From contig NZ_CP029844.1 in NCBI RefSeq assembly GCF_003268615.1, positions 310,001 through 374,000 of the forward strand: DNA of 64,000 nucleotides. Direction: 5' to 3'. Below are positions 1 through 64,000 of the stretch, in pieces. Both the position numbers and the translations under genes were made by a program. How positions within the stretch are numbered: the first letter of the stretch is position 1; each line of letters starts with the position of its first letter. Origin of the DNA: Blattabacterium clevelandi (GTDB taxonomy: Bacteria > Bacteroidota > Bacteroidia > Flavobacteriales > Blattabacteriaceae). The notes under the pieces are model-generated. The model made no database searches and was not told the DNA's origin. It saw only the letters and a program-made list of their open reading frames with translations.

Positions 1-1
1 C

Positions 2-118
2 GTAGATTTTAATATTCCTCTACTAACTAATACGCGCTTAGCTAAAGCTTTTATAAAAGCTTTTTGTAATTTATCTATGGATAAACTATCCATCAATTCT
101 TGGGATGAATATCAATAA
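2..118 (+). CDS. carB: Carbamoyl-phosphate synthase large subunit, C-terminal end (partial)
   Basis: The window opens inside a gene; 38 codons are visible in frame from base 2 to the TAA at 116-118. The peptide reads VDFNIPLLTNTRLAKAF and ends in SINSWDEYQ, which resembles the end of the MGS-like regulatory domain of CarB (an NIPLLTN strand, then a closing SWDEY). CarB makes carbamoyl phosphate, the co-substrate of the transcarbamylase that follows at once, so the context agrees. The next gene starts 4 bases after the stop, or overlaps it if an upstream ATG is used. Only the tail is visible, so the call rests on a short match plus the neighbourhood. Confidence 0.7.
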   Translation, partial: VDFNIPLLTNTRLAKAFIKAFCNLSMDKLSINSWDEYQ

Positions 119-122
119 ATTG

Positions 123-1085
123 ATGAAAAATTTTTTTAGCGTTGAAGATGTTGTCAACGTATATGATATCATTAAAGAAGCCATAAATTTGAAGAAAAAT
201 CCATATTGTTTTCAACATATTGGGAAGAATAAAACAATTGGATTGGTATTTTTTAATCCTAGTTTACGTACAAGAATTAGTTGTCAAAAAGCAGCTTTTA
301 ACTTAGGAAGTAATACTTGGGTATTAAATATTCATCGGGATTCCTGGAATATCGAAATGAAAGATGGAAATGTGATGACAGATACTCAAGAACATCTTAA
401 GGATGCTATTTCTGTAATGAGTTTATATTGTGACATTCTTGCAGTAAGAACTTTTCCTAATCTTATAGACAGAGATTATGATTATAATGAAGTTCTTTTT
501 AAGAAAATATTGAGCTATTCTAAAGTACCAGTAGTTAACATGGAAAGTGCTACTTTGCATCCTTTGCAGTCTTTAGCTGATGTAATGACCATTGCAGAAT
601 TTATACCTTTTTTTTCTAAAAAAAAAAAATGTAAAGTGGTGTTAAGTTGGGCTCCTCATGTAAAGCCATTGCCACATTCTGTGGCAAATTCTTTTTCCCA
701 ATGGATATCCAAAATAGAAGAAATAGATTTCACCATTACTTGTCCAGAACAGTATGATTTATATGAAGAATTTTCTAATGGAGTTGATACTACATATAAC
801 CAAAATGAAGCATTCTTAAATGCAGATTTTATTTATGCCAAAAATTGGAGTAGTTATATCAATTATGGAAAAATACTCTGTCATAATAATGATTGGATGA
901 TTACCGAAAGAAAAATGAAAATTACCAATAAGGCAAAATTTATGCACTGTTTACCTGTAAGGAGAAATATGGTAGTGGAAGATTCTGTTTTGGATAGTCC
1001 CAATTCCATTGTTTTGAAACAAGCAGAAAATAGAATTTATGCTTCGCAAATAATTTTCTTGAAAATTTTACAATCTTTATCATGA
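123..1085 (+). CDS. argF': N-acetyl-/N-succinyl-ornithine carbamoyltransferase (Bacteroidetes type)
   Basis: Transfers the carbamoyl group to an acylated ornithine, the Bacteroidetes variant of the arginine pathway. Visible motifs are the carbamoyl-phosphate loop SLRTR, the HPLQSLAD motif and MHCLPVRRNMVV near the C-terminus, all characteristic of the acylornithine subfamily rather than ordinary ornithine transcarbamylase. About 320 aa, full length. I chose the ATG at 123 because it gives MKNFFSVEDV, matching known family starts and avoiding overlap with carB; an in-frame ATG at 105 would add six residues. The residue that separates acetyl- from succinyl-ornithine enzymes is Gln here (codon 387-389), neither the usual Glu nor Pro, so the exact substrate is open. 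A 12-base A run (618-629) lies in frame. The stop overlaps the argB start (ATGA). Confidence 0.93.
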   Translation: MKNFFSVEDVVNVYDIIKEAINLKKNPYCFQHIGKNKTIGLVFFNPSLRTRISCQKAAFNLGSNTWVLNIHRDSWNIEMKDGNVMTDTQEHLKDAISVMSLYCDILAVRTFPNLIDRDYDYNEVLFKKILSYSKVPVVNMESATLHPLQSLADVMTIAEFIPFFSKKKKCKVVLSWAPHVKPLPHSVANSFSQWISKIEEIDFTITCPEQYDLYEEFSNGVDTTYNQNEAFLNADFIYAKNWSSYINYGKILCHNNDWMITERKMKITNKAKFMHCLPVRRNMVVEDSVLDSPNSIVLKQAENRIYASQIIFLKILQSLS

Positions 1086-1873
1086 AAATACATATAGTAA
1101 AAATTGGAGGAAATTTAATTAGTGATCAAAAATGGCTTAATGATTCTTTAAAAGAATTTTTCAAACTACAAGGGAATAAGATATTAATTCATGGAGGAGG
1201 AAGAAAGGCCACCCTTATTTCTGATCAAATGGGGATTACTCCAAAATTTATACAAGGAAGAAGGATTACGGATAAAGAAACAATTGACCTAGTTGTCATG
1301 ACCTATGCCGGTCTTATCAATAAAAATATTGTCGCAATATTACAATCTTATGACTGTAATGCTTTGGGATTATGTGGTGCAGATGGAAATATTATTCAGT
1401 CATGCTTCCGTTTAAAAAAAAAAAAAACAGATATTGATTATGGATATGTAGGGGATATCACAAATAAAAGTGTTAATACGTCTTTTATAAAATTTCTTTT
1501 GAAAAACAATATTGTGCCTGTATTATGTTCTATCACTCATAATGGAAAAGGGAATCTTCTAAATACGAATGCAGATACTATAGCTGCATGGATAGCCATA
1601 TCATTGAAAAAGGATTTTAAAGATGAAATAGAGTTACATTTTTGTTTCGAAAAAAAGGGGGTATTACGAGATTTACATGATGAAGAATCCTATTTAAAAA
1701 GAATAGATTTTCCTTTATTTCAAATAATAAGAAAGAATCATACTATTAAAAATGGGATGATACCAAAATTAGAAAATGCCTTTTTTTCATTAAAAAATGG
1801 AGTATCTAAGGTCAGTATCTGTCACCCTAATTATTTAAATGATCTTAATAATAAGACCATTATATGTCTGTAG
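1082..1873 (+). CDS. argB: Acetylglutamate kinase
   Basis: Phosphorylates N-acetylglutamate (or its succinyl analogue) in the second step of arginine synthesis. The amino acid kinase fold shows in KIGGNLISDQ at the N-terminus, the glycine loop LIHGGGRKATLI (residues about 36-47), the ALGLCGADGN segment and LLNTNADTIAAWIA. At 263 aa it is a compact form with no N-terminal regulatory helix. It overlaps argF' by 4 bases and argE by 10, indicating one transcript and translational coupling. An unusually long 14-base A run (1414-1427) is read in frame as four lysines, a likely slippage site. Confidence 0.93.
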   Translation: MKIHIVKIGGNLISDQKWLNDSLKEFFKLQGNKILIHGGGRKATLISDQMGITPKFIQGRRITDKETIDLVVMTYAGLINKNIVAILQSYDCNALGLCGADGNIIQSCFRLKKKKTDIDYGYVGDITNKSVNTSFIKFLLKNNIVPVLCSITHNGKGNLLNTNADTIAAWIAISLKKDFKDEIELHFCFEKKGVLRDLHDEESYLKRIDFPLFQIIRKNHTIKNGMIPKLENAFFSLKNGVSKVSICHPNYLNDLNNKTIICL

Positions 1874-2946
1874 TAAAATTGAAAGTTTTAAAGGAAGAAG
1901 CTATAAAACTTCTTATACAAATAATCAATACTCCATCTCTATCTAAAAAAGAAAAAAAGGTCTCTTATCTGATAGAAAACTATATTTCTAAATATGGATT
2001 TAACATCAAAAGAAAATTTAACAATATATGGACAGAAAGTACAAATTATAATAAAAAAAAAGAAAATCTTCGTACTATCCTATTGAATTCTCATCATGAT
2101 ACAGTAAAACCAGGAAAAAATTGGGAAACAGATCCTTTTACTGCAATACAAAAAGAGGATAAGTTAATAGGATTAGGAAGTAACGATGCTGGAGCTTCCG
2201 TGGTTACCTTAATTTCTACCTTTATCTATTTAAGTCATTTCTGTGTATTACCTTACAAATTGGTACTTTCTATTACTGCAGAAGAAGAAATTTCTGGATC
2301 ATTAGGCGTAAGATCAATTTTACCTGAATTAGGATCTATTGATTTAGGAATAATAGGAGAACCAACAAAAATGAAAGTGGCAATAGCTGAAAAAGGATTG
2401 ATCATATTAGATGGAATTTCAGAAGGAGAAACAGCCCATTCTGCAAGTAATAAAGGGGTTAATGCCATATATATTGCTACAAAAGACATAGAATGTTTAA
2501 GAAATTTTCAATTTGATCGAAAATCTAAATTGCTCGGATTTCCAATATTAACGGTCACTCAAATAAAAGGGGGGATCCAGCATAATGTTATTCCTGATTT
2601 TTGCTCTTTTGTCATTGATATTAGAACCAATGAATTATATTCCAATGAGGAATTAATTGAAATAATAAAAAGAAAAATTCGTTCTAAAATAAAACCACGT
2701 TCTTTTCATTTCCATTCTTCTTTCATAAATCCAATACATCCCATTGTATTGAAAGCAAAAATAATAGGTATAAAAACTTATGGATCTCCTACCCTATCTG
2801 ACCAAAGTGTAATGCCATTTCCAACCATTAAAATGGGTGTAGGAGACAGCATACGTTCTCATACTCCTAATGAGTATGTTCTTATTTCAGAAATTATAGA
2901 TGGAATAGATATTTACATACGTTTGTTAAAAGACTTTCAATTTTAA
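1864..2946 (+). CDS. argE: Acetylornithine deacetylase (M20 family)
   Basis: Removes the acyl group from ornithine or citrulline, completing acyl recycling after the transcarbamylase. M20 metallopeptidase features are present: LLNSHHDTVKPG (first zinc ligands), GLGSNDAGASVV (bridging Asp), SITAEEEISGS (catalytic Glu pair), GEPTKMKVAIAEKG and a C-terminal RSHTPNEYV with the last His ligand. 360 aa, a full length for the Bacteroidetes form. It overlaps argB by 10 bases, so it belongs to the same carB-argF'-argB-argE operon. Whether it acts on acetylcitrulline or acetylornithine depends on the transcarbamylase substrate. Confidence 0.9.
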   Translation: MSVVKLKVLKEEAIKLLIQIINTPSLSKKEKKVSYLIENYISKYGFNIKRKFNNIWTESTNYNKKKENLRTILLNSHHDTVKPGKNWETDPFTAIQKEDKLIGLGSNDAGASVVTLISTFIYLSHFCVLPYKLVLSITAEEEISGSLGVRSILPELGSIDLGIIGEPTKMKVAIAEKGLIILDGISEGETAHSASNKGVNAIYIATKDIECLRNFQFDRKSKLLGFPILTVTQIKGGIQHNVIPDFCSFVIDIRTNELYSNEELIEIIKRKIRSKIKPRSFHFHSSFINPIHPIVLKAKIIGIKTYGSPTLSDQSVMPFPTIKMGVGDSIRSHTPNEYVLISEIIDGIDIYIRLLKDFQF

Positions 2947-2957
2947 AACAAAAAAGG

Positions 2958-2965
2958 TAAATTTG
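2958..2965 (+). promoter_or_regulatory. Possible Bacteroidetes -7 promoter element before trxA
   Basis: TAAATTTG matches the TAnnTTTG -7 consensus of Bacteroidetes promoters and lies 33 bases before the trxA ATG, just after the arg operon ends. No good TTTG -33 box is seen about 19 bases upstream, so this is a weak call. Confidence 0.3.
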
Positions 2966-2998
2966 TCTTGTTCTTATTTTATTTAAAAGGAAAAAAGT

Positions 2999-3325
2999 AT
3001 GATACAAGAAATTAACGATGATAACTTTGAAAAAGTTGTTCTTGAATCGGATAAAACTATTTTAGTAGATTTTTGGGCTCCATGGTGTGCTCCATGTAGA
3101 ACTTTATCTGCTATATTAAAAGATCTATACATAGAGTATAAAGAAAAAGCTATTGTTTTCCAGTTAAATGTAGATCAAAACCCAAAAACTTCTTCTAAAT
3201 ATGGAATACGAAGTATTCCTACCATGTTTTTTTTTAAAAACGGAGAAAAAAAAGATATGCATATTGGAGTAGCCTCTAAAGAGGAGATAAGAAAAAAATT
3301 AGATTTTTTAATAAAAATTAAATAA
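2999..3325 (+). CDS. trxA: Thioredoxin
   Basis: Small cytoplasmic disulfide reductase of 108 aa. The fold is complete: LVDFWAPWCAPCRTLS carries the redox-active CxxC (residues about 31-36), with the cis-proline loop RSIPTMFFFKNG and a C-terminal helix. The active site is WCAPC rather than the commoner WCGPC, a modest variant that may shift redox potential. An AAAAGGAAAAAAGT stretch before the ATG serves as a weak ribosome site. tRNA-Asp follows 5 bases after the stop, so the two may be co-transcribed. It probably serves as reductant for the peroxiredoxin at 32.7 kb and for ribonucleotide reductase (inference). Confidence 0.96.
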   Translation: MIQEINDDNFEKVVLESDKTILVDFWAPWCAPCRTLSAILKDLYIEYKEKAIVFQLNVDQNPKTSSKYGIRSIPTMFFFKNGEKKDMHIGVASKEEIRKKLDFLIKIK

Positions 3326-3330
3326 ATTTT

Positions 3331-3404
3331 GGTCTGGTAGTTCAGTTGGTTAGAATACATGCCTGTCACGCATGGGGTCGCGGGTTCAAATCCCGTCCAG
3401 ACCG
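3331..3404 (+). tRNA. tRNA-Asp (anticodon GTC)
   Basis: A 74-nt cloverleaf. The acceptor stem GGTCTGG pairs with CCAGACC, discriminator G; the anticodon stem CATGC/GCATG encloses loop CTGTCAC with anticodon GTC; the T arm CGGGTTCAAATCCCG is perfect. The 3' CCA is not encoded and must be added after transcription. It lies directly after trxA. Confidence 0.97.
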
Positions 3405-3435
3405 CATTTAAAAAAAATAAACTACTTGATCATTC

Positions 3436-4074
3436 TTATTTATGATATTGGATGAGATTTTCTATGGAAATAATTTTAATATGAAATTGTTGAGCCATTT
3501 GAATTAATTGTGGAAGACGCGCCATAGATCCGTTTTTATTAAGAATTTCCACTAAAACACCTCCAGGAATACATCCTGATAATCTAGTTAAATCAATAGC
3601 AGCTTCTGTATGTCCTGGTCTTTCTAGGACACCACCTTTTTTTGCTCGAAGAGGAAAAATATGACCTGGTTTATTAAAGGATTCTGGTTTTTCTTCATGT
3701 ACTAGTGCTAGGATTGTCTTTGCTCTATCGAAAACAGATATTCCTGTTCTAACTCCATACCCTCGTACATCTACAGATATCGTAAAAGCCGTTTTTCTAG
3801 GATCTGTGTTATTTTTTACCATCATTGTAAGTTCTAATTGATCACATCTTTCCTCTGTTAAAGAAACACAAACCAATCCTCTTCCATGAGTGATCAGGAA
3901 ATTTACAATTTTAGGAGTTATTTTTTCTGCTGCAACAATGAAATCTCCTTCATTTTCACGATTTTCATCATCAACAACAATAATCATTTTTCCATTTTGG
4001 ATATCCTGTAATGATTCTTCAATACCATTTAGATTAAACAATTTTTTGTTTTTATCAGAAAAATAAAAAGCCAT
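3436..4074 (-). CDS. ribB: 3,4-dihydroxy-2-butanone 4-phosphate synthase
   Basis: Converts ribulose 5-phosphate to the four-carbon unit of riboflavin. Diagnostic motifs are VVDDENRENEGDF (metal and substrate binding acids, residues about 34-46), THGRGLVCVSL, RTGISVFDRAKTI and ERPGHTEAAIDL. 212 aa, the size of a free-standing RibB. In many Bacteroidetes this domain is fused to GTP cyclohydrolase II (RibBA, about 400 aa); here the protein stops right at the domain boundary (IENLIQYHK), so the RibA activity is absent from this protein. The stop of the upstream permease gene lies 33 bases away, consistent with one minus-strand transcript. Confidence 0.93.
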   Translation of the reverse strand: MAFYFSDKNKKLFNLNGIEESLQDIQNGKMIIVVDDENRENEGDFIVAAEKITPKIVNFLITHGRGLVCVSLTEERCDQLELTMMVKNNTDPRKTAFTISVDVRGYGVRTGISVFDRAKTILALVHEEKPESFNKPGHIFPLRAKKGGVLERPGHTEAAIDLTRLSGCIPGGVLVEILNKNGSMARLPQLIQMAQQFHIKIISIENLIQYHK

Positions 4075-4107
4075 ATAAATACTCTATTTTTATTTTCTTA
4101 GTATGAT

Positions 4108-5418
4108 TTAAAAATCATCCATTACAGTTTTATAAGTAATCCATATACTTATAGGAAAAAAAATAAAATTGGGTATCCAAGCACTTATCCATGGATCAAT
4201 ATCAGCTTTTTCTCCTTGATTTTGTGTAATGGTAAGTAAAGTATGATAAATGATGAATATAGTTATTGCCATAATAGTTGGAAAACCAATTCCCCCCTTT
4301 CGTATAAGAGCTCCTATTGGAGCTCCCGTAAGAAACATTATAATGCATGTTACTGGAAATATAAATTTTTTTTGCAATTCTAATTGATACTTTGCTAAAT
4401 TTATTTTTCTTTTTTTAAGAAATTTTTTTTGATGTTTAAGTTTTTCTATCAAAAAGGATAAACGATCTATCATTTTAGATAGGATAATAGATCTATTATT
4501 TGAAATTTTTTCCAATTTTTTTTTTATAAAAATAAAATCGTAATTTTTTTTCTGAAATTCAGAATCAAATTGATTCTTTTTTTTTTTTAAACAATTGATT
4601 TTTTCGATCAATTTGATTGTATCCAAAGTTTGATAAGAATCATAATCCTCTAAGTTTTTTATTTTCTCTTCTATCAAAGGTATTTTAAAATATTGAATTA
4701 AAGTATCAAATTGGACGATTTGATTTTGATAATATGGTCCTTTTTTTTCATAATGTTGGTCTCTATAAAAAAAACCATTCATGAGTTTTATCCGAAAGGA
4801 CCCATCTTCTCTATTTGGTATCAAAATTCCTTCTTTAGCAAGAATAGTATTGATAAATAAATTTTTTTCATAAAAAAAAATGAATATTCCATTCAGATGA
4901 TTTTTATCTTTTCCTGATTGTTTATCTATCTTTATGAAAAAATCTGGAAAAATGTTCACAAAAATTCCTTCCTTTAACTTTAAAGATGGATGGGAAACTG
5001 AAATTTGATAACCTAATTCTTTCGCTTTTTTTTTTGCTTTTGGAATGGCATAATCAGAGAAAAAATATAAACCTAAGGAAAGGATGAATGTTAAAAATAA
5101 AATAGGGTTCATCATCCTAAAAAGGGAAATTCCAGAAGATTTAATTGCTATAAGTTCTTGGCTTTCTGATATTTCTCCATAAGTCATGATAGAAGTTAAC
5201 AATATAGAAATTGGAGTTACTAAAGGAACTATCGTAATACCAAAATAAAATATAAATTTTAGGATGATGAAAATATTAATATTTTTTCCTGTTAATTCAT
5301 CAATTTTACTCCAAAAAAATTGAACGATAAATACAAAAATAACCGAAACAAAAATAACTAAAAAAGGAACTATAAATAAACGAATCATATATAGATCCAG
5401 TTTTTTTATTTTTAACAT
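4108..5418 (-). CDS. LptF/LptG (YjgP/YjgQ) family permease
   Basis: Inner-membrane permease of the lipopolysaccharide transport complex. The 436-aa protein has the family layout: hydrophobic segments at about residues 12-35, 50-75 and 100-120, a large hydrophilic periplasmic region of jellyroll type, then three membrane segments at the C-terminus starting near FIFPVTCIIMFLTGAPIGALIRKGG, whose end part is typical of YjgP/YjgQ. A lysine-rich insertion between about residues 270 and 350 may be coiled coil. A 12-base homopolymer (plus-strand T, 4577-4588) is read in frame. LptF and LptG cannot be separated from sequence alone. Only one permease is visible in the window. Confidence 0.85.
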   Translation of the reverse strand: MLKIKKLDLYMIRLFIVPFLVIFVSVIFVFIVQFFWSKIDELTGKNINIFIILKFIFYFGITIVPLVTPISILLTSIMTYGEISESQELIAIKSSGISLFRMMNPILFLTFILSLGLYFFSDYAIPKAKKKAKELGYQISVSHPSLKLKEGIFVNIFPDFFIKIDKQSGKDKNHLNGIFIFFYEKNLFINTILAKEGILIPNREDGSFRIKLMNGFFYRDQHYEKKGPYYQNQIVQFDTLIQYFKIPLIEEKIKNLEDYDSYQTLDTIKLIEKINCLKKKKNQFDSEFQKKNYDFIFIKKKLEKISNNRSIILSKMIDRLSFLIEKLKHQKKFLKKRKINLAKYQLELQKKFIFPVTCIIMFLTGAPIGALIRKGGIGFPTIMAITIFIIYHTLLTITQNQGEKADIDPWISAWIPNFIFFPISIWITYKTVMDDF

Positions 5419-5467
5419 TATGTTATTTTTATTAATTTATTATTAAGATAATATTTTTATCAATTAT

Positions 5468-7366
5468 TTATTCATCCGGATACGGTAAAAAAAAGTATTC
5501 GTTTTTTTTTAAGTTATTTTTTCCATAAAAAGAAATAATCTTTTGAAGATCTGATAGATCTATGAAAGGACATTGTAACCGTATTAATTCATTTTTATTG
5601 GAAAATAATAGGTCTCCTTTTCCAATGAGTTGTTCCGCTCCTGTGCAATCTAGTATTGTTCTAGAATCTATTTTAGAACTAACTCTAAAGGCAATTCTTG
5701 CAGTAAAATTAGATTTAATTAATCCAGTAATCACATCTACCGATGGACGTTGTGTAGAAATTATCAAATGAATCCCTACTGCACGGGATAACTGTGCTAA
5801 ACGAGTAATATATATTTCTATTTTTTTTTGTTGAAAAGAAAAACTTAAATCTGCAAATTCATCAATAATTAGGATAATATAAGGAAAATGATATTTTTTT
5901 TCATATTTTATATTGTATTCTTTAATATTCCTTACCATAGATTTTTCCAAAAGATCATATCGTTTATCCATTTCTTTGCATAAAGAATTTAATATATTTT
6001 TTACTTCATATATATTTGTAATGATAGGTTCTTTTGAATTAGGCAACATAGCAAAATAAGATTTTGAAATTTTTTTGTAAATAGATAATTCTACTTTTTT
6101 GGGATCAATCAAAATAAATTTAATATCTTCTGGATTTTTTTTACCTAATAAGAATACAATCATAGAATTTAATCCTACGGATTTTCCTTGTCCAGTGGAT
6201 CCGGCTATTAGCAAATGAGGCATTTTGGTTAGATCTACAATAAAAGTTTCATTAAATACTGTTTTTCCTAAGGCAATGGGAAGTTCCATATTGGTACTTT
6301 TCTTGAAACTTTCTTCTGAATAAAGGATGTTTTTCATATATACGGTAGTAGTTGGATGATTTGGAACTTCTATTCCAATAGACCCTTTTCCAGGTATTGG
6401 AGCTATAATTCTTATACTTAAAGAAGATAAATTTAAAGCTATCTCATTTTCTAAGTTTTTTATTTTTGAAATTCGTACACCTACCTTAGGAAATATTTCG
6501 TACAAAGTTATATTAGGTCCTATAGTGCACTTTATTTTATCTATTCCTATTTGATAATAGTTAAGTATTTGTAGTATTTTTTTTTTATTATCTTTTTCTA
6601 GATATTTTTCTTCTTTTTTCTCTTCATGAATAGAAAGAGAAGAAGATAAAATAGGGATATCTATTTTTCTTTTTTTTTCTTTAAGATTAAGAAAAAATGG
6701 ATGATGATCAATAGCATATTCCTTTTTTTCATATTTTTCATAATTGAAAAATTTTTTTTTAAAATTATGGAATAGTTTGAGGAATATCCCCTTATTGTCT
6801 TTTCCATTTTTTTCCTTTTCTTTTTTTAATTTTTTAGTATTTTTTATATGACGCAATATGATTACGGAATAAAGTAAAAAGATCGTTAATACTATCATTC
6901 CTAATCCTACTTTTCCAAATAAACTGATCAAAAAATTTCCGACTTCAAACCCAAAAACACCACTTAATATTCCATAATTAGGAAAAATAAGATAAAATGT
7001 TATTGGGATCCATATACTAAAAAATAAAAATTGATATGTTATGAATTTATAAATATTCAGTATCAGGATTCCTCTAAAAAGTATTTTTAACCCTATTAAG
7101 AAAAAGAATATTGGAAAAAAAAAAGAACTAATTCCTATTCCACAATGTATAAAATAGTGAGATAGAGTTGCTCCGATTTTTCCAATTAAATTTTCTGCTA
7201 CTATATCTTTATCAAAGAGTTGGTTTATTTGACTTTGATCATTTTTCCAATGAAAAATAAAAGAAAAAAAGCTTAAAAATAAGAATAGGCTATTCCCTAA
7301 TAAAAAAAAACAAAAAATAGTTTCCATAATATTTTTTTCCTTTTTTTTCGTAAAATTTTTGTACAT
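5468..7366 (-). CDS. ftsK: DNA translocase FtsK, lacking the gamma domain
   Basis: Septal DNA pump that moves chromosome ends through the closing septum. The N-terminus carries about four membrane segments, then a short lysine-rich linker, then the RecA-like motor with Walker A IAGSTGQGKSVGLN and Walker B YIILIIDEFADLS, and the motifs RAVGIHLIISTQRPSVDVITG and RIAFRVSSKIDSRTILD. The protein ends at FFLPYPDE, exactly where the motor ends; the winged-helix gamma domain that reads polar sequences and activates XerD is missing. The start is taken at the ATG 7366; an in-frame GTG at 7393 would add nine residues. Family members are usually 750 aa or more. Confidence 0.92.
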   Translation of the reverse strand: MYKNFTKKKEKNIMETIFCFFLLGNSLFLFLSFFSFIFHWKNDQSQINQLFDKDIVAENLIGKIGATLSHYFIHCGIGISSFFFPIFFFLIGLKILFRGILILNIYKFITYQFLFFSIWIPITFYLIFPNYGILSGVFGFEVGNFLISLFGKVGLGMIVLTIFLLYSVIILRHIKNTKKLKKEKEKNGKDNKGIFLKLFHNFKKKFFNYEKYEKKEYAIDHHPFFLNLKEKKRKIDIPILSSSLSIHEEKKEEKYLEKDNKKKILQILNYYQIGIDKIKCTIGPNITLYEIFPKVGVRISKIKNLENEIALNLSSLSIRIIAPIPGKGSIGIEVPNHPTTTVYMKNILYSEESFKKSTNMELPIALGKTVFNETFIVDLTKMPHLLIAGSTGQGKSVGLNSMIVFLLGKKNPEDIKFILIDPKKVELSIYKKISKSYFAMLPNSKEPIITNIYEVKNILNSLCKEMDKRYDLLEKSMVRNIKEYNIKYEKKYHFPYIILIIDEFADLSFSFQQKKIEIYITRLAQLSRAVGIHLIISTQRPSVDVITGLIKSNFTARIAFRVSSKIDSRTILDCTGAEQLIGKGDLLFSNKNELIRLQCPFIDLSDLQKIISFYGKNNLKKNEYFFLPYPDE

Positions 7367-7451
7367 TCTTTTATTTTTAATTTTATTATCCACAATTAAT
7401 TATGGATAAAGGAATTTAATTATTATATTATATAAAAAAATATTGAAAACA

Positions 7452-8609
7452 ATGAAAAAAATAAAAACTATCTTTTTTCTTCTTTTTTTAGTTTTTTTCT
7501 ATCCTTTTTATGGTGGTATACATAGCAAAACAAAAAAAGAAGAAATATTAAAAAAAAACATAGAAAAACATGAAGATCGTCATTTGAACATGTATATAGA
7601 TTTTATTAGTAGTATTTCTTCTAAAGTTGAAAAAAGTAGTATTTCTTCTCAAGTTGAAAAAAATGTTTTTGATGGAGGAATTTTTTCTGAAGAATTTTTG
7701 AAATTAGACTTGATAGGAAAGGCCAATGAAAATATTGATTATCGTTTTGTACAAAAAATTCATATGTATCCTGAATCTTATAAGATTGATACAAAAATGG
7801 ATATAGCTTATTTGAAATGCAAACTCAATGATCAACTATCTTTTTTGATAGGGAAACAACCAATTTCTTTTGGAAGTATGGAATATCATTCAAAATATCT
7901 TCCGGTATATAAGTATCCAGATATATACAAAAATGAGGATCATCCTATTGGTATAAATTTTATTTATACTCCAAAAAAAAATCAGGAATTTCGATTTCAA
8001 ATTGTAAATCATTTGAATCATGACAATAATTTAGTTCAAAAAGAAAATAATTTGATGGGATATTCTTTGAATTGGAATTGGAATTTATTACATAATAAAA
8101 TCCAAAATAGATGGTCATATTCTATTTTTCAAGAGATGGTAAAGGATCACTTTTGGAAAGTTTTAGCATTGGGAAGTAAATTAGATTTCAAACCTGTTTC
8201 TATGGAATCAGATTATATATTGAGTGATGAAGATATAGAAAAAAATGGACATTTTACACAATTTTTTCGTTCCATTACCAAGGAGGTAGCCTCTATGAGA
8301 TATGGAACATATTTCCTTAAATTTAAATACAACTTTATTCCAAGATGGAACTTATTTGCGAAAGGAGTGTATGAACTAGGAAGATCTAAAAAAGAAATTA
8401 AAAAAATTATTGGAAAAAATCAATTATTCAAAAAGGGATATACTTATTATGGTGGTATAGAATATCAACCTATTAAAAATAATGAGGATCTCAGTTTATA
8501 TTTTGTCTATCAAAGAAAAAATGTAAAATATATGGATTTAGTTAAACAAGAAAACAAAAATAATCATTTTATTTCTTTAGGATTGAGTTATCGTGTGAAG
8601 TTACTTTAA
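7452..8609 (+). CDS. Outer-membrane porin (phosphate-selective porin O/P-like)
   Basis: Probable beta-barrel porin of 385 aa. The ATG at 7452 gives a clear signal peptide: lysines, a hydrophobic FFLLFLVFFYPFYGG core, then a cut near residue 25. The body alternates short aromatic strands (for example YRFVQKIHMYPESYKID, MDIAYLKCKLNDQLSFLIGKQPISFGS) and ends HFISLGLSYRVKLL, a typical last barrel strand. The strand LSFLIGKQPISFGSMEY resembles the O/P porin family. An in-frame TTG at 7443 is an unlikely start. A 27-bp tandem repeat duplicates nine residues near the N-terminus. A strong terminator follows. It would provide passive uptake of small solutes for a cell living in host cytoplasm (inference). 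Confidence 0.75.
   Translation: MKKIKTIFFLLFLVFFYPFYGGIHSKTKKEEILKKNIEKHEDRHLNMYIDFISSISSKVEKSSISSQVEKNVFDGGIFSEEFLKLDLIGKANENIDYRFVQKIHMYPESYKIDTKMDIAYLKCKLNDQLSFLIGKQPISFGSMEYHSKYLPVYKYPDIYKNEDHPIGINFIYTPKKNQEFRFQIVNHLNHDNNLVQKENNLMGYSLNWNWNLLHNKIQNRWSYSIFQEMVKDHFWKVLALGSKLDFKPVSMESDYILSDEDIEKNGHFTQFFRSITKEVASMRYGTYFLKFKYNFIPRWNLFAKGVYELGRSKKEIKKIIGKNQLFKKGYTYYGGIEYQPIKNNEDLSLYFVYQRKNVKYMDLVKQENKNNHFISLGLSYRVKLL
7608..7661 (+). repeat. 27-bp tandem duplication in the porin gene
   Basis: Two adjacent 27-base units (7608-7634 and 7635-7661) beginning AGTAGTATTTCTTCT differ at one base. They encode SSISSKVEK and SSISSQVEK, just after the signal peptide. The unit is a multiple of three, so the frame is kept. 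Confidence 0.9.
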
Positions 8610-8623
8610 AAGATAACACAAAA

Positions 8624-8663
8624 AATATCGAGAATGCAATAATGCAGCTCGGTATTTTTTTTT
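8624..8663 (+). terminator. Rho-independent terminator after the porin gene
   Basis: A hairpin AATATCGAG-AA-TGCA-ATAA-TGCA-G-CTCGGTATT, with one G:T pair and small bulges, is followed by nine T (8655-8663). It starts 15 bases after the porin stop and ends 17 bases before nadD. Confidence 0.85.
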
Positions 8664-8679
8664 ATTTTTTTTCGGTATT

Positions 8680-9272
8680 ATGAAAATAGGACTTTATTTT
8701 GGATCCTTTAACCCCATTCATTTAGGACATATTATTCTTGCTAACCATATCGTAGAATTTTTAGATATAGATCATATTTGGTTCGTAGTCTCTCCACAAA
8801 ATCCACTAAAAAAAAAAAGAATCTTTTAGATTATGTTCATAGAGTTAAAATGCTTCGTATAGCCATTTTTGGTTATAAAAAAATGAGTTTTTTAGATATA
8901 GAATCTGGATGTTACCCTTCTTATACAATTAATACACTTGATGTTATAAAAAAAAAATATCCTAAAGATAAATTTACTCTCATTCTAGGAATAGATTCTT
9001 TATATTCTATAAAAAAATGGAAAAATTATAAAATAATTTTAAATAAATATGATATTTTTGTATACCCTCGTCTTGGTACTTTCTCTAACTATAATCATTT
9101 TTTTATCCCTATTCAACATAATAAAATATTTTTTTTGAAAGCGCCAATTATTGAAATATCTTCTTCTTACATTCGTAATTCTATTCAAAAAGGAAAGAAT
9201 ATGAACCATTTACTTCAAACAGAAGTTTGGAAGTATATAAAAAAACATAAGTTTTATAGAACAAAAAATTAA
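8680..9272 (+). pseudogene. nadD: Nicotinate-nucleotide adenylyltransferase, frameshifted at a poly(A) run
   Basis: NadD adenylates nicotinate mononucleotide in NAD synthesis. Frame 1 from ATG 8680 gives [17 protein letters not shown], the nucleotidyltransferase signature with its HLGH motif, and runs to a stop at 8827-8829. The rest of the protein continues in another frame after an 11-base A run (8808-8818): [17 protein letters not shown], then the LILGIDSLYSIKKWKNY segment and the EISSSYIRNSIQKGK motif, ending at 9272. One extra A (or two fewer) would restore a full-length enzyme of about 197 aa. Everything else looks intact, so it may still be expressed through transcriptional slippage. 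Confidence 0.9.
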
Positions 9273-9285
9273 ATTGTATTTTTTT

Positions 9286-10185
9286 TTATCCCATTCTAAA
9301 AATAAAATATTGATAGGCCTTTTTTAATAATATTCTAAATTCTAATTCCAAAAATATTTTTTCTATGGAATTCCAATTTGGTTTTTTTATATAAAATTTT
9401 TCATCATGAAAATAGAAAAGAGGAATATTAGTAACAATAGTTGCTAATCTTTTAGATAAAAAACCTAATTCTTTATTTTGTTCAATATTTTTTTTAATTT
9501 TTCCGCTAAGATCATGAGTGGAATTTAAAAATTTTTCAAGACTTCCATACTTTTTAATAAATTTTCTAGCATTTTTTTCTCCTATTCCTGGTAGTCCTGG
9601 AATATTATCAGAATGATCCCCCATCATACTCCATAAATCTATAACTTGTTTTGGTTTTTTTACCCCAAATTTTTCTTTTATTTCTTCAATACCTAATATT
9701 TTTTTTGGATTTCCTTTAAAAGGAGGTCTGTAAATTTTTATATTTTTTGTAACAAGTTGGCAAAAATCTTTATCTAAAGTAATTATATAAATTATATATC
9801 CTTTTTTTTCTGCTTTTTTTGCTATAGTTCCGATAAGATCATCTGCTTCGTAGCCATATTTAGCATAAAAAAAGGAAATACGAAAAGATTTTAAAATATT
9901 TATCACATAAGGAATAGCAATAGAAATATCTTTTGGTGTTTTTTTTCTATGAGCTTTATATTTATGATATTCTTTTTTACGAATAGTTTTTTTACTACTA
10001 TCAAAAATAGCAGCCATATAGGAAGGTTTTTCTTCATTAAGGGTATTAATCAACAAATAAGTAAAATTCAATATAGGAGAAGTATTTAGGCCTTTAGAAG
10101 TACAAAGAGGATTCTTTATATAAGCATAATATCCTTGATAAAGGATTGTATATGTATCTATTAAAAATAATTTTTTATTATTCAT
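9286..10185 (-). CDS. polA: Stand-alone 5'-3' exonuclease (DNA polymerase I N-terminal domain only)
   Basis: Flap nuclease that trims RNA primers and flaps during lagging-strand maturation. The 299 aa cover just the nuclease of PolA: KKLFLIDTYTILYQGYYAY (first metal Asp), the helical arch EYHKYKAHRKKTPKDI, YEADDLIGTIAKK, ITLDKDFCQLV, and the helix-hairpin-helix MMGDHSDNIPGLPGIGEKNA. PolA is normally about 900 aa; the proofreading and polymerase domains are absent and no remnant is seen next to it, because nadD follows on one side and metG on the other. It begins with a clean ATG and keeps its active-site acids, so it is probably functional as a nuclease. Confidence 0.92.
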   Translation of the reverse strand: MNNKKLFLIDTYTILYQGYYAYIKNPLCTSKGLNTSPILNFTYLLINTLNEEKPSYMAAIFDSSKKTIRKKEYHKYKAHRKKTPKDISIAIPYVINILKSFRISFFYAKYGYEADDLIGTIAKKAEKKGYIIYIITLDKDFCQLVTKNIKIYRPPFKGNPKKILGIEEIKEKFGVKKPKQVIDLWSMMGDHSDNIPGLPGIGEKNARKFIKKYGSLEKFLNSTHDLSGKIKKNIEQNKELGFLSKRLATIVTNIPLFYFHDEKFYIKKPNWNSIEKIFLELEFRILLKKAYQYFIFRMG

Positions 10186-10233
10186 ATTTCATAATAATTT
10201 TTATAAAAAATTTCTTTTTCATAATAATGCTAC

Positions 10234-10241
10234 TAATTTTG
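10234..10241 (+). promoter_or_regulatory. Possible -7 promoter element for metG
   Basis: TAATTTTG fits the Bacteroidetes TAnnTTTG element, 22 bases before the metG start, in the 78-base gap between the divergent polA nuclease and metG. No clear -33 box accompanies it. Confidence 0.35.
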
Positions 10242-10263
10242 CAAGATTAGGTAGTTATAATTT

Positions 10264-11949
10264 ATGAAAAAATCAAATAAATATATAGTAACAGCGGCCT
10301 TTCCATATGCAAATGGACCAATACATATAGGACATTTGGCGGGGGTTTATTTACCTGCAGATATTTTTGTTCGTTTTCTTAGACGAAAAAATAAAGAGGT
10401 TGTTTTTATATGTGGATCGGATGAACATGGTGTCCCTATTACTATACAAGCTAAAAAGGAAAATACTACTCCTAAAGAAATAGTAAACAAATATCATTTC
10501 ATGATTAAAGATAGCTTGACTAATTTTGGAATACATTTTGACAACTATTCCAGAACTTCTACAATGATTCATCACGAAATTTCGACTTATTTTTTTAAAA
10601 AACTTTATAAAGAAAAAAAAATTTTTGAAAAAATATCTGAACAATATTATGATAACGAAGCTAAACAATTTTTAGCAGATAGATATATATCCGGAAAATG
10701 TCCTCATTGTAAAAAAAAGGATGCTTATGGAGATCAATGTGAAAATTGTGGGTCTTCGTTAAGTTCTGATGAATTAATAGATCCTCGATCTACTATAAGT
10801 GGTAGTTTACCAGTTTTAAAAAAAACCAAACATTGGTATTTACCTTTAAACGAATATCAAGAATTTTTAGAAAAATGGATTTTAACGGATCATAAAAAAG
10901 ATTGGAAAGTCAATGTCTATGGACAATCAAAATCATGGTTAGATAAAGGATTAAAACCTCGTGCTATAACAAGAGATCTGAATTGGGGAATTCCTATTCC
11001 TTTTCCGGAAGAAATAGGAAAAGTTCTCTATGTATGGTTTGAGGCAACCATAGGATATATTTCCTCTACCATAGAATGGGCAAATCGTAAAAAAATAGAC
11101 TGGAAGCCTTATTGGAAAAATAAGAATACTCGATTAATTCAATTTATAGGAAAAGATAATATTGTATTTCATTGCATTATTTTTCCAGTTATACTTAAAG
11201 CGTGTAATCTTGGATATATATTACCGGATAAGATTATTGCTAATGAATTTCTTCATTTAGAAAATAAGAAAATTTCTACTTCTAGAAATTGGGGCGTATG
11301 GCTACATGAATATTTGGAGGATTTCCCAAATCAACAGGATTCACTTCGTTACATTCTCATAGCAAATATGCCAGAAAAAAAAGATAATAATTTTAATTGG
11401 ACAGATTTTAAAATAAAAAATAATACGGAATTAGTAGCTATATTAGGAAATTTCGTGAATAGAAGTATAACTTTAATTCAAAAATATCACAATGGAATTA
11501 TTCCTCATCCTGGAATTCTATCGATTCGGGATAAATATATTTTAAAAAAAGTAAGAAAATATCCAGAAAATATAGGTAATTTGATCGAATCTTTTCAATT
11601 TCGTGATGCTTTAGTATGCTTTATGGATTTGGCTAGACTTGGGAACAAGTATTTAACAAAAGAAGAACCTTGGAAAGGGTTATATAATCAAAGATTGAAA
11701 CCCATTCTTTATGTTTCTTTCCAAATCGTTGGAATGTTAGCGCAATTATCAGATATTTTTCTTCCATATACAGCAAAAAAATTATTAAAAATGCTACGTT
11801 TGAAAGCTTTTTTTTGGAAAAAAATAGAAAACAAAGAAGAAATTTTATGTCCAGGACATGTATTGGGAAAATCTATATTGTTATTTCAAAAAATAACAAA
11901 TGAAAAGGTTGAAAAGCAACTAAAAAAATTAAAAAAAAGAAATAGATGA
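10264..11949 (+). CDS. metG: Methionyl-tRNA synthetase
   Basis: Class I synthetase charging tRNA-Met. The N-terminus carries AAFPYANGPIHIGHLAGVYL with the HIGH motif, a zinc knuckle CPHCKKKDAYGDQCENCG (residues about 145-160), SWLDKGLKPRAITRDLNWGI, and the second signature ENKKISTSRNWGVW in place of KMSKS, followed by the helical anticodon domain. At 561 aa it ends after that domain and lacks the C-terminal dimerisation/tRNA-binding module of free-living Bacteroidetes enzymes (about 680 aa). A strong terminator follows the gene. Confidence 0.96.
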   Translation: MKKSNKYIVTAAFPYANGPIHIGHLAGVYLPADIFVRFLRRKNKEVVFICGSDEHGVPITIQAKKENTTPKEIVNKYHFMIKDSLTNFGIHFDNYSRTSTMIHHEISTYFFKKLYKEKKIFEKISEQYYDNEAKQFLADRYISGKCPHCKKKDAYGDQCENCGSSLSSDELIDPRSTISGSLPVLKKTKHWYLPLNEYQEFLEKWILTDHKKDWKVNVYGQSKSWLDKGLKPRAITRDLNWGIPIPFPEEIGKVLYVWFEATIGYISSTIEWANRKKIDWKPYWKNKNTRLIQFIGKDNIVFHCIIFPVILKACNLGYILPDKIIANEFLHLENKKISTSRNWGVWLHEYLEDFPNQQDSLRYILIANMPEKKDNNFNWTDFKIKNNTELVAILGNFVNRSITLIQKYHNGIIPHPGILSIRDKYILKKVRKYPENIGNLIESFQFRDALVCFMDLARLGNKYLTKEEPWKGLYNQRLKPILYVSFQIVGMLAQLSDIFLPYTAKKLLKMLRLKAFFWKKIENKEEILCPGHVLGKSILLFQKITNEKVEKQLKKLKKRNR

Positions 11950-11973
11950 GTAATGAATGTGTCTTTTCATTAG

Positions 11974-12006
11974 AAAATGATTCCAAAAAAGGAATCATTT
12001 TTTCTT
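11974..12006 (+). terminator. Rho-independent terminator after metG
   Basis: A perfect 11-bp stem, AAAATGATTCC and GGAATCATTTT, encloses a loop of six A and runs into a T tract. It lies 25 bases after the metG stop. Confidence 0.88.
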
Positions 12007-12277
12007 ATTTGATAGCGAAAATATAATCCATCAATATCTATTTTTGACGAATAGAGTGTAAGTAGTATTATTAAAGTTTATTTGTATGGATCATTTTTAA
12101 TATTTTTTTTTGTATAGAATGGAGTAAAAACATTAAGGATGAATGTTATTTCAGCTATTTTTTCCATCTAAGTTAAGTTAGACTTAAAAGGTAATTTTTA
12201 GTTCAAATTTCCAGTAAAAAAAATGATAAACTAGATTGAAAATATTCTATAAAAAAGTGTAATTACATCATCATTAG
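12007..12277. other. Intergenic region without a recognisable gene
   Basis: About 270 bases between the metG terminator and tRNA-Ser. Both strands are broken by many stops and I see no peptide resembling a known protein. It may be eroded remains of a lost gene. A GTTAAGTTAGACTTAA stretch near 12172 is a weak imperfect palindrome. Confidence 0.4.
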
Positions 12278-12363
12278 CGGAGAGAGAGGGATTCGAACCC
12301 CCGGAGGAATAAAACCTCAACGGTTTTCAAGACCGCCGCAATTAACCACTCTGCCATCTCTCC
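12278..12363 (-). tRNA. tRNA-Ser (anticodon TGA)
   Basis: An 86-nt class II tRNA on the minus strand. The acceptor stem GGAGAGA pairs with TCTCTCC, discriminator G; the anticodon stem CGGTC/GACCG region encloses loop CTTGAAA with anticodon TGA; a long variable arm (TTGAGGTTTTATTCCTC) follows, then the T arm GGGGGTTCGAATCCCTC. CCA is not encoded. Confidence 0.95.
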
Positions 12364-12370
12364 ATTTTTT

Positions 12371-12635
12371 TTATATTTTTATATCCACGATCTTTCTAAT
12401 AAGATCTTGCATAGTTTCTCTTCTTCTTATCAGAAAATATTTTCCTTGAATCATCATAACCTCAGAAAAATTGGTTTTTTCTTTACAAGCATCATTAATT
12501 CTTAAATTTTTAACACTACTAAAGGCTTTTTTCATCTTTATATATTGTATCTCTATTTTTCCAGAATCATATAAGTGGAGTACCGTATTTTATTCCTATT
12601 TGTATTAACTGTTCTCTATGAACTGTATGATTCAT
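12371..12635 (-). pseudogene. lysA: Diaminopimelate decarboxylase remnant with a large internal deletion
   Basis: LysA decarboxylates meso-diaminopimelate to lysine. From ATG 12635 the reading gives MNHTVHREQLIQIGIKYGTPL, the usual LysA start; after a frameshift at TATGAT it continues YDSGKIEIQYIKMKKAF, then SSVKNLRINDACK, which matches the first 50-60 residues of LysA. The text then jumps directly to SEVMMIQGKYFLIRRRE and TMQDLI, which is the LysA C-terminus, ending at the stop 12371-12373. Roughly 300 residues with the PLP lysine and active site are missing. The match of both ends in the right order and strand makes a collapsed lysA much the best explanation. It lies between tRNA-Ser and lon. 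Confidence 0.85.
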
Positions 12636-12690
12636 ATTTTTCAACAACATATATAAAAAAAATAGAATGTATTTTGGACTATAAAATCTA

Positions 12691-15093
12691 TTATAATAGG
12701 GATAAATGAACTACATCATTCATGTCTATAACATAATCAAAGGTTAATCCTTTTAAGTGGTCTTGTTTAATTTCTTCTACATCTTTTTTATTATCCTGTG
12801 AAAGAATAATTTCTTTGATATTAGCCCTTTTAGCAGCTAATATTTTTTCTTTAATTCCTCCTACAGGTAATACTTTTCCTCTTAAAGTTATTTCTCCAGT
12901 CATAGCTAAATGAGGTTTTAATTTCCTATTTTTATAAATGGATACAAGAGAAGTTAACATAGCAATTCCGGCAGATGGACCATCTTTAGGTACAGCACCT
13001 TCCGGTACATGAACATGTACATTTTTTTCTTCAAACATTTTAGGATCAATATGAAATTCTTCATAATGAGCTTTAATATATTGCAAAGCAATTGTTGCAG
13101 ATTCTTTCATTACATCTCCTAAATTACCGGTTATACTTAAATTTCCTTTTCCTTTGGAAAGACTGGATTCAATATATAAAATATCTCCACCAAAATTAGT
13201 CCAAGCTAAACCTGTAACGACTCCTGTAACATTATTTCCTTCATAACGATCTGGATCATTTGGAATTCCAAGAATTTCCTCTATTTTTTCAATATTTAAA
13301 CGTTTTACATATTTTTTATTCATAGCAATATGCTTTGCTGCATAACGGGCTAATTTAGCAATATGTTTTTCTAGAGTTCTTAACCCCGATTCTCGGGTAT
13401 AACTTTCAATTACCTTTTCAATTTGTTTATTACCAAGTATTAAATCAGATTTTTTCAATCCATTTTCTTTCAATTGCTTAGGTAAAATATGCTTTTTTAC
13501 AATTGGAGTTTTTTCTTCCACCGTATATCCATTCATTTCGATGACCTCCATTCTATCTATCAGAGCAGATTGTATATTGGAAAGAGAATTTGCTGTAGAA
13601 ATAAACAATACTTTTGATAGATCATAACCCATTTCCAAAAAATTATCGTAAAAAGAAGTATTTTGTTCCGGATCTAAAACTTCTAACATGGCAGAAGAGG
13701 GATCTCCATTTGTTCCTAATCCCATTTTATCGATCTCGTCAATTACAAAAACTGGATTGGAAGTTCCGACTTTTCGTATAGATTGTAAAAGACGTCCTGG
13801 CATAGCTCCAATATAAGTTCTTCTATGACCACGTATTTCCGATTCATCGTGTAATCCTCCTAAAGAAACACGGACATACTTTCTTTTAAGAGCGGTAGCT
13901 ATCGATCTACCCAAAGATGTTTTTCCGACTCCAGGTGGACCATAAAAGCATAGAATAGGAGAACGCATATCTCCTCTTAATTTTAATACAGCTAAATATT
14001 CTATAATACGTTCTTTAACTTTTTCCAATCCGTAATGATCTCTATCCAATATTTTTTGTGCAAATTCTAAATTGAAATTATCTTTTGAATATCGACCCCA
14101 TGGAAGATCAATCATTAATTCTAGATAATTTCTTTGAACCGTATATTCTGGCATTTGGGGGTTAGTCCTTTGCATTTTAAGTAGTTCTCTATCAAACTGC
14201 TTCTTAGCCTCTTTAGGCCATTTTTTTCTGGAAGCTTTAGCACGCATTTCATCAATCTCTTTTTCATAAGATATATCACCTAATTCTTCTTGTATAGCTT
14301 TAATTTGTTGATGTAAAAAATATTCTCTCTGTTGCTGATCCATATCACTACGAACACGGGACTGAATATCATTTTTTAACTTTATTTGTTGATGTTCTAC
14401 GTTAAGGAAACGTAATGTTTCCATAGCTCTTTTTTTTAAATCATTGTATTCTAACAATTTTTGTTTATCTCTAGTAGCTAAATTCATATTAGAAGCTACA
14501 AAATTGATTAAAAAAGAAGGACTTTCTATATTACGAATAGCAATACTGGCTTCTGATGGAATATTTGGATTATCCTGAATAATTTTTATGGCAATTTCCT
14601 TGATTGATTCTACCAAAGCAAGGTATTCCTTATCTTTGCAAGACGGTTTATTTTCTTTTAACGCTATAATTTCTGCTTTAAAATATGGATCGTTTTGAAT
14701 AAAACGGTTAACTTTAAATCTCCTTTTTCCTTGTAAAATTACAGTAGTATTTCCATCAGGCATTTTTAACAATTTTAATATTTTAGCTACTGTTCCTATA
14801 GTATATAAATCTTTTTCACTAAGATTTTCTATTACAGAATTTTTTTGTGTTAATACCCCAACCGTTTTATCAAATCCATAAGCATCTTGTAATAACTGAA
14901 TAGATCCACTTTTTCCTGCTATAATAGGAAAAACGATCCCAGAATACAAAACCATATTTCTCACTGTTAATATACATAATTGTTCAGGAATATCATCTTT
15001 AAGAAGCTGATCTTCTTCATCTTGACTCATTAAAGGGATAAATTCTGCTTCAGACTCGAATCCAGATTCGGTAAATATATTTTTTAGTAACAT
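12691..15093 (-). CDS. lon: ATP-dependent protease Lon
   Basis: Cytoplasmic AAA+ protease for misfolded and regulatory proteins. All 800 residues of the family layout are present: N-terminal substrate domain starting near FIPLMSQDEEDQLL, a coiled-coil stretch, Walker A CFYGPPGVGKTSLGRS, Walker B VFVIDEIDKMG, sensor region ISTANSLSNIQSALIDRMEV, and the protease domain with catalytic Ser in PKDGPSAGIAML and Lys in GIKEKILAAKRA. Unlike many neighbours it is not trimmed. A 9-bp hairpin lies 33-55 bases upstream of its start. Confidence 0.97.
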   Translation of the reverse strand: MLLKNIFTESGFESEAEFIPLMSQDEEDQLLKDDIPEQLCILTVRNMVLYSGIVFPIIAGKSGSIQLLQDAYGFDKTVGVLTQKNSVIENLSEKDLYTIGTVAKILKLLKMPDGNTTVILQGKRRFKVNRFIQNDPYFKAEIIALKENKPSCKDKEYLALVESIKEIAIKIIQDNPNIPSEASIAIRNIESPSFLINFVASNMNLATRDKQKLLEYNDLKKRAMETLRFLNVEHQQIKLKNDIQSRVRSDMDQQQREYFLHQQIKAIQEELGDISYEKEIDEMRAKASRKKWPKEAKKQFDRELLKMQRTNPQMPEYTVQRNYLELMIDLPWGRYSKDNFNLEFAQKILDRDHYGLEKVKERIIEYLAVLKLRGDMRSPILCFYGPPGVGKTSLGRSIATALKRKYVRVSLGGLHDESEIRGHRRTYIGAMPGRLLQSIRKVGTSNPVFVIDEIDKMGLGTNGDPSSAMLEVLDPEQNTSFYDNFLEMGYDLSKVLFISTANSLSNIQSALIDRMEVIEMNGYTVEEKTPIVKKHILPKQLKENGLKKSDLILGNKQIEKVIESYTRESGLRTLEKHIAKLARYAAKHIAMNKKYVKRLNIEKIEEILGIPNDPDRYEGNNVTGVVTGLAWTNFGGDILYIESSLSKGKGNLSITGNLGDVMKESATIALQYIKAHYEEFHIDPKMFEEKNVHVHVPEGAVPKDGPSAGIAMLTSLVSIYKNRKLKPHLAMTGEITLRGKVLPVGGIKEKILAAKRANIKEIILSQDNKKDVEEIKQDHLKGLTFDYVIDMNDVVHLSLL

Positions 15094-15125
15094 AAAAAAA
15101 TAGATTTCTTACTTAAATGATGCAA

Positions 15126-15148
15126 ATGATGATTCATAAAATCATCAT
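15126..15148. repeat. Hairpin-forming inverted repeat upstream of lon
   Basis: ATGATGATT and AATCATCAT form a perfect 9-bp stem around the 5-base loop CATAA, in the 150-base gap between ligA and lon. There is no T run after it in the direction of transcription, so it is not an obvious terminator; it would sit in the lon leader and could be regulatory. The rest of the gap shows nothing recognisable. Confidence 0.5.
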
Positions 15149-15243
15149 CACCTATTTAAATATACTGTTTTCTATATGAAAAAAAAAACCTTCAATATAG
15201 ACTACATACCCCTTTTTTTTTGATACTATTCTGAATAATTCTG

Positions 15244-17292
15244 TTAATATTTGATTTCCTTTTCTTTCTTTTCCTTTTTAAGGAGCTCAATAAAAATATC
15301 TTCAGTCAAAATTTTCACATTATCTTTTTTCATTCCTTTTTTTAATTTTGAACCAAATTGTTTTCCAACAACGATAAAATTAATTTGATTATTAACAGTA
15401 CTAAATACTTTTCCACCTAAAATTTCTACCATATTTTTAGCGATATTCCGTGACATACAAGATAGTTTTCCTGTAAAAACAAAAGATTTTCCTTCAATCA
15501 TAGATTTTCCTTCAATCATAGAATATTTTTTTGAAAAATTTAATCCATATTTTATAAGTTTTTCTACCATTTTTTTGTTTTCCATGATTGAAAAATAAGT
15601 ACTTATACTTTTTGCTATTTTTTTACCTATACCTGAAATTGACGTTAAAATATTATAATCTGCATTGATCAAATGATTGATATCGGTAAAGGTTTCTGTT
15701 AACTTTTTAGAAATATATTCTCCTACATGAGGAATTCCTAATCCATATAAAACTCTATCATAAGAATTGTATTTAGATTGTTCTATATTTTTTATGATAT
15801 TATCTGTTAATTTTTCTTTAACTCCCTTAAGTTGAAGAAATTCTTCCCTTTTTAATCTATATAAATCGGAAATTATGTATAAAAATCCCTTTTTATATAG
15901 TTTTTTAATCATTTTATTTCCAATTCCTTGTATATTCATGGCTCGTATACTTACAAAATGTTGTATTTTTCCAATCCTTTGAGAAGGACATTTATGATTG
16001 GAACAGTATAACAATTTATTTTTTTTTATTAAAGAACTATCACATGATGGACATTTTTTTAAGAAATAGATAGGATAGGCATTGATCAATCGTTTTTTTA
16101 CATTTATTTTGGTAACTTTAGGAATGACATCCCCTCCTTTTTCCAAAAAAATAGAATCTCCATAATGGAGGTCCATTTTTTGTATAAAACGATCATTATA
16201 AAGAGAAACTTTTTTCACCATGGTTCCAGAAATATTTGTAGGGCGTACATAAGCTACAGGTGTAATGATACCAGTACGTCCTACTTGAAATTTTATGTTT
16301 AACAACTTTGTTTCTGATAATCTTTGTCTAAATTTATAAGAAATTGCCCATCTTGGATATTTATTCGTAAATCCTAAAAGATTTTGTTTTTGGTACTCAT
16401 TAACCTTAATGACTATCCCGTCAATATGGTAGGGTAGATGATTATTCCATATATTCCAATAGTCCATGAAATGAAATATATCCTGTTTTGTTTTACAAAG
16501 CATAGCATTTTCTGGTACTTTAAATCCCCAATTTCGTAGGTATTTGAAAGATTGATATTGTGTCTCAAAAGGAAGATTTTTTCCTATAACCGTGTATACA
16601 ATACAAGATAGATTTCTTTTATAGACTTCTTTGGTATCTTTCATTTTTAGGGTACTACTAGCTGTATTTCTTGGATTAGAATAAGGAATTATTCCTTTTT
16701 TTTTTCGTTCTATATTTATTTCTATAAATTTTTTTTTAGGAATAAAAATTTCTCCACGTATTTCAATATATTTAGGATAGTTTTCTCCAATTAATTTTAT
16801 GGGAATCGATTTTATGGTTCGTACATTTTTTGTAACATTTTCTCCTTTTTTACCATCTCCACGAGTTACGGCATTGGTTAATAATCCATTTTGATAGATT
16901 AAATTAATGGATACTCCATCATATTTTAGTTCACACACGAAAGTAGAAAAAGAAATTGATTTATCAATTCTATTTTTCCAAATCATTAATTCACTTTTGG
17001 AATAGGTATTTTGAAGGGAGTACATTTTATATTTATGATGAATGATTGTAGATCTATATTTTTTGGGATGAATACTTCCACCTATTATGATTGTAGGTGA
17101 TTTAGGATCATAGAATTCTGGATTTTCTTTTTCTAATAAATATAATTCTCTCAATTTTTTATCAAATTCGTAATCCGATACATTATAAGTATCCAATATA
17201 TAATATTGATAATTATATTCTGATAATTCTTTTCTTAGTTTGTCTATCTTTTCTTTGATATATTTTTTTCTATTATTATTCATTTCATTCAT
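15244..17292 (-). CDS. ligA: NAD-dependent DNA ligase
   Basis: Seals nicks during replication and repair using NAD. The adenylation domain has the active-site lysine in CELKYDGVSINL (residues about 115-126), then RGDGKKGENVTKN, RGEIFIPKKKF and the GRTGIITPVAYV OB-fold start. A four-cysteine zinc finger (CPSCDSSLIKK ... CSNHKCPSQ), helix-hairpin-helix repeats (GIGNKMIKKL, GISGIGKKIAKSI) and a C-terminal BRCT domain (GKSFVFTGKLSCMSR) follow. 682 aa, full length. A perfect 18-bp tandem repeat just before the BRCT duplicates SMIEGK. It ends 7 bases after prmC's stop, so the two share a transcript. Confidence 0.96.
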   Translation of the reverse strand: MNEMNNNRKKYIKEKIDKLRKELSEYNYQYYILDTYNVSDYEFDKKLRELYLLEKENPEFYDPKSPTIIIGGSIHPKKYRSTIIHHKYKMYSLQNTYSKSELMIWKNRIDKSISFSTFVCELKYDGVSINLIYQNGLLTNAVTRGDGKKGENVTKNVRTIKSIPIKLIGENYPKYIEIRGEIFIPKKKFIEINIERKKKGIIPYSNPRNTASSTLKMKDTKEVYKRNLSCIVYTVIGKNLPFETQYQSFKYLRNWGFKVPENAMLCKTKQDIFHFMDYWNIWNNHLPYHIDGIVIKVNEYQKQNLLGFTNKYPRWAISYKFRQRLSETKLLNIKFQVGRTGIITPVAYVRPTNISGTMVKKVSLYNDRFIQKMDLHYGDSIFLEKGGDVIPKVTKINVKKRLINAYPIYFLKKCPSCDSSLIKKNKLLYCSNHKCPSQRIGKIQHFVSIRAMNIQGIGNKMIKKLYKKGFLYIISDLYRLKREEFLQLKGVKEKLTDNIIKNIEQSKYNSYDRVLYGLGIPHVGEYISKKLTETFTDINHLINADYNILTSISGIGKKIAKSISTYFSIMENKKMVEKLIKYGLNFSKKYSMIEGKSMIEGKSFVFTGKLSCMSRNIAKNMVEILGGKVFSTVNNQINFIVVGKQFGSKLKKGMKKDNVKILTEDIFIELLKKEKKEKEIKY
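15483..15518 (-). repeat. 18-bp perfect tandem repeat in ligA
   Basis: Two identical 18-base copies (15483-15500 and 15501-15518) give the duplicated hexapeptide in SMIEGKSMIEGKSF at the start of the BRCT domain. The length is a multiple of three, so the frame is kept. Confidence 0.92.
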
Positions 17293-17299
17293 TTTTTAA

Positions 17300-18187
17300 T
17301 TAATAATATGTTGCACGAATCATTCGGAAAACCCCTTGAAAATCTTTTCTCATTTCTATATCCGTAAACCCGTATTTTTTCATAAAATGAATAAAATCTA
17401 AATGAATAAATTGGTTGATCTCAAAATAAACATATACTACTACACCAGTAAACCTTTTTTTTATCCAAAAAATAATTTTTTTATAAAAAATGAATGGATC
17501 CTCATCTGGAACAAATAAAGCTTGAAAAGGTTCATATTGAACAATATTTGGATGCATCAATTTTTTCTCAGATACTCTTACATAAGGAGGATTACTCACG
17601 ATAATATTAACGGTATATTTTTTTATTTTTTGTAAAAAAATTAAATTATGAAGAATATCAACTTTTCTTAAAAAAATTTTTACGTTATGTAATTTGGAAT
17701 TTATTCTTGCTATCGAAAGGACTTCATGAGAAAGATCTATTGCATGAATAGAACGGATTTTAGGAAGTTTTTTTTTTAAAGTAATACTAATACATCCACA
17801 TCCTGTTCCAATATCAAATATTTGAATATTTTCACTATTTTTTATTTTATAATCATCTATTATCCAAGATACTAATTCTTCTGTTTCTGGTCTCGGGATA
17901 AAAACTTTTTCATTAACAAGGAAATCCATTCCAAAAAATTCTGTCTTTCCAATTACATATTGAATGGGTCTATTTTTTTTTAATTCCCATAATTTTCTTA
18001 TCAATTTTTTGTATATGAAATCATCTATTTTTTCCTTTCTACTTAATTTTAAGATAATTTTTATTTTATCACATTCCAAAACATGAGTTGTTAGAATAAA
18101 AAATAGATGATTTAATTCCTTAATTTCTGGATATACTTTTTTAAGAGTATCATAAAATAAATTGTAAAATTTATAAAAATACATCAT
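17300..18187 (-). CDS. prmC: Release factor glutamine methyltransferase
   Basis: Methylates the glutamine of the GGQ loop in peptide release factors RF1 and RF2. The 295-aa protein has the helical N-terminal domain ending KNRPIQYVIGKTEFFG, a second motif FIPRPETEELVSWII, SAM-binding IFDIGTGCGCISITL and the diagnostic catalytic NPPY in IIVSNPPYVRVSE. It is divergent with mnmE, whose coding start is 71 bases away, so the gap probably carries both promoters. It leads the minus-strand prmC-ligA pair. Confidence 0.95.
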   Translation of the reverse strand: MMYFYKFYNLFYDTLKKVYPEIKELNHLFFILTTHVLECDKIKIILKLSRKEKIDDFIYKKLIRKLWELKKNRPIQYVIGKTEFFGMDFLVNEKVFIPRPETEELVSWIIDDYKIKNSENIQIFDIGTGCGCISITLKKKLPKIRSIHAIDLSHEVLSIARINSKLHNVKIFLRKVDILHNLIFLQKIKKYTVNIIVSNPPYVRVSEKKLMHPNIVQYEPFQALFVPDEDPFIFYKKIIFWIKKRFTGVVVYVYFEINQFIHLDFIHFMKKYGFTDIEMRKDFQGVFRMIRATYY

Positions 18188-18258
18188 AAAATAAAAAATG
18201 AATTCAAAAAAATACTTATTTTTTGTGGAATTTTATTTTATTAAAAAATAATTTTTTT

Positions 18259-19680
18259 ATGTTTGATGATGATACAATTGTTGCTTTAGCTACTCCTACT
18301 GGTTCCAGTGCAATTTCGGTTATTCGTATTTCTGGAAAAAAATCTATATCCACCGTTGAAACTATTTTTAGTTCCGTTCATTCTGGAAAAAAATTGGAAA
18401 ATCAATCCACTCATACTATTCATTTAGGATATATTGTAGATAATCATATAGATGATGATAGAAGTAATAATAGAAGTAATTATTTGGATCAAGTTTTAGT
18501 ATCTATATTTAGATCTCCTTTTTCTTATACAGGAGAAAATATGATAGAAATATCTTGTCATGGATCTTATTATATTCAACAACAGATTTTACAATTGTTA
18601 ATCAGAAAAGGAATACGTTTAGCTCGTCCTGGAGAATTTACATTTCGTGCATTTTTAAATAAAAAAATGGATTTATCACAAGCAGAAGCTATAGCAGATC
18701 TCATATTATCGGATAATCAAGCCTCTCATGAATTATCTTTGCAACAAATAAAGGGCACCTTAACTAGTACCATTAAAAATTTACGGAAAAAATTATTGGA
18801 TTTTTATTCCTTATTAGAATTAGAATTGGACTTTTCTGAAGAAAATATGATTTTTGCAAAAAGATCCGATCTTTTTTCTTTCTTAAAGGATTTAGAAGAA
18901 ACTTTAAAAGATTTAATTGAATCTTTTTCTCTAGGAAATTCTATAAAAAAAGGAATTTATGTAGTAATTATTGGAGAACCAAATGTAGGTAAATCTACGT
19001 TATTCAATTACGTAATTCAAGAAAACCGTTCGATTATATCTCACATAGAAGGGACAACTAGAGATAGTATAGAAGGAGAATTGATTTTGAATGGGATACA
19101 TTTTCATTTTGTGGATACAGCAGGAATTAGAGATACGAAAGATACAATAGAAATAATGGGGGTTCGAAAGACTATGGAAAAAATACAAGAAGCTCAAGTC
19201 CTATTATACCTTTTTGATGCATCTAAAAATGATAGAAAAAAACAGAAAAAAATGCTCAAAAAAATTCAAATTATCCACGAAAAAAATCCACTTAAAAAAA
19301 TTTTAGTGATTGCTAATAAATCGGATCTATCCTCTTTTAAAGACTTCTATAACTTAAAATCAAAGTTTTCTTATTTTTTTGAAATTTCTGCAAAAAATCA
19401 TCACGGTATAAAAAGAATTCTCTATACTTTAAGTAATTTATTCATTGAAAAATTAAAAGAAAAAAATATTATTGTGACACAAAACCGACATTATGAAGCA
19501 TTGAAACAATCCTTAAAGGAAGTCTTACTTGCTCATGATGCATTAAGTAAAAGATTACCAGAAGATTTAGTTTCTATACATATCAAAGAGGCTTTACATC
19601 ATTTAGGAAAAATTACAGGTGAAATCACTAATGAAGAGGTACTAAAAAACATATTCTCCCAATTTTGTATTGGAAAATAA
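18259..19680 (+). CDS. mnmE: tRNA modification GTPase MnmE
   Basis: With MnmG, installs the carboxymethylaminomethyl group on uridine 34 of certain tRNAs. The ATG at 18259 yields MFDDDTIVALATPTGSSAIS, the normal family start; a TTG 36 bases upstream would add 12 unrelated residues. The N-terminal folate-binding domain has RPGEFTFRAFLNKKMDLSQA, the G domain has GEPNVGKSTLFN, DTAGIRDT and NKSD, and the protein ends FCIGK, the C-terminal motif with the reactive cysteine. A short AGAAGTAATA/AGAAGTAATT duplication near 18460 adds DDRSNNRSN. gltX follows after 18 bases. Confidence 0.96.
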   Translation: MFDDDTIVALATPTGSSAISVIRISGKKSISTVETIFSSVHSGKKLENQSTHTIHLGYIVDNHIDDDRSNNRSNYLDQVLVSIFRSPFSYTGENMIEISCHGSYYIQQQILQLLIRKGIRLARPGEFTFRAFLNKKMDLSQAEAIADLILSDNQASHELSLQQIKGTLTSTIKNLRKKLLDFYSLLELELDFSEENMIFAKRSDLFSFLKDLEETLKDLIESFSLGNSIKKGIYVVIIGEPNVGKSTLFNYVIQENRSIISHIEGTTRDSIEGELILNGIHFHFVDTAGIRDTKDTIEIMGVRKTMEKIQEAQVLLYLFDASKNDRKKQKKMLKKIQIIHEKNPLKKILVIANKSDLSSFKDFYNLKSKFSYFFEISAKNHHGIKRILYTLSNLFIEKLKEKNIIVTQNRHYEALKQSLKEVLLAHDALSKRLPEDLVSIHIKEALHHLGKITGEITNEEVLKNIFSQFCIGK

Positions 19681-19698
19681 TAAAGAAAAAAGAAAAGT

Positions 19699-21231
19699 AT
19701 GTCATGTATAAGAGTTCGTTTTGCTCCTAGTCCTACAGGTCCACTCCATTTAGGTGGAATAAGGACTGCTTTATATAACTATCTTTTTGCTAAAAAAAAT
19801 CAAGGAAAATTTATTCTTAGACTAGAAGATACGGATAGAAAAAGATTTGTTCAAAATTCTGAATCCTATATTTTGGAAACATTAAAATGGTGCCAGATCG
19901 AACCTGATGAAGGAGTTGGTTATGGTGGTAAATATTTTCCTTATTATCAATCTCAACGTGGATATATTTATCGTATTTATTTAAATAAACTGTTAGAGAA
20001 AGGGGATGCTTATTATGCTTTTGATACAGATAAGGAACTTAATAAAAAAAGGAAGGAATATTACAATCGTGGATTAACTTTTTCTTATAATGCAAGAGTA
20101 CGAATGTCCCTTAATAATTCCTTAAAAATGACAAAAAAACAATTATCTTACAAATTAAATGATGGAACTTCCTATGTCATTAGATTTAAAATTAAACCTG
20201 GAGAAAAATTGAAAATACAGGATATGATACGTGGAACTATTATGGTAAATACAGATACTTTAGACGATAAAGTCTTATTAAAATCTAATGGAGTTGCTAC
20301 TTATCATTTAGCTAATACTATAGACGATTATTTAATGAAAATAACTCATGTAATCAGAGGAGAAGAATGGATCCCATCCATGCCATTGCACCTATTATTG
20401 TATCGTTCATTTGGTTGGATCCCTCCTATTTTTGCACATTTACCTTTAATATTAAGAGATGATGGAAAAGGAAAAATAAGCAAACGAAATGCAGAAAGTT
20501 TAGATTTTCCTATATTTCCTTTGCAATGGAAAGTTCCCGGTAATAAAACCATTATTAAAGGATACAGAGAGCTAGGTTATTTTCCAGAAGCTTTTGTTAA
20601 TATGCTAGCTTTTTTAGGATGGAATCCTGGAGGTAAAAAAGAAATTTTTTCTTTACAAGAATTAAAAAATTCTTTTTCTTTAGAAAAAATCAATAAATCT
20701 GGAGTGACTTTTAATTTAAAGAAGGCCAATTGGTTCAATAAACAATATTTAAATAAAAAAAAAGAAGAAATATTTTCATTTCTTTGTATAGAACTAAAAA
20801 ATCGTTCTCTTTTATATGAAAAAGATTATTTATGGAAAGTGATCCATCTAACAATAAATAGGATTTATTTTATTCATGAAATTTGGGAACATTCTTTTTA
20901 CTTTTTTGTTTCTCCTAGTTATTATGATCCCAGTTTTTTTGATAAAATTTGTCATCAAAATACTATTGATCAATTAAAATTTTGTAAAAAATCATTATCA
21001 GAGGTTCATAAATTTACATACGTAAATTTAAGATTTTTGTTAAAAAAAAGAATATACGATAAAAATATCCATGAAATAATGCAACTATTTCGTTTATCTT
21101 TAGTAGGTGCTTTAAAAGGATCTGACATTTTCATGATTTTGGAAATGTTAGGTCAAGAAGAAAGTATACGACGTATAGAAAATATGATGAAAAAAATTAA
21201 AGAAAAAATTGATAATGATTCTTTTTGTTGA
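19699..21231 (+). CDS. gltX: Glutamyl-tRNA synthetase
   Basis: Class I synthetase for tRNA-Glu. It shows RFAPSPTGPLHLGGIRTAL with the HIGH-equivalent HLGG, LRLEDTDRKRF, HVIRGEEWIPSMPLHLLLY, and KISKRNAES as the second signature, then an all-helical C-terminal anticodon domain. 510 aa, full length. tRNA-Gln(TTG) at 42.7 kb needs either a GlnRS or the GatCAB route; the window cannot tell which, so it is open whether this enzyme also charges that tRNA. Confidence 0.96.
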   Translation: MSCIRVRFAPSPTGPLHLGGIRTALYNYLFAKKNQGKFILRLEDTDRKRFVQNSESYILETLKWCQIEPDEGVGYGGKYFPYYQSQRGYIYRIYLNKLLEKGDAYYAFDTDKELNKKRKEYYNRGLTFSYNARVRMSLNNSLKMTKKQLSYKLNDGTSYVIRFKIKPGEKLKIQDMIRGTIMVNTDTLDDKVLLKSNGVATYHLANTIDDYLMKITHVIRGEEWIPSMPLHLLLYRSFGWIPPIFAHLPLILRDDGKGKISKRNAESLDFPIFPLQWKVPGNKTIIKGYRELGYFPEAFVNMLAFLGWNPGGKKEIFSLQELKNSFSLEKINKSGVTFNLKKANWFNKQYLNKKKEEIFSFLCIELKNRSLLYEKDYLWKVIHLTINRIYFIHEIWEHSFYFFVSPSYYDPSFFDKICHQNTIDQLKFCKKSLSEVHKFTYVNLRFLLKKRIYDKNIHEIMQLFRLSLVGALKGSDIFMILEMLGQEESIRRIENMMKKIKEKIDNDSFC

Positions 21232-21270
21232 AAAAAAATATAGATTTACATTTTTGAAAAAAAAATTTAA

Positions 21271-21621
21271 ATGCTTAAACATTATGAAAATATAATGATA
21301 ATTACACCAGTTTTGTCGGATGATCAAGCAAAAAAAACGGCAAAAGAATATGAAAATTATCTAATACAAAAAAATGGAAAAATAGTTTATCAGGAACATT
21401 GGGGTTTAAAAAAATTAGCTTATCCAATTCAAAAAAAACAAAGTGGTTGTTATCATTTATTTGAATTTTTATTCAATTCTAACTTAGTATCTGATTTAGA
21501 ATTGAAATTAAGACAAGATGAACGAATTTTACGTTTTATTACTGTAAAATTAAATAAATATGGGATAGAATATGCAGAAAGGAGAAGAAATAAATTTTTT
21601 AACAAGAACAAAGAATTATGA
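21271..21621 (+). CDS. rpsF: 30S ribosomal protein S6
   Basis: Small-subunit platform protein that binds as a pair with S18. 116 aa. The N-terminus LKHYENIMIITPVLSDDQAK and the conserved WGLKKLAYPIQKKQSGCYHL and RQDERILRFITVKL segments are typical. Its TGA overlaps the rpsR ATG (ATGA at 21618), so the S6 and S18 partners are translationally coupled. I see no S6:S18-binding leader hairpin in the 39 bases before it. Confidence 0.95.
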   Translation: MLKHYENIMIITPVLSDDQAKKTAKEYENYLIQKNGKIVYQEHWGLKKLAYPIQKKQSGCYHLFEFLFNSNLVSDLELKLRQDERILRFITVKLNKYGIEYAERRRNKFFNKNKEL

Positions 21622-21926
21622 GTTTAGAGGAGATAGATCAAAAAAATATAAAAAAAAAAGGAGGAGATAGCGATTTAAGATACTTATCTCCTCTTAAAAT
21701 AGAAACAAAATTAGAAAAAAAATATTGTTTTTTTGAAAAAAGTAATATAAAGTATATAGATTATAAGGATCCTACCTTTTTAATAAAATTTCTGAATGCA
21801 CAAGGTAAAATTTTACCACGTCGTATTACAGGTACTCTACAAAAAAATCAAAAAAAATTAAATTCTGCTATAAAAAGATGCAGACAAATAGGGCTTTTAC
21901 CTTTTGTTACAGATGATTTAAGATAA
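21618..21926 (+). CDS. rpsR: 30S ribosomal protein S18
   Basis: Partner of S6 on the platform. The conserved core is present: CFFEKSNIKYIDYKDPTFL, GKILPRRITGTLQKNQKKL and AIKRCRQIGLLPFV. 102 aa with a lysine-rich N-terminal extension of about 35 residues. It overlaps rpsF by 4 bases and is followed by rplI after one base, a classic coupled trio. A 9-bp inverted repeat lies in the extension. Confidence 0.95.
   Translation: MSLEEIDQKNIKKKGGDSDLRYLSPLKIETKLEKKYCFFEKSNIKYIDYKDPTFLIKFLNAQGKILPRRITGTLQKNQKKLNSAIKRCRQIGLLPFVTDDLR
21661..21693 (+). repeat. Inverted repeat within the start of rpsR
   Basis: GAGGAGATA (21661-21669) and TATCTCCTC (21685-21693) form a 9-bp stem with a 15-base loop, 43 bases into rpsR. 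It could fold in the mRNA, possibly modulating the S6/S18 junction; it may also be chance. Confidence 0.4.
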
Positions 21927-21927
21927 T

Positions 21928-22377
21928 ATGAAAATTATTCTAAAAAAAGACGTGGAAAATTTAGGGTTTCAATACGATGAATTAGATGTTAAACCTGGGT
22001 ATGCTAGAAACTATCTAATTCCTAATGATTATGCTGTTTTAGCACTTCCTGGAACAGTAAAAAATATTCATGAAATATTGAAACAACGCTATAAAAAGGA
22101 AAGTTTTTTAATTGAAAAATCCAAAGAAATAGAAAAAAAATTAAAAAAATTAACTATAAAAATAAAAGCTAAAGTAGGAAAAAGAGGAAAATTATTCGGT
22201 TCCATTAACAATCAAGAAATAATGAAAGTTTTAAATAAAAAAGGAATTTCTATAGAAAAAAAATCTATCAGAATTCCTGGTAATAAAGTAATTAAGACAA
22301 TTGGGAAACATCAGGTAAGTATACGTTTACATCGTACAAAAGAGTTCACTCTAAATTTTGAAGTATTGTCTTCCTGA
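21928..22377 (+). CDS. rplI: 50S ribosomal protein L9
   Basis: Large-subunit protein near the L1 stalk base. The diagnostic N-terminal signature GFQYDELDVKPGYARNYLIP is visible, followed by the long connecting helix (residues about 42-75, lysine and glutamate rich) and the C-terminal domain with KAKVGKRGKLFGSI. 149 aa, full length. It begins one base after the rpsR stop. It converges with mntH, 17 bases away, with no clear terminator between them. Confidence 0.96.
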   Translation: MKIILKKDVENLGFQYDELDVKPGYARNYLIPNDYAVLALPGTVKNIHEILKQRYKKESFLIEKSKEIEKKLKKLTIKIKAKVGKRGKLFGSINNQEIMKVLNKKGISIEKKSIRIPGNKVIKTIGKHQVSIRLHRTKEFTLNFEVLSS

Positions 22378-22394
22378 TATGATTGAATTTTAAA

Positions 22395-23729
22395 TTATTG
22401 AAAGGTATTGTATAATAAGACTAAATTGAGTAAAACAATGATAATAGTGATCAACCAAGATAATATTTTTAAAAAAGGTCCATTGACAAATAATCCCATT
22501 TTATTATAATCTCCTGTAAAATTAACTAAAGGAATAATTGCAAAACTTAATTGTATTGATAAAATTATTTGACTAATTATTAGTAATTCTGCAGTTCCTT
22601 TTTCTCCATAAATAATAGAGGCTATCATAGCAGGAACAATAGCAATTAACCTAGTTATTAGTCTTCTAACCCAAGGTTTTAATCGTATATGAAGAAATCC
22701 TTCCATCACAATTTGTCCAGATAAAGTTCCAGTAAGTGTAGAATTTTGTCCTGATGCGAGTAAAGCTAGTGCAAAAAAAACTCCCGAAAGACTAGATCCT
22801 AGTATAGGAGATAAAAGTTTATGTGCGTCCATAATATCTGCTACTTCTGTATGCCCATATTTATGAAAAGTTGCTGCAGATATGATTAATATTGCTGCAT
22901 TGATAAAAAAAGCTAAAGATAAAGATAATGTACTATCTATAGTCGCATATTTTATGGCCATTTTTTTACCTTCAATAGTTCGTTGGTAGTTCCTTGTTTG
23001 TATAATACTTGAATGTAGGTAAAGATTGTGAGGCATGACAGTTGCTCCTAGGATTCCAATAGAAATGTAGAAAGAATGTGAATTTTGAATTATTTCAGGA
23101 TTTGGAATAATTCCTTTTAAAATGGGTAAAATTTCTGGTTTAGAACTAATAATTTCAAAACTAAAACAAATCAAAATTGTAAAAATTAATACGGCTACCA
23201 CACTTTCAATGTATCTGAATCCTTTATATTGAAAAAATAAAATGAGTAAAACATCTATAGTCGTAATTAATACCCCCCACGTAATGGGAATTCCAAAAAG
23301 TAATTTTAATGCTAATACGGAACCAATTATTTCTGCTAAATCACATGCAGCAATAGCGATTTCGCATAAAATCCATAATATAAAACTAATAAAGGGAGGA
23401 TAATGATCCCTACAGGCTTGTGCTAAATCTCGTTCACAAACAATTCCTAATTTTAAAGACAAATGTTGCAAAATGATAGCAAAAATATTGGATATAAAAA
23501 TAACGGATAAAAGCATGTATCCGAATTTAGACCCTCCAGCAATATCTGTTGCCCAATTTCCTGGATCCATATACCCTACAGCAATTAATAGTCCTGGTCC
23601 AGTAAAAGCAAAAAATTTTTTCCATATTCCTTTTTTTTTAGGAACATAAACAGTAGAAAAAACCTCAGAAAGGGAAGGGGTTTTATTCTTTTTTCTCCAT
23701 CCTTTTATTGGATCTTTATTTTTTAGCAT
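22395..23729 (-). CDS. mntH: Nramp-family divalent metal transporter (MntH-like)
   Basis: Proton-coupled Mn2+/Fe2+ importer of the inner membrane. 444 aa with about eleven hydrophobic segments. The metal-binding DPGN lies in AVGYMDPGNWATDIAGGSKF (transmembrane segment 1) and the second site in GATVMPHNLYLHSSI (segment 6), both hallmarks of Nramp proteins; ASGQNSTLTGTLSGQIVMEG is also conserved. In a symbiont it would bring metal from host cytoplasm for iron-sulfur and Mn enzymes (inference). It is divergent from pheA across a 251-base gap. Confidence 0.93.
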   Translation of the reverse strand: MLKNKDPIKGWRKKNKTPSLSEVFSTVYVPKKKGIWKKFFAFTGPGLLIAVGYMDPGNWATDIAGGSKFGYMLLSVIFISNIFAIILQHLSLKLGIVCERDLAQACRDHYPPFISFILWILCEIAIAACDLAEIIGSVLALKLLFGIPITWGVLITTIDVLLILFFQYKGFRYIESVVAVLIFTILICFSFEIISSKPEILPILKGIIPNPEIIQNSHSFYISIGILGATVMPHNLYLHSSIIQTRNYQRTIEGKKMAIKYATIDSTLSLSLAFFINAAILIISAATFHKYGHTEVADIMDAHKLLSPILGSSLSGVFFALALLASGQNSTLTGTLSGQIVMEGFLHIRLKPWVRRLITRLIAIVPAMIASIIYGEKGTAELLIISQIILSIQLSFAIIPLVNFTGDYNKMGLFVNGPFLKILSWLITIIIVLLNLVLLYNTFQ

Positions 23730-23903
23730 AAAAATAGAATTAGTAGAGTATGAAAATATAAAGTTAACTGTTTTACTATTTTTATTTTCGATTGTCTTAT
23801 TAGGATAAAATTTTAAAAAAAAATTTTATTTTATACAATTATTTTTTACCTTTATTTATTTTGATTCTGCGAAGTTAAGTAAGTAAGAAGTAAGAAAGAC
23901 AAA

Positions 23904-23934
23904 GAATAGGACTCCTTATTCCTTATTTTTTTTT
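23904..23934 (+). promoter_or_regulatory. Hairpin plus T run in the pheA leader (possible attenuator)
   Basis: GAATAGG and CTTATTC pair over 7 bp (one G:T) around loop ACTC, and nine T follow at 23926-23934 after a 4-base gap. It lies 47-77 bases before the pheA ATG, in the direction of pheA transcription. Nothing upstream on this strand needs terminating, so a leader attenuator is possible. No leader peptide with a start codon is found. The rest of the 23730-23980 gap holds only short GTAAGAA-type repeats near 23880. Confidence 0.35.
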
Positions 23935-23980
23935 ATCGAATCGGTGATATGGAGTATGAGATTAATTAAATATTTCTTAC

Positions 23981-24814
23981 ATGAAAAAAATTGCTATACA
24001 AGGAATAAAGGGGTGTTTTCATCATGCTGCAGTTTCTAGATACTTTGAAGGATGTCATTACAAACTGATGGAATGTTCTTCCTTTAGAGAACTTGCCTTT
24101 TCTGTTTCTAAATCTAATGTAGATATTGGTGTAATGGCTATAGAGAATACTATAGCAGGTCCTATATTGACTAATTATAGTCTTTTATATGAATATAAAT
24201 TAAGAATAGTTGGAGAAATATATATTCCTATAAGACATCATTTGATGGCTATCCATGGACAAAATATGAAAGATATAAAGGAAATTTACTCTCATCCAAT
24301 GGCTATTTTGCAATGTGAGTTATTTATAGATTCACATCCTGATGTAAAGATATCCAAGTATTCTGATACGGCTTCTGCCGCTAAATACATTTCTATATGC
24401 AAGAAAAAAGGATTAGCTGCGATTGCATCAGAATATGCAGCTAAGGAATATGGATTAGAAATTATTTCTAGAAATATACAAACCATTAAAAGAAATTTTA
24501 CCAGGTTTTTTATTATTAAAAATTTTTCCAATAAAGAAGATAATTTTAATAAAGCTTCACTAAGATTAAAAATTTTCCATACTACTGGTAGCTTATCTCA
24601 AATATTGAGTCTTATATCAAATCTTGGAATAAATATGACTAAAATACAATCTATTCCTAGAATACAAAAACCTTGGGAATATTTCTTTTATGTGGATATT
24701 ATATTCAATAATATAAAAGATTATGAAAAAATGAAAATATGTATACAAAGGATCCCCTATCTTCATAAACTTTCTATTATGGGAGAATATAAAAATGGAA
24801 TAATTAGATCTTAA
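23981..24814 (+). CDS. pheA: Prephenate dehydratase
   Basis: Converts prephenate to phenylpyruvate for phenylalanine. 277 aa: a periplasmic-binding-like catalytic domain with IQGIKGCFHHAA, GVMAIENTIAGPI and the catalytic NFTRFFII (Thr-Arg-Phe), then a C-terminal ACT domain (HTTGSLSQILSLISNLGINM) that normally binds phenylalanine for feedback. There is no chorismate mutase domain; that activity is fused to the DAHP synthase at the end of this operon. The stop TAA shares a base with the ATG of the next gene. Confidence 0.95.
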   Translation: MKKIAIQGIKGCFHHAAVSRYFEGCHYKLMECSSFRELAFSVSKSNVDIGVMAIENTIAGPILTNYSLLYEYKLRIVGEIYIPIRHHLMAIHGQNMKDIKEIYSHPMAILQCELFIDSHPDVKISKYSDTASAAKYISICKKKGLAAIASEYAAKEYGLEIISRNIQTIKRNFTRFFIIKNFSNKEDNFNKASLRLKIFHTTGSLSQILSLISNLGINMTKIQSIPRIQKPWEYFFYVDIIFNNIKDYEKMKICIQRIPYLHKLSIMGEYKNGIIRS

Positions 24815-25971
24815 TGATTGTTGTAGCAAAAAGAATACATCAAATATCGGAATATTTTTTTTCCGAAAAAATGAAAGAGATTCAGACTCTTGAAAATAAG
24901 GGAATAGATATCATTAATTTAGGAATTGGTAATCCGGATATTCTACCTCCAGACGGAGTTATTCATAAAATGAAAGAAGCATCAGAAATAAAAAAGGCTA
25001 ACACTTATCAGAGTTATATTGGGATAGAAAGTTTACGTAAAGCTATTGCAGATTGGTATGGAAATACGTATAAAGTGTATGTGGATTCTCAAAAAGAAGT
25101 GTTACCTTTGATGGGTTCAAAGGAAGGAATTATGGATATAAGCCTTTCTTATTTGAACAAAGGAAATCAAGTTTTAATTCCAAATCCTGGATATCCTATT
25201 TATTCTTCCATATCTAAACTTTTAGAATCGGAAGTGATTTATTATGATCTTTATGATAGGGAAAATTGGTGGCCTAATATAAAACTATTGGAAAATAAAA
25301 ATCTATCTAAGGTGAAGATTATGTGGATCAATTATCCTCATATGCCAACAGGTGCAACTATAACTTTTGAAAAGTTGGAAGAGATAGTCTTTTTTGCGAA
25401 AAAAAATCGTATTTTATTAGTGCACGATAATCCTTATAGTTTAATATTAAATAATAATCAACGTCCTTTAAGTATATTTAATATTCAAGGATCTAAAGAT
25501 ATTGCTTTAGAATTAAATTCTTTAAGTAAAAGTTATAATATGGCTGGATGGCGTATTGGAATGATAATAGGAAAAAACGAATATATTAAAAATATTTTAA
25601 AAGTAAAAAGTCTAATCAATTCTGGAATGTATTATCCAATACAAATTGGGGCTATTGAAGCAATGAATCAAAATTCAGAATGGTTTCAAAAACTAAATCT
25701 AGAATATTTAAAACGTAAAAAAATTATATTGGAGATATGTGATCGTCTATATTTAGAATATAGAAGAAAAAGTTCCGGAATATTTGTTTGGGCTAAGATT
25801 CTAGATTTAGAACAAAATGATCGTGAATGGTCCGATAAAATTCTCAAAAATTATCACATATTTATTACACCTGGAAGCATTTTTGGAAATAATGGAAAAG
25901 GGTATGTAAGATTATCTATGTGTTGTCCTGTAAAAACTTTGGAAAAAGCAAAAAATAGAATTTTTTCATGA
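24814..25971 (+). CDS. PLP aminotransferase of the aromatic operon
   Basis: Fold-type I aminotransferase, 385 aa. Visible are the substrate/PLP-binding NLGIGNPD, PNPGYPIYSS, INYPHMPTGA, VHDNPYSLIL and the PLP lysine in LNSLSKSYNMAGWRIGM. It sits between prephenate dehydratase and prephenate dehydrogenase with overlapping starts and stops, so the natural inference is that it transaminates phenylpyruvate and 4-hydroxyphenylpyruvate to phenylalanine and tyrosine. Related proteins are often named aspartate or LL-diaminopimelate aminotransferase; substrate cannot be fixed from sequence. Distinct from the aspC copy at 38.8 kb. Confidence 0.88.
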   Translation: MIVVAKRIHQISEYFFSEKMKEIQTLENKGIDIINLGIGNPDILPPDGVIHKMKEASEIKKANTYQSYIGIESLRKAIADWYGNTYKVYVDSQKEVLPLMGSKEGIMDISLSYLNKGNQVLIPNPGYPIYSSISKLLESEVIYYDLYDRENWWPNIKLLENKNLSKVKIMWINYPHMPTGATITFEKLEEIVFFAKKNRILLVHDNPYSLILNNNQRPLSIFNIQGSKDIALELNSLSKSYNMAGWRIGMIIGKNEYIKNILKVKSLINSGMYYPIQIGAIEAMNQNSEWFQKLNLEYLKRKKIILEICDRLYLEYRRKSSGIFVWAKILDLEQNDREWSDKILKNYHIFITPGSIFGNNGKGYVRLSMCCPVKTLEKAKNRIFS

Positions 25972-26801
25972 ATATTGGAATTATAGGATTAGGGTTAATC
26001 GGGGGATCTATTAGTTTAGGATTAAGAAAATCCAATTTTGGAGATAAATTTCTAGGAATAGACTCTAATAAAGAAAATGCTATTCATGCTGTAAAACTTG
26101 GAATTGTAGATAAAATCATTTCTTTTCAGGATCTTATTCTACAATCATCCGTTATTATTTTATCCATTCCTGTAGATGGAATAGAAAAAATACTTCCAAT
26201 GATTCTTAATAAAATAAGTAATGATACAGTTATTTTAGATACTGGATCTACTAAGTATGAAATTTGTAACAGTGTCTATTCTCATCCAAAAAGAAGTCGT
26301 TTTGTGGCTACCCACCCTATTGCAGGAGTAGAAAATTCTGGACCAGAATATGCTCATTCAGATCTTTTCCATAAAAAAAATTGTATTCTTTGTGATTCTG
26401 AACTTAGTGATCCAGATGCGATATTCATCGTAGAGAAAATTTATTCTATAATGGATATGCGTATGATTTATATCACATCTAAAGAACATGATTTTTATAT
26501 TTCTTACGTATCTCATTTACCTCATGTGGTTTCCTTTTCTTTAGCGAGCACCGTTTTAGAAAAATTTAAAAATGAAAAAAAAATTTTTAATAATATGAGG
26601 GGGAGTGGATTGGATTCTACTACACGTTTAGCGAAAAGTCAACCTGAAACGTGGTTACCTATTTTTATTTCTAATAAAAATAATCTGATTCAAGCTATGG
26701 ATGTTTATATAGATCACTTAAAGATATTTCGTAAATATTTAAAAAAAGAAGAATTTCATCAAATGGATCGGTATATAAAAAAAGCAAATGATATAAAATA
26801 A
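25968..26801 (+). CDS. tyrA: Prephenate dehydrogenase
   Basis: Oxidises prephenate to 4-hydroxyphenylpyruvate for tyrosine. 277 aa. The N-terminal Rossmann loop is GIIGLGLIGGSISLGLR; LDTGSTKYEI, THPIAGVENSGPEYAH with the catalytic His, and the helical YISYVSHLPHVVSFSLA follow. It has neither chorismate mutase nor ACT domain, so feedback control by tyrosine is not evident. It overlaps the preceding aminotransferase by 4 bases (ATGA) and precedes aroG by 30. Confidence 0.93.
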   Translation: MNIGIIGLGLIGGSISLGLRKSNFGDKFLGIDSNKENAIHAVKLGIVDKIISFQDLILQSSVIILSIPVDGIEKILPMILNKISNDTVILDTGSTKYEICNSVYSHPKRSRFVATHPIAGVENSGPEYAHSDLFHKKNCILCDSELSDPDAIFIVEKIYSIMDMRMIYITSKEHDFYISYVSHLPHVVSFSLASTVLEKFKNEKKIFNNMRGSGLDSTTRLAKSQPETWLPIFISNKNNLIQAMDVYIDHLKIFRKYLKKEEFHQMDRYIKKANDIK

Positions 26802-26831
26802 AAAAAATATGTATAATGTATAAATTGTATT

Positions 26832-27914
26832 ATGATGGAAAAAAATATTCTAAATAATAGTATAGACAGATCTTGGATTAACAAGTTTGATCAACCCCTA
26901 GTCATATCTGGTCCTTGTAGTGCAGAGAGCGAAAAACAAATCAAAGAAACAGCTATAAGGATGGACCCATCCTATGTACAAGCATTTAGAGCAGGTATAT
27001 GGAAACCTAGAACTAAACCGAATAATTTTGAAGGAATTGGGAAAGTTGGACTTCAATGGCTAAAAAATGTAAAAAAAAATACAGGATTAATGGTTGCTAC
27101 GGAAGTAGCTAATGCAGAACATGTCAAGTTGGCGTTATCTTTTGATATAGATATTCTTTGGATAGGAGCAAGAAGTACAGCAAGTCCATTTACTGTCCAA
27201 GAAATTGCGGATTCTTTAAAAGGAAAAGAGGATCAAATTATCTTAGTAAAAAATCCTATACATCCTGATCTAGAATTATGGATAGGAGCTTTAGAACGTT
27301 TATTTTCAAAAGGAGTTAAAAAATTAGGAGTTATACATCGTGGTTTTTATACCTATCAAACATCTAAATATCGTAATCAACCTAACTGGAATATATTATT
27401 GAATTTGAGGAGTATTCTTCCTAGAATTCCTATTATTTGTGATCCTTCACATATTTGTGGAAATAAAGAAGGAATTTTAGAAATTTCCAAAATAGCTTTT
27501 CATTTTTTTAGATGTGATGGATGGATGATCGAAAGTCATTGTGATCCTGATCATGCTTGGAGTGATGCTAAACAACAAATCACTCCTGAAAAACTTTTGG
27601 AAATGTTAAAAAAATTGATATATTCTAATAATTATGATGATGAAAAATATCAAAATCAGTTAAATTCGTTAAGAATCCTCATTGATGAAATAGATGAAAA
27701 TATTATTACTCTTTTAGCAGAAAGAATGAAAATTTCTAAAAAATTAGGAATTCTGAAAAAAAAATATAATATAGCTTTATTACAGAAAAATAGATGGGAG
27801 TATATTTTAAATAAATCTATCAAATTAGGAAAAGAATTAGGTGTTTCGGAAGATCTTATTGAAGAAATTTTCAAAATATTGCATAAAGAATCCATTAAAA
27901 TTCAAAAATATTAA
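26832..27914 (+). CDS. aroG: Bifunctional DAHP synthase / chorismate mutase
   Basis: Catalyses the first shikimate step and the branch step to prephenate. Residues about 1-260 are a type I beta DAHP synthase: VISGPCSAESEKQI, YVQAFRAGIWKPRTKP, LWIGARSTASPFTVQEIADS, GVIHRGFYTYQTSKYRN and ICDPSHICGNKEGI. Residues about 270-355 are an AroQ chorismate mutase helix bundle: LRILIDEIDENIITLLAERM, then ISKKLGILKKKYN. Mutase C-terminal to synthase is the Bacteroidetes arrangement. Two ATGs (26832, 26835) are adjacent. With pheA, the aminotransferase and tyrA it makes a compact Phe/Tyr operon, fitting provisioning of the host with cuticle precursors (inference). Confidence 0.95.
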   Translation: MMEKNILNNSIDRSWINKFDQPLVISGPCSAESEKQIKETAIRMDPSYVQAFRAGIWKPRTKPNNFEGIGKVGLQWLKNVKKNTGLMVATEVANAEHVKLALSFDIDILWIGARSTASPFTVQEIADSLKGKEDQIILVKNPIHPDLELWIGALERLFSKGVKKLGVIHRGFYTYQTSKYRNQPNWNILLNLRSILPRIPIICDPSHICGNKEGILEISKIAFHFFRCDGWMIESHCDPDHAWSDAKQQITPEKLLEMLKKLIYSNNYDDEKYQNQLNSLRILIDEIDENIITLLAERMKISKKLGILKKKYNIALLQKNRWEYILNKSIKLGKELGVSEDLIEEIFKILHKESIKIQKY

Positions 27915-27960
27915 AAATAGAATTTAGGAGAATAGCAAGCGAAGTCATCAAATAAAAAAA

Positions 27961-29214
27961 ATGCCTTATTTATTCACTAGCGAATCTGTTTCAGAAGGAC
28001 ATCCTGATAAAATATCGGATCAAATATCGGATGCTATATTAGATCATTTTCTAGCCTATGATTCAGAAGCAAAAGTAGCTATAGAAACTTTAGTTACTAC
28101 AGGGCAAATTGTATTAGCAGGAGAAGTCAATTCTAAAACTTGGGTAAATGTTCAAAAAATAGCTCGTGATACCCTTAGGAAGATTGGATATACGAAAAAT
28201 GAATATAGATTCAATGCAGATTCTTGTGGTGTTATTTCTTCTATTCAAGAACAATCTAGAGATTTATTCCAGGGTATACAAAATAAGAAAAAAGAAAATC
28301 AAGGTGCAGGTGACCAAGGTATTGTATTTGGGTATGCTATTAAGGAAACAGAAAATTATATGCCTTTATCATTAGAAATGTCTCATTCTTTATTAAGGGA
28401 ACTTTCATCCATACGAAATGAAGGAGAAAAAATGCTTTATTTACGTCCAGATGCAAAATCTCAAGTTACTCTGGAATATTCTGATAAAAATATCCCTATA
28501 CATATTCACACTATTGTAATTTCAACTCAACATGATGAATTTGATACAAAAGAAAAAATGCATAAACGGATAGTTCAAGATATTAAAAATATTTTGATTC
28601 CAAGGGTAAAGAATATCCTATCGAAGGATATAAAAAAATTATTTACCGATCGAACGAAATATTACATAAATTCTACAGGTAAATTTGTTACTGGAGGACC
28701 TCACGGAGATACTGGAATTACCGGAAGAAAAATCATCGTGGATACTTATGGAGGAAGAGGTTCTCATGGAGGAGGGTCTTTTTCTGGAAAAGATCCTTCT
28801 AAAGTGGATAGATCTGCTGCTTATGCTGCTAGGTATATTGCCAAAAATCTTGTTGCAGCAGGAGTCGCAGATGAATTATCGATACAAATATCTTATGCAG
28901 TTGGTATTGCAAAACCTATAGGAATTTTTGTGAATACTTATGGGTCTTCTAAAAAAGAACTTCTTGATGAAGATATTGTACTAAAAATTAAGAAAATTTT
29001 TGATTTTCGTCCTTACGCTATAACAAAAAAATTAAAATTGTGTAACCCAATATATGAGGAAACAGCTGTTTATGGACATATGGGAAAAATTCCAAAAAAA
29101 GTATGGAAATATTTTTCGGATATAGAAGGAAATAAAAAAAAACAAGAAGTAGAACTTTTCACATGGGAAAAATTGGACTATTTGCCTATAATCAAAGAAG
29201 TTTTTGATATTTAA
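27961..29214 (+). CDS. metK: S-adenosylmethionine synthetase
   Basis: Makes SAM from methionine and ATP, needed for the many methyltransferases here (prmC, rsmG, trmD, rlmB, mtaB). 417 aa with SESVSEGHPDKISDQISDAI, GAGDQGIVFGYA and the P-loop-like GGPHGDTGITGRKI and GGGSFSGKDPSKVDRSAAY. Full length. No SAM riboswitch is recognised in the 46 bases upstream. Confidence 0.97.
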   Translation: MPYLFTSESVSEGHPDKISDQISDAILDHFLAYDSEAKVAIETLVTTGQIVLAGEVNSKTWVNVQKIARDTLRKIGYTKNEYRFNADSCGVISSIQEQSRDLFQGIQNKKKENQGAGDQGIVFGYAIKETENYMPLSLEMSHSLLRELSSIRNEGEKMLYLRPDAKSQVTLEYSDKNIPIHIHTIVISTQHDEFDTKEKMHKRIVQDIKNILIPRVKNILSKDIKKLFTDRTKYYINSTGKFVTGGPHGDTGITGRKIIVDTYGGRGSHGGGSFSGKDPSKVDRSAAYAARYIAKNLVAAGVADELSIQISYAVGIAKPIGIFVNTYGSSKKELLDEDIVLKIKKIFDFRPYAITKKLKLCNPIYEETAVYGHMGKIPKKVWKYFSDIEGNKKKQEVELFTWEKLDYLPIIKEVFDI

Positions 29215-29253
29215 TTCAATAAAAAATAGGTATTTTTGGTTAAATTTTTAACT

Positions 29254-30054
29254 ATGTCTTACAATCTATTGAAAGGAAAAAAAGGGATTATATTTGGAGC
29301 TTTAGATGAAAATTCTATTGCTTGGAAGGTAGCAGAACGTGCTTATCAAGAAAAAGCGTCTTTTATTTTAACAAATACCCCTGCGGCTTTAAGAATGGGA
29401 AAAATTTATGAATTATCTCATAAAACAGAATCTATGGTAATTCCAGCAGATGCAACTTCTATGATAGATCTTAATATTTTGTTTGATAAAGCTTTAGATC
29501 ATTTTGGAGGAAAAATAGATTTTCTATTGCATTCCATTGCTATGTCCATAAATATTCGAAAAGGGATTCCTTATACCTCTATTAATTATGAATTTTTAAA
29601 AAAAGGATGGGAAATATCTGCCGTATCCTATCATAAAATCATGCAAACGGCTTGGAGTAAAAATGCCATGAACCAATGGGGATCTATTGTAGCTCTAACT
29701 TATGTGGCTTCTCAAAAAAGCTTTTCATATTATGGAGATATGTCTGATTATAAGTCTTATCTAGAGAGCATTACACGTAATTTTGGTTATCATTGGGGAA
29801 TAAAAAAAAAAGTTAGGGTTAATACGGTTTCACAATCTCCTACTGTTACAAAGGCCGCAAAATCTATTAAAGGATTCAATCAATTTTTTATTTTATCTGA
29901 AAAAATATCTCCTTTAGGAAATGCTTCGGCACAAGATTGCGCAAACTATATAATTACACTGTTTTCAGATTTTACAAGAAAAGTAACAATGCAAAATTTG
30001 TATCATGATGGAGGTTTTTCTAAAACAGGGATTAGTGAAACGATGATTTCATAA
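29254..30054 (+). CDS. fabI: Enoyl-ACP reductase (NADH)
   Basis: Last reductive step of fatty acid elongation. Short-chain dehydrogenase fold of 266 aa: MSYNLLKGKKGIIFGALDEN with the nucleotide loop, LLHSIAMS, and the FabI catalytic pair spaced Y-x6-K in YYGDMSDYKSYLES, then RVNTVSQSPTVTKAA. The ATG at 29254 is preferred over the TTG at 29236 because family members start here. 39 bases after metK. Confidence 0.94.
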   Translation: MSYNLLKGKKGIIFGALDENSIAWKVAERAYQEKASFILTNTPAALRMGKIYELSHKTESMVIPADATSMIDLNILFDKALDHFGGKIDFLLHSIAMSINIRKGIPYTSINYEFLKKGWEISAVSYHKIMQTAWSKNAMNQWGSIVALTYVASQKSFSYYGDMSDYKSYLESITRNFGYHWGIKKKVRVNTVSQSPTVTKAAKSIKGFNQFFILSEKISPLGNASAQDCANYIITLFSDFTRKVTMQNLYHDGGFSKTGISETMIS

Positions 30055-30096
30055 TTTTTATTTATTTATTTCAATTTTTTTAGAAAAATATAAAAT

Positions 30097-30753
30097 ATGA
30101 AAAAAATTATTTCTCCATCTTTACTTTCAGCAGACCTGGCTTTCTTATATCGTGATATAGAAATGCTAAATAAAAGTGAAGCAGATTGGTTCCATATTGA
30201 TATTATGGATTCCTCTTTTGTTTCTAATATTTCTTTTGGTACTTTGTTTATCAAACATGTCAAAAAATATACTCATAAACCTATAGATGTGCATTTAATG
30301 ATTATGCAACCAGAACACTATATAGAAGAATTTAAATCCTGTGGAGTAGATAACTTACATGTTCATTATGAAGCTTGTATACATTTAAACAGAACTATTA
30401 ATTCCATTAAAGAATATGGAATGAAAGTAGGTGTTGCAGTCAATCCTCATACTCCCGTTTTTCTTTTACAAGATGTTATTAAAGATATAGATTTTGTTTT
30501 ATTAATGAGCGTAAATCCTGGTTTTAGCGGACAAAAATTTATTCATCAAACTTATCAAAAAATAGAAGATACTAAAGATTTGATTTTTAAAAAAAATTCT
30601 TCTGCACTTATCGAAGTAGATGGAGGTATTAATTTAGAAATTGCTTCTTTATTATTCAAAAATGGAGCAGATATATTGGTAGCAGGAACTACTATTTTTT
30701 CGAATTCTAACCCAAAAAAAATTATTCATAGAATGAAATTAGGAAGCATTTAA
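30097..30753 (+). CDS. rpe: Ribulose-phosphate 3-epimerase
   Basis: Interconverts ribulose 5-phosphate and xylulose 5-phosphate in the pentose phosphate pathway. TIM barrel of 218 aa with ISPSLLSADLAFL, WFHIDIMDSSFVSNISFG (metal His/Asp), PIDVHLMI, LLMSVNPGFSGQKFI and IEVDGGINLEIA. Full length with all metal ligands visible. dnaG follows after 40 bases. Confidence 0.95.
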   Translation: MKKIISPSLLSADLAFLYRDIEMLNKSEADWFHIDIMDSSFVSNISFGTLFIKHVKKYTHKPIDVHLMIMQPEHYIEEFKSCGVDNLHVHYEACIHLNRTINSIKEYGMKVGVAVNPHTPVFLLQDVIKDIDFVLLMSVNPGFSGQKFIHQTYQKIEDTKDLIFKKNSSALIEVDGGINLEIASLLFKNGADILVAGTTIFSNSNPKKIIHRMKLGSI

Positions 30754-30793
30754 AATCAGATTTTTGTATTCTTATTCTTTTTTTTGAATAATC

Positions 30794-32632
30794 ATGATTT
30801 CTAAAGAAACTATAAAACGAATATTTTATTCTTCTTGTATAGAAGAAGTTATCGGAGATTTTGTTTTTTTAAAAAAAAGTGGTCTAAACTATAGAGGTCT
30901 TAGTCCATTTTCTAATGAAAAAACACCTTCTCTGATTGTTTCTCCTACAAAAAAAATATGGAAAGATTTCAGTTCTGGAAAAGGTGGAAATATTATTACT
31001 TTTCTTATGGAATACGAAAAATTAACTTATGTAGAATCCTTACATTATTTAGCTAAAAAGTATAATATAAAGATTCATGAATCTGAAGAAAATACAGAAT
31101 TTAGGAAAATTTATCATGAAAAATATGGAATTTTATATTTAATACAGAATTATGCAAAATGTTTTTTCATTCAACAATTACATTCCACAAAAGAAGGTCA
31201 AGAAAAGGGATTGAATTATTTAATAAAAAAAAGAGGATTTGATATGAAAACGATTCATCAATTTGAATTAGGTTATGCCAATTCTTCTTGGATATTATTT
31301 ACGGAAACAGCTTTAAAAAAAGGATTTAAAATACGTGATTTAAAAAAATCTGGTCTTACTAAATTCAAAAAATCCAATAATTTTGACTGTTTTCGTGAAC
31401 GTATCATTTTTCCTATACATGATTTATCAGGTGGGGTTATAGGATTTGGTGGTAGGACTATTAATAGTTATTCCCGTACAACGAAATATTTAAATTCATC
31501 CGAAAATGATATTTTTCAAAAAAGTAAAATTTTGTATGGTTTATTTCAAGCTAAAAAAACTATTTTAAAAGAGAATCTTTGTTATTTAGTAGAGGGATAT
31601 GCAGATGTCCTTTCTTTGCATCAATCTGGAATAAAAAATGTTGTATCCTCTTCTGGGACTTCCTTGACAATTGATCAAATATTATTAATTAAGAAATTTA
31701 CAAGAAATATTGTTCTTTTTTACGATGGGGACCGTTCTGGAATTCAAGCTTCTTTAAGAGGAATAAATATGTTCTTGGAACAAGAAATGAACTTACGTAT
31801 ATTATTGACTAATAATGGAGAAGATCCAGATACTATTTCGAAAAAATATTCTTATTCTCAATTGAGATATTTTTTAGAAAAAAAAAGTTATAATTTTGTT
31901 TCTTTTAAACAAAAAATGTTTGAAAAATTCTGTCAAGATGATCCAATTAAAAAATCGTTTTTAGTTTTGAATATTTTGAAGAGCATTTCAAAAGTATCCA
32001 ATCTGATTCAAAGAGAATTATATATAGAAGTAGCTTCCAAAAATCTAAAAATTCGTAAAGAAATTTTAATTTCTGAATTGGAAAGAATAAATAATAAAAA
32101 AATTTATAAGAAAAATAAAACTATTAGTATTAGTTCAGAAAAAACTAACAAAAATATTCTTCTTCTAATTGAAGAAAAGTTGATTCAGTTGATTTTAAAT
32201 TATGGAGATAAGGAGATAAAAATAGAAGGATCTAAGACAACAGTTTCCGAAAAAATATTCCAGACTTTTCAATTCCATAATTTTCGTTTTTCTTTGGATT
32301 CTCATCAAAAAATATTTGACCAAATTTGTTTACAAAAAAAGGAAATAAAAAAATGGAAATTTTTGTATCATAAAAATACGAAATCCTATTCATTATCCAA
32401 ATGGGATAAAAAAGGAATTGAAGTGTCCTCTAAAGAGGATAACATAGATCGATATCTTATAGACCTTTTATTGAGATATAAGTCCCAATATTTTTTGAAA
32501 TTAATTCAAAAAGAAATCAGTAATTTTAGAAAAAATATTAAAATTGAGAATAAGAAAGATCTTTTACAAAAAATAATGAATTTAACAATTTTAAAAAATG
32601 AACTGAATAAAAAATTACATAGATATGTATAA
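30794..32632 (+). CDS. dnaG: DNA primase, zinc ligands substituted
   Basis: Makes RNA primers at the replication fork. 612 aa: an N-terminal zinc-ribbon-like region, the Toprim catalytic core with LVEGYADVLSLHQSG and LFYDGDRSGIQA, and a helical C-terminal region for helicase contact. In the N-terminal module the positions of the CHC2 zinc ligands read Ser37 and Ser40 in GLSPFSNEKTPS and Asp58 and Ser61 in WKDFSSGKGG, so none of the four Cys/His ligands is present although the surrounding residues are conserved. The core acidic residues are intact. I recall a similar pattern in some Flavobacteria, so this may be lineage-wide. Confidence 0.95.
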   Translation: MISKETIKRIFYSSCIEEVIGDFVFLKKSGLNYRGLSPFSNEKTPSLIVSPTKKIWKDFSSGKGGNIITFLMEYEKLTYVESLHYLAKKYNIKIHESEENTEFRKIYHEKYGILYLIQNYAKCFFIQQLHSTKEGQEKGLNYLIKKRGFDMKTIHQFELGYANSSWILFTETALKKGFKIRDLKKSGLTKFKKSNNFDCFRERIIFPIHDLSGGVIGFGGRTINSYSRTTKYLNSSENDIFQKSKILYGLFQAKKTILKENLCYLVEGYADVLSLHQSGIKNVVSSSGTSLTIDQILLIKKFTRNIVLFYDGDRSGIQASLRGINMFLEQEMNLRILLTNNGEDPDTISKKYSYSQLRYFLEKKSYNFVSFKQKMFEKFCQDDPIKKSFLVLNILKSISKVSNLIQRELYIEVASKNLKIRKEILISELERINNKKIYKKNKTISISSEKTNKNILLLIEEKLIQLILNYGDKEIKIEGSKTTVSEKIFQTFQFHNFRFSLDSHQKIFDQICLQKKEIKKWKFLYHKNTKSYSLSKWDKKGIEVSSKEDNIDRYLIDLLLRYKSQYFLKLIQKEISNFRKNIKIENKKDLLQKIMNLTILKNELNKKLHRYV

Positions 32633-32740
32633 AAATGAAAAAATATTCATTATAGAATTTATGTAAAATGGAAGATGACTTGTTTTATTTTTGATTCTTA
32701 TAAGAATTTTGGTAAATTCGTGCATATAAAATATAGAAAA

Positions 32741-33367
32741 ATGAATACATTAATTGCAAAAAAAGCGCCTAATTTTACAGCTAATGCAGTATTAAATGGA
32801 AAAGAAATTGTTCCAAATTTTACTTTGGAACAATTTAAGGGAAGTAAATATGTATTGCTTTTTTTCTATCCTAAAGATTTTACTTTTGTATGTCCAACAG
32901 AAATATATGCATTTCAAGAAAAAATGAAGGATTTTGAATCTAGAAATGTACAAATAATTGCTGTATCTACAGATACAGAACAATCGCATTGGGCTTGGTT
33001 GCAGATTCCAAAAGAAAAAGGGGGTATATATGGTGTTACATATCCTATCGTTTCAGATATCAATAAAACTATATCCCATAATTATGGAGTTTTATCTGCA
33101 AATTGGATTTGCAATAATGAAGAATTGAAAGCAACGGGAGAAATGATTTCTTATAGAGGATTGTTTTTAATAGATAAAAATGGGATTATAAGACATCTTT
33201 TAATTAATGATTTTCCTTTGGGTAGAAATGTAGATGAAGCAATTCGTATGATCGATGCTCTTCAGTATTATGAAAAAAGTGGAGAAGTTTGTCCAGCAAA
33301 TTGGAAAAAAGGTAAAAAATCTATGAAAGCTAGTCATAGTGGTCTTTTAGATTATTTTTCTTCTTAA
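32741..33367 (+). CDS. 2-Cys peroxiredoxin (AhpC/Tsa family)
   Basis: Reduces hydrogen peroxide and organic peroxides. From ATG 32741 the protein is 208 aa: MNTLIAKKAPNFTANAVLNG, the peroxidatic Cys in YPKDFTFVCPTEIYAFQ and the resolving Cys in GEVCPANWKKGKKSM. The longer reading from 32675 adds 22 residues without family resemblance. It probably takes electrons from thioredoxin (inference). Confidence 0.93.
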   Translation: MNTLIAKKAPNFTANAVLNGKEIVPNFTLEQFKGSKYVLLFFYPKDFTFVCPTEIYAFQEKMKDFESRNVQIIAVSTDTEQSHWAWLQIPKEKGGIYGVTYPIVSDINKTISHNYGVLSANWICNNEELKATGEMISYRGLFLIDKNGIIRHLLINDFPLGRNVDEAIRMIDALQYYEKSGEVCPANWKKGKKSMKASHSGLLDYFSS

Positions 33368-33423
33368 AAAAAACTCTGAAAAAAAAGGTTAATTTCCGTT
33401 AATTAATATTATCTTTCATTTAA

Positions 33424-34746
33424 ATGGGGAAAAAAAGAATTGCATTTTATACAATGGGGTGTAAGCTAAATTATGCAGAAACTTCCACTATAGCGAGAAA
33501 ATTTTCTAATTTAAATTATGAACATGTTTCTTTCAAGGGAGTTGCAGATATTTATGTGATCAATAGTTGTTCTGTTACCAAAAATGCAGATTTGGAATTT
33601 AAGTACATTGTACGTTCTTTTATGAAGAAAAATGCAAAATCTTTTATTATTGCAGTAGGATGTTATGCACAACTTAATCCTAAAGAGATTTCTTATATAC
33701 GTGGCGTAGATATGGTATTGGGGTCTGAAGAAAAATTTAAAATAATCGATTATATCCATCAAATTCATTTATTTAAAAGATATCCTGCAAAAATTATTTC
33801 AAAAAAAACATTTTCTTATTTTTCATCGTATTCTATTGGAGATAGAACTCGGTCTTTTTTAAAAATCCAAGATGGATGTGATTATAAATGTAGTTATTGT
33901 ATTATTCCTATGGCAAGAGGTAGATCTAGATCTGAGAGTATAGAAAATATCTTGAAAAAGATCAGGATACTTTTTAATAAAGGAGTAAAAGAAATAGTAT
34001 TAACGGGAATCAATATTGGAGACTATGGAAAGAAAATAGATGGGATACATCAATATCGTACCTATACATTTTTTGATTTAATCCAGGCTATAGATAATAA
34101 AATAAAAGAAAAGGGAAGAATCCGTTTATCTTCAATAGAACCTAATTTATTGAAAAACGAATGTATTGAATTTTTATCGAAAAGTAAACATTTTGTTCCT
34201 CACTTTCATATTCCTTTACAATCTGGAAGTAACGATATATTGGAAAAAATGCAAAGACGTTATAGAAGAGAACTTTATCAAGAAAAAGTAAAAATTATAC
34301 GGAATTTACTCCCAGATGCTTATATAGGTTCAGATATTATTGTTGGATTTCCTGGAGAAACACATAAACATTTTTTAGAAACTTTTCATTTTTTGAAAAA
34401 ATTAGAAATTTCTTCTTTACATATATTTTCTTATTCTCAAAGACCTAATACTAGATCTATAACTATACAGGAAAAAGTATCTAAAAAAATACAATGGAAA
34501 AGGAACAAAATATTAAGAGCACTTTCCAAAAAAAAATATTTTTCTTTTTGTGAAAGACAAATTTATACGAAAAAAACTGTTTTGTTTGAAAATAATTCTA
34601 CGAATAACGAATATTTGTATGGATATACAGAAAATTATATTCGAACAAAAATATCTTCAAATCCAATATTAAAAAATACATTACAAAATGTACTTTTAAC
34701 GGAAGTAGATAAAGATGGTATCATGATTGCTAAATCTATTAAATAA
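33424..34746 (+). CDS. mtaB: tRNA threonylcarbamoyladenosine (t6A37) methylthiotransferase MtaB
   Basis: Radical SAM enzyme that adds a methylthio group to t6A37 of tRNA. 440 aa: N-terminal UPF0004 domain with FYTMGCKLNYAETS and AVGCYAQLNP holding the auxiliary cluster cysteines, the radical SAM CxxxCxxC in DGCDYKCSYCIIPMARG, then a TRAM-like tail. The GCKLN form of the first motif marks MtaB rather than MiaB or RimO. Its last bases overlap the convergent lipB by 8. Confidence 0.93.
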   Translation: MGKKRIAFYTMGCKLNYAETSTIARKFSNLNYEHVSFKGVADIYVINSCSVTKNADLEFKYIVRSFMKKNAKSFIIAVGCYAQLNPKEISYIRGVDMVLGSEEKFKIIDYIHQIHLFKRYPAKIISKKTFSYFSSYSIGDRTRSFLKIQDGCDYKCSYCIIPMARGRSRSESIENILKKIRILFNKGVKEIVLTGINIGDYGKKIDGIHQYRTYTFFDLIQAIDNKIKEKGRIRLSSIEPNLLKNECIEFLSKSKHFVPHFHIPLQSGSNDILEKMQRRYRRELYQEKVKIIRNLLPDAYIGSDIIVGFPGETHKHFLETFHFLKKLEISSLHIFSYSQRPNTRSITIQEKVSKKIQWKRNKILRALSKKKYFSFCERQIYTKKTVLFENNSTNNEYLYGYTENYIRTKISSNPILKNTLQNVLLTEVDKDGIMIAKSIK

Positions 34747-35464
34747 CTTTTATTTTTCTATTTATAATAAATTTTACATTAAAAATTTCTTTAAAAGATT
34801 TTTTTACTAGATATTTTGTATATGAAAAGGATATCTTATTTTTTAATTCTTTTTCTAATGAAGTTACTTCTTGATTGTTGAAAAGACCACAAGGAATGAT
34901 ATAATTAAAATACCGTAAATCTGTATTTACATTTATAGCAAAACCATGCATGGTAACCCAACGACTCATTCTAATTCCTATCGAACATATTTTTTTATAT
35001 TTACCATTTTTTTTCTTTAACCAAACTCCTGTTTTTCCTTTTTCTCGTTCCCCTTTTATTCCATGATTTTTTAGAAAATGAATAATGACTTCTTCTAAAA
35101 GACGTAGATATTTGTGAATATCAGTAAAAAAATAGTCCATATTTAAAATTGGGTATACAACTAATTGGCCAGGACCATGATAAGTTATATCTCCTCCTCT
35201 ATCTGTTTGATAAAATGTAGCATCTATTTTTTTTAAAAAATCCGATGATACTAATAAATGTTTATTTTTTCCATTTTTTCCTATCGTATATACATGTGGA
35301 TGCTCTACAAAGAGTAAATATCCTGCTATTTCGTTTTTATTATGAAAAAATCTGTTTTTTACTTTTTTTTGGATAATATCATCAAATAATATTTTTTGAT
35401 ATTTCCAAGTTTCTTTATATTCTTTTTTTCCTAAGTCTTCGAAAAAAAGTATTTTTTTTTTCAT
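34739..35464 (-). CDS. lipB: Octanoyltransferase LipB
   Basis: Moves octanoyl from acyl carrier protein to lipoyl domains of 2-oxoacid dehydrogenases. 241 aa with FVEHPHVYTIGKNGK, the signature RGGDITYHGPGQLVVYP (catalytic region) and MHGFAINVNTDLRYFNYIIP, PCG and the conserved ACP-docking end. It overlaps mtaB tail to tail by 8 bases. Divergent from lysS with a 97-base gap. Confidence 0.95.
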   Translation of the reverse strand: MKKKILFFEDLGKKEYKETWKYQKILFDDIIQKKVKNRFFHNKNEIAGYLLFVEHPHVYTIGKNGKNKHLLVSSDFLKKIDATFYQTDRGGDITYHGPGQLVVYPILNMDYFFTDIHKYLRLLEEVIIHFLKNHGIKGEREKGKTGVWLKKKNGKYKKICSIGIRMSRWVTMHGFAINVNTDLRYFNYIIPCGLFNNQEVTSLEKELKNKISFSYTKYLVKKSFKEIFNVKFIINRKIKVI

Positions 35465-35561
35465 AATTTTTTAATTTTGAAAAATTAATAATACAATAAA
35501 AAAACAAATGTACCTTCGTATTGTTTTTACAATCATACAATTCTCTGCATGAAATATTTTT

Positions 35562-37079
35562 ATGCCTAATTTATCAGAACAACAAATTATACGTATAAAA
35601 AAATTGAATCAATTAAGACAATTAGGGATAAATCCTTATCCTCCAGAGGAGTATTTTATTACAAATACTATTTTTGATATAAAAAAAAATTTTAGAGAAA
35701 AAGCCCCTATCAGCATAGCTGGACGTTTAATACGTTTACGAATTTTAGGAAAAGCTTCTTTTGGAGAAATAAAAGATCACACAGAATGTATACAAATATA
35801 CTTTAATAAGAATCATTTTTACTCAGAAAAAATGGAAAAAGAGGAATCCTACAATATTTTTTTAAAAAAACTTATAGATATAGGAGATATTATTGGAGTT
35901 AAAGGTAATTTATTTAAGACAAAAATGAATGAAATTACTATACATGTTCATAGATTAACTATCCTATCTAAATCTTTACGACCATTACCACAAGTAAAAA
36001 TAGATAAAAAAAATAAAAAAATATATGATGCTTTTTCTAATACTGAACAACGTTATCGTATGCGTTATGTAGATCTTATTGTGAATGATCATGTTAGAAA
36101 TATTTTTTTAAAACGTACTCGTATAATACGAGAAATTAGAAATTTTTTAGACCATAAAGGTTATTTAGAAGTGGATACTCCTATTCTACAATCTATTCCT
36201 GGTGGAGCTGTAGCTCGTCCTTTTATTACCTATCATAATTCACTTGGAATTCCATTATATTTACGTATTGCTAATGAACTTTATTTAAAAAGACTAATCA
36301 TTGGTGGATTTCACGGAGTATATGAATTTTCTAAAAATTTTAGAAATGAAGGAATGGATCGTATTCATAATCCAGAATTTACGGTGTTAGAACTTTATGT
36401 TGCTTATAAAGATTATTATTGGATGATGAAATTTACAGAAGAACTTTTGAAGTGTATTTACAAAAAAGTTCAAAAGGATGATAAGGGTATTTTAATAGAA
36501 AAAAATCGTATTAATTTTAAAACTCCATTTCCAAGAATTCCTATATTGGATTCTATTCAAAAAAATACTGGATTTGATATTATCAATATGGAAGAGGAAG
36601 AATTAAGAAAAGTTTGTAAAAAATTGCATATAGAGATAGAGGAAAATATAAAAATGAGCAAAGCTAAAATGATTGAAAAAATTTTTGAAGAAAAATGCGA
36701 AAAAAATTACATAAATCCTACTTTTATTATCGATTTTCCTATAGAAATGAGCCCATTAACGAAAAGACATCGTCATAATAAAAATTTATCAGAACGTTTT
36801 GAATTACTTATCAACGGACAAGAAATTGCTAATTCTTATTCAGAACTTAATGATCCTATAGATCAACTCGATCGTTTTCGAGAACAAATCAAATTATCTG
36901 AAAAAAATACAGATGAATCTATGTTGCTTGATAAAGATTTTATACGATCTTTAGAATTTGGGATGCCTCCTACTGCAGGGATTGGAATTGGAATAGATCG
37001 ATTGGTCATGTTATTTACGAAGAAAAGTTCTATTCAAGAAGTCTTATTTTTTCCGCAAATGCGACCAGAAAAAAAATAA
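35562..37079 (+). CDS. lysS: Lysyl-tRNA synthetase (class II)
   Basis: Charges tRNA-Lys. 505 aa: an OB-fold anticodon domain (ISIAGRLIRLRILGKASFGE), motif 1 around LDHKGYLEVDTPILQSIPGG, motif 2 FEFSKNFRNEGM with IHNPEFTVLELYVAY, the lysine pocket INGQEIANSYSELNDP, and motif 3 GMPPTAGIGIGIDRLVMLF. Full length. TACCTTCG about 50 bases upstream is one mismatch from the Bacteroidetes -7 consensus. With lysA gone (12.4 kb), the lysine charged would come from the host or another partner (inference). Confidence 0.96.
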   Translation: MPNLSEQQIIRIKKLNQLRQLGINPYPPEEYFITNTIFDIKKNFREKAPISIAGRLIRLRILGKASFGEIKDHTECIQIYFNKNHFYSEKMEKEESYNIFLKKLIDIGDIIGVKGNLFKTKMNEITIHVHRLTILSKSLRPLPQVKIDKKNKKIYDAFSNTEQRYRMRYVDLIVNDHVRNIFLKRTRIIREIRNFLDHKGYLEVDTPILQSIPGGAVARPFITYHNSLGIPLYLRIANELYLKRLIIGGFHGVYEFSKNFRNEGMDRIHNPEFTVLELYVAYKDYYWMMKFTEELLKCIYKKVQKDDKGILIEKNRINFKTPFPRIPILDSIQKNTGFDIINMEEEELRKVCKKLHIEIEENIKMSKAKMIEKIFEEKCEKNYINPTFIIDFPIEMSPLTKRHRHNKNLSERFELLINGQEIANSYSELNDPIDQLDRFREQIKLSEKNTDESMLLDKDFIRSLEFGMPPTAGIGIGIDRLVMLFTKKSSIQEVLFFPQMRPEKK

Positions 37080-37090
37080 AATAAATAGGT

Positions 37091-38053
37091 CTATTCTTCT
37101 AACCCTAAAACTTTTAATCCGTTTTTTGTAGAAATTTCAACCAAATGGTCTATGTCATAATAATGACAAGATTCTAACATAACACGTAATTCTATCCAAA
37201 GATTTCCATCAGAAAAAGGTTTGTATATATCGCATATATTATCTGTTCCAAAAGCAACTATAATTCCTTCAGGAATCATTTCATCTACTGGAGTAATAGA
37301 ATTATGGCTAGGAGTCAAACGTTCACTTCTAGTATGGTCAATCCAAGCTATAGGACAAGATATTACCATTAAATTAGCTTTTTTCATTAATCTATATATT
37401 TCATAACGATATTTTCTATCATGTGCTGCTAAAGAAATACTATGTATGGCTACTACCTTACCTTGCATCCCATGTTCAATAGTTTTTTTTGCTAGTTTTT
37501 CAGTTTCTTTTTCTTCACTTGTATTAAATTGATCTACATGTACATGTACTAATTTCCCCTTTTTTTTAGCTATTTGTAATAATACATCTAGATGTTCATT
37601 TTCTTTTCCATAATCTTTAGCAGGTAATCCACCAATAATATCTACAAATTCCACTGATTGATCGAACCAATATTTCGATTTTTGATTCAAAACTCCTTTA
37701 AGTACTTGATTTGCAAAACGAATATGAATTGAATTTCCATAATTATTTCTCAATTTTTTAGCGGCTTTTAATGCCCGATCTTCAATAATTTCATCCACAT
37801 CAATAAAAGTACATAAAGCTTGTGTCCCTTGTTTTAGAAAGTATTCCAAAGCTTTTTCCATTCGGATATAAATATCTTCTTCTGAAGATAAACGTTTCAT
37901 TTCATCAACTAAATACCATTTTTTATTAAGGGAATAATAAGAATATTTAAAATTTTTTTTTGTTAGAGTATAAGCTCTATCCAAGTGAGAATGGGCATTT
38001 ACCCACCCACCTTTCTGTTTAACTTTTTCAATAATTTTTTTTTTGGGATTCAT
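37091..38053 (-). CDS. Amidohydrolase-superfamily protein, cytosine-deaminase-like
   Basis: Metal-dependent hydrolase of about 320 aa. Ligand motifs in order are NAHSHLDRA (HxH), VHVHVDQFN, AIHSIS and FGTDNICD, the arrangement seen in the cytosine deaminase branch (HxH, HxD/HVD, H, D). The usual catalytic Glu of that branch (HCDE) reads HVDQ here, so cytosine may not be the substrate. The start is placed at ATG 38053 (MNPKKKIIEK); the longer reading uses a TTG and would overlap rsmG. It is 23 bases after rsmG on the same strand. Substrate unknown. Confidence 0.75.
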   Translation of the reverse strand: MNPKKKIIEKVKQKGGWVNAHSHLDRAYTLTKKNFKYSYYSLNKKWYLVDEMKRLSSEEDIYIRMEKALEYFLKQGTQALCTFIDVDEIIEDRALKAAKKLRNNYGNSIHIRFANQVLKGVLNQKSKYWFDQSVEFVDIIGGLPAKDYGKENEHLDVLLQIAKKKGKLVHVHVDQFNTSEEKETEKLAKKTIEHGMQGKVVAIHSISLAAHDRKYRYEIYRLMKKANLMVISCPIAWIDHTRSERLTPSHNSITPVDEMIPEGIIVAFGTDNICDIYKPFSDGNLWIELRVMLESCHYYDIDHLVEISTKNGLKVLGLEE

Positions 38054-38076
38054 TTTGATTTTTTTTATAATAAATA

Positions 38077-38697
38077 TTAAATATTGGAAATCCAAATAAC
38101 TTTTTTGGTAATGAAAAATGGTTCTCTAAAATAATTAATGAGAGGATATTCTACTGCATGAGGAAATTTTTCTAATTCTTTAGAAAGGTCACCTCCTTTT
38201 AAATATAAGGATCCATTCTGGATTATATAGTTGGATTTATATTTAAATTTATTTTTGATCCATTTTTGAGTTTTTGATATTTTTGTTACAAATCTACTAA
38301 CAACAAAATCAAATCGATATTCTAATTTTTCTGCACGTATACAAATAGCATGTGCATTTTTTAAGTGTAGATCATAGATTATTTTCTCTACAATTTTAAT
38401 TTTTTTTTTAATGGAATCAACCAATATAAATTTTGTATTAGGAAAAATTATAGATAAAGGAATTCCTGGAAATCCACCTCCTGTACCTAAATCCATAACA
38501 AAGGATCCAGGAAAAAAAGGAAAAACTTTAGCAATTCCTAAACAAAAAAGAACATGTTGTTGATAAAAATTATAGAATGTTTTTCTAGAAATAATATTTA
38601 CATAAGTATTCCAATATTCATATAAATTTTTTAAAGAAGATAATTGATGTATTTGATTATCCAATAGATTTGGAAAATACTTTTTAATTAATTCCAT
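38077..38697 (-). CDS. rsmG: 16S rRNA (guanine527-N7)-methyltransferase
   Basis: Methylates G527 of 16S rRNA. SAM-binding MDLGTGGGFPGIPLSIIFPN and the following LVDSIKKKIKIVEKI are diagnostic, with FVVSRFVTKI later. The ATG at 38697 (MELIKKYFPNL) matches the family start; an ATG at 38757 would add 20 residues. Divergent from aspC across a short gap. Confidence 0.94.
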   Translation of the reverse strand: MELIKKYFPNLLDNQIHQLSSLKNLYEYWNTYVNIISRKTFYNFYQQHVLFCLGIAKVFPFFPGSFVMDLGTGGGFPGIPLSIIFPNTKFILVDSIKKKIKIVEKIIYDLHLKNAHAICIRAEKLEYRFDFVVSRFVTKISKTQKWIKNKFKYKSNYIIQNGSLYLKGGDLSKELEKFPHAVEYPLINYFREPFFITKKVIWISNI

Positions 38698-38773
38698 TCC
38701 ATATGATTGATAAATGAATCCAAATTTATAATCAAATTTATTTAGATTTGCAATCATTTCAAATTATCTATCC

Positions 38774-39970
38774 ATGAAAAATAGATTATTATCCCAAAGA
38801 TTACAAAATATATCTTATTCGCAAACTTTAGCTATGTCTAATAAAGCTTTAAAATTACAAAATAAAGGGTATGACATTATTAACTTAAGTTTGGGAGAAC
38901 CTAATTTTTCTCCACCAAATTTTATTTTAAACGATGCAAAAAAAGCTATTGATGAAGGAAGCTATCATTACTATACTCCAGTATCTGGATATTTAGAACT
39001 TAGAGAAGTAATATGCAAGAAATTTTATCGTGATAATGGATTGAAATATATTCCATCTCAAATTGTGGTTTCTACTGGTGGAAAACAATCTATTATGAAT
39101 GTCCTTTTATCTTTACTTAATCCAAAAGATGAAGTGATTATTCCCGCACCATATTGGGTAAGTTATTATCAAATGGTAAAATTATGTGAAGCTATTCCTA
39201 TTATTATTCCAACGATTATGGAAAAAAATTTTAAAATTAATCCAAAAAAATTAGAAGAATCTATTACAAAAAAAACAAAATTATTTATTTTAAATACACC
39301 ATGCAATCCTACAGGGAGTGTTTACTCTTATAAAGAATTAAAAAATTTAGTAGAAATTTTTAAGAGATATCCAAAAATCATTATTCTTTCCGATGAGATT
39401 TATGAACATATTTGTTACTCAGTAAAACATATTAGTATTGCCATTTTTCCTGATATCTATGATAGAGTCATAACAATAAATGGATTATCAAAAGCTTTCT
39501 CTATGACTGGATGGAGAATTGGGTATATTGGAGCTCCTGAATGGATTTCTAAGTCTTGTGAAAAAATACAAGGACAAATAACTTCTTGTGCTAATTCTAT
39601 CGCACAACGTGCAGCTATTTCTGCATTAAACGCTTCACCAATTAAAATAGAATATATGATCAAAGAATTTAAAAAAAGAAGAAATTTAGTATTGGATATG
39701 ATGAAGGAAATTCCTGAATTTCAAATAATCAATAAACCAAATGGAGCTTTTTACGTATTTCCAAAAGTTTCAGATATTTTTGGAAAAAAGTTATATGGAG
39801 AAATTATTAAAAATTCAGAAGATTTATCTTCTTTTTTTCTTGAAAAAGCTCAAGTTTCCACTGTTAGTGGAAGTGCTTTTGGAGATAATGAATATTTACG
39901 TATTTCTTATGCTACAACAGAAGATAAAATTGTAAAAGCTCTTACAAGGATAAAAAAAGTATTAAAATAA
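38774..39970 (+). CDS. aspC: Aspartate aminotransferase
   Basis: Fold-type I, class I beta aminotransferase of 398 aa that interconverts aspartate/oxaloacetate and glutamate/2-oxoglutarate. Motifs: NLSLGEPNFSPP, PAPYWVSYYQM, NTPCNPTGSVYS, LSDEIYEHICY and the PLP lysine in NGLSKAFSMTGWRIGYIG, with a C-terminal YLRISYATTED. It feeds nitrogen to arginine and other pathways, and fits a symbiont built around glutamate nitrogen. tRNA-His lies head-on 11 bases downstream. Confidence 0.94.
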   Translation: MKNRLLSQRLQNISYSQTLAMSNKALKLQNKGYDIINLSLGEPNFSPPNFILNDAKKAIDEGSYHYYTPVSGYLELREVICKKFYRDNGLKYIPSQIVVSTGGKQSIMNVLLSLLNPKDEVIIPAPYWVSYYQMVKLCEAIPIIIPTIMEKNFKINPKKLEESITKKTKLFILNTPCNPTGSVYSYKELKNLVEIFKRYPKIIILSDEIYEHICYSVKHISIAIFPDIYDRVITINGLSKAFSMTGWRIGYIGAPEWISKSCEKIQGQITSCANSIAQRAAISALNASPIKIEYMIKEFKKRRNLVLDMMKEIPEFQIINKPNGAFYVFPKVSDIFGKKLYGEIIKNSEDLSSFFLEKAQVSTVSGSAFGDNEYLRISYATTEDKIVKALTRIKKVLK

Positions 39971-39980
39971 TTTAATTTTG

Positions 39981-40056
39981 GGTGGAAGACCGGATTTGAA
40001 CCGGCGACCCTCAGAACCACAATCTGATGCTCTAAACCAACTGAGCTACATCCACC
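39981..40056 (-). tRNA. tRNA-His (anticodon GTG)
   Basis: A 76-nt tRNA on the minus strand. G at 40056 acts as the extra G-1 opposite C73 (39981), the tRNA-His identity pair; the acceptor then reads GTGGATG against CTTCCAC with one apparent T:T mismatch (position 6:67). Anticodon stem TCAGA/TCTGA, loop TTGTGGT, anticodon GTG. T arm GCCGGTTCAAATCCGGT. CCA is not encoded. Confidence 0.94.
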
Positions 40057-40101
40057 ATATCTATCTATCGTAATAATAACAAATATAGACAATCAATTAA
40101 T

Positions 40102-41166
40102 TTATTGACAAAAACTTTCGATAATTTTTTTGCAATAATAGATAAGTTCACTGTATATCCACCTTATTATGGCCTTTTTTTCTTGAATAGGATACAAAAG
40201 GTGAACATTTGCGCCGGCATCTAGTGTAAAATAGATGTTTTGTTTGCTTTGTTTTCTAAAATCCCATACTTTATGAAGTACGTGAAGTGTATTCGGTCTC
40301 ATCCATAAAAAATAGGGATTAGAGGTCATGATCATAGCATGAAGATTTAAAGATTCATGTTCTATTAATTCTCCAAATTTTGGAAAATCTCCTATTTTTA
40401 ATATAGATATCAGTTGATCCATATTTCTATTAGCGAATTTTAATCTTTCTTTAGCATAAGGATGGTTATTCATTAATTGATGTCCTTTTGAACTTAAAAT
40501 TTTTTTAGGTTCTTCATCTATTACTAAAATAGTATCCCAAATTTTTGTAAAAATTGGGTGTATTTTATAGGGATAAGGGATAGAATAAAGATTATTACTC
40601 CCTTTTATTGATTTATGTTTTCCCCAAACTACAAGTCCTGGATAGATAGATCTACAAGCACTTCCGGATCCTAATCTAGCTAAAAAAGAAGCTTTTTTTA
40701 AAAAAAAAGCTTCTTTTAAAGAAGAATCTAATTTTTTTTCTATTTCCATAATACATAAAGCTAAAGCGCTCATAGAAGAAGCCGAAGAAGCAATTCCACT
40801 ACTGTGGGGAAAAGTATTATCGGTTTTGATAACAAAATTAAAATATCGCAAATAAGAACAATAAAATGATATTCTATGAAAAAATTCCAAAATTTTTGGG
40901 AGAAAATTAGTTTTTTCTTTTCCAGAAAAGAAAATTTTTATAGATCTTTTTTTTTTTTTCTCTCTAAGATGATAAATTAGTTTTGTTACCGTGTAAACCT
41001 CTTCTAATGAATAACTAATAGAAGAATTCATCGGTATTTGAATTTTATTCTTTCGTTTTCCCCAATATTTTATTAAAGCTATATTGGAATGGCTCTTTTT
41101 GGTGACTACTCCATTTGAAACTATAGAATAGTTTTTTTTCTTATAAAAGAAACAATTACTTTTCAA
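40102..41166 (-). CDS. mvaD: Diphosphomevalonate decarboxylase, TTG start
   Basis: GHMP-kinase-fold enzyme making isopentenyl diphosphate in the mevalonate route. Motifs: SNIALIKYWGKRKNK, the ATP loop PHSSGIASSASSMSALAL, LARLGSGSACRSIYPG and MTSNPYFLWMRP. The frame is closed by a stop at 41170-41172; the first usable codon is TTG at 41166, which gives a normal-length N-terminus before SNIALIKYWGK, so a TTG start is likely. It encodes 354 aa. A 34-base inverted repeat lies inside (40684-40717). Its presence points to mevalonate-dependent isoprenoids, as in part of the Flavobacteriia. Confidence 0.92.
   Translation of the reverse strand: MKSNCFFYKKKNYSIVSNGVVTKKSHSNIALIKYWGKRKNKIQIPMNSSISYSLEEVYTVTKLIYHLREKKKKRSIKIFFSGKEKTNFLPKILEFFHRISFYCSYLRYFNFVIKTDNTFPHSSGIASSASSMSALALCIMEIEKKLDSSLKEAFFLKKASFLARLGSGSACRSIYPGLVVWGKHKSIKGSNNLYSIPYPYKIHPIFTKIWDTILVIDEEPKKILSSKGHQLMNNHPYAKERLKFANRNMDQLISILKIGDFPKFGELIEHESLNLHAMIMTSNPYFLWMRPNTLHVLHKVWDFRKQSKQNIYFTLDAGANVHLLYPIQEKKAIIRWIYSELIYYCKKIIESFCQ
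40684..40717. repeat. Long perfect inverted repeat inside mvaD
   Basis: AAAAGAAGCTTTTTTT (40684-40699) and its exact reverse complement (40702-40717) are separated by AA. The arms are 16 bp. It lies in coding sequence for the segment EAFFLKKASFLA, just before the conserved GSGSACRS motif. Confidence 0.95.
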
Positions 41167-41196
41167 AAGTTATGTAAAAAAATACGATTCAATTTA

Positions 41197-42600
41197 TCAA
41201 CCGTTATCACGTTTTTTTATATAATCTAACATTTTTTCATCATCTAATTCTCCTTCGGAACGAGCAATAACGCAACTAGCTAATCCATTACCTATAACAT
41301 TTACGGTAGTACGAGCCATATCCATTAATTCATCTATTCCTATAATTGCTAATATAGGCCAATTCGGTAGACCAAAAGAAGAAACAGTAGCTAACAGAAT
41401 GACTAAAGATGCTCTAGGTACTCCAGCAACACCTTTACTAGTTAAAATTAAAGTTAAACCTATAAATATTTGCTGACTAAAACTTAAAGGAATTCCAGCT
41501 GCTTGCGCTACAAAAACAGTGGCTAAAGATAAGTAAAGAGTGGTTCCATCTAAGTTAAAGCTATAACCTGTAGGAATCACAAAAGCAATAATTTTTCTTG
41601 GAACACCTAATTTTTCTAAATTTTCCATAAGTAGAGGTAAAGCAGATTCGGAACTTGTAGTTGCAAACGCTAATGAAACCGGTTCCATTAAAGCTTTTAT
41701 AAATCCTCTTAAAGGAACTTTAATCCATAAAAGAATGGGAAATAACACCATTATCAAAAATATAAATAAAGCAATATAAAGCGTAAATAATAACTGAAAA
41801 AGATTATATAATATATCCAATCCCATATGTCCTACTGTATAAGCTATAGCTGAACCTACTCCTATAGGAGCAAAATACATGATTATCTTAGTGAATTTAA
41901 ACATAATCTCTGAAAGACTCTCTGTAAATGATAATATAGGACTACGTTTTTTTTCATCTAAAAAAACCATAGATATTCCGAAAATTACGGAAAAAACAAC
42001 AATAGGTAATACATCTCCATGATATATAGATTTAATGAAATTTTCTGGAAATACGTGAATAATAGTATCTTGCCAAGTTTTAATTTCTACTTTTGGAAAT
42101 TGATTCTCCGTTATTCCTGAAGGCATAACAATTCCTACTCCAGCTTGAGAAATATTAATGGCAATAAGACCAATGAACAAGGCTAAAGTAGTAACTATTT
42201 CGAAATACAATAAGGATTTCCACCCCATATTCCCTAATTGTTTAATGTTAGAATGACTTGCTATACCAACTACCAAAGTGGAAAATAATATTGGAGCTAT
42301 AATAGTTTTTATAAGCCTCAAAAATATTTGAGATAAAAATCTAAGTTCTATAGCAATTTTAGGATAATCTATCCCGAATTCTATTCCTATGATTATGGAT
42401 AATAAGATCCAAGTAGTTAGGTCTTTTTTCAAAAATGCATAAAATATGAAAATAGAGATAACGAAATATCTAAAAATAAAAAGAGTAAATTTATCTAATC
42501 CAAAAAAATTTTTTGATAAGTGAATAAACACGTATGCGAAAAAACTTAAAAATGCTATTAGTAAAATTTTTTCTTTTTTTACTTTCATTCCAATACTCAT
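41197..42600 (-). CDS. Sodium/proton:dicarboxylate (glutamate/aspartate) symporter
   Basis: DAACS-family importer of 467 aa with about eight to ten hydrophobic segments. The re-entrant loop ATTSSESALPLLMENLEKLG (serine-rich motif), the GYSFNLDGTTLYLSLATVF motif and the second hairpin LTSKGVAGVPRASLVIL, followed by IGIDELMDMARTTVNVIGN, form the substrate and cation site. Glutamate, aspartate or C4-dicarboxylates are plausible; the substrate-defining Asp/Arg region reads MDMARTTVNV as in acidic amino acid carriers. It would draw carbon and nitrogen from the host cell (inference). Confidence 0.9.
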   Translation of the reverse strand: MSIGMKVKKEKILLIAFLSFFAYVFIHLSKNFFGLDKFTLFIFRYFVISIFIFYAFLKKDLTTWILLSIIIGIEFGIDYPKIAIELRFLSQIFLRLIKTIIAPILFSTLVVGIASHSNIKQLGNMGWKSLLYFEIVTTLALFIGLIAINISQAGVGIVMPSGITENQFPKVEIKTWQDTIIHVFPENFIKSIYHGDVLPIVVFSVIFGISMVFLDEKKRSPILSFTESLSEIMFKFTKIIMYFAPIGVGSAIAYTVGHMGLDILYNLFQLLFTLYIALFIFLIMVLFPILLWIKVPLRGFIKALMEPVSLAFATTSSESALPLLMENLEKLGVPRKIIAFVIPTGYSFNLDGTTLYLSLATVFVAQAAGIPLSFSQQIFIGLTLILTSKGVAGVPRASLVILLATVSSFGLPNWPILAIIGIDELMDMARTTVNVIGNGLASCVIARSEGELDDEKMLDYIKKRDNG

Positions 42601-42652
42601 TTTGTGAAATTCAACATTTATATATATATAAGAAGAAAAGGATAATCGTTAA

Positions 42653-42723
42653 CAGACCCGTAGGGACTCGAACCCCAACTAACAGAACCAAAATCTGCTG
42701 TGCTACCGTTACACAACGGGTCT
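42653..42723 (-). tRNA. tRNA-Gln (anticodon TTG)
   Basis: A compact 71-nt tRNA on the minus strand. Acceptor AGACCCG pairs with CGGGTCT, discriminator G; anticodon stem GCAGA/TCTGT (last pair G:T), loop TTTTGGT with anticodon TTG; T arm TGGGGTTCGAGTCCCTA. CCA is not encoded. Confidence 0.93.
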
Positions 42724-42947
42724 ATGAAAAATGTAAATATATACCATTTTTTTTCAAAAACATTACAATGATGGATAAGGATATTTTTTAGATTATAGGA
42801 TCTATCTACAATAGAAAATTGTACGAATAGAACCCCATATCCAAATAGGAAAAAAAATTAATTAGTATATTAGAAGAAAGGGAAAAACGATATGTTGAAT
42901 AGATAAAAAAATTTTTTTTTATCATTACCAGAATTCATCAAATTATT

Positions 42948-43286
42948 ATGTCTGTAAAAATACGTTTAAAAAGAATTGGAAAAAAACATAAGCCTATTTA
43001 CCATATAGTTGTAGCCGATTCTCGTTCACCAAGAGATGGGAAATTTATTGAAAAAATAGGGACTTATAATCCTAATACGAATCCACCTTCAACAGTATTA
43101 AAAATGAATAATGCTGTATCATGGTTGATCAAAGGTGCACAACCTACTGATACGGTAAGATCTATTTTTTCTAAAAATGGAGTATTATTAAAAAAACATT
43201 TATTAGAAGGAGTTAAAAGAGGAGGATTAAGTGATGAAGAAGCTCATAAAAAATTTCATTTTTGGAAAAATAAAAATTTATCATAG
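42948..43286 (+). CDS. rpsP: 30S ribosomal protein S16
   Basis: Small-subunit assembly protein. The N-terminus [20 protein letters not shown] and [20 protein letters not shown] are unmistakable; [21 protein letters not shown] follows. 112 aa; the C-terminal tail ([16 protein letters not shown]) is longer than in E. coli (82 aa) but shorter than in many free-living Flavobacteria. It stands alone, with a 224-base gap upstream that holds tRNA-Gln's flank and no other gene, and meets truB tail to tail. Confidence 0.96.
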
Positions 43287-43339
43287 AGCATATAGTAGGG
43301 TAAGTTAACATGATAGTTTTATTATATTTTTAATTTAAT

Positions 43340-44008
43340 TTATAGCTCATTATAAGAATCTTTTATAGAAAATGGGCCTATACGTTCTCTTCTTAAAGAA
43401 AGAAGATAGGCGCCACTTTTTATTTTTATTCCGAAATCTTGGGCTATAGATCGAATATAAGTTCCTTTTCCACATTTTATCAAAAATTTTATATAAGGTA
43501 TTCCAATTTTTAGGATATAAAATTGATAAATTCTTACTCGTCTAGGTTTCATATTTTTTATTTTTTTCCCTTTTCTAGCATATTCATAAAATCTCTTTCC
43601 TTCTATTTTTAATGCCGAAAAACAGGGGGGGAATTGATTTATTTCACCAATAAATTTTTGAGATATTTTTTGAATAAGTTCCGGAGTTATGTGGGAGGTA
43701 GAAGAAAAATTATATTCTTGGGTTTCTGAATCAAAAGATGGAGTCACACATCCCATTTTTATAAGACCTGTATAAGTTTTTTTATAATTTTGAATAGAAT
43801 CTACTTTTTTAGTATATTTCCCTGTAAGAATAATTAAAAGTCCTGTTGCAAGAGGATCTAGAGTTCCAGCATGTCCTATTTTTATTTTTTTAGAAAAACC
43901 CATTATTTTTTTTTTAATCCTTTTCACCACTTCAAATGAAGTCCACCCCCACGGTTTATCTATTAATAATAGCTTTCCATTTTCAAATTCTGAACAATTT
44001 TTTATCAA
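43340..44008 (-). CDS. truB: tRNA pseudouridine-55 synthase
   Basis: Makes pseudouridine 55 in the T loop of tRNAs. 222 aa with LLIDKPWGWTSFEVVKRIKK, the catalytic Asp in GHAGTLDPLATGLLIILTG, PPCFSALKIEGKRFYEYARKG and KCGKGTYIRSIAQDFG. It ends with the core, without the C-terminal PUA domain of longer forms. It overlaps uppP by 4 bases. Confidence 0.95.
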   Translation of the reverse strand: MIKNCSEFENGKLLLIDKPWGWTSFEVVKRIKKKIMGFSKKIKIGHAGTLDPLATGLLIILTGKYTKKVDSIQNYKKTYTGLIKMGCVTPSFDSETQEYNFSSTSHITPELIQKISQKFIGEINQFPPCFSALKIEGKRFYEYARKGKKIKNMKPRRVRIYQFYILKIGIPYIKFLIKCGKGTYIRSIAQDFGIKIKSGAYLLSLRRERIGPFSIKDSYNEL

Positions 44009-44866
44009 AAATTTTCAATTGGTTTAATAAAATAATGTATAATAATGAATAGAATTCCAAAAATAATTCTATAATATCCAAATATTTTAAAATTATTTTT
44101 TTTGAGATAGGACATAAAACATTTTATGGATAAAATTCCTGTAATAAAAGAAACTATATTTCCAACTAATAATAATTTTATATCTTCTTGTAAAAAAAAA
44201 TTTTTATCTATTATTGGAAAAATAAAAAATCTACGAACATTAAATGAAAAAGTGAAATACTGGAATTGAAAATAATGGTCAAATAATTTTTTACATGTAG
44301 CAATAAAAATAACAGGAAAAGATAAAAAAAAAGAAAATTCAATAGCCTTTTTTCTTTCAATATTTTGTAACATACAGGATACTATAGTAGTAGCACTTCT
44401 AGATACTCCTGGAATAATAGAAAAACATTGTCCTAATCCAATAATAAAAGCTTTAAAATAAGTTATTCTATAGTCTTTATTTTTATAATTTTTTTTTTCA
44501 TATAAATTTTCCACTATTAAAATAACTATTCCTCCTATAAGGATAAAAATAGCTACCATAAGTGGATTTTCTAAAAAAAAAAATTATTTTATTTTTTAAT
44601 AAAAAACCAAAAATCAATATAGGTAAACTAGCTATAAAAATTTTTAAATAAAAATTAAATTTTTGAAAAAAAAATTTTTTTCTATATAAAAAAACTAACG
44701 AAAAAACAGCTCCAAGTTGAACAGATATTAGAAATAATTTTGTAATTTTTTTCTCTAAAATCCCCATTAAAGAAGATACAAGGATCATATGTCCTGTAGA
44801 AGAAATAGGAAAAAACTCTGTAATTCCTTCAATAATTCCTAATAGGATTGATTGGATATAATTCAT
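44005..44866 (-). pseudogene. uppP: Undecaprenyl-diphosphate phosphatase, frameshifted at a homopolymer
   Basis: UppP (BacA) recycles the lipid carrier of cell-wall synthesis. From ATG 44866 the reading MNYIQSILLGIIEGITEFFP with motif ISSTGH runs through membrane segments to NKIIFFF and then goes out of frame at an 11-base run (plus-strand A, 44573-44583). The other frame continues NPLMVAIFILIGGIVILIVE and holds the second signature PGVSRSATTIVSC and the remaining membrane segments to 44005. One T fewer (or two more) in the coding strand restores a full protein of about 287 aa. Both active-site motifs are intact, so slippage or an assembly error should be considered before calling it dead. 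Confidence 0.9.
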
Positions 44867-44939
44867 AAATTAATTTATATAATATGTATAATATGATTAT
44901 AGAATAATAAATCATATAATTAACCAAACTATTAGTTTA

Positions 44940-46874
44940 TTATACATCAATTTTTGCATGTATCGCATTTTTTTCTATAAAATTTCTACGTGGTGGAACT
45001 TCATCCCCCATAAGTATGGAGAATATTTTATCTGCTTCAAAAATATTTTCTATATTAATTTTTCGTAAGGTTCTTTTTTTTGGATTCATAGTAGTTTCCC
45101 AAAGTTGTTCAGCATTCATTTCTCCTAATCCTTTGTAACGTTGTATATTTATATTATTTTTCCTTCCTCCTAATTGATGAATAATACTTTCTCTTTCTTG
45201 ATCACTCCAAGCATATTGAGAACGATGACCTTTTCGTATTAAATAAAGTGGAGGCGTAGCAATATAAATATGTCCTTTTTCTATTAATGGTTTCATATAA
45301 CGAAAAAATAAGGTTAAAATCAAAGTTGAAATATGACTACCATCTATATCCGCATCTGTCATAATAATAATTTTATTGTATCTAAGTTTTTTAATATTTA
45401 AATTTTTTGTATTTTCTTCTTTATCAATAGAAACTCCTAAAGAGGTAAATATATTTATTATTTCCTCATTTTCAAATATTTTATATTCCATTGCTTTTTC
45501 TACATTTAGGATTTTTCCTCGTAAAGGTAATATAGCTTGAAATTTTCTATCTCTACCTTGTTTAGCAGTACCACCTGCAGAATCTCCTTCTACCAAATAA
45601 ATTTCGCAATTTTCTGGATCATTAAATGAGCAGTCTGCCAATTTTCCAGGTAAAATATTATTGTAAATTGGATTTTTTTTTTGTATCAATTCTCGCGCTT
45701 TTTTAGAGGCTTGACGAGCTTTAGCCGCTAAAATAACTTTATCGATAATCTTTTTTCTATCATTAGGGTTTTCTTCTAGATAACTGTTGAACCTTTCCCC
45801 AACAAATTTTTCTACAATTCCTCCTACTTCATGATTGCTTAATTTTGTTTTAGTTTGTCCTTCAAATTTTGGGTCCATCACTCTTATAGAAAGAATTGCT
45901 GTAATTCCTTCTCGAAAATCATCTCCCGTAAATTCTATTTTATCTCTATTGGATGAAAGGATATATCCATCAGTGTATTTTTTTAACGTTCGAGTTAAGG
46001 CTCTTCGAAATCCAGTAAGATGAGTTCCTCCATCAGAAGTATGAATATTATTCACATAAGAATAAATTTCTTCTTTGAAAGAAGTATTGTATTGCATAGC
46101 TACTTCTATAATGGTACTGTCTTTCTCCCCTTCGAAAAAAATAATATTTTTTGTTAAGGATTCTTTATTTTTATCTAGAATAGAAAGATATTCATTTAAT
46201 CCATTTTTTGAGAAAAAGTATTCTTTTTTTTGGTTATCTATGTTAGTTCTTTCGTCTTTTAAAAACAAGTGTAGTCCTTTATTGAGAAAAGATAATTCTT
46301 GCAAACGTTTGACTAATATGTTATAATCATATGTGATAGAACTAAAAATAGAATTATCAGCTATATAATGAATTTTTGTTCCTTTCCTATTAGTTTTTCC
46401 TAAAAACTTTACCTTATAAAGAGCTTTTCCTTTAAAATATTCTTGTTGGTAAATTTTTCCGTTACGATAAATTGTAACAATAAGTGTCCTAGATAAGGCA
46501 TTTACACAGGATATTCCTACACCATGTAATCCTCCAGAAACTTTATAGGAATTTTTGTCAAATTTTCCACCTGCTCCAATTTTAGTCATTACCACTTCAA
46601 GAGCTGATTTCCCTTCTTTTTTATGAATTTCTATTGGTATTCCACGACCATTATCAATAACTGTAATAAATCCATTTTTATGAATTGTAACGAATATCCT
46701 ATTACAAAAACCTGCTAAGGCTTCATCTACAGAATTATCTATCACTTCGTATACCAAATGATGTAATCCTCTAATCCCTACGTCTCCAATATACATGGAA
46801 GGTCTCATCCTTATATGTTCAATTCCTTCTAAAGATTGTATACTATCTGCAGTATAATCTGTTTTTTTACTCAT
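44940..46874 (-). CDS. gyrB: DNA gyrase subunit B
   Basis: ATPase subunit of gyrase, introducing negative supercoils with GyrA. 644 aa from the ATG at 46874: SIQSLEGIEHIRMRPSMYIG, ATP site YEVIDNSVDEALAG, VIDNGRGIPIEIHKK and GLHGVGISCVNALS, then Toprim CEIYLVEGDSAGGTAKQGRD and IMTDADIDGSHI, and a C-terminal QRYKGLGEMNAEQLWETTMNP. An ATG at 47057 would add 61 residues with no family resemblance, so it is not used. Full length. Confidence 0.96.
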   Translation of the reverse strand: MSKKTDYTADSIQSLEGIEHIRMRPSMYIGDVGIRGLHHLVYEVIDNSVDEALAGFCNRIFVTIHKNGFITVIDNGRGIPIEIHKKEGKSALEVVMTKIGAGGKFDKNSYKVSGGLHGVGISCVNALSRTLIVTIYRNGKIYQQEYFKGKALYKVKFLGKTNRKGTKIHYIADNSIFSSITYDYNILVKRLQELSFLNKGLHLFLKDERTNIDNQKKEYFFSKNGLNEYLSILDKNKESLTKNIIFFEGEKDSTIIEVAMQYNTSFKEEIYSYVNNIHTSDGGTHLTGFRRALTRTLKKYTDGYILSSNRDKIEFTGDDFREGITAILSIRVMDPKFEGQTKTKLSNHEVGGIVEKFVGERFNSYLEENPNDRKKIIDKVILAAKARQASKKARELIQKKNPIYNNILPGKLADCSFNDPENCEIYLVEGDSAGGTAKQGRDRKFQAILPLRGKILNVEKAMEYKIFENEEIINIFTSLGVSIDKEENTKNLNIKKLRYNKIIIMTDADIDGSHISTLILTLFFRYMKPLIEKGHIYIATPPLYLIRKGHRSQYAWSDQERESIIHQLGGRKNNINIQRYKGLGEMNAEQLWETTMNPKKRTLRKINIENIFEADKIFSILMGDEVPPRRNFIEKNAIHAKIDV

Positions 46875-47313
46875 AATATGAATTTTATTAGAAATTTTTT
46901 CTAAAAAATTTATAGTTTTATATTTGATTAATCTATTTGATAAAGATAGAAAAAATATAAAAAATGTTATCATATAAAAATTTGTAAAAAAGAGACTAAT
47001 AGAAAATTTTACATCATGGAAAGATTCGAAATTTGATCTACTTTTTGAGATTAACATGATATTATAATAATATCATTCATTGGAACGATAGATCATGTAA
47101 ATATGATATTAAGTATTATTTTTATCTAAAAAAATTTTTAAAATTTTCATTAAGGAATGAAGATTTTCATTCTTATTCTCAAAAAGTATAATTTTTGTTA
47201 ATAAATTGATTAGAAAAAGTAGAAAAAAATTCATAGTAAAAGATCTATCAATAATCAAATATATAAGAATCAAAGAAAATATATCTATGGTTAATTTTTT
47301 TTTACTTATTTAT
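46875..47313. other. Gyrase leader region without a convincing gene
   Basis: About 440 bases between gyrB and the structured element after trmD. The part next to gyrB is an open frame without family resemblance. A 41-codon minus-strand frame at 47110-47235 reads MNFFLLFLINLLTKIILFEN, then KNENLHSLMKILKIF; it has an ATG and looks mildly protein-like but resembles nothing I recognise and may be a gene remnant or chance. Confidence 0.4.
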
Positions 47314-47386
47314 AAAAAAAATGGAGGATAAATACTAATCGAAAATAGATTTTGGGATCTATTTATATATAATGTGAATTTATCCT
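47314..47386 (-). terminator. Structured element with T run downstream of trmD
   Basis: On the minus strand, 27 bases after the trmD stop, AGGATAAAT (47386-47378) pairs with ATTTATCCT (47333-47325) over 9 bp, and inside it AAATAGAT (47364-47357) pairs with ATCTATTT (47350-47343) over 8 bp with a 6-base loop. Eight T follow at 47321-47314. The layout fits a terminator with an unusual nested stem, or a small structured RNA that ends in one. Confidence 0.55.
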
Positions 47387-47413
47387 ATTATTTATGGAAT
47401 AAACTATGAAAAT

Positions 47414-48076
47414 TTAAGAATCCATTTTTTTTTTCAGGATAGATTTTTTAGAGAACCAATCTTTTATTTTTTTGTGATGTCCAGATACAAGTATTTTTGG
47501 GACAGCTAATCCTTTATAAAGGATTGGACGAGTGTAAAGAGGGGGAGGATTGATAGATTTCATTTGAAAAGAATCTGTAATCATAGAATCTGGATTATTG
47601 AGAACTCCAGGTAACAATCTAGTTATAGCCTCTACTACAACCGCTGCTGCTAATTCTCCTCCAGATAAAACATAAGGACCAATTGATATTTCTTTGGAAA
47701 TTAAGTGATCTCGGATTCTTTGATCAATACCTTTGTAACGACCACACAAAATAATAATATTTTTCTTACAAGAAAATTCATAAGCATATTTTTGTGAAAA
47801 AATATTTCCATCAGGAGTCATAAAAATTTTTTCATCGTAATCTCTTTCTGAAAAAAGTTTATGAAAACACCGATATACAGGTTCTATTCGAATCACCATC
47901 CCAGATCCTCCACCATAAGGATAATCATCTACTTTTTTACGTTTTCCTAAACCATATTTTCGTAAATCATGAAGATAAATTTCTATGATTTTTTTATTTA
48001 TAGCTCTTTGAATCATAGAATTGGAAAATGGTCCCTTTAGTATTTCCGGAATTATGCTAACAATATCTATACGCAT
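47414..48076 (-). CDS. trmD: tRNA (guanine37-N1)-methyltransferase
   Basis: Methylates G37 next to the anticodon to prevent frameshifting. 220 aa: MRIDIVSIIPEILKGPFSNS, KKVDDYPYGGGSGMVIRIEP, the trefoil-knot SAM site IILCGRYKGIDQRIRDHLI and SIGPYVLSGGELAAAVVVEA, then the C-terminal SGHHKKIKDW. Divergent from der, whose start is 83 bases away. Confidence 0.96.
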   Translation of the reverse strand: MRIDIVSIIPEILKGPFSNSMIQRAINKKIIEIYLHDLRKYGLGKRKKVDDYPYGGGSGMVIRIEPVYRCFHKLFSERDYDEKIFMTPDGNIFSQKYAYEFSCKKNIIILCGRYKGIDQRIRDHLISKEISIGPYVLSGGELAAAVVVEAITRLLPGVLNNPDSMITDSFQMKSINPPPLYTRPILYKGLAVPKILVSGHHKKIKDWFSKKSILKKKMDS

Positions 48077-48135
48077 TTTTTTTAGTAATATACACTTTGA
48101 ATAAGAATCTATGAATGAAAATAGTGAAAAAATTC

Positions 48136-48143
48136 TACCTTTG
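48136..48143 (+). promoter_or_regulatory. Candidate -7 promoter element for der
   Basis: TACCTTTG is a perfect match to the Bacteroidetes TAnnTTTG element, 16 bases before the der ATG and in the gap shared with divergent trmD. A TTTG at 48096-48099 is too far for a standard -33 box. Confidence 0.45.
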
Positions 48144-48159
48144 TGAATAATTTTTTAGA

Positions 48160-49485
48160 ATGAGTTATCTAGTTTCTATAGTAGGACGTCCAAATGTAGG
48201 AAAATCAACTTTATTTAACCGTATTATAGGACAAAAAAAAGCTATAGTTCATGTTAAAAGTGGAGTTACCAGAGATAGGATCTATGGAAATTCTGAATGG
48301 AATGGAATCCATTTTTCTGTAGTAGATACAGGAGGTTATAATCCTCCAAATAATCATATAGATATAATAGATACAGAAATCAGAAAACAAATTTTAATAG
48401 CTTTAAAAGAATCTGATGCAATTTTGTTTTTAGTGGATATGGAAATAGGTCTACTAGATGTAGATATCGAAATATCTAAAATACTTAGAAAATGTAAAAA
48501 ATCAATATTATTAGTAGTTAATAAAGTAGATAACGGAAAAAATCTGTATCATGATACAGATTTTTTCCGTTTAGGATTTAATAATTATTATTGTATATCT
48601 GCTATAAATGGAAGTGGTACTGGGGAAATGTTGGATAGATTAATAGAAATATTGAAAAAATTAGTAGAAAAAAAAGTAGAGGAAAGGGAAGGTATTCCAC
48701 GTTTTTCTGTAATTGGTAGACCAAACGTAGGAAAATCTACATTAATTAATTCTTTTTTAGAGAAAGACCGTCATATTGTCACAAATATTTCTGGTACAAC
48801 CAGAGATAGTATAGATGTTTTCTACAAAAAATTGGGATATAAATGTATTTTATTTGATACACCTGGAGTTAGAAAAAAATCAAAAATAAGTGAAAATATT
48901 GAATTTTATTCTACTATGAAAACGGTTAAAACGATTAAATATACAGATATTTGTTTTTTGATGGTGGATGCAGTTAGAGGATGGGAATCGCAGGATAGAA
49001 ATATTTTTAGATTGATTGAAAAAAATCAAAAAGGTGTAATCATTCTTATTAACAAATGGGATTTATTACATAATAATCAAAATTCTTCTATACAGAAAAA
49101 TTTTGAAATTTTTATTAAAAAAAATATTGCTCCATTTGATAATGTACCTATCCTTTTTATATCGGCTAAAAATAAGGATGGTATATATAATATTATCCCC
49201 ATAGCTTATCATATTTTTAGAAAAAGAAAAAAAAGATTAAAAACCAATTTATTAAATAGAGTTATGTTACCAATTTTTAAAAAAAATCCTCCTCCTTCTA
49301 TCAATAAAAAATTGATTACAATAAAATATTGTACTCAATTGCCTACATATACACCAAAATTTATTTTTTTTTCTAATTATCCTCAGTATATAAAAGAATC
49401 TTACAAAAGATTTATTGAAAATAAAATTCGTTATTATTTCGATTTTATAGGAGTTCCTATACAAATTTTTTTCAGAAAAAAATAA
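48160..49485 (+). CDS. der: Ribosome assembly GTPase Der (EngA)
   Basis: Tandem-GTPase needed for 50S maturation. 441 aa: first G domain GRPNVGKSTLFNRIIG, VVDTGGYNPP, VNKVDN; second G domain GRPNVGKSTLINSFLEKD, FDTPGVRKKSK, NKWDLL, ISAKNKDG; then a KH-like domain ending GVPIQIFFRKK. Full length, all nucleotide motifs intact. A 40-base perfect palindrome (48532-48571) lies just after the first NKVD motif, encoding DNGKNLYHDTDFFRLG; the segment has the normal family length, so it is not an insertion. Confidence 0.97.
   Translation: MSYLVSIVGRPNVGKSTLFNRIIGQKKAIVHVKSGVTRDRIYGNSEWNGIHFSVVDTGGYNPPNNHIDIIDTEIRKQILIALKESDAILFLVDMEIGLLDVDIEISKILRKCKKSILLVVNKVDNGKNLYHDTDFFRLGFNNYYCISAINGSGTGEMLDRLIEILKKLVEKKVEEREGIPRFSVIGRPNVGKSTLINSFLEKDRHIVTNISGTTRDSIDVFYKKLGYKCILFDTPGVRKKSKISENIEFYSTMKTVKTIKYTDICFLMVDAVRGWESQDRNIFRLIEKNQKGVIILINKWDLLHNNQNSSIQKNFEIFIKKNIAPFDNVPILFISAKNKDGIYNIIPIAYHIFRKRKKRLKTNLLNRVMLPIFKKNPPPSINKKLITIKYCTQLPTYTPKFIFFSNYPQYIKESYKRFIENKIRYYFDFIGVPIQIFFRKK
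48532..48571. repeat. 40-bp perfect palindrome inside der
   Basis: The 20 bases 48532-48551, beginning AACGGAAAAAATC, are followed with no spacer by their exact reverse complement (48552-48571), ending GATTTTTTCCGTT. In RNA this would be a very stable hairpin in the coding region; in DNA it could extrude as a cruciform. Confidence 0.97.
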
Positions 49486-49536
49486 TTTTTTCATAATTCA
49501 TCTATCTACTTACTTAGTGGTTTTTTTTATAAAAAA

Positions 49537-50139
49537 GTGATAACACATTTAAGAGGAAAATTTATCGAAAGGAATCAATCCTATTTAATCATAGATTGTA
49601 ACGGAATAGGATATTATATTCATATATCCTTATCTACTTATTCTTCTTTTTCTACTAAAAAAGAAGGAGAGGAAATCTATATATATACTTATCTATTTAT
49701 AAAGGAACATCAACATGTTTTATATGGTTTTTTTGATAGAATCGAAAGAAAAATATTTTCTAATTTGATATCTGTAAATGGAATAGGACCAAATTCTGCT
49801 ATAACATTGTTATCTTCATTAACTCCATATGAAATAGAAAAATCTATATCTAAAGAAGAGACAGAAGTATTCAAAAGAGTTAAGGGTATTGGTATAAAAA
49901 TGGCTCATAGAATTATAATAGAACTTAAAGATAAAATAGGTATTTTTTCTAAAAAAGAAAAAAACGTTACATTATTCGATAAAAATACACCATCTATTAT
50001 AAAAAAAGAAGCTTTAAGTGCTTTGATAGTATTGGGTTTTTCTACTAAAGAATCTAAAAAAGTTTTAGAGGATCTTTTAGAAAAAAATCCAAGATTTACT
50101 GTAGAAAATTTAATCAAAGAATCTTTAAAAAAGTTATAA
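49537..50139 (+). CDS. ruvA: Holliday junction helicase subunit RuvA, GTG start
   Basis: Binds four-way junctions for the RuvB motor. 200 aa: an OB-fold domain starting ITHLRGKFIERNQSYLII, GIGYYIHISL, helix-hairpin-helix segments in FSNLISVNGIGPNSAITLLS and FKRVKGIGIKMAHRIIIELK, and the C-terminal RuvB-contact domain ALSALIVLGFSTKESKKVL. No ATG fits; the GTG at 49537 gives the exact family N-terminus. Its retention is notable next to the in-gene palindromes, whose cruciforms are RuvA substrates (inference). Confidence 0.94.
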   Translation: MITHLRGKFIERNQSYLIIDCNGIGYYIHISLSTYSSFSTKKEGEEIYIYTYLFIKEHQHVLYGFFDRIERKIFSNLISVNGIGPNSAITLLSSLTPYEIEKSISKEETEVFKRVKGIGIKMAHRIIIELKDKIGIFSKKEKNVTLFDKNTPSIIKKEALSALIVLGFSTKESKKVLEDLLEKNPRFTVENLIKESLKKL

Positions 50140-50251
50140 GATCGTCAATCATTATTTACAATTTCTAATTGATGAAAAAAAAACAAACCCTAAAAATAAT
50201 ATATTTCTGTTTTTTTCGTGAAATTGATTAATTAATATTGACCTCTTTATT

Positions 50252-52573
50252 ATGAAAATTTTTTATCCATCAATTATAGTTATTCTTTTTATATTATCTA
50301 TTTTTGATCTTATTGTAGGGGTGATTAACGATTCCGTAAATTTTCTTAATTCCGCTATCGGATCTAAAGTCGCTTCTCGTAAGACTATTATGATTTTTGC
50401 TAGTTTAGGTATTCTATTGGGTTCTTTTTTATCTAGTAGAATGATGGAAATAGCAAGAAAAGGTATTTTTGATCCGTCTTATTTTTATTTTTCTGATATT
50501 ATTTTTATTTTTTTAGCAGTTATGATATCCGATATTATTTTATTGGATATTTTTAACACTTTAGGATTGCCGACCTCTACTACAGTATCAATGGTTTTTT
50601 GTTTATTAGGAGGAGCGTTTAGTATTTCCATGATAAAAATTGCTTCTCCATTAAGTAATGAACCATTTCATCATTTAAGTCAATACATTAAAGCGGAAAA
50701 AACATTGACAATTGGTATAGGAATTTTTTTATCTATTATAATTTCTTTTTCCTCTGGTGCATTGATTCACTATTTTATACGGCTTTTATTCAGTTTTGAA
50801 TATAAAAGTAGATTAAAATATACCGGAGTTATATGGGCCTCTATTTCATTGAGTAGTATGACCTATTTTTTGATTGTAAGAGGCCTACACAGTAACTTTT
50901 TACAAAAAGGATACATATATGATAATTTATCAGGATTATCTTTAGTAATTCAACATTTTATAAAATGGATCCATCATAATTTTTTTTTCTTTTTGATTTT
51001 ATTATTTACAACTTGGATCATTATAGCGAAAATATTTTTTCTTTTAGGATATAATATCTTAAAATTTGTCGTATTATATGGAACATTTTCTTTAGCTATG
51101 GCTTTTTCAGGAAATGATTTAGTCAATTTCATAGGAGTTCCTATAGCTAGTATACAATCTTATAATATATGGAAAGAAGCCGGAAGTCCTCCTGCAGAAG
51201 AATTTAATATGAAAAATTTATCTGGAAATGTCCAGGTTCCGTCTTTTGTTTTGATATTTGCAGGTATAATTATGATATTAACACTTTGGGTTTCTAAAAA
51301 AACAAAAACAATTACCAAAACGGAAATTAATTTAAGTAGACAAAATGAAGGAAACGAAAAATTTTTATCCAATTCTTTTGCAAGAGGAATTGTTCGATTT
51401 TTTTTATTTTTCGGAAAAAAATTTTTTAATTTTTTTCCGAAACGATTTCTGGTTAAAATAGAAAAAAATTTTAAGCAAAAAATCAAAAAAGAGGAAAATA
51501 TTGCTTTTGATCTAGTTAGAGCTTCTGCTAATTTAACTATATCTAGTATATTGATCTCTATAGCTACCGTTAAAAATATTCCACTATCTACTACTTTTGT
51601 CACTTTTATGGTTTCTATGGGAACTTCTCTTTCAGATAGAGCGTGGAATAGAGAAAGTGCGGTTTATCGAATATCAGGAGTTTTAAAAGTTATAAGGGGA
51701 TGGTTTTTAACTGGGTTGATAGCATTCACTATGTCCGTCATTATAGCCTATTTTTTGTATTTTATAAAGGTATGGGCTCTAATATTTTTTATTTTTTTAA
51801 TGGTATTTATTTTTTACAAAAGTTATAAAAATTATCAAAAAATACAATATCAAAAAGTGGAAGAGAAAAAAACTATATTTGGGATAATAGAATGGATAAC
51901 ATTAAAAAACAAAACTTCCGAAAGTTCAGATCTTTTAGAGCCTATGCTCAAATCTATAGAACTGATTTATAAAAATAGTATAGAAGGAATTACTCAAGAA
52001 AGTTTGAACCCCCTTAAAGATAATAGAAAAAACTTTTTAAAAGTAAAAGAAAATTTTAATTATATACAAAACTCTTTAATTAGAGTGATCAAAAAAACAA
52101 GGAATAGTGATCCTATTTTTGGAAGAATTTATATACGTATATACAATAAAATTAAAGAAATATTGGAATCCGAAGACATTATTACCAATTGCACTTTATT
52201 TCATGTCATTAATTGCCATAATCCTTTAAAATACAATCAAAAAAATAATTTACTTACACTTGAACATTTTATGATAGAATATTTCAGTATTATAAAAAAA
52301 ATAATCATGAATAGAAATTGTAAATATGTAAGAAAAAAAATAAAAATTAATATTATAAAAAATATTGAAGAACAAATAAATCAACAGGTTAATGGAATTA
52401 TCCATAAAAAATATGGTAAAAAAAATACATTATTAATGTTAGATATTCTTATCCAATCAAAAAAAATTACAGAAAATATAGAAGATTTTATCCTATTATA
52501 TACAAATTTTTTATCCCATTTTTATTCAAACAGAGACTCTTCCATTTTAGTTGTAAAAAATATAAAAATTTAA
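50252..52573 (+). CDS. Inorganic phosphate transporter (PiT family) with long C-terminal domain
   Basis: PHO4-type phosphate:cation symporter, 773 aa. The two inverted signature halves are visible: DLIVGVINDSVNFLNSAIGS near the N-terminus and MAFSGNDLVNFIGVPIASIQ in the middle, each with the GxNDxxN core; GLPTSTTVSMVFCLLGGAF and NIPLSTTFVTFMVSMGTSLS repeat likewise. About ten membrane segments, then from about residue 550 a soluble helical region that resembles PhoU/DUF47-like domains fused to this transporter in Bacteroidetes. A 34-base inverted repeat (51409-51442) lies in the central hydrophilic loop. Confidence 0.9.
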   Translation: MKIFYPSIIVILFILSIFDLIVGVINDSVNFLNSAIGSKVASRKTIMIFASLGILLGSFLSSRMMEIARKGIFDPSYFYFSDIIFIFLAVMISDIILLDIFNTLGLPTSTTVSMVFCLLGGAFSISMIKIASPLSNEPFHHLSQYIKAEKTLTIGIGIFLSIIISFSSGALIHYFIRLLFSFEYKSRLKYTGVIWASISLSSMTYFLIVRGLHSNFLQKGYIYDNLSGLSLVIQHFIKWIHHNFFFFLILLFTTWIIIAKIFFLLGYNILKFVVLYGTFSLAMAFSGNDLVNFIGVPIASIQSYNIWKEAGSPPAEEFNMKNLSGNVQVPSFVLIFAGIIMILTLWVSKKTKTITKTEINLSRQNEGNEKFLSNSFARGIVRFFLFFGKKFFNFFPKRFLVKIEKNFKQKIKKEENIAFDLVRASANLTISSILISIATVKNIPLSTTFVTFMVSMGTSLSDRAWNRESAVYRISGVLKVIRGWFLTGLIAFTMSVIIAYFLYFIKVWALIFFIFLMVFIFYKSYKNYQKIQYQKVEEKKTIFGIIEWITLKNKTSESSDLLEPMLKSIELIYKNSIEGITQESLNPLKDNRKNFLKVKENFNYIQNSLIRVIKKTRNSDPIFGRIYIRIYNKIKEILESEDIITNCTLFHVINCHNPLKYNQKNNLLTLEHFMIEYFSIIKKIIMNRNCKYVRKKIKINIIKNIEEQINQQVNGIIHKKYGKKNTLLMLDILIQSKKITENIEDFILLYTNFLSHFYSNRDSSILVVKNIKI
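51409..51442. repeat. Long perfect inverted repeat inside the phosphate transporter gene
   Basis: TTTCGGAAAAAAATT (51409-51423) and AATTTTTTTCCGAAA (51428-51442) are exact reverse complements separated by TTTT. The 15-bp arms encode FFGKKFFNFFPKR in a variable loop. Confidence 0.95.
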
Positions 52574-52963
52574 AAAATTATCCTCGTATATTTGATGAAT
52601 CTATTTTTACTAAAAATGAAAATTCCTCGTTATTTATTTTTTTCATAAATCATTAGTATAAATAAAAGTAAAAAAAATAATTGGATAAATCAATAATATC
52701 AATTTTAATCAATTAATTTTATTTTTTTCAATCTATATGACTATTTTATAGATCTCGTAGTCTCATCCAAAGGATCACATCGAAATAGACCTTTTCTTTG
52801 GATTTTTTTGATACAAAAATTATGTCATTTTATATTTCGAGGGAATATTTTTTATACGAACCACTTTTTTTTTATATAGTTTCATTATTGACGAATTATT
52901 TTTTTTCTTTTTTCCTTTATTTATACTGTATCCATCATTATAATATTTTTTTTAAAGTACATT
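52574..52963. other. Intergenic region with coding-like fragments, no intact gene
   Basis: 390 bases between the phosphate transporter and cvpA. On the minus strand around 52741-52870 there are short peptide-like stretches in different frames, VVRIKNIPSKYKMT then SKKIQRKGLFRCDPLDETTR, ending at a TAG near 52741. They look like pieces of an eroded gene, but I cannot name it. A plus-strand frame at 52798-53001 is not convincing. Confidence 0.35.
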
Positions 52964-53488
52964 TCATGAAATTTGCAAATATAATTCTTCCAATTTCTTA
53001 AAAAAGAACAGAGGGGCTTTCCTATATATTGAAAAAATATATTGAAATTCTTTTTCAAAAGAATTTTGAAAAAAATTATAAGGAATTAAATTTATTTTTT
53101 CATTTACTTCTTTAAATAAAAGAATACATATTGATAGATAAAAAAAATATTTGATTAATCCTAAAATACCACCTAACCATTTTTCAAAAGGTTGTATCCA
53201 TGTAATTATAAAAAAAAATTCGATAATTTTTTTAGTTAAAAAAGCTATTAAAATTATCAAAAAAAATGAAATTATTATAGAATAACTAGTAGAAAAAGGA
53301 TCTTTATTACTACTAATTACTTTTTTTGGTAATATTTCTGAAACTAAGTCAAATATATCGATCCCTTTATATATCAATATAAAAAATATCATGAATACAA
53401 ATAACTGAGACAATAACCCTTTTTTATAACCATGATATCCACCATATAAAACTGTAATCAGAATAATTATATCTGTGATCATCATCAT
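52964..53488 (-). CDS. cvpA: CvpA family membrane protein
   Basis: Small inner-membrane protein of 174 aa with about four hydrophobic segments. The N-terminus TDIIILITVLYGGYHGYKKG followed by LLSQLFVFMIFFILI is the typical CvpA start (D...l....G...G...G). Family members are linked to colicin V export and envelope maintenance, but the biochemical function is not established. Three successive ATGs (53488, 53485, 53482) are possible starts. A 22-base inverted repeat lies at 53045-53066 in the C-terminal part. Divergent from the unknown gene upstream of pheS. Confidence 0.8.
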   Translation of the reverse strand: MMMITDIIILITVLYGGYHGYKKGLLSQLFVFMIFFILIYKGIDIFDLVSEILPKKVISSNKDPFSTSYSIIISFFLIILIAFLTKKIIEFFFIITWIQPFEKWLGGILGLIKYFFYLSICILLFKEVNEKINLIPYNFFQNSFEKEFQYIFSIYRKAPLFFFKKLEELYLQIS

Positions 53489-53538
53489 AAATATTCTTAT
53501 TTTTCTAAATATTAATAATAGTAAGCTAATAAAATAAC

Positions 53539-53910
53539 ATGAAAAAAGAATTTATACGAGAATTTCATATTAATTGGAATAAAGTAATTTTATATATACG
53601 AAATAATTTTTACATAAGAGGAAAAATTAGTTCTATTGGAATTATTTACCTGATAGGGATTCAAGTTCTAGGAAAAGGTAAAAATAGATTTTTAAAAAAA
53701 GAAGATAAAATAAACATTTTACATATTGCAATATGTAGAATTTTAGAACCTTTTGGTTATTATGTATTTATTGGTAGGGATCGAGAAGGATGGCCACATT
53801 ATTTATTGAAAAAAAATTACTTCTTTTTAAAAAAGGAAGAAAAATATTTTTTAATTAAGAAAGCAATCATTCGTTATATGATTGAAGAAAATATTCTTGA
53901 TGATATTTAG
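53539..53910 (+). CDS. Conserved-looking protein of unknown function upstream of pheS
   Basis: 123 aa, soluble, no signal peptide or membrane segment. I do not recognise it with certainty. A dense patch from about residue 33 to 90 (IGIIYLIGIQVLGKG, EDKINILHIAICRILEPFGYY, FIGRDREGWPHYLL) looks conserved, and I recall a similar small protein beside pheS or cvpA in Flavobacteria, so it is probably a lineage-specific family kept under selection. The codon use resembles its neighbours. It begins 50 bases from divergent cvpA and ends 21 bases before pheS, so it is likely co-transcribed with it. Confidence 0.75.
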   Translation: MKKEFIREFHINWNKVILYIRNNFYIRGKISSIGIIYLIGIQVLGKGKNRFLKKEDKINILHIAICRILEPFGYYVFIGRDREGWPHYLLKKNYFFLKKEEKYFLIKKAIIRYMIEENILDDI

Positions 53911-53931
53911 AAAAATAAATAATCATGTTTT

Positions 53932-54927
53932 ATGGATAAAAAAATGGATCAAATCAAAGAAGAAATAAAAATTTTTCAGGTTAAAAAATATGAAGATTTA
54001 GAAAAATTCAAAATTAAATTTTTGGGGAAAAAAAAAGGTATTTTAACGATTTTATTTAAAGAATTAAAAACAATACCTATTGATCAAAGAAAATTGTATG
54101 GTAAAATCATCAATGATTTAAAACAAAAGGTTCAAGAAAAAATACAAATGAATCCTCCAACAAATTTTTTTAGAAAGGAAAATACCTTAAATTTTGACAC
54201 TACAGTTCCAGGAAAATCTATAGATATAGGATCTATACATCCTATATCTATTCTAAAAAATAGAATTATAAACATTTTTAGAAAAATAGGTTTTTCTTAT
54301 GTAGAGGGACCTGAAATTGAAAATGATTGGCATAATTTTACGGCTTTAAATTTTCCTATAGATCATCCATCAAGAGATATGCAGGATACATTTTTTCTAC
54401 ATAAAAATCCAGATATTTTGTTACGTACACATACTTCTTCTGTCCAAATACGATATATGAAAAAACATTGTCCTCCTTTTCGGATTTTATCTATAGGAAA
54501 AGTATATCGAAATGAAACAATTTCCTCACGATCCCATTTTATGTTTCACCAAGCAGAATGTTTTTCTATAGATAGAAAAGTATCTTTTTCAGATCTAAAA
54601 AAAACCATTCAATATTTAATAAAATCTCTTTTTGGAGAAGTAAAAATCCGATTCCGTCCTTCCTATTTTCCATTTACAGAACCTAGTGCTGAAGTGGATA
54701 TTTATTTTAATAATAAAAATAATAGAGGATGGTTAGAGATCATGGGCTGTGGTATGATAGATCCAAAAGTATTAAAAAACGTAAATATTGATTCAGAAAT
54801 TTATTCTGGATTTGCTTTTGGAGTAGGCATAGAAAGAATTGCTATATTGATTTATAAAATCAATGATATTCGACTTTTTTTTGATAACGATATTCGTTTT
54901 TTAAGACAATTTAAAAGTGATTTTTAA
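53932..54927 (+). CDS. pheS: Phenylalanyl-tRNA synthetase alpha subunit
   Basis: Class II synthetase subunit carrying the active site. 331 aa: N-terminal coiled coil with [15 protein letters not shown], motif 1 region [40 protein letters not shown]-like stretch, [14 protein letters not shown], motif 2 [19 protein letters not shown], and motif 3 [20 protein letters not shown]. Full length. pheT is not adjacent. It meets rlmB tail to tail with a 5-base gap. Confidence 0.96.
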
Positions 54928-54932
54928 ATAAT

Positions 54933-55688
54933 TCATTTTATTATATTTTTTCTTTGTCGTACTATTTCATATAAAATGACTCCACATGCTACAGAAACAT
55001 TTAAAGATGATATTCCTTGTATTAATGGTATTTTTGCCTTTTCATAGGAAAGTTCTAAATATTTACGGGAAATTCCATTTTCCTCATTTCCTAGTATTAA
55101 AGCTGTAGGAAATGAAAAATCAATATCATACCAATATTGATTAGATTTTTCTGTAGCTGAAACAATTTTTAATCCAGATTTTATCAAATACTCAATAGTT
55201 TTTACAATGTTTTTTTCTTTACATATCGGAACTTTAAATAAAGCACCTGAAGAAGTTTTGATGGAATCAGATCCAATCATAGCCATATCTTTTTTAGGAA
55301 TTATTATAGAATCTACACCTGCACATACCGCAGTACGAATGATAGATCCAAAATTTCTTACATCGGTAATACGATCTAAAATGAGTAAAAGTGGATTTTT
55401 TCCTTTTTCATAAAAAATCGGTAGCAAATCTTCTATATGATAAGTTTTTATTGGTGAAAGAATCGCAAAAACTCCTTGATGATTTTTATTTTTCCATTGA
55501 TCAAATTTTTTTTTTGAAACGGAATGAATTTGGATATTATTTTTTTTAGAAAGATTTATTAATTTTTTTTTATAACTATTAGCTCCTTGTTCCCATCCTA
55601 TTTGAAAAAATAGCTTTCTAATAGTAATTTTTGATTGAATGGCTTCTATTAATGGATGTATTCCATAAATAACTTCTAATTTACTCAT
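54933..55688 (-). CDS. rlmB: 23S rRNA (guanosine-2'-O-)-methyltransferase RlmB (SpoU family)
   Basis: Methylates the 2'-OH of G2251 in 23S rRNA. The ATG at 55688 gives MSKLEVIYGIHPLIEAI, the family N-terminus, and avoids overlap with the gene upstream. SpoU motifs follow: LLILDRITDVRNFGSIIRTA (motif 1), ALILGNEENGISRKYLEL (motif 2) and IPLIQGISSLNVSVACGVIL (motif 3). About 251 aa, full length. Confidence 0.93.
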   Translation of the reverse strand: MSKLEVIYGIHPLIEAIQSKITIRKLFFQIGWEQGANSYKKKLINLSKKNNIQIHSVSKKKFDQWKNKNHQGVFAILSPIKTYHIEDLLPIFYEKGKNPLLLILDRITDVRNFGSIIRTAVCAGVDSIIIPKKDMAMIGSDSIKTSSGALFKVPICKEKNIVKTIEYLIKSGLKIVSATEKSNQYWYDIDFSFPTALILGNEENGISRKYLELSYEKAKIPLIQGISSLNVSVACGVILYEIVRQRKNIIK

Positions 55689-55695
55689 AATCCTT

Positions 55696-56013
55696 TTATT
55701 TTTTTTTATCAAAAATTTTAAAAAATGAATCTTTGATCAAAAATCGTATAAAATCTTTACAGAAAAAAAATATAAAGAATAAAAGAAAAATATATAAAAT
55801 AGTCATAATTCCAAATCCTAAAATATAATTTCCAAAATAATAGGATAGAAAAAAAGATAAAGAAAAACTTCCTAAAAAAAGAATCATTATGAAAAATATA
55901 AGTAAACAAAAATTCAGAAAAATTTCTGTCATGATGGATACTATAATTTTTGTTGCTTCATTTTTAAAAAAGTTCAATTTTTTATTGATCAAATTTTTGA
56001 TAAATGTGAACAT
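55696..56013 (-). CDS. Small membrane protein, phage-holin-family/DUF1469-like
   Basis: 105 aa with a charged N-terminal helix (FIKNLINKKLNFFKNEATKI) and two long hydrophobic segments (about residues 30-55 and 62-88), ending in a basic tail. The size, topology and position beside a YtxH-like protein match the holin-family/YqjE-like proteins of Flavobacteria. Despite the name these are chromosomal envelope proteins, not phage genes. It lies 15 bases after the YtxH-like gene and 7 bases before rlmB. Function unknown. Confidence 0.65.
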   Translation of the reverse strand: MFTFIKNLINKKLNFFKNEATKIIVSIMTEIFLNFCLLIFFIMILFLGSFSLSFFLSYYFGNYILGFGIMTILYIFLLFFIFFFCKDFIRFLIKDSFFKIFDKKK

Positions 56014-56028
56014 TAAAAAAAAGAATTA

Positions 56029-56292
56029 TTAAGTTCCCAATTCTTCTTCTACTTTATCAATTTTATCTATTTTATTTTTTTTCCATTTTTCTTCAATGTC
56101 AGATTTAATTCTATTTACTTTTTTTCCAATTTTTTTACCTATTTTTTGTAAATTATTTCTCAATTCTTCTGTTTTTTTTCCTAGTATATTTCTAATTTTA
56201 TTTTCTTTTTTTGTAGATAAAATCATTCCTATTACTAACCCTGCAATAGTTCCAATAATCAATCCCCAAAAAAAATTTCCTCCTTTTTTCAT
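56029..56292 (-). CDS. YtxH-like small membrane protein
   Basis: 87 aa: a single glycine-rich membrane segment FFWGLIIGTIAGLVIGMILS (residues about 8-27) followed by a lysine/glutamate-rich amphipathic helix (KKTEELRNNLQKIGKKIGKK), the YtxH layout. Probably an envelope or stress-related anchor protein; function unknown. It leads a three-gene minus-strand group with the holin-like gene and rlmB. Confidence 0.7.
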   Translation of the reverse strand: MKKGGNFFWGLIIGTIAGLVIGMILSTKKENKIRNILGKKTEELRNNLQKIGKKIGKKVNRIKSDIEEKWKKNKIDKIDKVEEELGT

Positions 56293-56377
56293 AAAAAAAC
56301 AATTTTATATTTATAGATAAATTTACAATATTTACATACAAAATGATATTTGTTATTTTATGAAAATATTTTTCTAT

Positions 56378-57403
56378 ATGTTAGATATTAAAAAAAATTT
56401 TTCTCTCAAAAATTTTAATACATTTGGAATAAATGTTTATGCTCGGTATTTTGTAAATGTGACAAGTATAGAAGATCTACAAAAAACTTTTAATAGATAT
56501 CCATACATTCCCAATTTTTTTTTGGGAAATGGAAGTAATATTCTTTTTTTAAAAAATTATTATCAAGGATTAGTAATAAAAATGGGAATAAAAGGTAGAA
56601 AAATAATGAAGGAGAACAATGATCAAGTAATTGTTAAAGCTTTTGCTGGAGAAAATTGGAATGAATTTGTAGATTGGACTCTAAAAAAAGGATTTAATGG
56701 TTTAGAAAATTTATCATTTATTCCTGGTACGGTTGGTGCTGCCCCAATTCAAAATATTGGAGCGTATGGATCAGAAGTCAAGGATACTTTATTAGAAGTT
56801 CAAGTATATGATATCTATAGTGGTATAATCCAAAGGTTCACACGAGAAGAATGTAAACTAGAATATCGAAATTCTTTTTTTAAAAATCAACATGCTAGAA
56901 ATAAATTTTTGGTTTTATCTGTTTCTTTTCTATTAAGGAAAAAATATAAAAAATTAAATATTTATTCCATTGAAATTCAAAAAGAATTAAAATACATGAA
57001 TGTAAAAACACCAAATCCTTACGATTTAAGAAAGGCTATCTTTAATATTAGAAATAGAAAACTTCCCAATCCAACAAAAATTGGAAATGCTGGTAGTTTT
57101 TTTATGAATCCTATAGTAGGAATATTTGATTTAAAAAAATTACAATATCAATATCCAACTATTATTGGATATTCTGTTTCTAAAGATAAAGTAAAAATAT
57201 CTGCTAGTTCCTTGATCGAAACAATAGGATGGAAAGGAAAAAAAATAGGAGATGTTGGGGTTTATGAAAAAAAACCTATAGTTTTAGTAAACTATGGAAA
57301 AGCTAGTGGTATGGATATTTATTCTTTTTCAGAAAAAATAACTAAAAAAATTAAAGAAAAGTTAGGTGTCGTGTTATCTAAAGAAGTAAATATGATACAG
57401 TAA
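56378..57403 (+). CDS. murB: UDP-N-acetylenolpyruvoylglucosamine reductase
   Basis: FAD enzyme that makes UDP-MurNAc for peptidoglycan. From ATG 56378: LKNFNTFGINVYARYF, the FAD site LGNGSNILFLKNYYQGLVIK, ENLSFIPGTVGAAPIQNIGA with YGSEVKD, YRNSFFKN, KIGNAGSFFMNPIV (catalytic Ser) and GKASGMDIYSFSEKI near the end. An ATG at 56360 would add six residues. About 341 aa, type I, full length. The 153 bases after it hold only A/T runs. Confidence 0.95.
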   Translation: MLDIKKNFSLKNFNTFGINVYARYFVNVTSIEDLQKTFNRYPYIPNFFLGNGSNILFLKNYYQGLVIKMGIKGRKIMKENNDQVIVKAFAGENWNEFVDWTLKKGFNGLENLSFIPGTVGAAPIQNIGAYGSEVKDTLLEVQVYDIYSGIIQRFTREECKLEYRNSFFKNQHARNKFLVLSVSFLLRKKYKKLNIYSIEIQKELKYMNVKTPNPYDLRKAIFNIRNRKLPNPTKIGNAGSFFMNPIVGIFDLKKLQYQYPTIIGYSVSKDKVKISASSLIETIGWKGKKIGDVGVYEKKPIVLVNYGKASGMDIYSFSEKITKKIKEKLGVVLSKEVNMIQ

Positions 57404-57556
57404 AAAATAACTAAAAAAATTTTCTAGATAAAGTTTATTAATAAAAAAAAAGAGAACCATCTTCTATCAATAAAATACTTTTTTTTTATTTATTATCTTA
57501 TAATAAAGATTCTATTTTATTTAAATAATATAGAAATTGATAAAAAAATTTAATCT

Positions 57557-58363
57557 ATGTCAATAATTTTAGAAGAAAAATCAACAAAATATATACAAAA
57601 AAAAATCAAAGAAAAACCTGATTTTGGAATAATATTATTGGAAAATCAGTTTAATAAACTGGTAGAAGAAATCAAAAATCCTATATATATTTCTTACGAA
57701 GAAATTCCCAATTTCAATAAAAAAAATTTATATGGAAAATTTATTTTCGGAGAAATAGAAAATAAAAAAGTTATTTTTTCAATAGAACCATTTTATGAAA
57801 ATGAAAAAATTCCTTTTTCTATTATAATTTTTAAAAATATTGGAGTAGATAAATTAATATTAATTAATATTTCTGGAGGAGTAAATCCAAATTATAAAAT
57901 AGGAGATATTATGTTGGTCAAAGATCATATCAATCTTTTACCAGAAAATCCTAAAATAAAAAAATTTATAGAAAAAAAAAATAATAAGTCTTTTTGTATT
58001 ACAGAGTTATATGATCAAAATATGCTTGAAATGGCAGAAAATATTGCAATGAATCATAATATAATCATACAAAAAGGGATATATGTAACCTTTTCATATC
58101 CAAATTATAAAACCTATGCAGAACATGCAATGATCCGATCTATAGGTGGAGATAGTGTTGGAATGAATCCGATTTCATACATAATAACAGCTAGATGTAT
58201 GAATCTACGAGTTTTTTTTATCTCCATGATAGTTGGATTATATGAAAATAAGGATTCTTATTCTAATTCCATAAATTTTATGACTAAATTTTTTGACGAA
58301 ACCGAAAAATTTCTACCTATTCTAATATTAATTTTCAAAGATTTTATAAAACTTTGTTCCTAG
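57557..58363 (+). CDS. Purine nucleoside phosphorylase homologue with degenerate active site
   Basis: 268 aa with the scaffold of trimeric purine nucleoside phosphorylase: LINISGGVN, GDIMLVKDHINLLPENP, MIRSIGGDSVGMNPISYIIT and ARCMNLRVFFISMIVG align well with the family. The functional residues do not: the N-terminal GSGLG loop reads LLENQFN, the phosphate-binding GRFHYYEG reads IEPFYENE, GPTFET with the base-binding Glu reads YPNYKT, the VGMS serine is Asn, and the base-binding Asn of ITN is Gly. The frame is intact with a clean ATG and stop. It is either decaying, or kept for a non-phosphorolytic role. It is flanked by murB and mrp, with no nucleoside operon. Confidence 0.8.
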   Translation: MSIILEEKSTKYIQKKIKEKPDFGIILLENQFNKLVEEIKNPIYISYEEIPNFNKKNLYGKFIFGEIENKKVIFSIEPFYENEKIPFSIIIFKNIGVDKLILINISGGVNPNYKIGDIMLVKDHINLLPENPKIKKFIEKKNNKSFCITELYDQNMLEMAENIAMNHNIIIQKGIYVTFSYPNYKTYAEHAMIRSIGGDSVGMNPISYIITARCMNLRVFFISMIVGLYENKDSYSNSINFMTKFFDETEKFLPILILIFKDFIKLCS

Positions 58364-58384
58364 TATAAATTTTAAAAATGATTA

Positions 58385-59422
58385 TTAGGATAATTTATTT
58401 ATTATATTTTTTGTTATTTTTTCAAAAATTTTTCTTATTTGATCGTTTTCTAAAACTACCGGGACTCCTAAATCAGAATATTCTCTGATTTCTTGTAACA
58501 TTGGAATCTCTCCCAAAAAAAAAATATTCATTTTTTTGGAAAAATTTTTTACTCCATTTTTTCCAAAAAAATATTGTTTTTCTTTGGTTTTATTTTCAAG
58601 AAGAAAAGACATATTTTCTATGATTCCAAGTATTGGAACTTGAATAGATCTAATACGAAACATTGCTACAGATCTATGTACATCCGATAAAGAAATTTTT
58701 TGAGGTGTACTCACGATAATAATTCCTTTTAAGGGGATATCTTGTAAAATAGATAAATGAATATCTCCTGTTCCTGGAGGTAAATCTACAATTAAAAAAT
58801 CTAATGGACCCCAATCCGTATCATGAATAAATTGTCTTAAAGCCTTAGTAGCCATTGGTCCCCTCCAAACAACAGCTTCTCCAGATTTTGAAAAAAAACC
58901 TAAAGATATAATTTTAACTCCATAACTCGTGATAGGATTCATTACATAAGAATTATTTTTCTTTTTTAGAATAGAAGAATGGATCTTATCTTCTTCTATG
59001 TTAAACATTAATGGAATGGAAGGACCATAAATATCCGCATCTAATAAACCAACATGAAATCCCATTTTTACTAGAGATACCGCTATATTTGTTGCAATAG
59101 TTGATTTTCCAACTCCTCCTTTTCCAGAAGCTACTGCTAGTATATTTTTTATCCCAGATATTTTTTGATCAGTATTTCTTCTTAATTTAATTTCTATTTT
59201 TAAACAAATTTTTTTTGTATCTAAATTTTTATATTTTATAGATTTTAAAATATCTTTTTTTAATTTTTTTTTGATATGCATAGTCGGATTGTATAAACTT
59301 ATATGTATTCTTATTTCATCTTTCAATACATCTATTTTTTTTACAATTCCAGACTCAATAATATTTTTTTTATTTTCAAGGATAAAAACATTTTCTAATG
59401 CTTGATAAATTTTTTGTTTCAT
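58385..59422 (-). CDS. mrp: Iron-sulfur cluster carrier ATPase Mrp/ApbC
   Basis: Cytoplasmic scaffold that transfers Fe-S clusters. 345 aa: a short N-terminal DUF59 (MIP18-like) region, then the P-loop with deviant Walker A ILAVASGKGGVGKSTIATN, GLLDADIYGPSIPLMF, VVWRGPMATKALRQFI, FLIVDLPPGTGDIHLSI and GIIENMSFLL. The CxxC of many homologues is not present after ENMSF. A 15-bp inverted repeat lies at 58530-58572. Full length. Confidence 0.93.
   Translation of the reverse strand: MKQKIYQALENVFILENKKNIIESGIVKKIDVLKDEIRIHISLYNPTMHIKKKLKKDILKSIKYKNLDTKKICLKIEIKLRRNTDQKISGIKNILAVASGKGGVGKSTIATNIAVSLVKMGFHVGLLDADIYGPSIPLMFNIEEDKIHSSILKKKNNSYVMNPITSYGVKIISLGFFSKSGEAVVWRGPMATKALRQFIHDTDWGPLDFLIVDLPPGTGDIHLSILQDIPLKGIIIVSTPQKISLSDVHRSVAMFRIRSIQVPILGIIENMSFLLENKTKEKQYFFGKNGVKNFSKKMNIFFLGEIPMLQEIREYSDLGVPVVLENDQIRKIFEKITKNIINKLS
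58530..58572. repeat. Inverted repeat inside mrp
   Basis: ATTTTTTTGGAAAAA (58530-58544) and TTTTTCCAAAAAAAT (58558-58572) are exact reverse complements with a 13-base loop. The arms are mostly homopolymer around a GG/CC core, so chance is more plausible than for the der and mvaD repeats. Confidence 0.85.
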
Positions 59423-59533
59423 AAAAAAAAAATTCTAATCCATATATGGATATTTTTCACAATAGTACAAAAAAAATGGCTAGATTGAATTTTGATAATT
59501 TTTTTAACATAAAAAATATGTATCTCTATTTCT

Positions 59534-60166
59534 ATGTTTATTTTGAATAAATTTAACCATATTCACACTAAAATTATAGTTTTTAGATGTTCACATCTAA
59601 AAACTATGCTTTTAGAAAAATTAATATTTTCTGATAAAGAAAAAAAGTTTTTTTTATCTTTATCAGAAAAACGGAAAAAAGAATTTTTAGGAGTACGTTA
59701 TGCCCTAAAATATATAGGTATAAACATGAATCTTTTGTATAATGAAAAAAGAAAGCCTTTTTTTTTTCCTAAAGGAAAGTATATTTCTTTAAGTCATTCT
59801 TTTGAACTAATTGCTATAGCAATTAGTTCCTATCATATAGGTATAGATATAGAAAAATTACGAAAAGATAAAAAGATAATAAAAATAAAAAAAAAATTCA
59901 TTAGAAATGATGAATCAGTTTTTATTCATCCTAATTACGAAGAAGATTATCTTCATATCATATGGGGGATTAAAGAAAGTTTATATAAGTTAGAAGGTGG
60001 CCTATCCTCCAATTTTTTAAATCACTATAAAGTTTCTCCTTTTTTTCTAAAAAAGGATTCTTGCATCTCCTGTTGGATTATAAAAGATTCCTATAGTAAA
60101 AAATTCTCTGCTTTTTATAGAAAAATAGATGACCATTATCTAGTTTATATTATAGATGATAAATAA
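59534..60166 (+). CDS. 4'-phosphopantetheinyl transferase (Sfp type)
   Basis: Attaches the phosphopantetheine arm to acyl carrier protein. 210 aa: KRKPFFFPKGKYISLSHSFE, the magnesium site in AISSYHIGIDIEKLR and the second motif IIWGIKESLYKLEGG (WxxKE). The N-terminal third is less conserved. Two strong inverted repeats lie in the coding sequence (59576-59607 and 59804-59829). pnuC follows 12 bases after. With fabI it supports fatty acid synthesis. Confidence 0.87.
   Translation: MFILNKFNHIHTKIIVFRCSHLKTMLLEKLIFSDKEKKFFLSLSEKRKKEFLGVRYALKYIGINMNLLYNEKRKPFFFPKGKYISLSHSFELIAIAISSYHIGIDIEKLRKDKKIIKIKKKFIRNDESVFIHPNYEEDYLHIIWGIKESLYKLEGGLSSNFLNHYKVSPFFLKKDSCISCWIIKDSYSKKFSAFYRKIDDHYLVYIIDDK
59576..59607. 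repeat. Long perfect inverted repeat in the phosphopantetheinyl transferase gene
   Basis: ATAGTTTTTAGATGT (59576-59590) and ACATCTAAAAACTAT (59593-59607) are exact reverse complements separated by TC. It spans codons 15-25, encoding IVFRCSHLKTM. Confidence 0.96.
59804..59829. repeat. 26-bp perfect palindrome in the phosphopantetheinyl transferase gene
   Basis: GAACTAATTGCTA (59804-59816) is followed directly by its reverse complement TAGCAATTAGTTC (59817-59829). It encodes ELIAIAISS, just before the conserved GIDIE motif. Confidence 0.96.
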
Positions 60167-60178
60167 ATAGAATTTAGG

Positions 60179-60808
60179 ATGAATGAATGGATAAATATGT
60201 TTTTATCGCCTTATCATAATAAAAGTTGGGGTTCTATCATTTTAGAATTATCAGCTGTAATACTTAGTATATTTAGTGTAATATTTGCACAAAAAAATAA
60301 TATATGGTTATATCCAATAGGAATATTTAGTACCTGTATATATAGTTATTTAACTTTTATATTCTCTCTTTATGGAGATTTTATTATCAATATATATTAT
60401 ACAGGAATGGGTTTTTATGGATGGTATGTATGGACATCAAAAAAGGATAAAAAAAAACAAAAAATACCTATAACTTATTCCAATAAAAAAGATTATTTAT
60501 ATACAGCTTTATTTTTTTTATCAACTTGTATTTTAAGTATAACGGTTTATTTTTTAAATGGAAAACTTAAAAATAATTCCGATTGGATGGATGTATTGAC
60601 AACTGGTATTTTTTTTTCTGGAATGTATCAAATGTCTATGAAAAAAGTAGAAAATTGGATATTTTGGATGGTTGGCAACCTAATTTCTATCCCCATTTAT
60701 TTTTTGAAAGGTCTTATATTAACAGGTTTTTTATTTATTTTTCTTTCAGTACTATCCATAATTGGTTATGTGCTTTGGAAAAAAAAAGCACTATTCATCA
60801 ATAAATAA
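60179..60808 (+). CDS. pnuC: Nicotinamide riboside/mononucleotide transporter PnuC
   Basis: Inner-membrane facilitator for NAD precursors. 209 aa with about seven membrane segments. Family motifs: AQKNNIWLYPIGIFSTCIYS, FIINIYYTGMGFYGWYVWTS and VENWIFWMVGNLISIPIYFL. A kinase such as NadR, often its neighbour, is not found here. Together with the broken nadD at 8.7 kb it suggests that NAD may depend on imported nicotinamide riboside (inference). Confidence 0.92.
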   Translation: MNEWINMFLSPYHNKSWGSIILELSAVILSIFSVIFAQKNNIWLYPIGIFSTCIYSYLTFIFSLYGDFIINIYYTGMGFYGWYVWTSKKDKKKQKIPITYSNKKDYLYTALFFLSTCILSITVYFLNGKLKNNSDWMDVLTTGIFFSGMYQMSMKKVENWIFWMVGNLISIPIYFLKGLILTGFLFIFLSVLSIIGYVLWKKKALFINK

Positions 60809-60820
60809 AAGTTTATTTAT

Positions 60821-60842
60821 ATATTATATTATATTATATTAT
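60821..60842. repeat. ATATT microsatellite between pnuC and hisS
   Basis: Four perfect copies of ATATT plus AT (60821-60842) fill the 40-base gap between two convergent genes. No terminator hairpin is evident. Confidence 0.85.
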
Positions 60843-60848
60843 GTTAAT

Positions 60849-62267
60849 TTAAGAAGAATCTTTCCTTAATTGATAAAAAAAATCATTGATATTATCATAT
60901 TCTATTTCTACTCTTTTTTTTATATTTTTGACTCGTATTGTATTTCTTTCTATTTCATTTTTTCCTATACTAATAGTAAATGGAATATTATTATCGTTCG
61001 CATATCTAAATTGTTTATTTATTTTAACAGCATTAGGATATAATTGAGTAGATATTCCTTTTTTTCTCAAAAAATTTATCATCTTATATGCATATAAAAC
61101 CTCTTCATCCCCAAAATTAATAAACAATATTTTTGAAGGAGCACTAGAAATATTCTGGAAAAAATTTTCTTTTATCATAGATAAATAAATTCTATCTAAA
61201 CCTAAAGAGACCCCTATTCCAGAAAAATTTTTCATTCCAAAAAAACTAGATAATTGATCATATCTTCCTCCTCCTCCAATAGAATTTAAATGACTAGATC
61301 CCTTATTATCCTTTGGAAATATTTCAAATATAGTTCCTGTATAATAATTCATACCTCTAGCTAAAGAAATATTCCATTCCAATTTTGTATTTTTTAAAGA
61401 AATATTTTTTATATTTCTAAAGATAAAGCTAAGATCTTTTATTCCTTTTTTTCCTCTTTTAGAGTTTTTTAAAGCAAAAGTTAAAGATTCTATTTTTTTG
61501 GAAAAATTTTCTTTCATATCAAAAAAACAAGCTATTTTTTCAAAAGATTCGGAAGAAATACCTTTACGTAACATTTCTTTTTTTACTATATTTCTTCCCA
61601 TTTTATTCCATTTATCCAAAGAAATAGTAAAATCTTTCCATAAATTATTTTCTATTCCAGAAATTTCTACTAATCCTCCTAAGATATCTCTATGATTAAT
61701 ATGAATTAATATAGGAAAATTTAATTTAGTAAAAATTTCGTCACAAAGTTGAATTAGTTCAATTTCTGACCATAAAGATAAGGATTCGATTCCTATAAAA
61801 TCGGCATCACATTGGTAAAACTCTCTAAATCTACCTTTTTGTGGTTTATCTGCACGCCATACAGGTTGTATTTGATATCTTTTAAAAGGAAAAAAAATTT
61901 CATTTCTATGCATCACTACATAACGTACAAAAGGAACCGTTAAATCATACCTAAGTGCTTTATTGGATATATATTCGGTCAATAAATTTTTAATAATATC
62001 AACTTTAGTTTCTTTATTTTTCATCAAAAAATCTGAAATTCCTTTTTTTAAAAAATTTCCTGAATGAAGTAATCTAAACATCAGGGAATCTCCTTCTTCC
62101 CCATATTTTCCAATAAGAGTAGAAATATTTTCAAAAGAAGGAGTTTCTATAGGATAGAAACCAAAAAGTTCAAATTTATTTCGAATAATTTGAATTAAAT
62201 AGTTTCTTCTATTCATCTCCATGGATGAAAAATCTCTTGTTCCTTTTGGAATACTAGGTTTTTCCAT
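60849..62267 (-). CDS. hisS: Histidyl-tRNA synthetase
   Basis: Class II synthetase for tRNA-His. ATG 62267 gives MEKPSIPKGTRDFSSMEM, motif 1 FELFGFYPIETPSFE, motif 2 ALRYDLTVPFVRYVVMHR with FKRYQIQPVWRADKPQKGRF, YQCDADFIG, the histidine site SLARGMNYYTGTIFEI and motif 3 GIGVSLGLDRIYLSM, then the anticodon domain. An in-frame TTG at 62270 is also possible. 472 aa, full length. Confidence 0.96.
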   Translation of the reverse strand: MEKPSIPKGTRDFSSMEMNRRNYLIQIIRNKFELFGFYPIETPSFENISTLIGKYGEEGDSLMFRLLHSGNFLKKGISDFLMKNKETKVDIIKNLLTEYISNKALRYDLTVPFVRYVVMHRNEIFFPFKRYQIQPVWRADKPQKGRFREFYQCDADFIGIESLSLWSEIELIQLCDEIFTKLNFPILIHINHRDILGGLVEISGIENNLWKDFTISLDKWNKMGRNIVKKEMLRKGISSESFEKIACFFDMKENFSKKIESLTFALKNSKRGKKGIKDLSFIFRNIKNISLKNTKLEWNISLARGMNYYTGTIFEIFPKDNKGSSHLNSIGGGGRYDQLSSFFGMKNFSGIGVSLGLDRIYLSMIKENFFQNISSAPSKILFINFGDEEVLYAYKMINFLRKKGISTQLYPNAVKINKQFRYANDNNIPFTISIGKNEIERNTIRVKNIKKRVEIEYDNINDFFYQLRKDSS

Positions 62268-62308
62268 CAAAAAAAAGGATATATATAGTTCATCTAAAAA
62301 TTTTTTAT

Positions 62309-63691
62309 CTATTCATGTTTATTATTTTCTTTTTTTATTAAAATGTTATTAGTAAGTTTCATTTTATTATTTTTCAATATTTTATTTTTTTCTTCGTAGG
62401 AAATAGGAAGATTAAAATTATCTTCTAGCATATATCTTTTATATTTTTTTTCTACCAAAGAACTGGAAGGATGATTAATCATATTTTTTTTTGGATTTAA
62501 ATTTAAGGACAATTTTCCCTTATTATAATTTATCGATGAATCCCTTTTATTATAATTTTCTTTTTTTGAAGCAATAGATTCTATTCGTTTAGAATTATAA
62601 TAAGAAGGAATTTCTTCTATTTTTGTTAATCTTTGTTTGTAAGGTTCTTCTAACCTATGAAATATTTTTTTTTCTTCGTGATTAATTACCCTTTGTACTT
62701 CCGTTGGAAACCCAGTAGCTACTATAGTAACTGAAATACTTTCTTCTAAATTTTCGTCTTCTCCGATTCCCATAATAATATTAGCATTATTTCCGGCTTC
62801 TGCCTGTATATAATCACTAATGATTCCTATTTCATCTATAGTAATTTCAATTTTTCCTGAAACAATAAGCAAAAGAACATTTTTTGCTCCAGTTATCTTA
62901 TTGTCATTCAATAATGGAGAATCTAATGCTTGTACAACGGCTTCTTTTGCTCTATTTTCACCAACAGAAATAGATGATCCCATAACGGCCGTCCCACTTT
63001 CTTTAAGAACCGTTCTAGTATCTCTTAAATCTATGTTTTGTTTATAATGGTGGGTAATGACTTCTGCTATCCCCTTAGCTGCAGTAGTAAGAACTTCATC
63101 TGCTTTTGAAAATCCTGCTTTAAATCCAAGATTTCCATATAATTCTCTCAATTTATCATTATTAATAACAATTAGAGAATCAACATTTTTTCTTAATTTT
63201 TCTATTCCTTTTTGAGCTTGTTGTAATCTCATTTTTCCTTCAAAATGAAATGGAATTGTTACAATACCTACAGTAAGGATTCCTTTTTCTTTAGAAATAC
63301 CTGCAATAATTGGAGCTGCACCAGTGCCAGTCCCTCCTCCCATTCCGGCTGTAATAAAAGTCATTTTTGTATTAGAATCTAAAATACTTTTGATTTCTTC
63401 TAGACTTTCTAAGGCTGCTTTTTCTCCTACTTCTGGATCAGCTCCAGCTCCTAACCCTTCTGTAATAGAAGCCCCTAATTGAATTTTTAAGGGAACTGGA
63501 TTATTATTTAACGCTTGTGCATCCGTATTACACGCTATAAAATCTACACCAGTAATACCTTGTTCAAACATATAACTTAAAGCATTACTTCCCCCACCTC
63601 CTACACCAATAACTTTGATAGAAGCTGAACGATTTTTAGAAAATCCAAATGGTACGTTTTCTTTTTTTTGTATAAAATTTTCTTTTTTCAT
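62309..63691 (-). CDS. ftsZ: Cell division protein FtsZ
   Basis: Tubulin-like GTPase forming the division ring. 460 aa: IKVIGVGGGGSNALSYM, FIACNTDAQALN, the tubulin signature MGGGTGTGAAPIIA, NNDKLRELYGN and ADEVLTTAAKGIAEVITHHY. After about residue 320 comes a lysine- and asparagine-rich variable linker, then the C-terminal tail SYEEKNKILKNNKMKL. It follows ftsA by three bases, the usual division-gene pairing. FtsZ kept with murB and ftsK shows that septation by the normal machinery persists. Confidence 0.97.
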   Translation of the reverse strand: MKKENFIQKKENVPFGFSKNRSASIKVIGVGGGGSNALSYMFEQGITGVDFIACNTDAQALNNNPVPLKIQLGASITEGLGAGADPEVGEKAALESLEEIKSILDSNTKMTFITAGMGGGTGTGAAPIIAGISKEKGILTVGIVTIPFHFEGKMRLQQAQKGIEKLRKNVDSLIVINNDKLRELYGNLGFKAGFSKADEVLTTAAKGIAEVITHHYKQNIDLRDTRTVLKESGTAVMGSSISVGENRAKEAVVQALDSPLLNDNKITGAKNVLLLIVSGKIEITIDEIGIISDYIQAEAGNNANIIMGIGEDENLEESISVTIVATGFPTEVQRVINHEEKKIFHRLEEPYKQRLTKIEEIPSYYNSKRIESIASKKENYNKRDSSINYNKGKLSLNLNPKKNMINHPSSSLVEKKYKRYMLEDNFNLPISYEEKNKILKNNKMKLTNNILIKKENNKHE

Positions 63692-63694
63692 TAT

Positions 63695-64000
63695 TTATTC
63701 TGTATCATTCAGTATTTGACGGAACTTATCAGCCCAAATTTCAAGAAAAGATTTAGATTTTTTCTTATTTTTTTTATCCTCTGGGTCCTTATTATTATTG
63801 AATCTACGGTTTTTATCATATAATTTTGAAGAAAAAAATTCTGAATTTTCATCATAATATCTAGACTCCATTTCTGTGCAAATATATTTTTTTTTATCTT
63901 CAATACCCTTTATCACTAAACCTATAGATGTAGCATATTCTGGATCACTTATCATTCCGTTCTCTCCTCCTGAAATATGTTCATTAGAATAACCGATACG
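63695..64000 (-). CDS. ftsA: Cell division protein FtsA, C-terminal part (partial)
   Basis: The frame is open from the window edge (RIGYSNEHISGG) through EYATSIGLVIKGIED to a stop at 63695, so an internal ATG at 63955 is not the real start. RIGYxNEHISG and EYATSxGLVxKG match the end of the actin-like fold of Bacteroidetes FtsA, followed by a variable linker and the amphipathic membrane-binding helix FLEIWADKFRQILND. FtsA anchors FtsZ to the membrane. The stop is three bases before ftsZ. Confidence 0.88.
   Translation of the reverse strand, partial: RIGYSNEHISGGENGMISDPEYATSIGLVIKGIEDKKKYICTEMESRYYDENSEFFSSKLYDKNRRFNNNKDPEDKKNKKKSKSFLEIWADKFRQILNDTE

Follow-up and report, generated by a model that had tools for sequence, protein, structure and literature searches.

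How did a perfect palindrome come to lie within der, an essential gene of the cockroach endosymbiont Blattabacterium? In the 64-kb stretch of the Blattabacterium clevelandi genome analysed here (the window), the 20 bases AACGGAAAAAATCTGTATCA are followed with zero spacer by their exact reverse complement, TGATACAGATTTTTTCCGTT, at positions 48532-48571, precisely where an initial annotation made from the sequence had placed a 40-bp spacer-free palindrome. The features concerned are the following.

48160..49485, + strand: der (engA), ribosome biogenesis GTPase, 441 aa (TIGR03594 GTPase_EngA equivalog, E 1.8e-146, above the cut-off)
48520..48531, + strand: NKVD (G4) motif of G domain 1, codons 121-124, read from the translation; abuts the palindrome upstream
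48532..48551, + strand: left arm AACGGAAAAAATCTGTATCA, codons N-G-K-N-L-Y-H; variable across the genus, the rewritten arm
48552..48571, + strand: right arm TGATACAGATTTTTTCCGTT, D-T-D-F-F-R; the likely template

Domain matches in Der comprise MMR_HSR1, in two stretches, and one KH_dom-like domain, and the palindrome spans codons 125-138, directly 3' of NKVD and ahead of the SA motif. The site is therefore inside G domain 1 and not, as the initial annotation had it, between the two G domains.

Among the window's inverted repeats with a spacer of at most 60 bp, the palindrome alone has arms of at least 18 bp, and it is the only one that is paired at 20 of 20 positions with zero spacer; the second-longest perfect arm measures 16 bp. 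This shorter repeat, at 40684-40717, lies within a diphosphomevalonate decarboxylase gene and is identical in the sister species G041. When the window was simulated 150 times under an order-3 Markov model, the maximum arm was 18 bp with a spacer of up to 20 bp and 17 bp with zero spacer; in synonymous-codon shuffles of the window's genes, in which the proteins were kept, repeats with arms of at least 18 bp averaged 0.0. The proposal that a 20-bp arm is far from chance expectation thus holds, and the inverted-repeat scan of the window with shuffled controls turned up no equal case. A 301-bp query taken around the palindrome found no other genomic copies, returning only itself, its own minus strand and one unrelated 35-bp match. 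This single copy rules out a dispersed palindromic (REP-like) or mobile element.

We compared the 620-kb genome of this species (G000) with 48 congeneric genomes, each species being represented by one genome, using orthologues aligned by codon. Across the genus the right arm, D-T-D-F-F-R, is conserved, with ACAGATTTTTT kept in nearly all 49 genomes, and the left arm, a loop, is variable. The alignment of der across other Blattabacterium that had been suggested as a check revealed that two sister species share the palindrome: G047 is paired at 19 of 20 positions (CTA for CTG, silent) and G041 at 18 of 20 (CTA, together with AAT for AAC, both silent). Fold-back during library preparation is a possible source of perfect palindromes, and an assembly or amplification chimera of this kind could yield such a structure. 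We consider it very unlikely, because two separate sister-species genomes carry near-identical versions with silent differences only; in addition, the reading frame and protein length of der are normal and the flank is not duplicated.

When the palindrome region was left out, the der tree grouped the three palindrome species, with G043 as their sister, at 100% bootstrap. Outgroups carry a quasipalindrome in the same register, paired at 15 of 20 positions in G017 (L020), the closest sequence of outgroup type, 14 of 20 in G043 (L021) and 13 of 20 in G045 (L022). Within it, G043 and G017/G045 have TACATG, encoding Y-M (TCCATG in G020), whereas this species and its two sisters have AATCTG or AATCTA, encoding N-L. 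The polarity of the change rests on these extant outgroups as a proxy for the ancestor.

The differences between this species and the outgroups fall where pairs were missing. Compared with G017, five of the 40 bases differ; these coincide exactly with the five positions that are unpaired in G017, and all five changes restore a Watson-Crick pair (P ~3e-7 that five substitutions placed at random, with transition bias allowed for, would all do so). Compared with G043, six of six differences restore pairs (P ~1.5e-8). The palindrome was chosen as an extreme and a genome holds a few thousand comparable quasipalindromes, a figure based on 64 windows of at least 14/20 found in 64 kb for each spacer length; by our own rough estimate, the P values after correction come to ~0.002. 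The five changes relative to G017 are distributed as follows.

48541..48546, + strand: converted tract, TACATG (Y-M; G017, G043, G045 and others) to AATCTG (N-L), with substitutions at 48541, 48543 and 48544
48553, + strand: fourth pair-restoring substitution, AAT to GAT, N132D
48567, + strand: fifth pair-restoring substitution, TTT to TTC, silent

Three changes are thus in the left arm, confined to a four-base tract, and two, both single transitions, are in the right arm. A left-arm cluster of this type is the typical footprint of one conversion. The right-arm transitions need not belong to the same event, and with the arms split three to two, a single unidirectional event does not account for the full set. 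Base 48546 is a G in this species and an A in both sisters. Parsimony ties here between a palindrome that was perfect on the stem and then lost this pair twice and one that was completed only in this species; CTG makes up 1.6% of leucine codons, and G to A is the expected direction of decay at this position.

The same loop has also been rewritten in a lineage distant in the tree. In G003 (L035), AATCTATATCAGAATA is the reverse complement of the relatives' TATTCTGATACAGATT with one mismatch, as a copy of the neighbouring 16 bases with the inverted spacer included; this single replacement explains up to eight linear differences and leaves one over. A single origin for G003 and the G000 clade was rejected (p-AU 4e-106), as was the placement of all five carriers in one group (p-AU about 1e-48 to 5e-48). 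A third carrier lineage, G007, is inseparable from the G000 clade (p-AU 0.135). The der loop thus seems to have been struck at least twice within the genus. At the level of sequence, the alignments document the present states, their polarity as judged by extant outgroups, the pair-restoring pattern and its recurrence in an unrelated lineage.

These observations bear on coincidence, that is, on substitutions that arose independently, under protein constraint and AT-biased mutation, without any template switching. Constraint on the protein holds the right arm fixed, half of the pairs are present in relatives anyway, chance pairing is frequent in AT-rich DNA, and Asn-Leu at this Der loop recurs in the genus and is tolerated, all of which would make a fortuitous palindrome easier to reach. 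Against this stand the five of five pair-restoring differences, the 20-bp arms that the window controls never reached, and the 16-nt reverse-complement replacement in G003. Moreover, in all AATCT lineages the leucine is coded by CTN and not by TTA, which accounts for 55% of leucine codons. We therefore regard coincidence as unlikely.

A further explanation is a selected RNA or DNA hairpin, in which an mRNA structure would pace the translation or folding of Der, or would stabilise the mRNA or direct its cleavage. The hairpin has a predicted minimum free energy (MFE) of -22.6 kcal/mol, with a z of -5.4 relative to synonymous resampling, and weak pairing is found in many relatives (77% of cells at this register compared to 42-61% at slid registers). 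However, among the 33 gap-free sequences pairing is no better than in shuffles (77.3% versus 77.6% of cells paired) and covariation is 0.071 versus 0.074 when shuffled, with one pair showing a double change, so the paired changes between the arms that would point to selected structure do not exceed shuffles. The predicted MFEs of the sisters are weaker, -16.4 and -14.6 kcal/mol, through silent changes; outside the clade the folding z has a genus mean of -0.75 and is positive in several species; and indels disrupt the arm register in a number of genomes. Selection for a hairpin is thus quite improbable, and the idea of an mRNA hairpin slowing translation between the G domains fails on its location, on the lack of covariation and on the silent decay in the sisters.

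We also ran a blind scan of aligned genome pairs for clusters of differences that match a reverse-complement copy, with complement-only copies as the control. The counts were 28 versus 24, 91 versus 61, 44 versus 44 and 86 versus 64. The der cluster tied for first place in two scans of ~55 kb, including the 52-kb G000/G043 alignment, with a score of 25-26 compared to 23-25 for the best control, and in a separate scan it appeared as a copy of 20 nt with one mismatch. Since the excess over the complement-only control is weak, the blind scan is not our main evidence, and the single-event signature that it gives is not decisive by itself.

The best explanation of the palindrome is quasipalindrome correction by template switching during replication, of which it would be the mutational scar; we assign this reading a probability of about 0.8. 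The suggestion in the initial annotation that an imperfect palindrome was corrected toward perfection in this way is well supported by the 48 orthologues. The region encoding the loop after NKVD is a quasipalindrome by nature, since the N-G-K codons (AACGGAAAA) are partly complementary to the conserved T-D-F-F codons (ACAGATTTTTTC) that come after them. In the ancestor shared by the three palindrome species, the strand being synthesised may have switched during replication from its template to the other arm, either in its own fold-back or on the opposite strand, pairing with that arm and copying it before returning to the template. Left-arm TACATG would thereby have become AATCTG, with the arms reaching perfect complementarity or falling one base short. 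The protein tolerated Y128N/M129L in a variable loop, so that the scar could be fixed, probably by drift; it now appears to be decaying in the sister species via silent changes. The polymerase event itself, the strand involved and fixation by drift are what we infer from this pattern. GC skew was uninformative as to leading or lagging strand, its sign flipping inside the window.

Conversion of quasipalindromes and inversion of spacers in genes are known effects of template switching (PMC8604942, PMC7202029); in yeast genes it has been described as converting arms together with inversion of the spacer, and as recurring at one site (PMC8604942). The inverted-repeat arm conversion in S. cerevisiae (Abraham and Hazkani-Covo 2021, PMC8604942) resembles der in being a multinucleotide, arm-homogenising change in coding sequence and in recurring at one site with a parallel amino-acid change, and the REG2 case, with spacer inversion and arm conversion, resembles G003. 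The der case differs from those in yeast in that it lies between endosymbiont species, in an essential GTPase and at several percent divergence, such that its single-event status is deduced less directly. In E. coli quasipalindrome mutations (lacZ QP reporters and the thyA hotspot; PMC7202029, PMC6357072) an imperfect inverted repeat is likewise perfected by copying of the nascent or other strand, but these were measured in the laboratory, whereas der is known by its evolutionary footprint alone. Perfect inverted repeats are also embedded in the mitochondrial protein genes of Nematomorpha (PMC6649704); those palindromes are up to 284 bp long, numerous and apparently maintained, while that in der is 40 bp and decaying in the sisters. 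The palindrome thus belongs to a known class of mutation and is no new element; what it adds is phylogenetic documentation, recurrence and the endosymbiont setting.

For bacteria, genome-wide quasipalindrome correction is attributed to van Noort et al. 2003 as cited in PMC10434271, and in a bacterial survey a Blattabacterium is among the high outliers for inverted-repeat frequency (PMC10434271). These surveys describe the same inverted-repeat excess in AT-rich endosymbiont genomes that we see here; they count repeats genome-wide, whereas we measured the excess inside genes relative to synonymous shuffles and followed one site across 49 species. In ~175 kb of this genome, genes contain 17 inverted repeats with arms of at least 12 bp and a spacer of at most 20 bp, compared to 2.0 in synonymous shuffles. 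On the same measure the values are 13 versus 1.9 in G041, 7 versus 1.35 in G047 and 13 versus 1.95 in four other congeners, and three free-living Flavobacteriales pooled give 3 observed versus 0.4 expected (arms of at least 12 bp). The coding excess is therefore not confined to the symbiont, although the AT-rich genomes contain far more such repeats in absolute terms.

Several other coding or rearranged sites were observed alongside. A perfect hairpin with 15-bp arms at 51409-51442, in a phosphate transporter ORF (50252-52573), reads AAAAATT...AATTTTT here and ATAAATT...AATTTAT in G041, G047 and G043, a symmetric compensatory double change that leaves the arms perfect. The 4'-phosphopantetheinyl-transferase-like gene at 59534-60163 (PF01648) contains three long inverted repeats (59576-59607, 59627-59670 and 59804-59829), and the G047 copy has a version of the second with 20-bp arms. 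Relative to both sisters, G041 and G047, a segment of about 30 bp at 23814-23846 seems to be inverted (94% match on the minus strand), which is the trace expected of a template switch with spacer inversion. In G035, a perfect inverted repeat with 23-bp arms and a 5-bp spacer lies in a coding frame (L084:9545-9595), with a decayed counterpart in G003 (L081:9191-9233).

Neither SbcD nor XseA was found in any of the 49 Blattabacterium genomes, while control genomes gave matches, and SbcC and ExoI are absent from this genome. RecA is present, as is a protein with a PD-(D/E)XK nuclease domain (PF12705, a family found in RecB/AddB). Loss of SbcCD was rejected as the only explanation for the excess of repeats, and the data do not establish it as causal, because free-living Flavobacteriales with SbcD also carry a few long coding repeats. 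That the loss of repair nucleases raised the template-switch rate is plausible but unproven. More tentatively, the loss of SbcCD, ExoVII and ExoI may have led to more short-range template switching, which would make and maintain coding palindromes and produce convergent, non-adaptive amino-acid changes in essential proteins, the Der loop being a hotspot hit two or three times; we regard this wider scheme as possible but doubtful.

Clustered amino-acid changes are easily misread as positive selection. The der palindrome is a clean example from nature of how clustering and convergence of amino-acid changes in an essential gene can be explained by a mechanism of mutation and not by selection. A further suggestion from this case is that endosymbionts without palindrome-processing nucleases could serve to test whether these nucleases limit template switching over evolutionary time.
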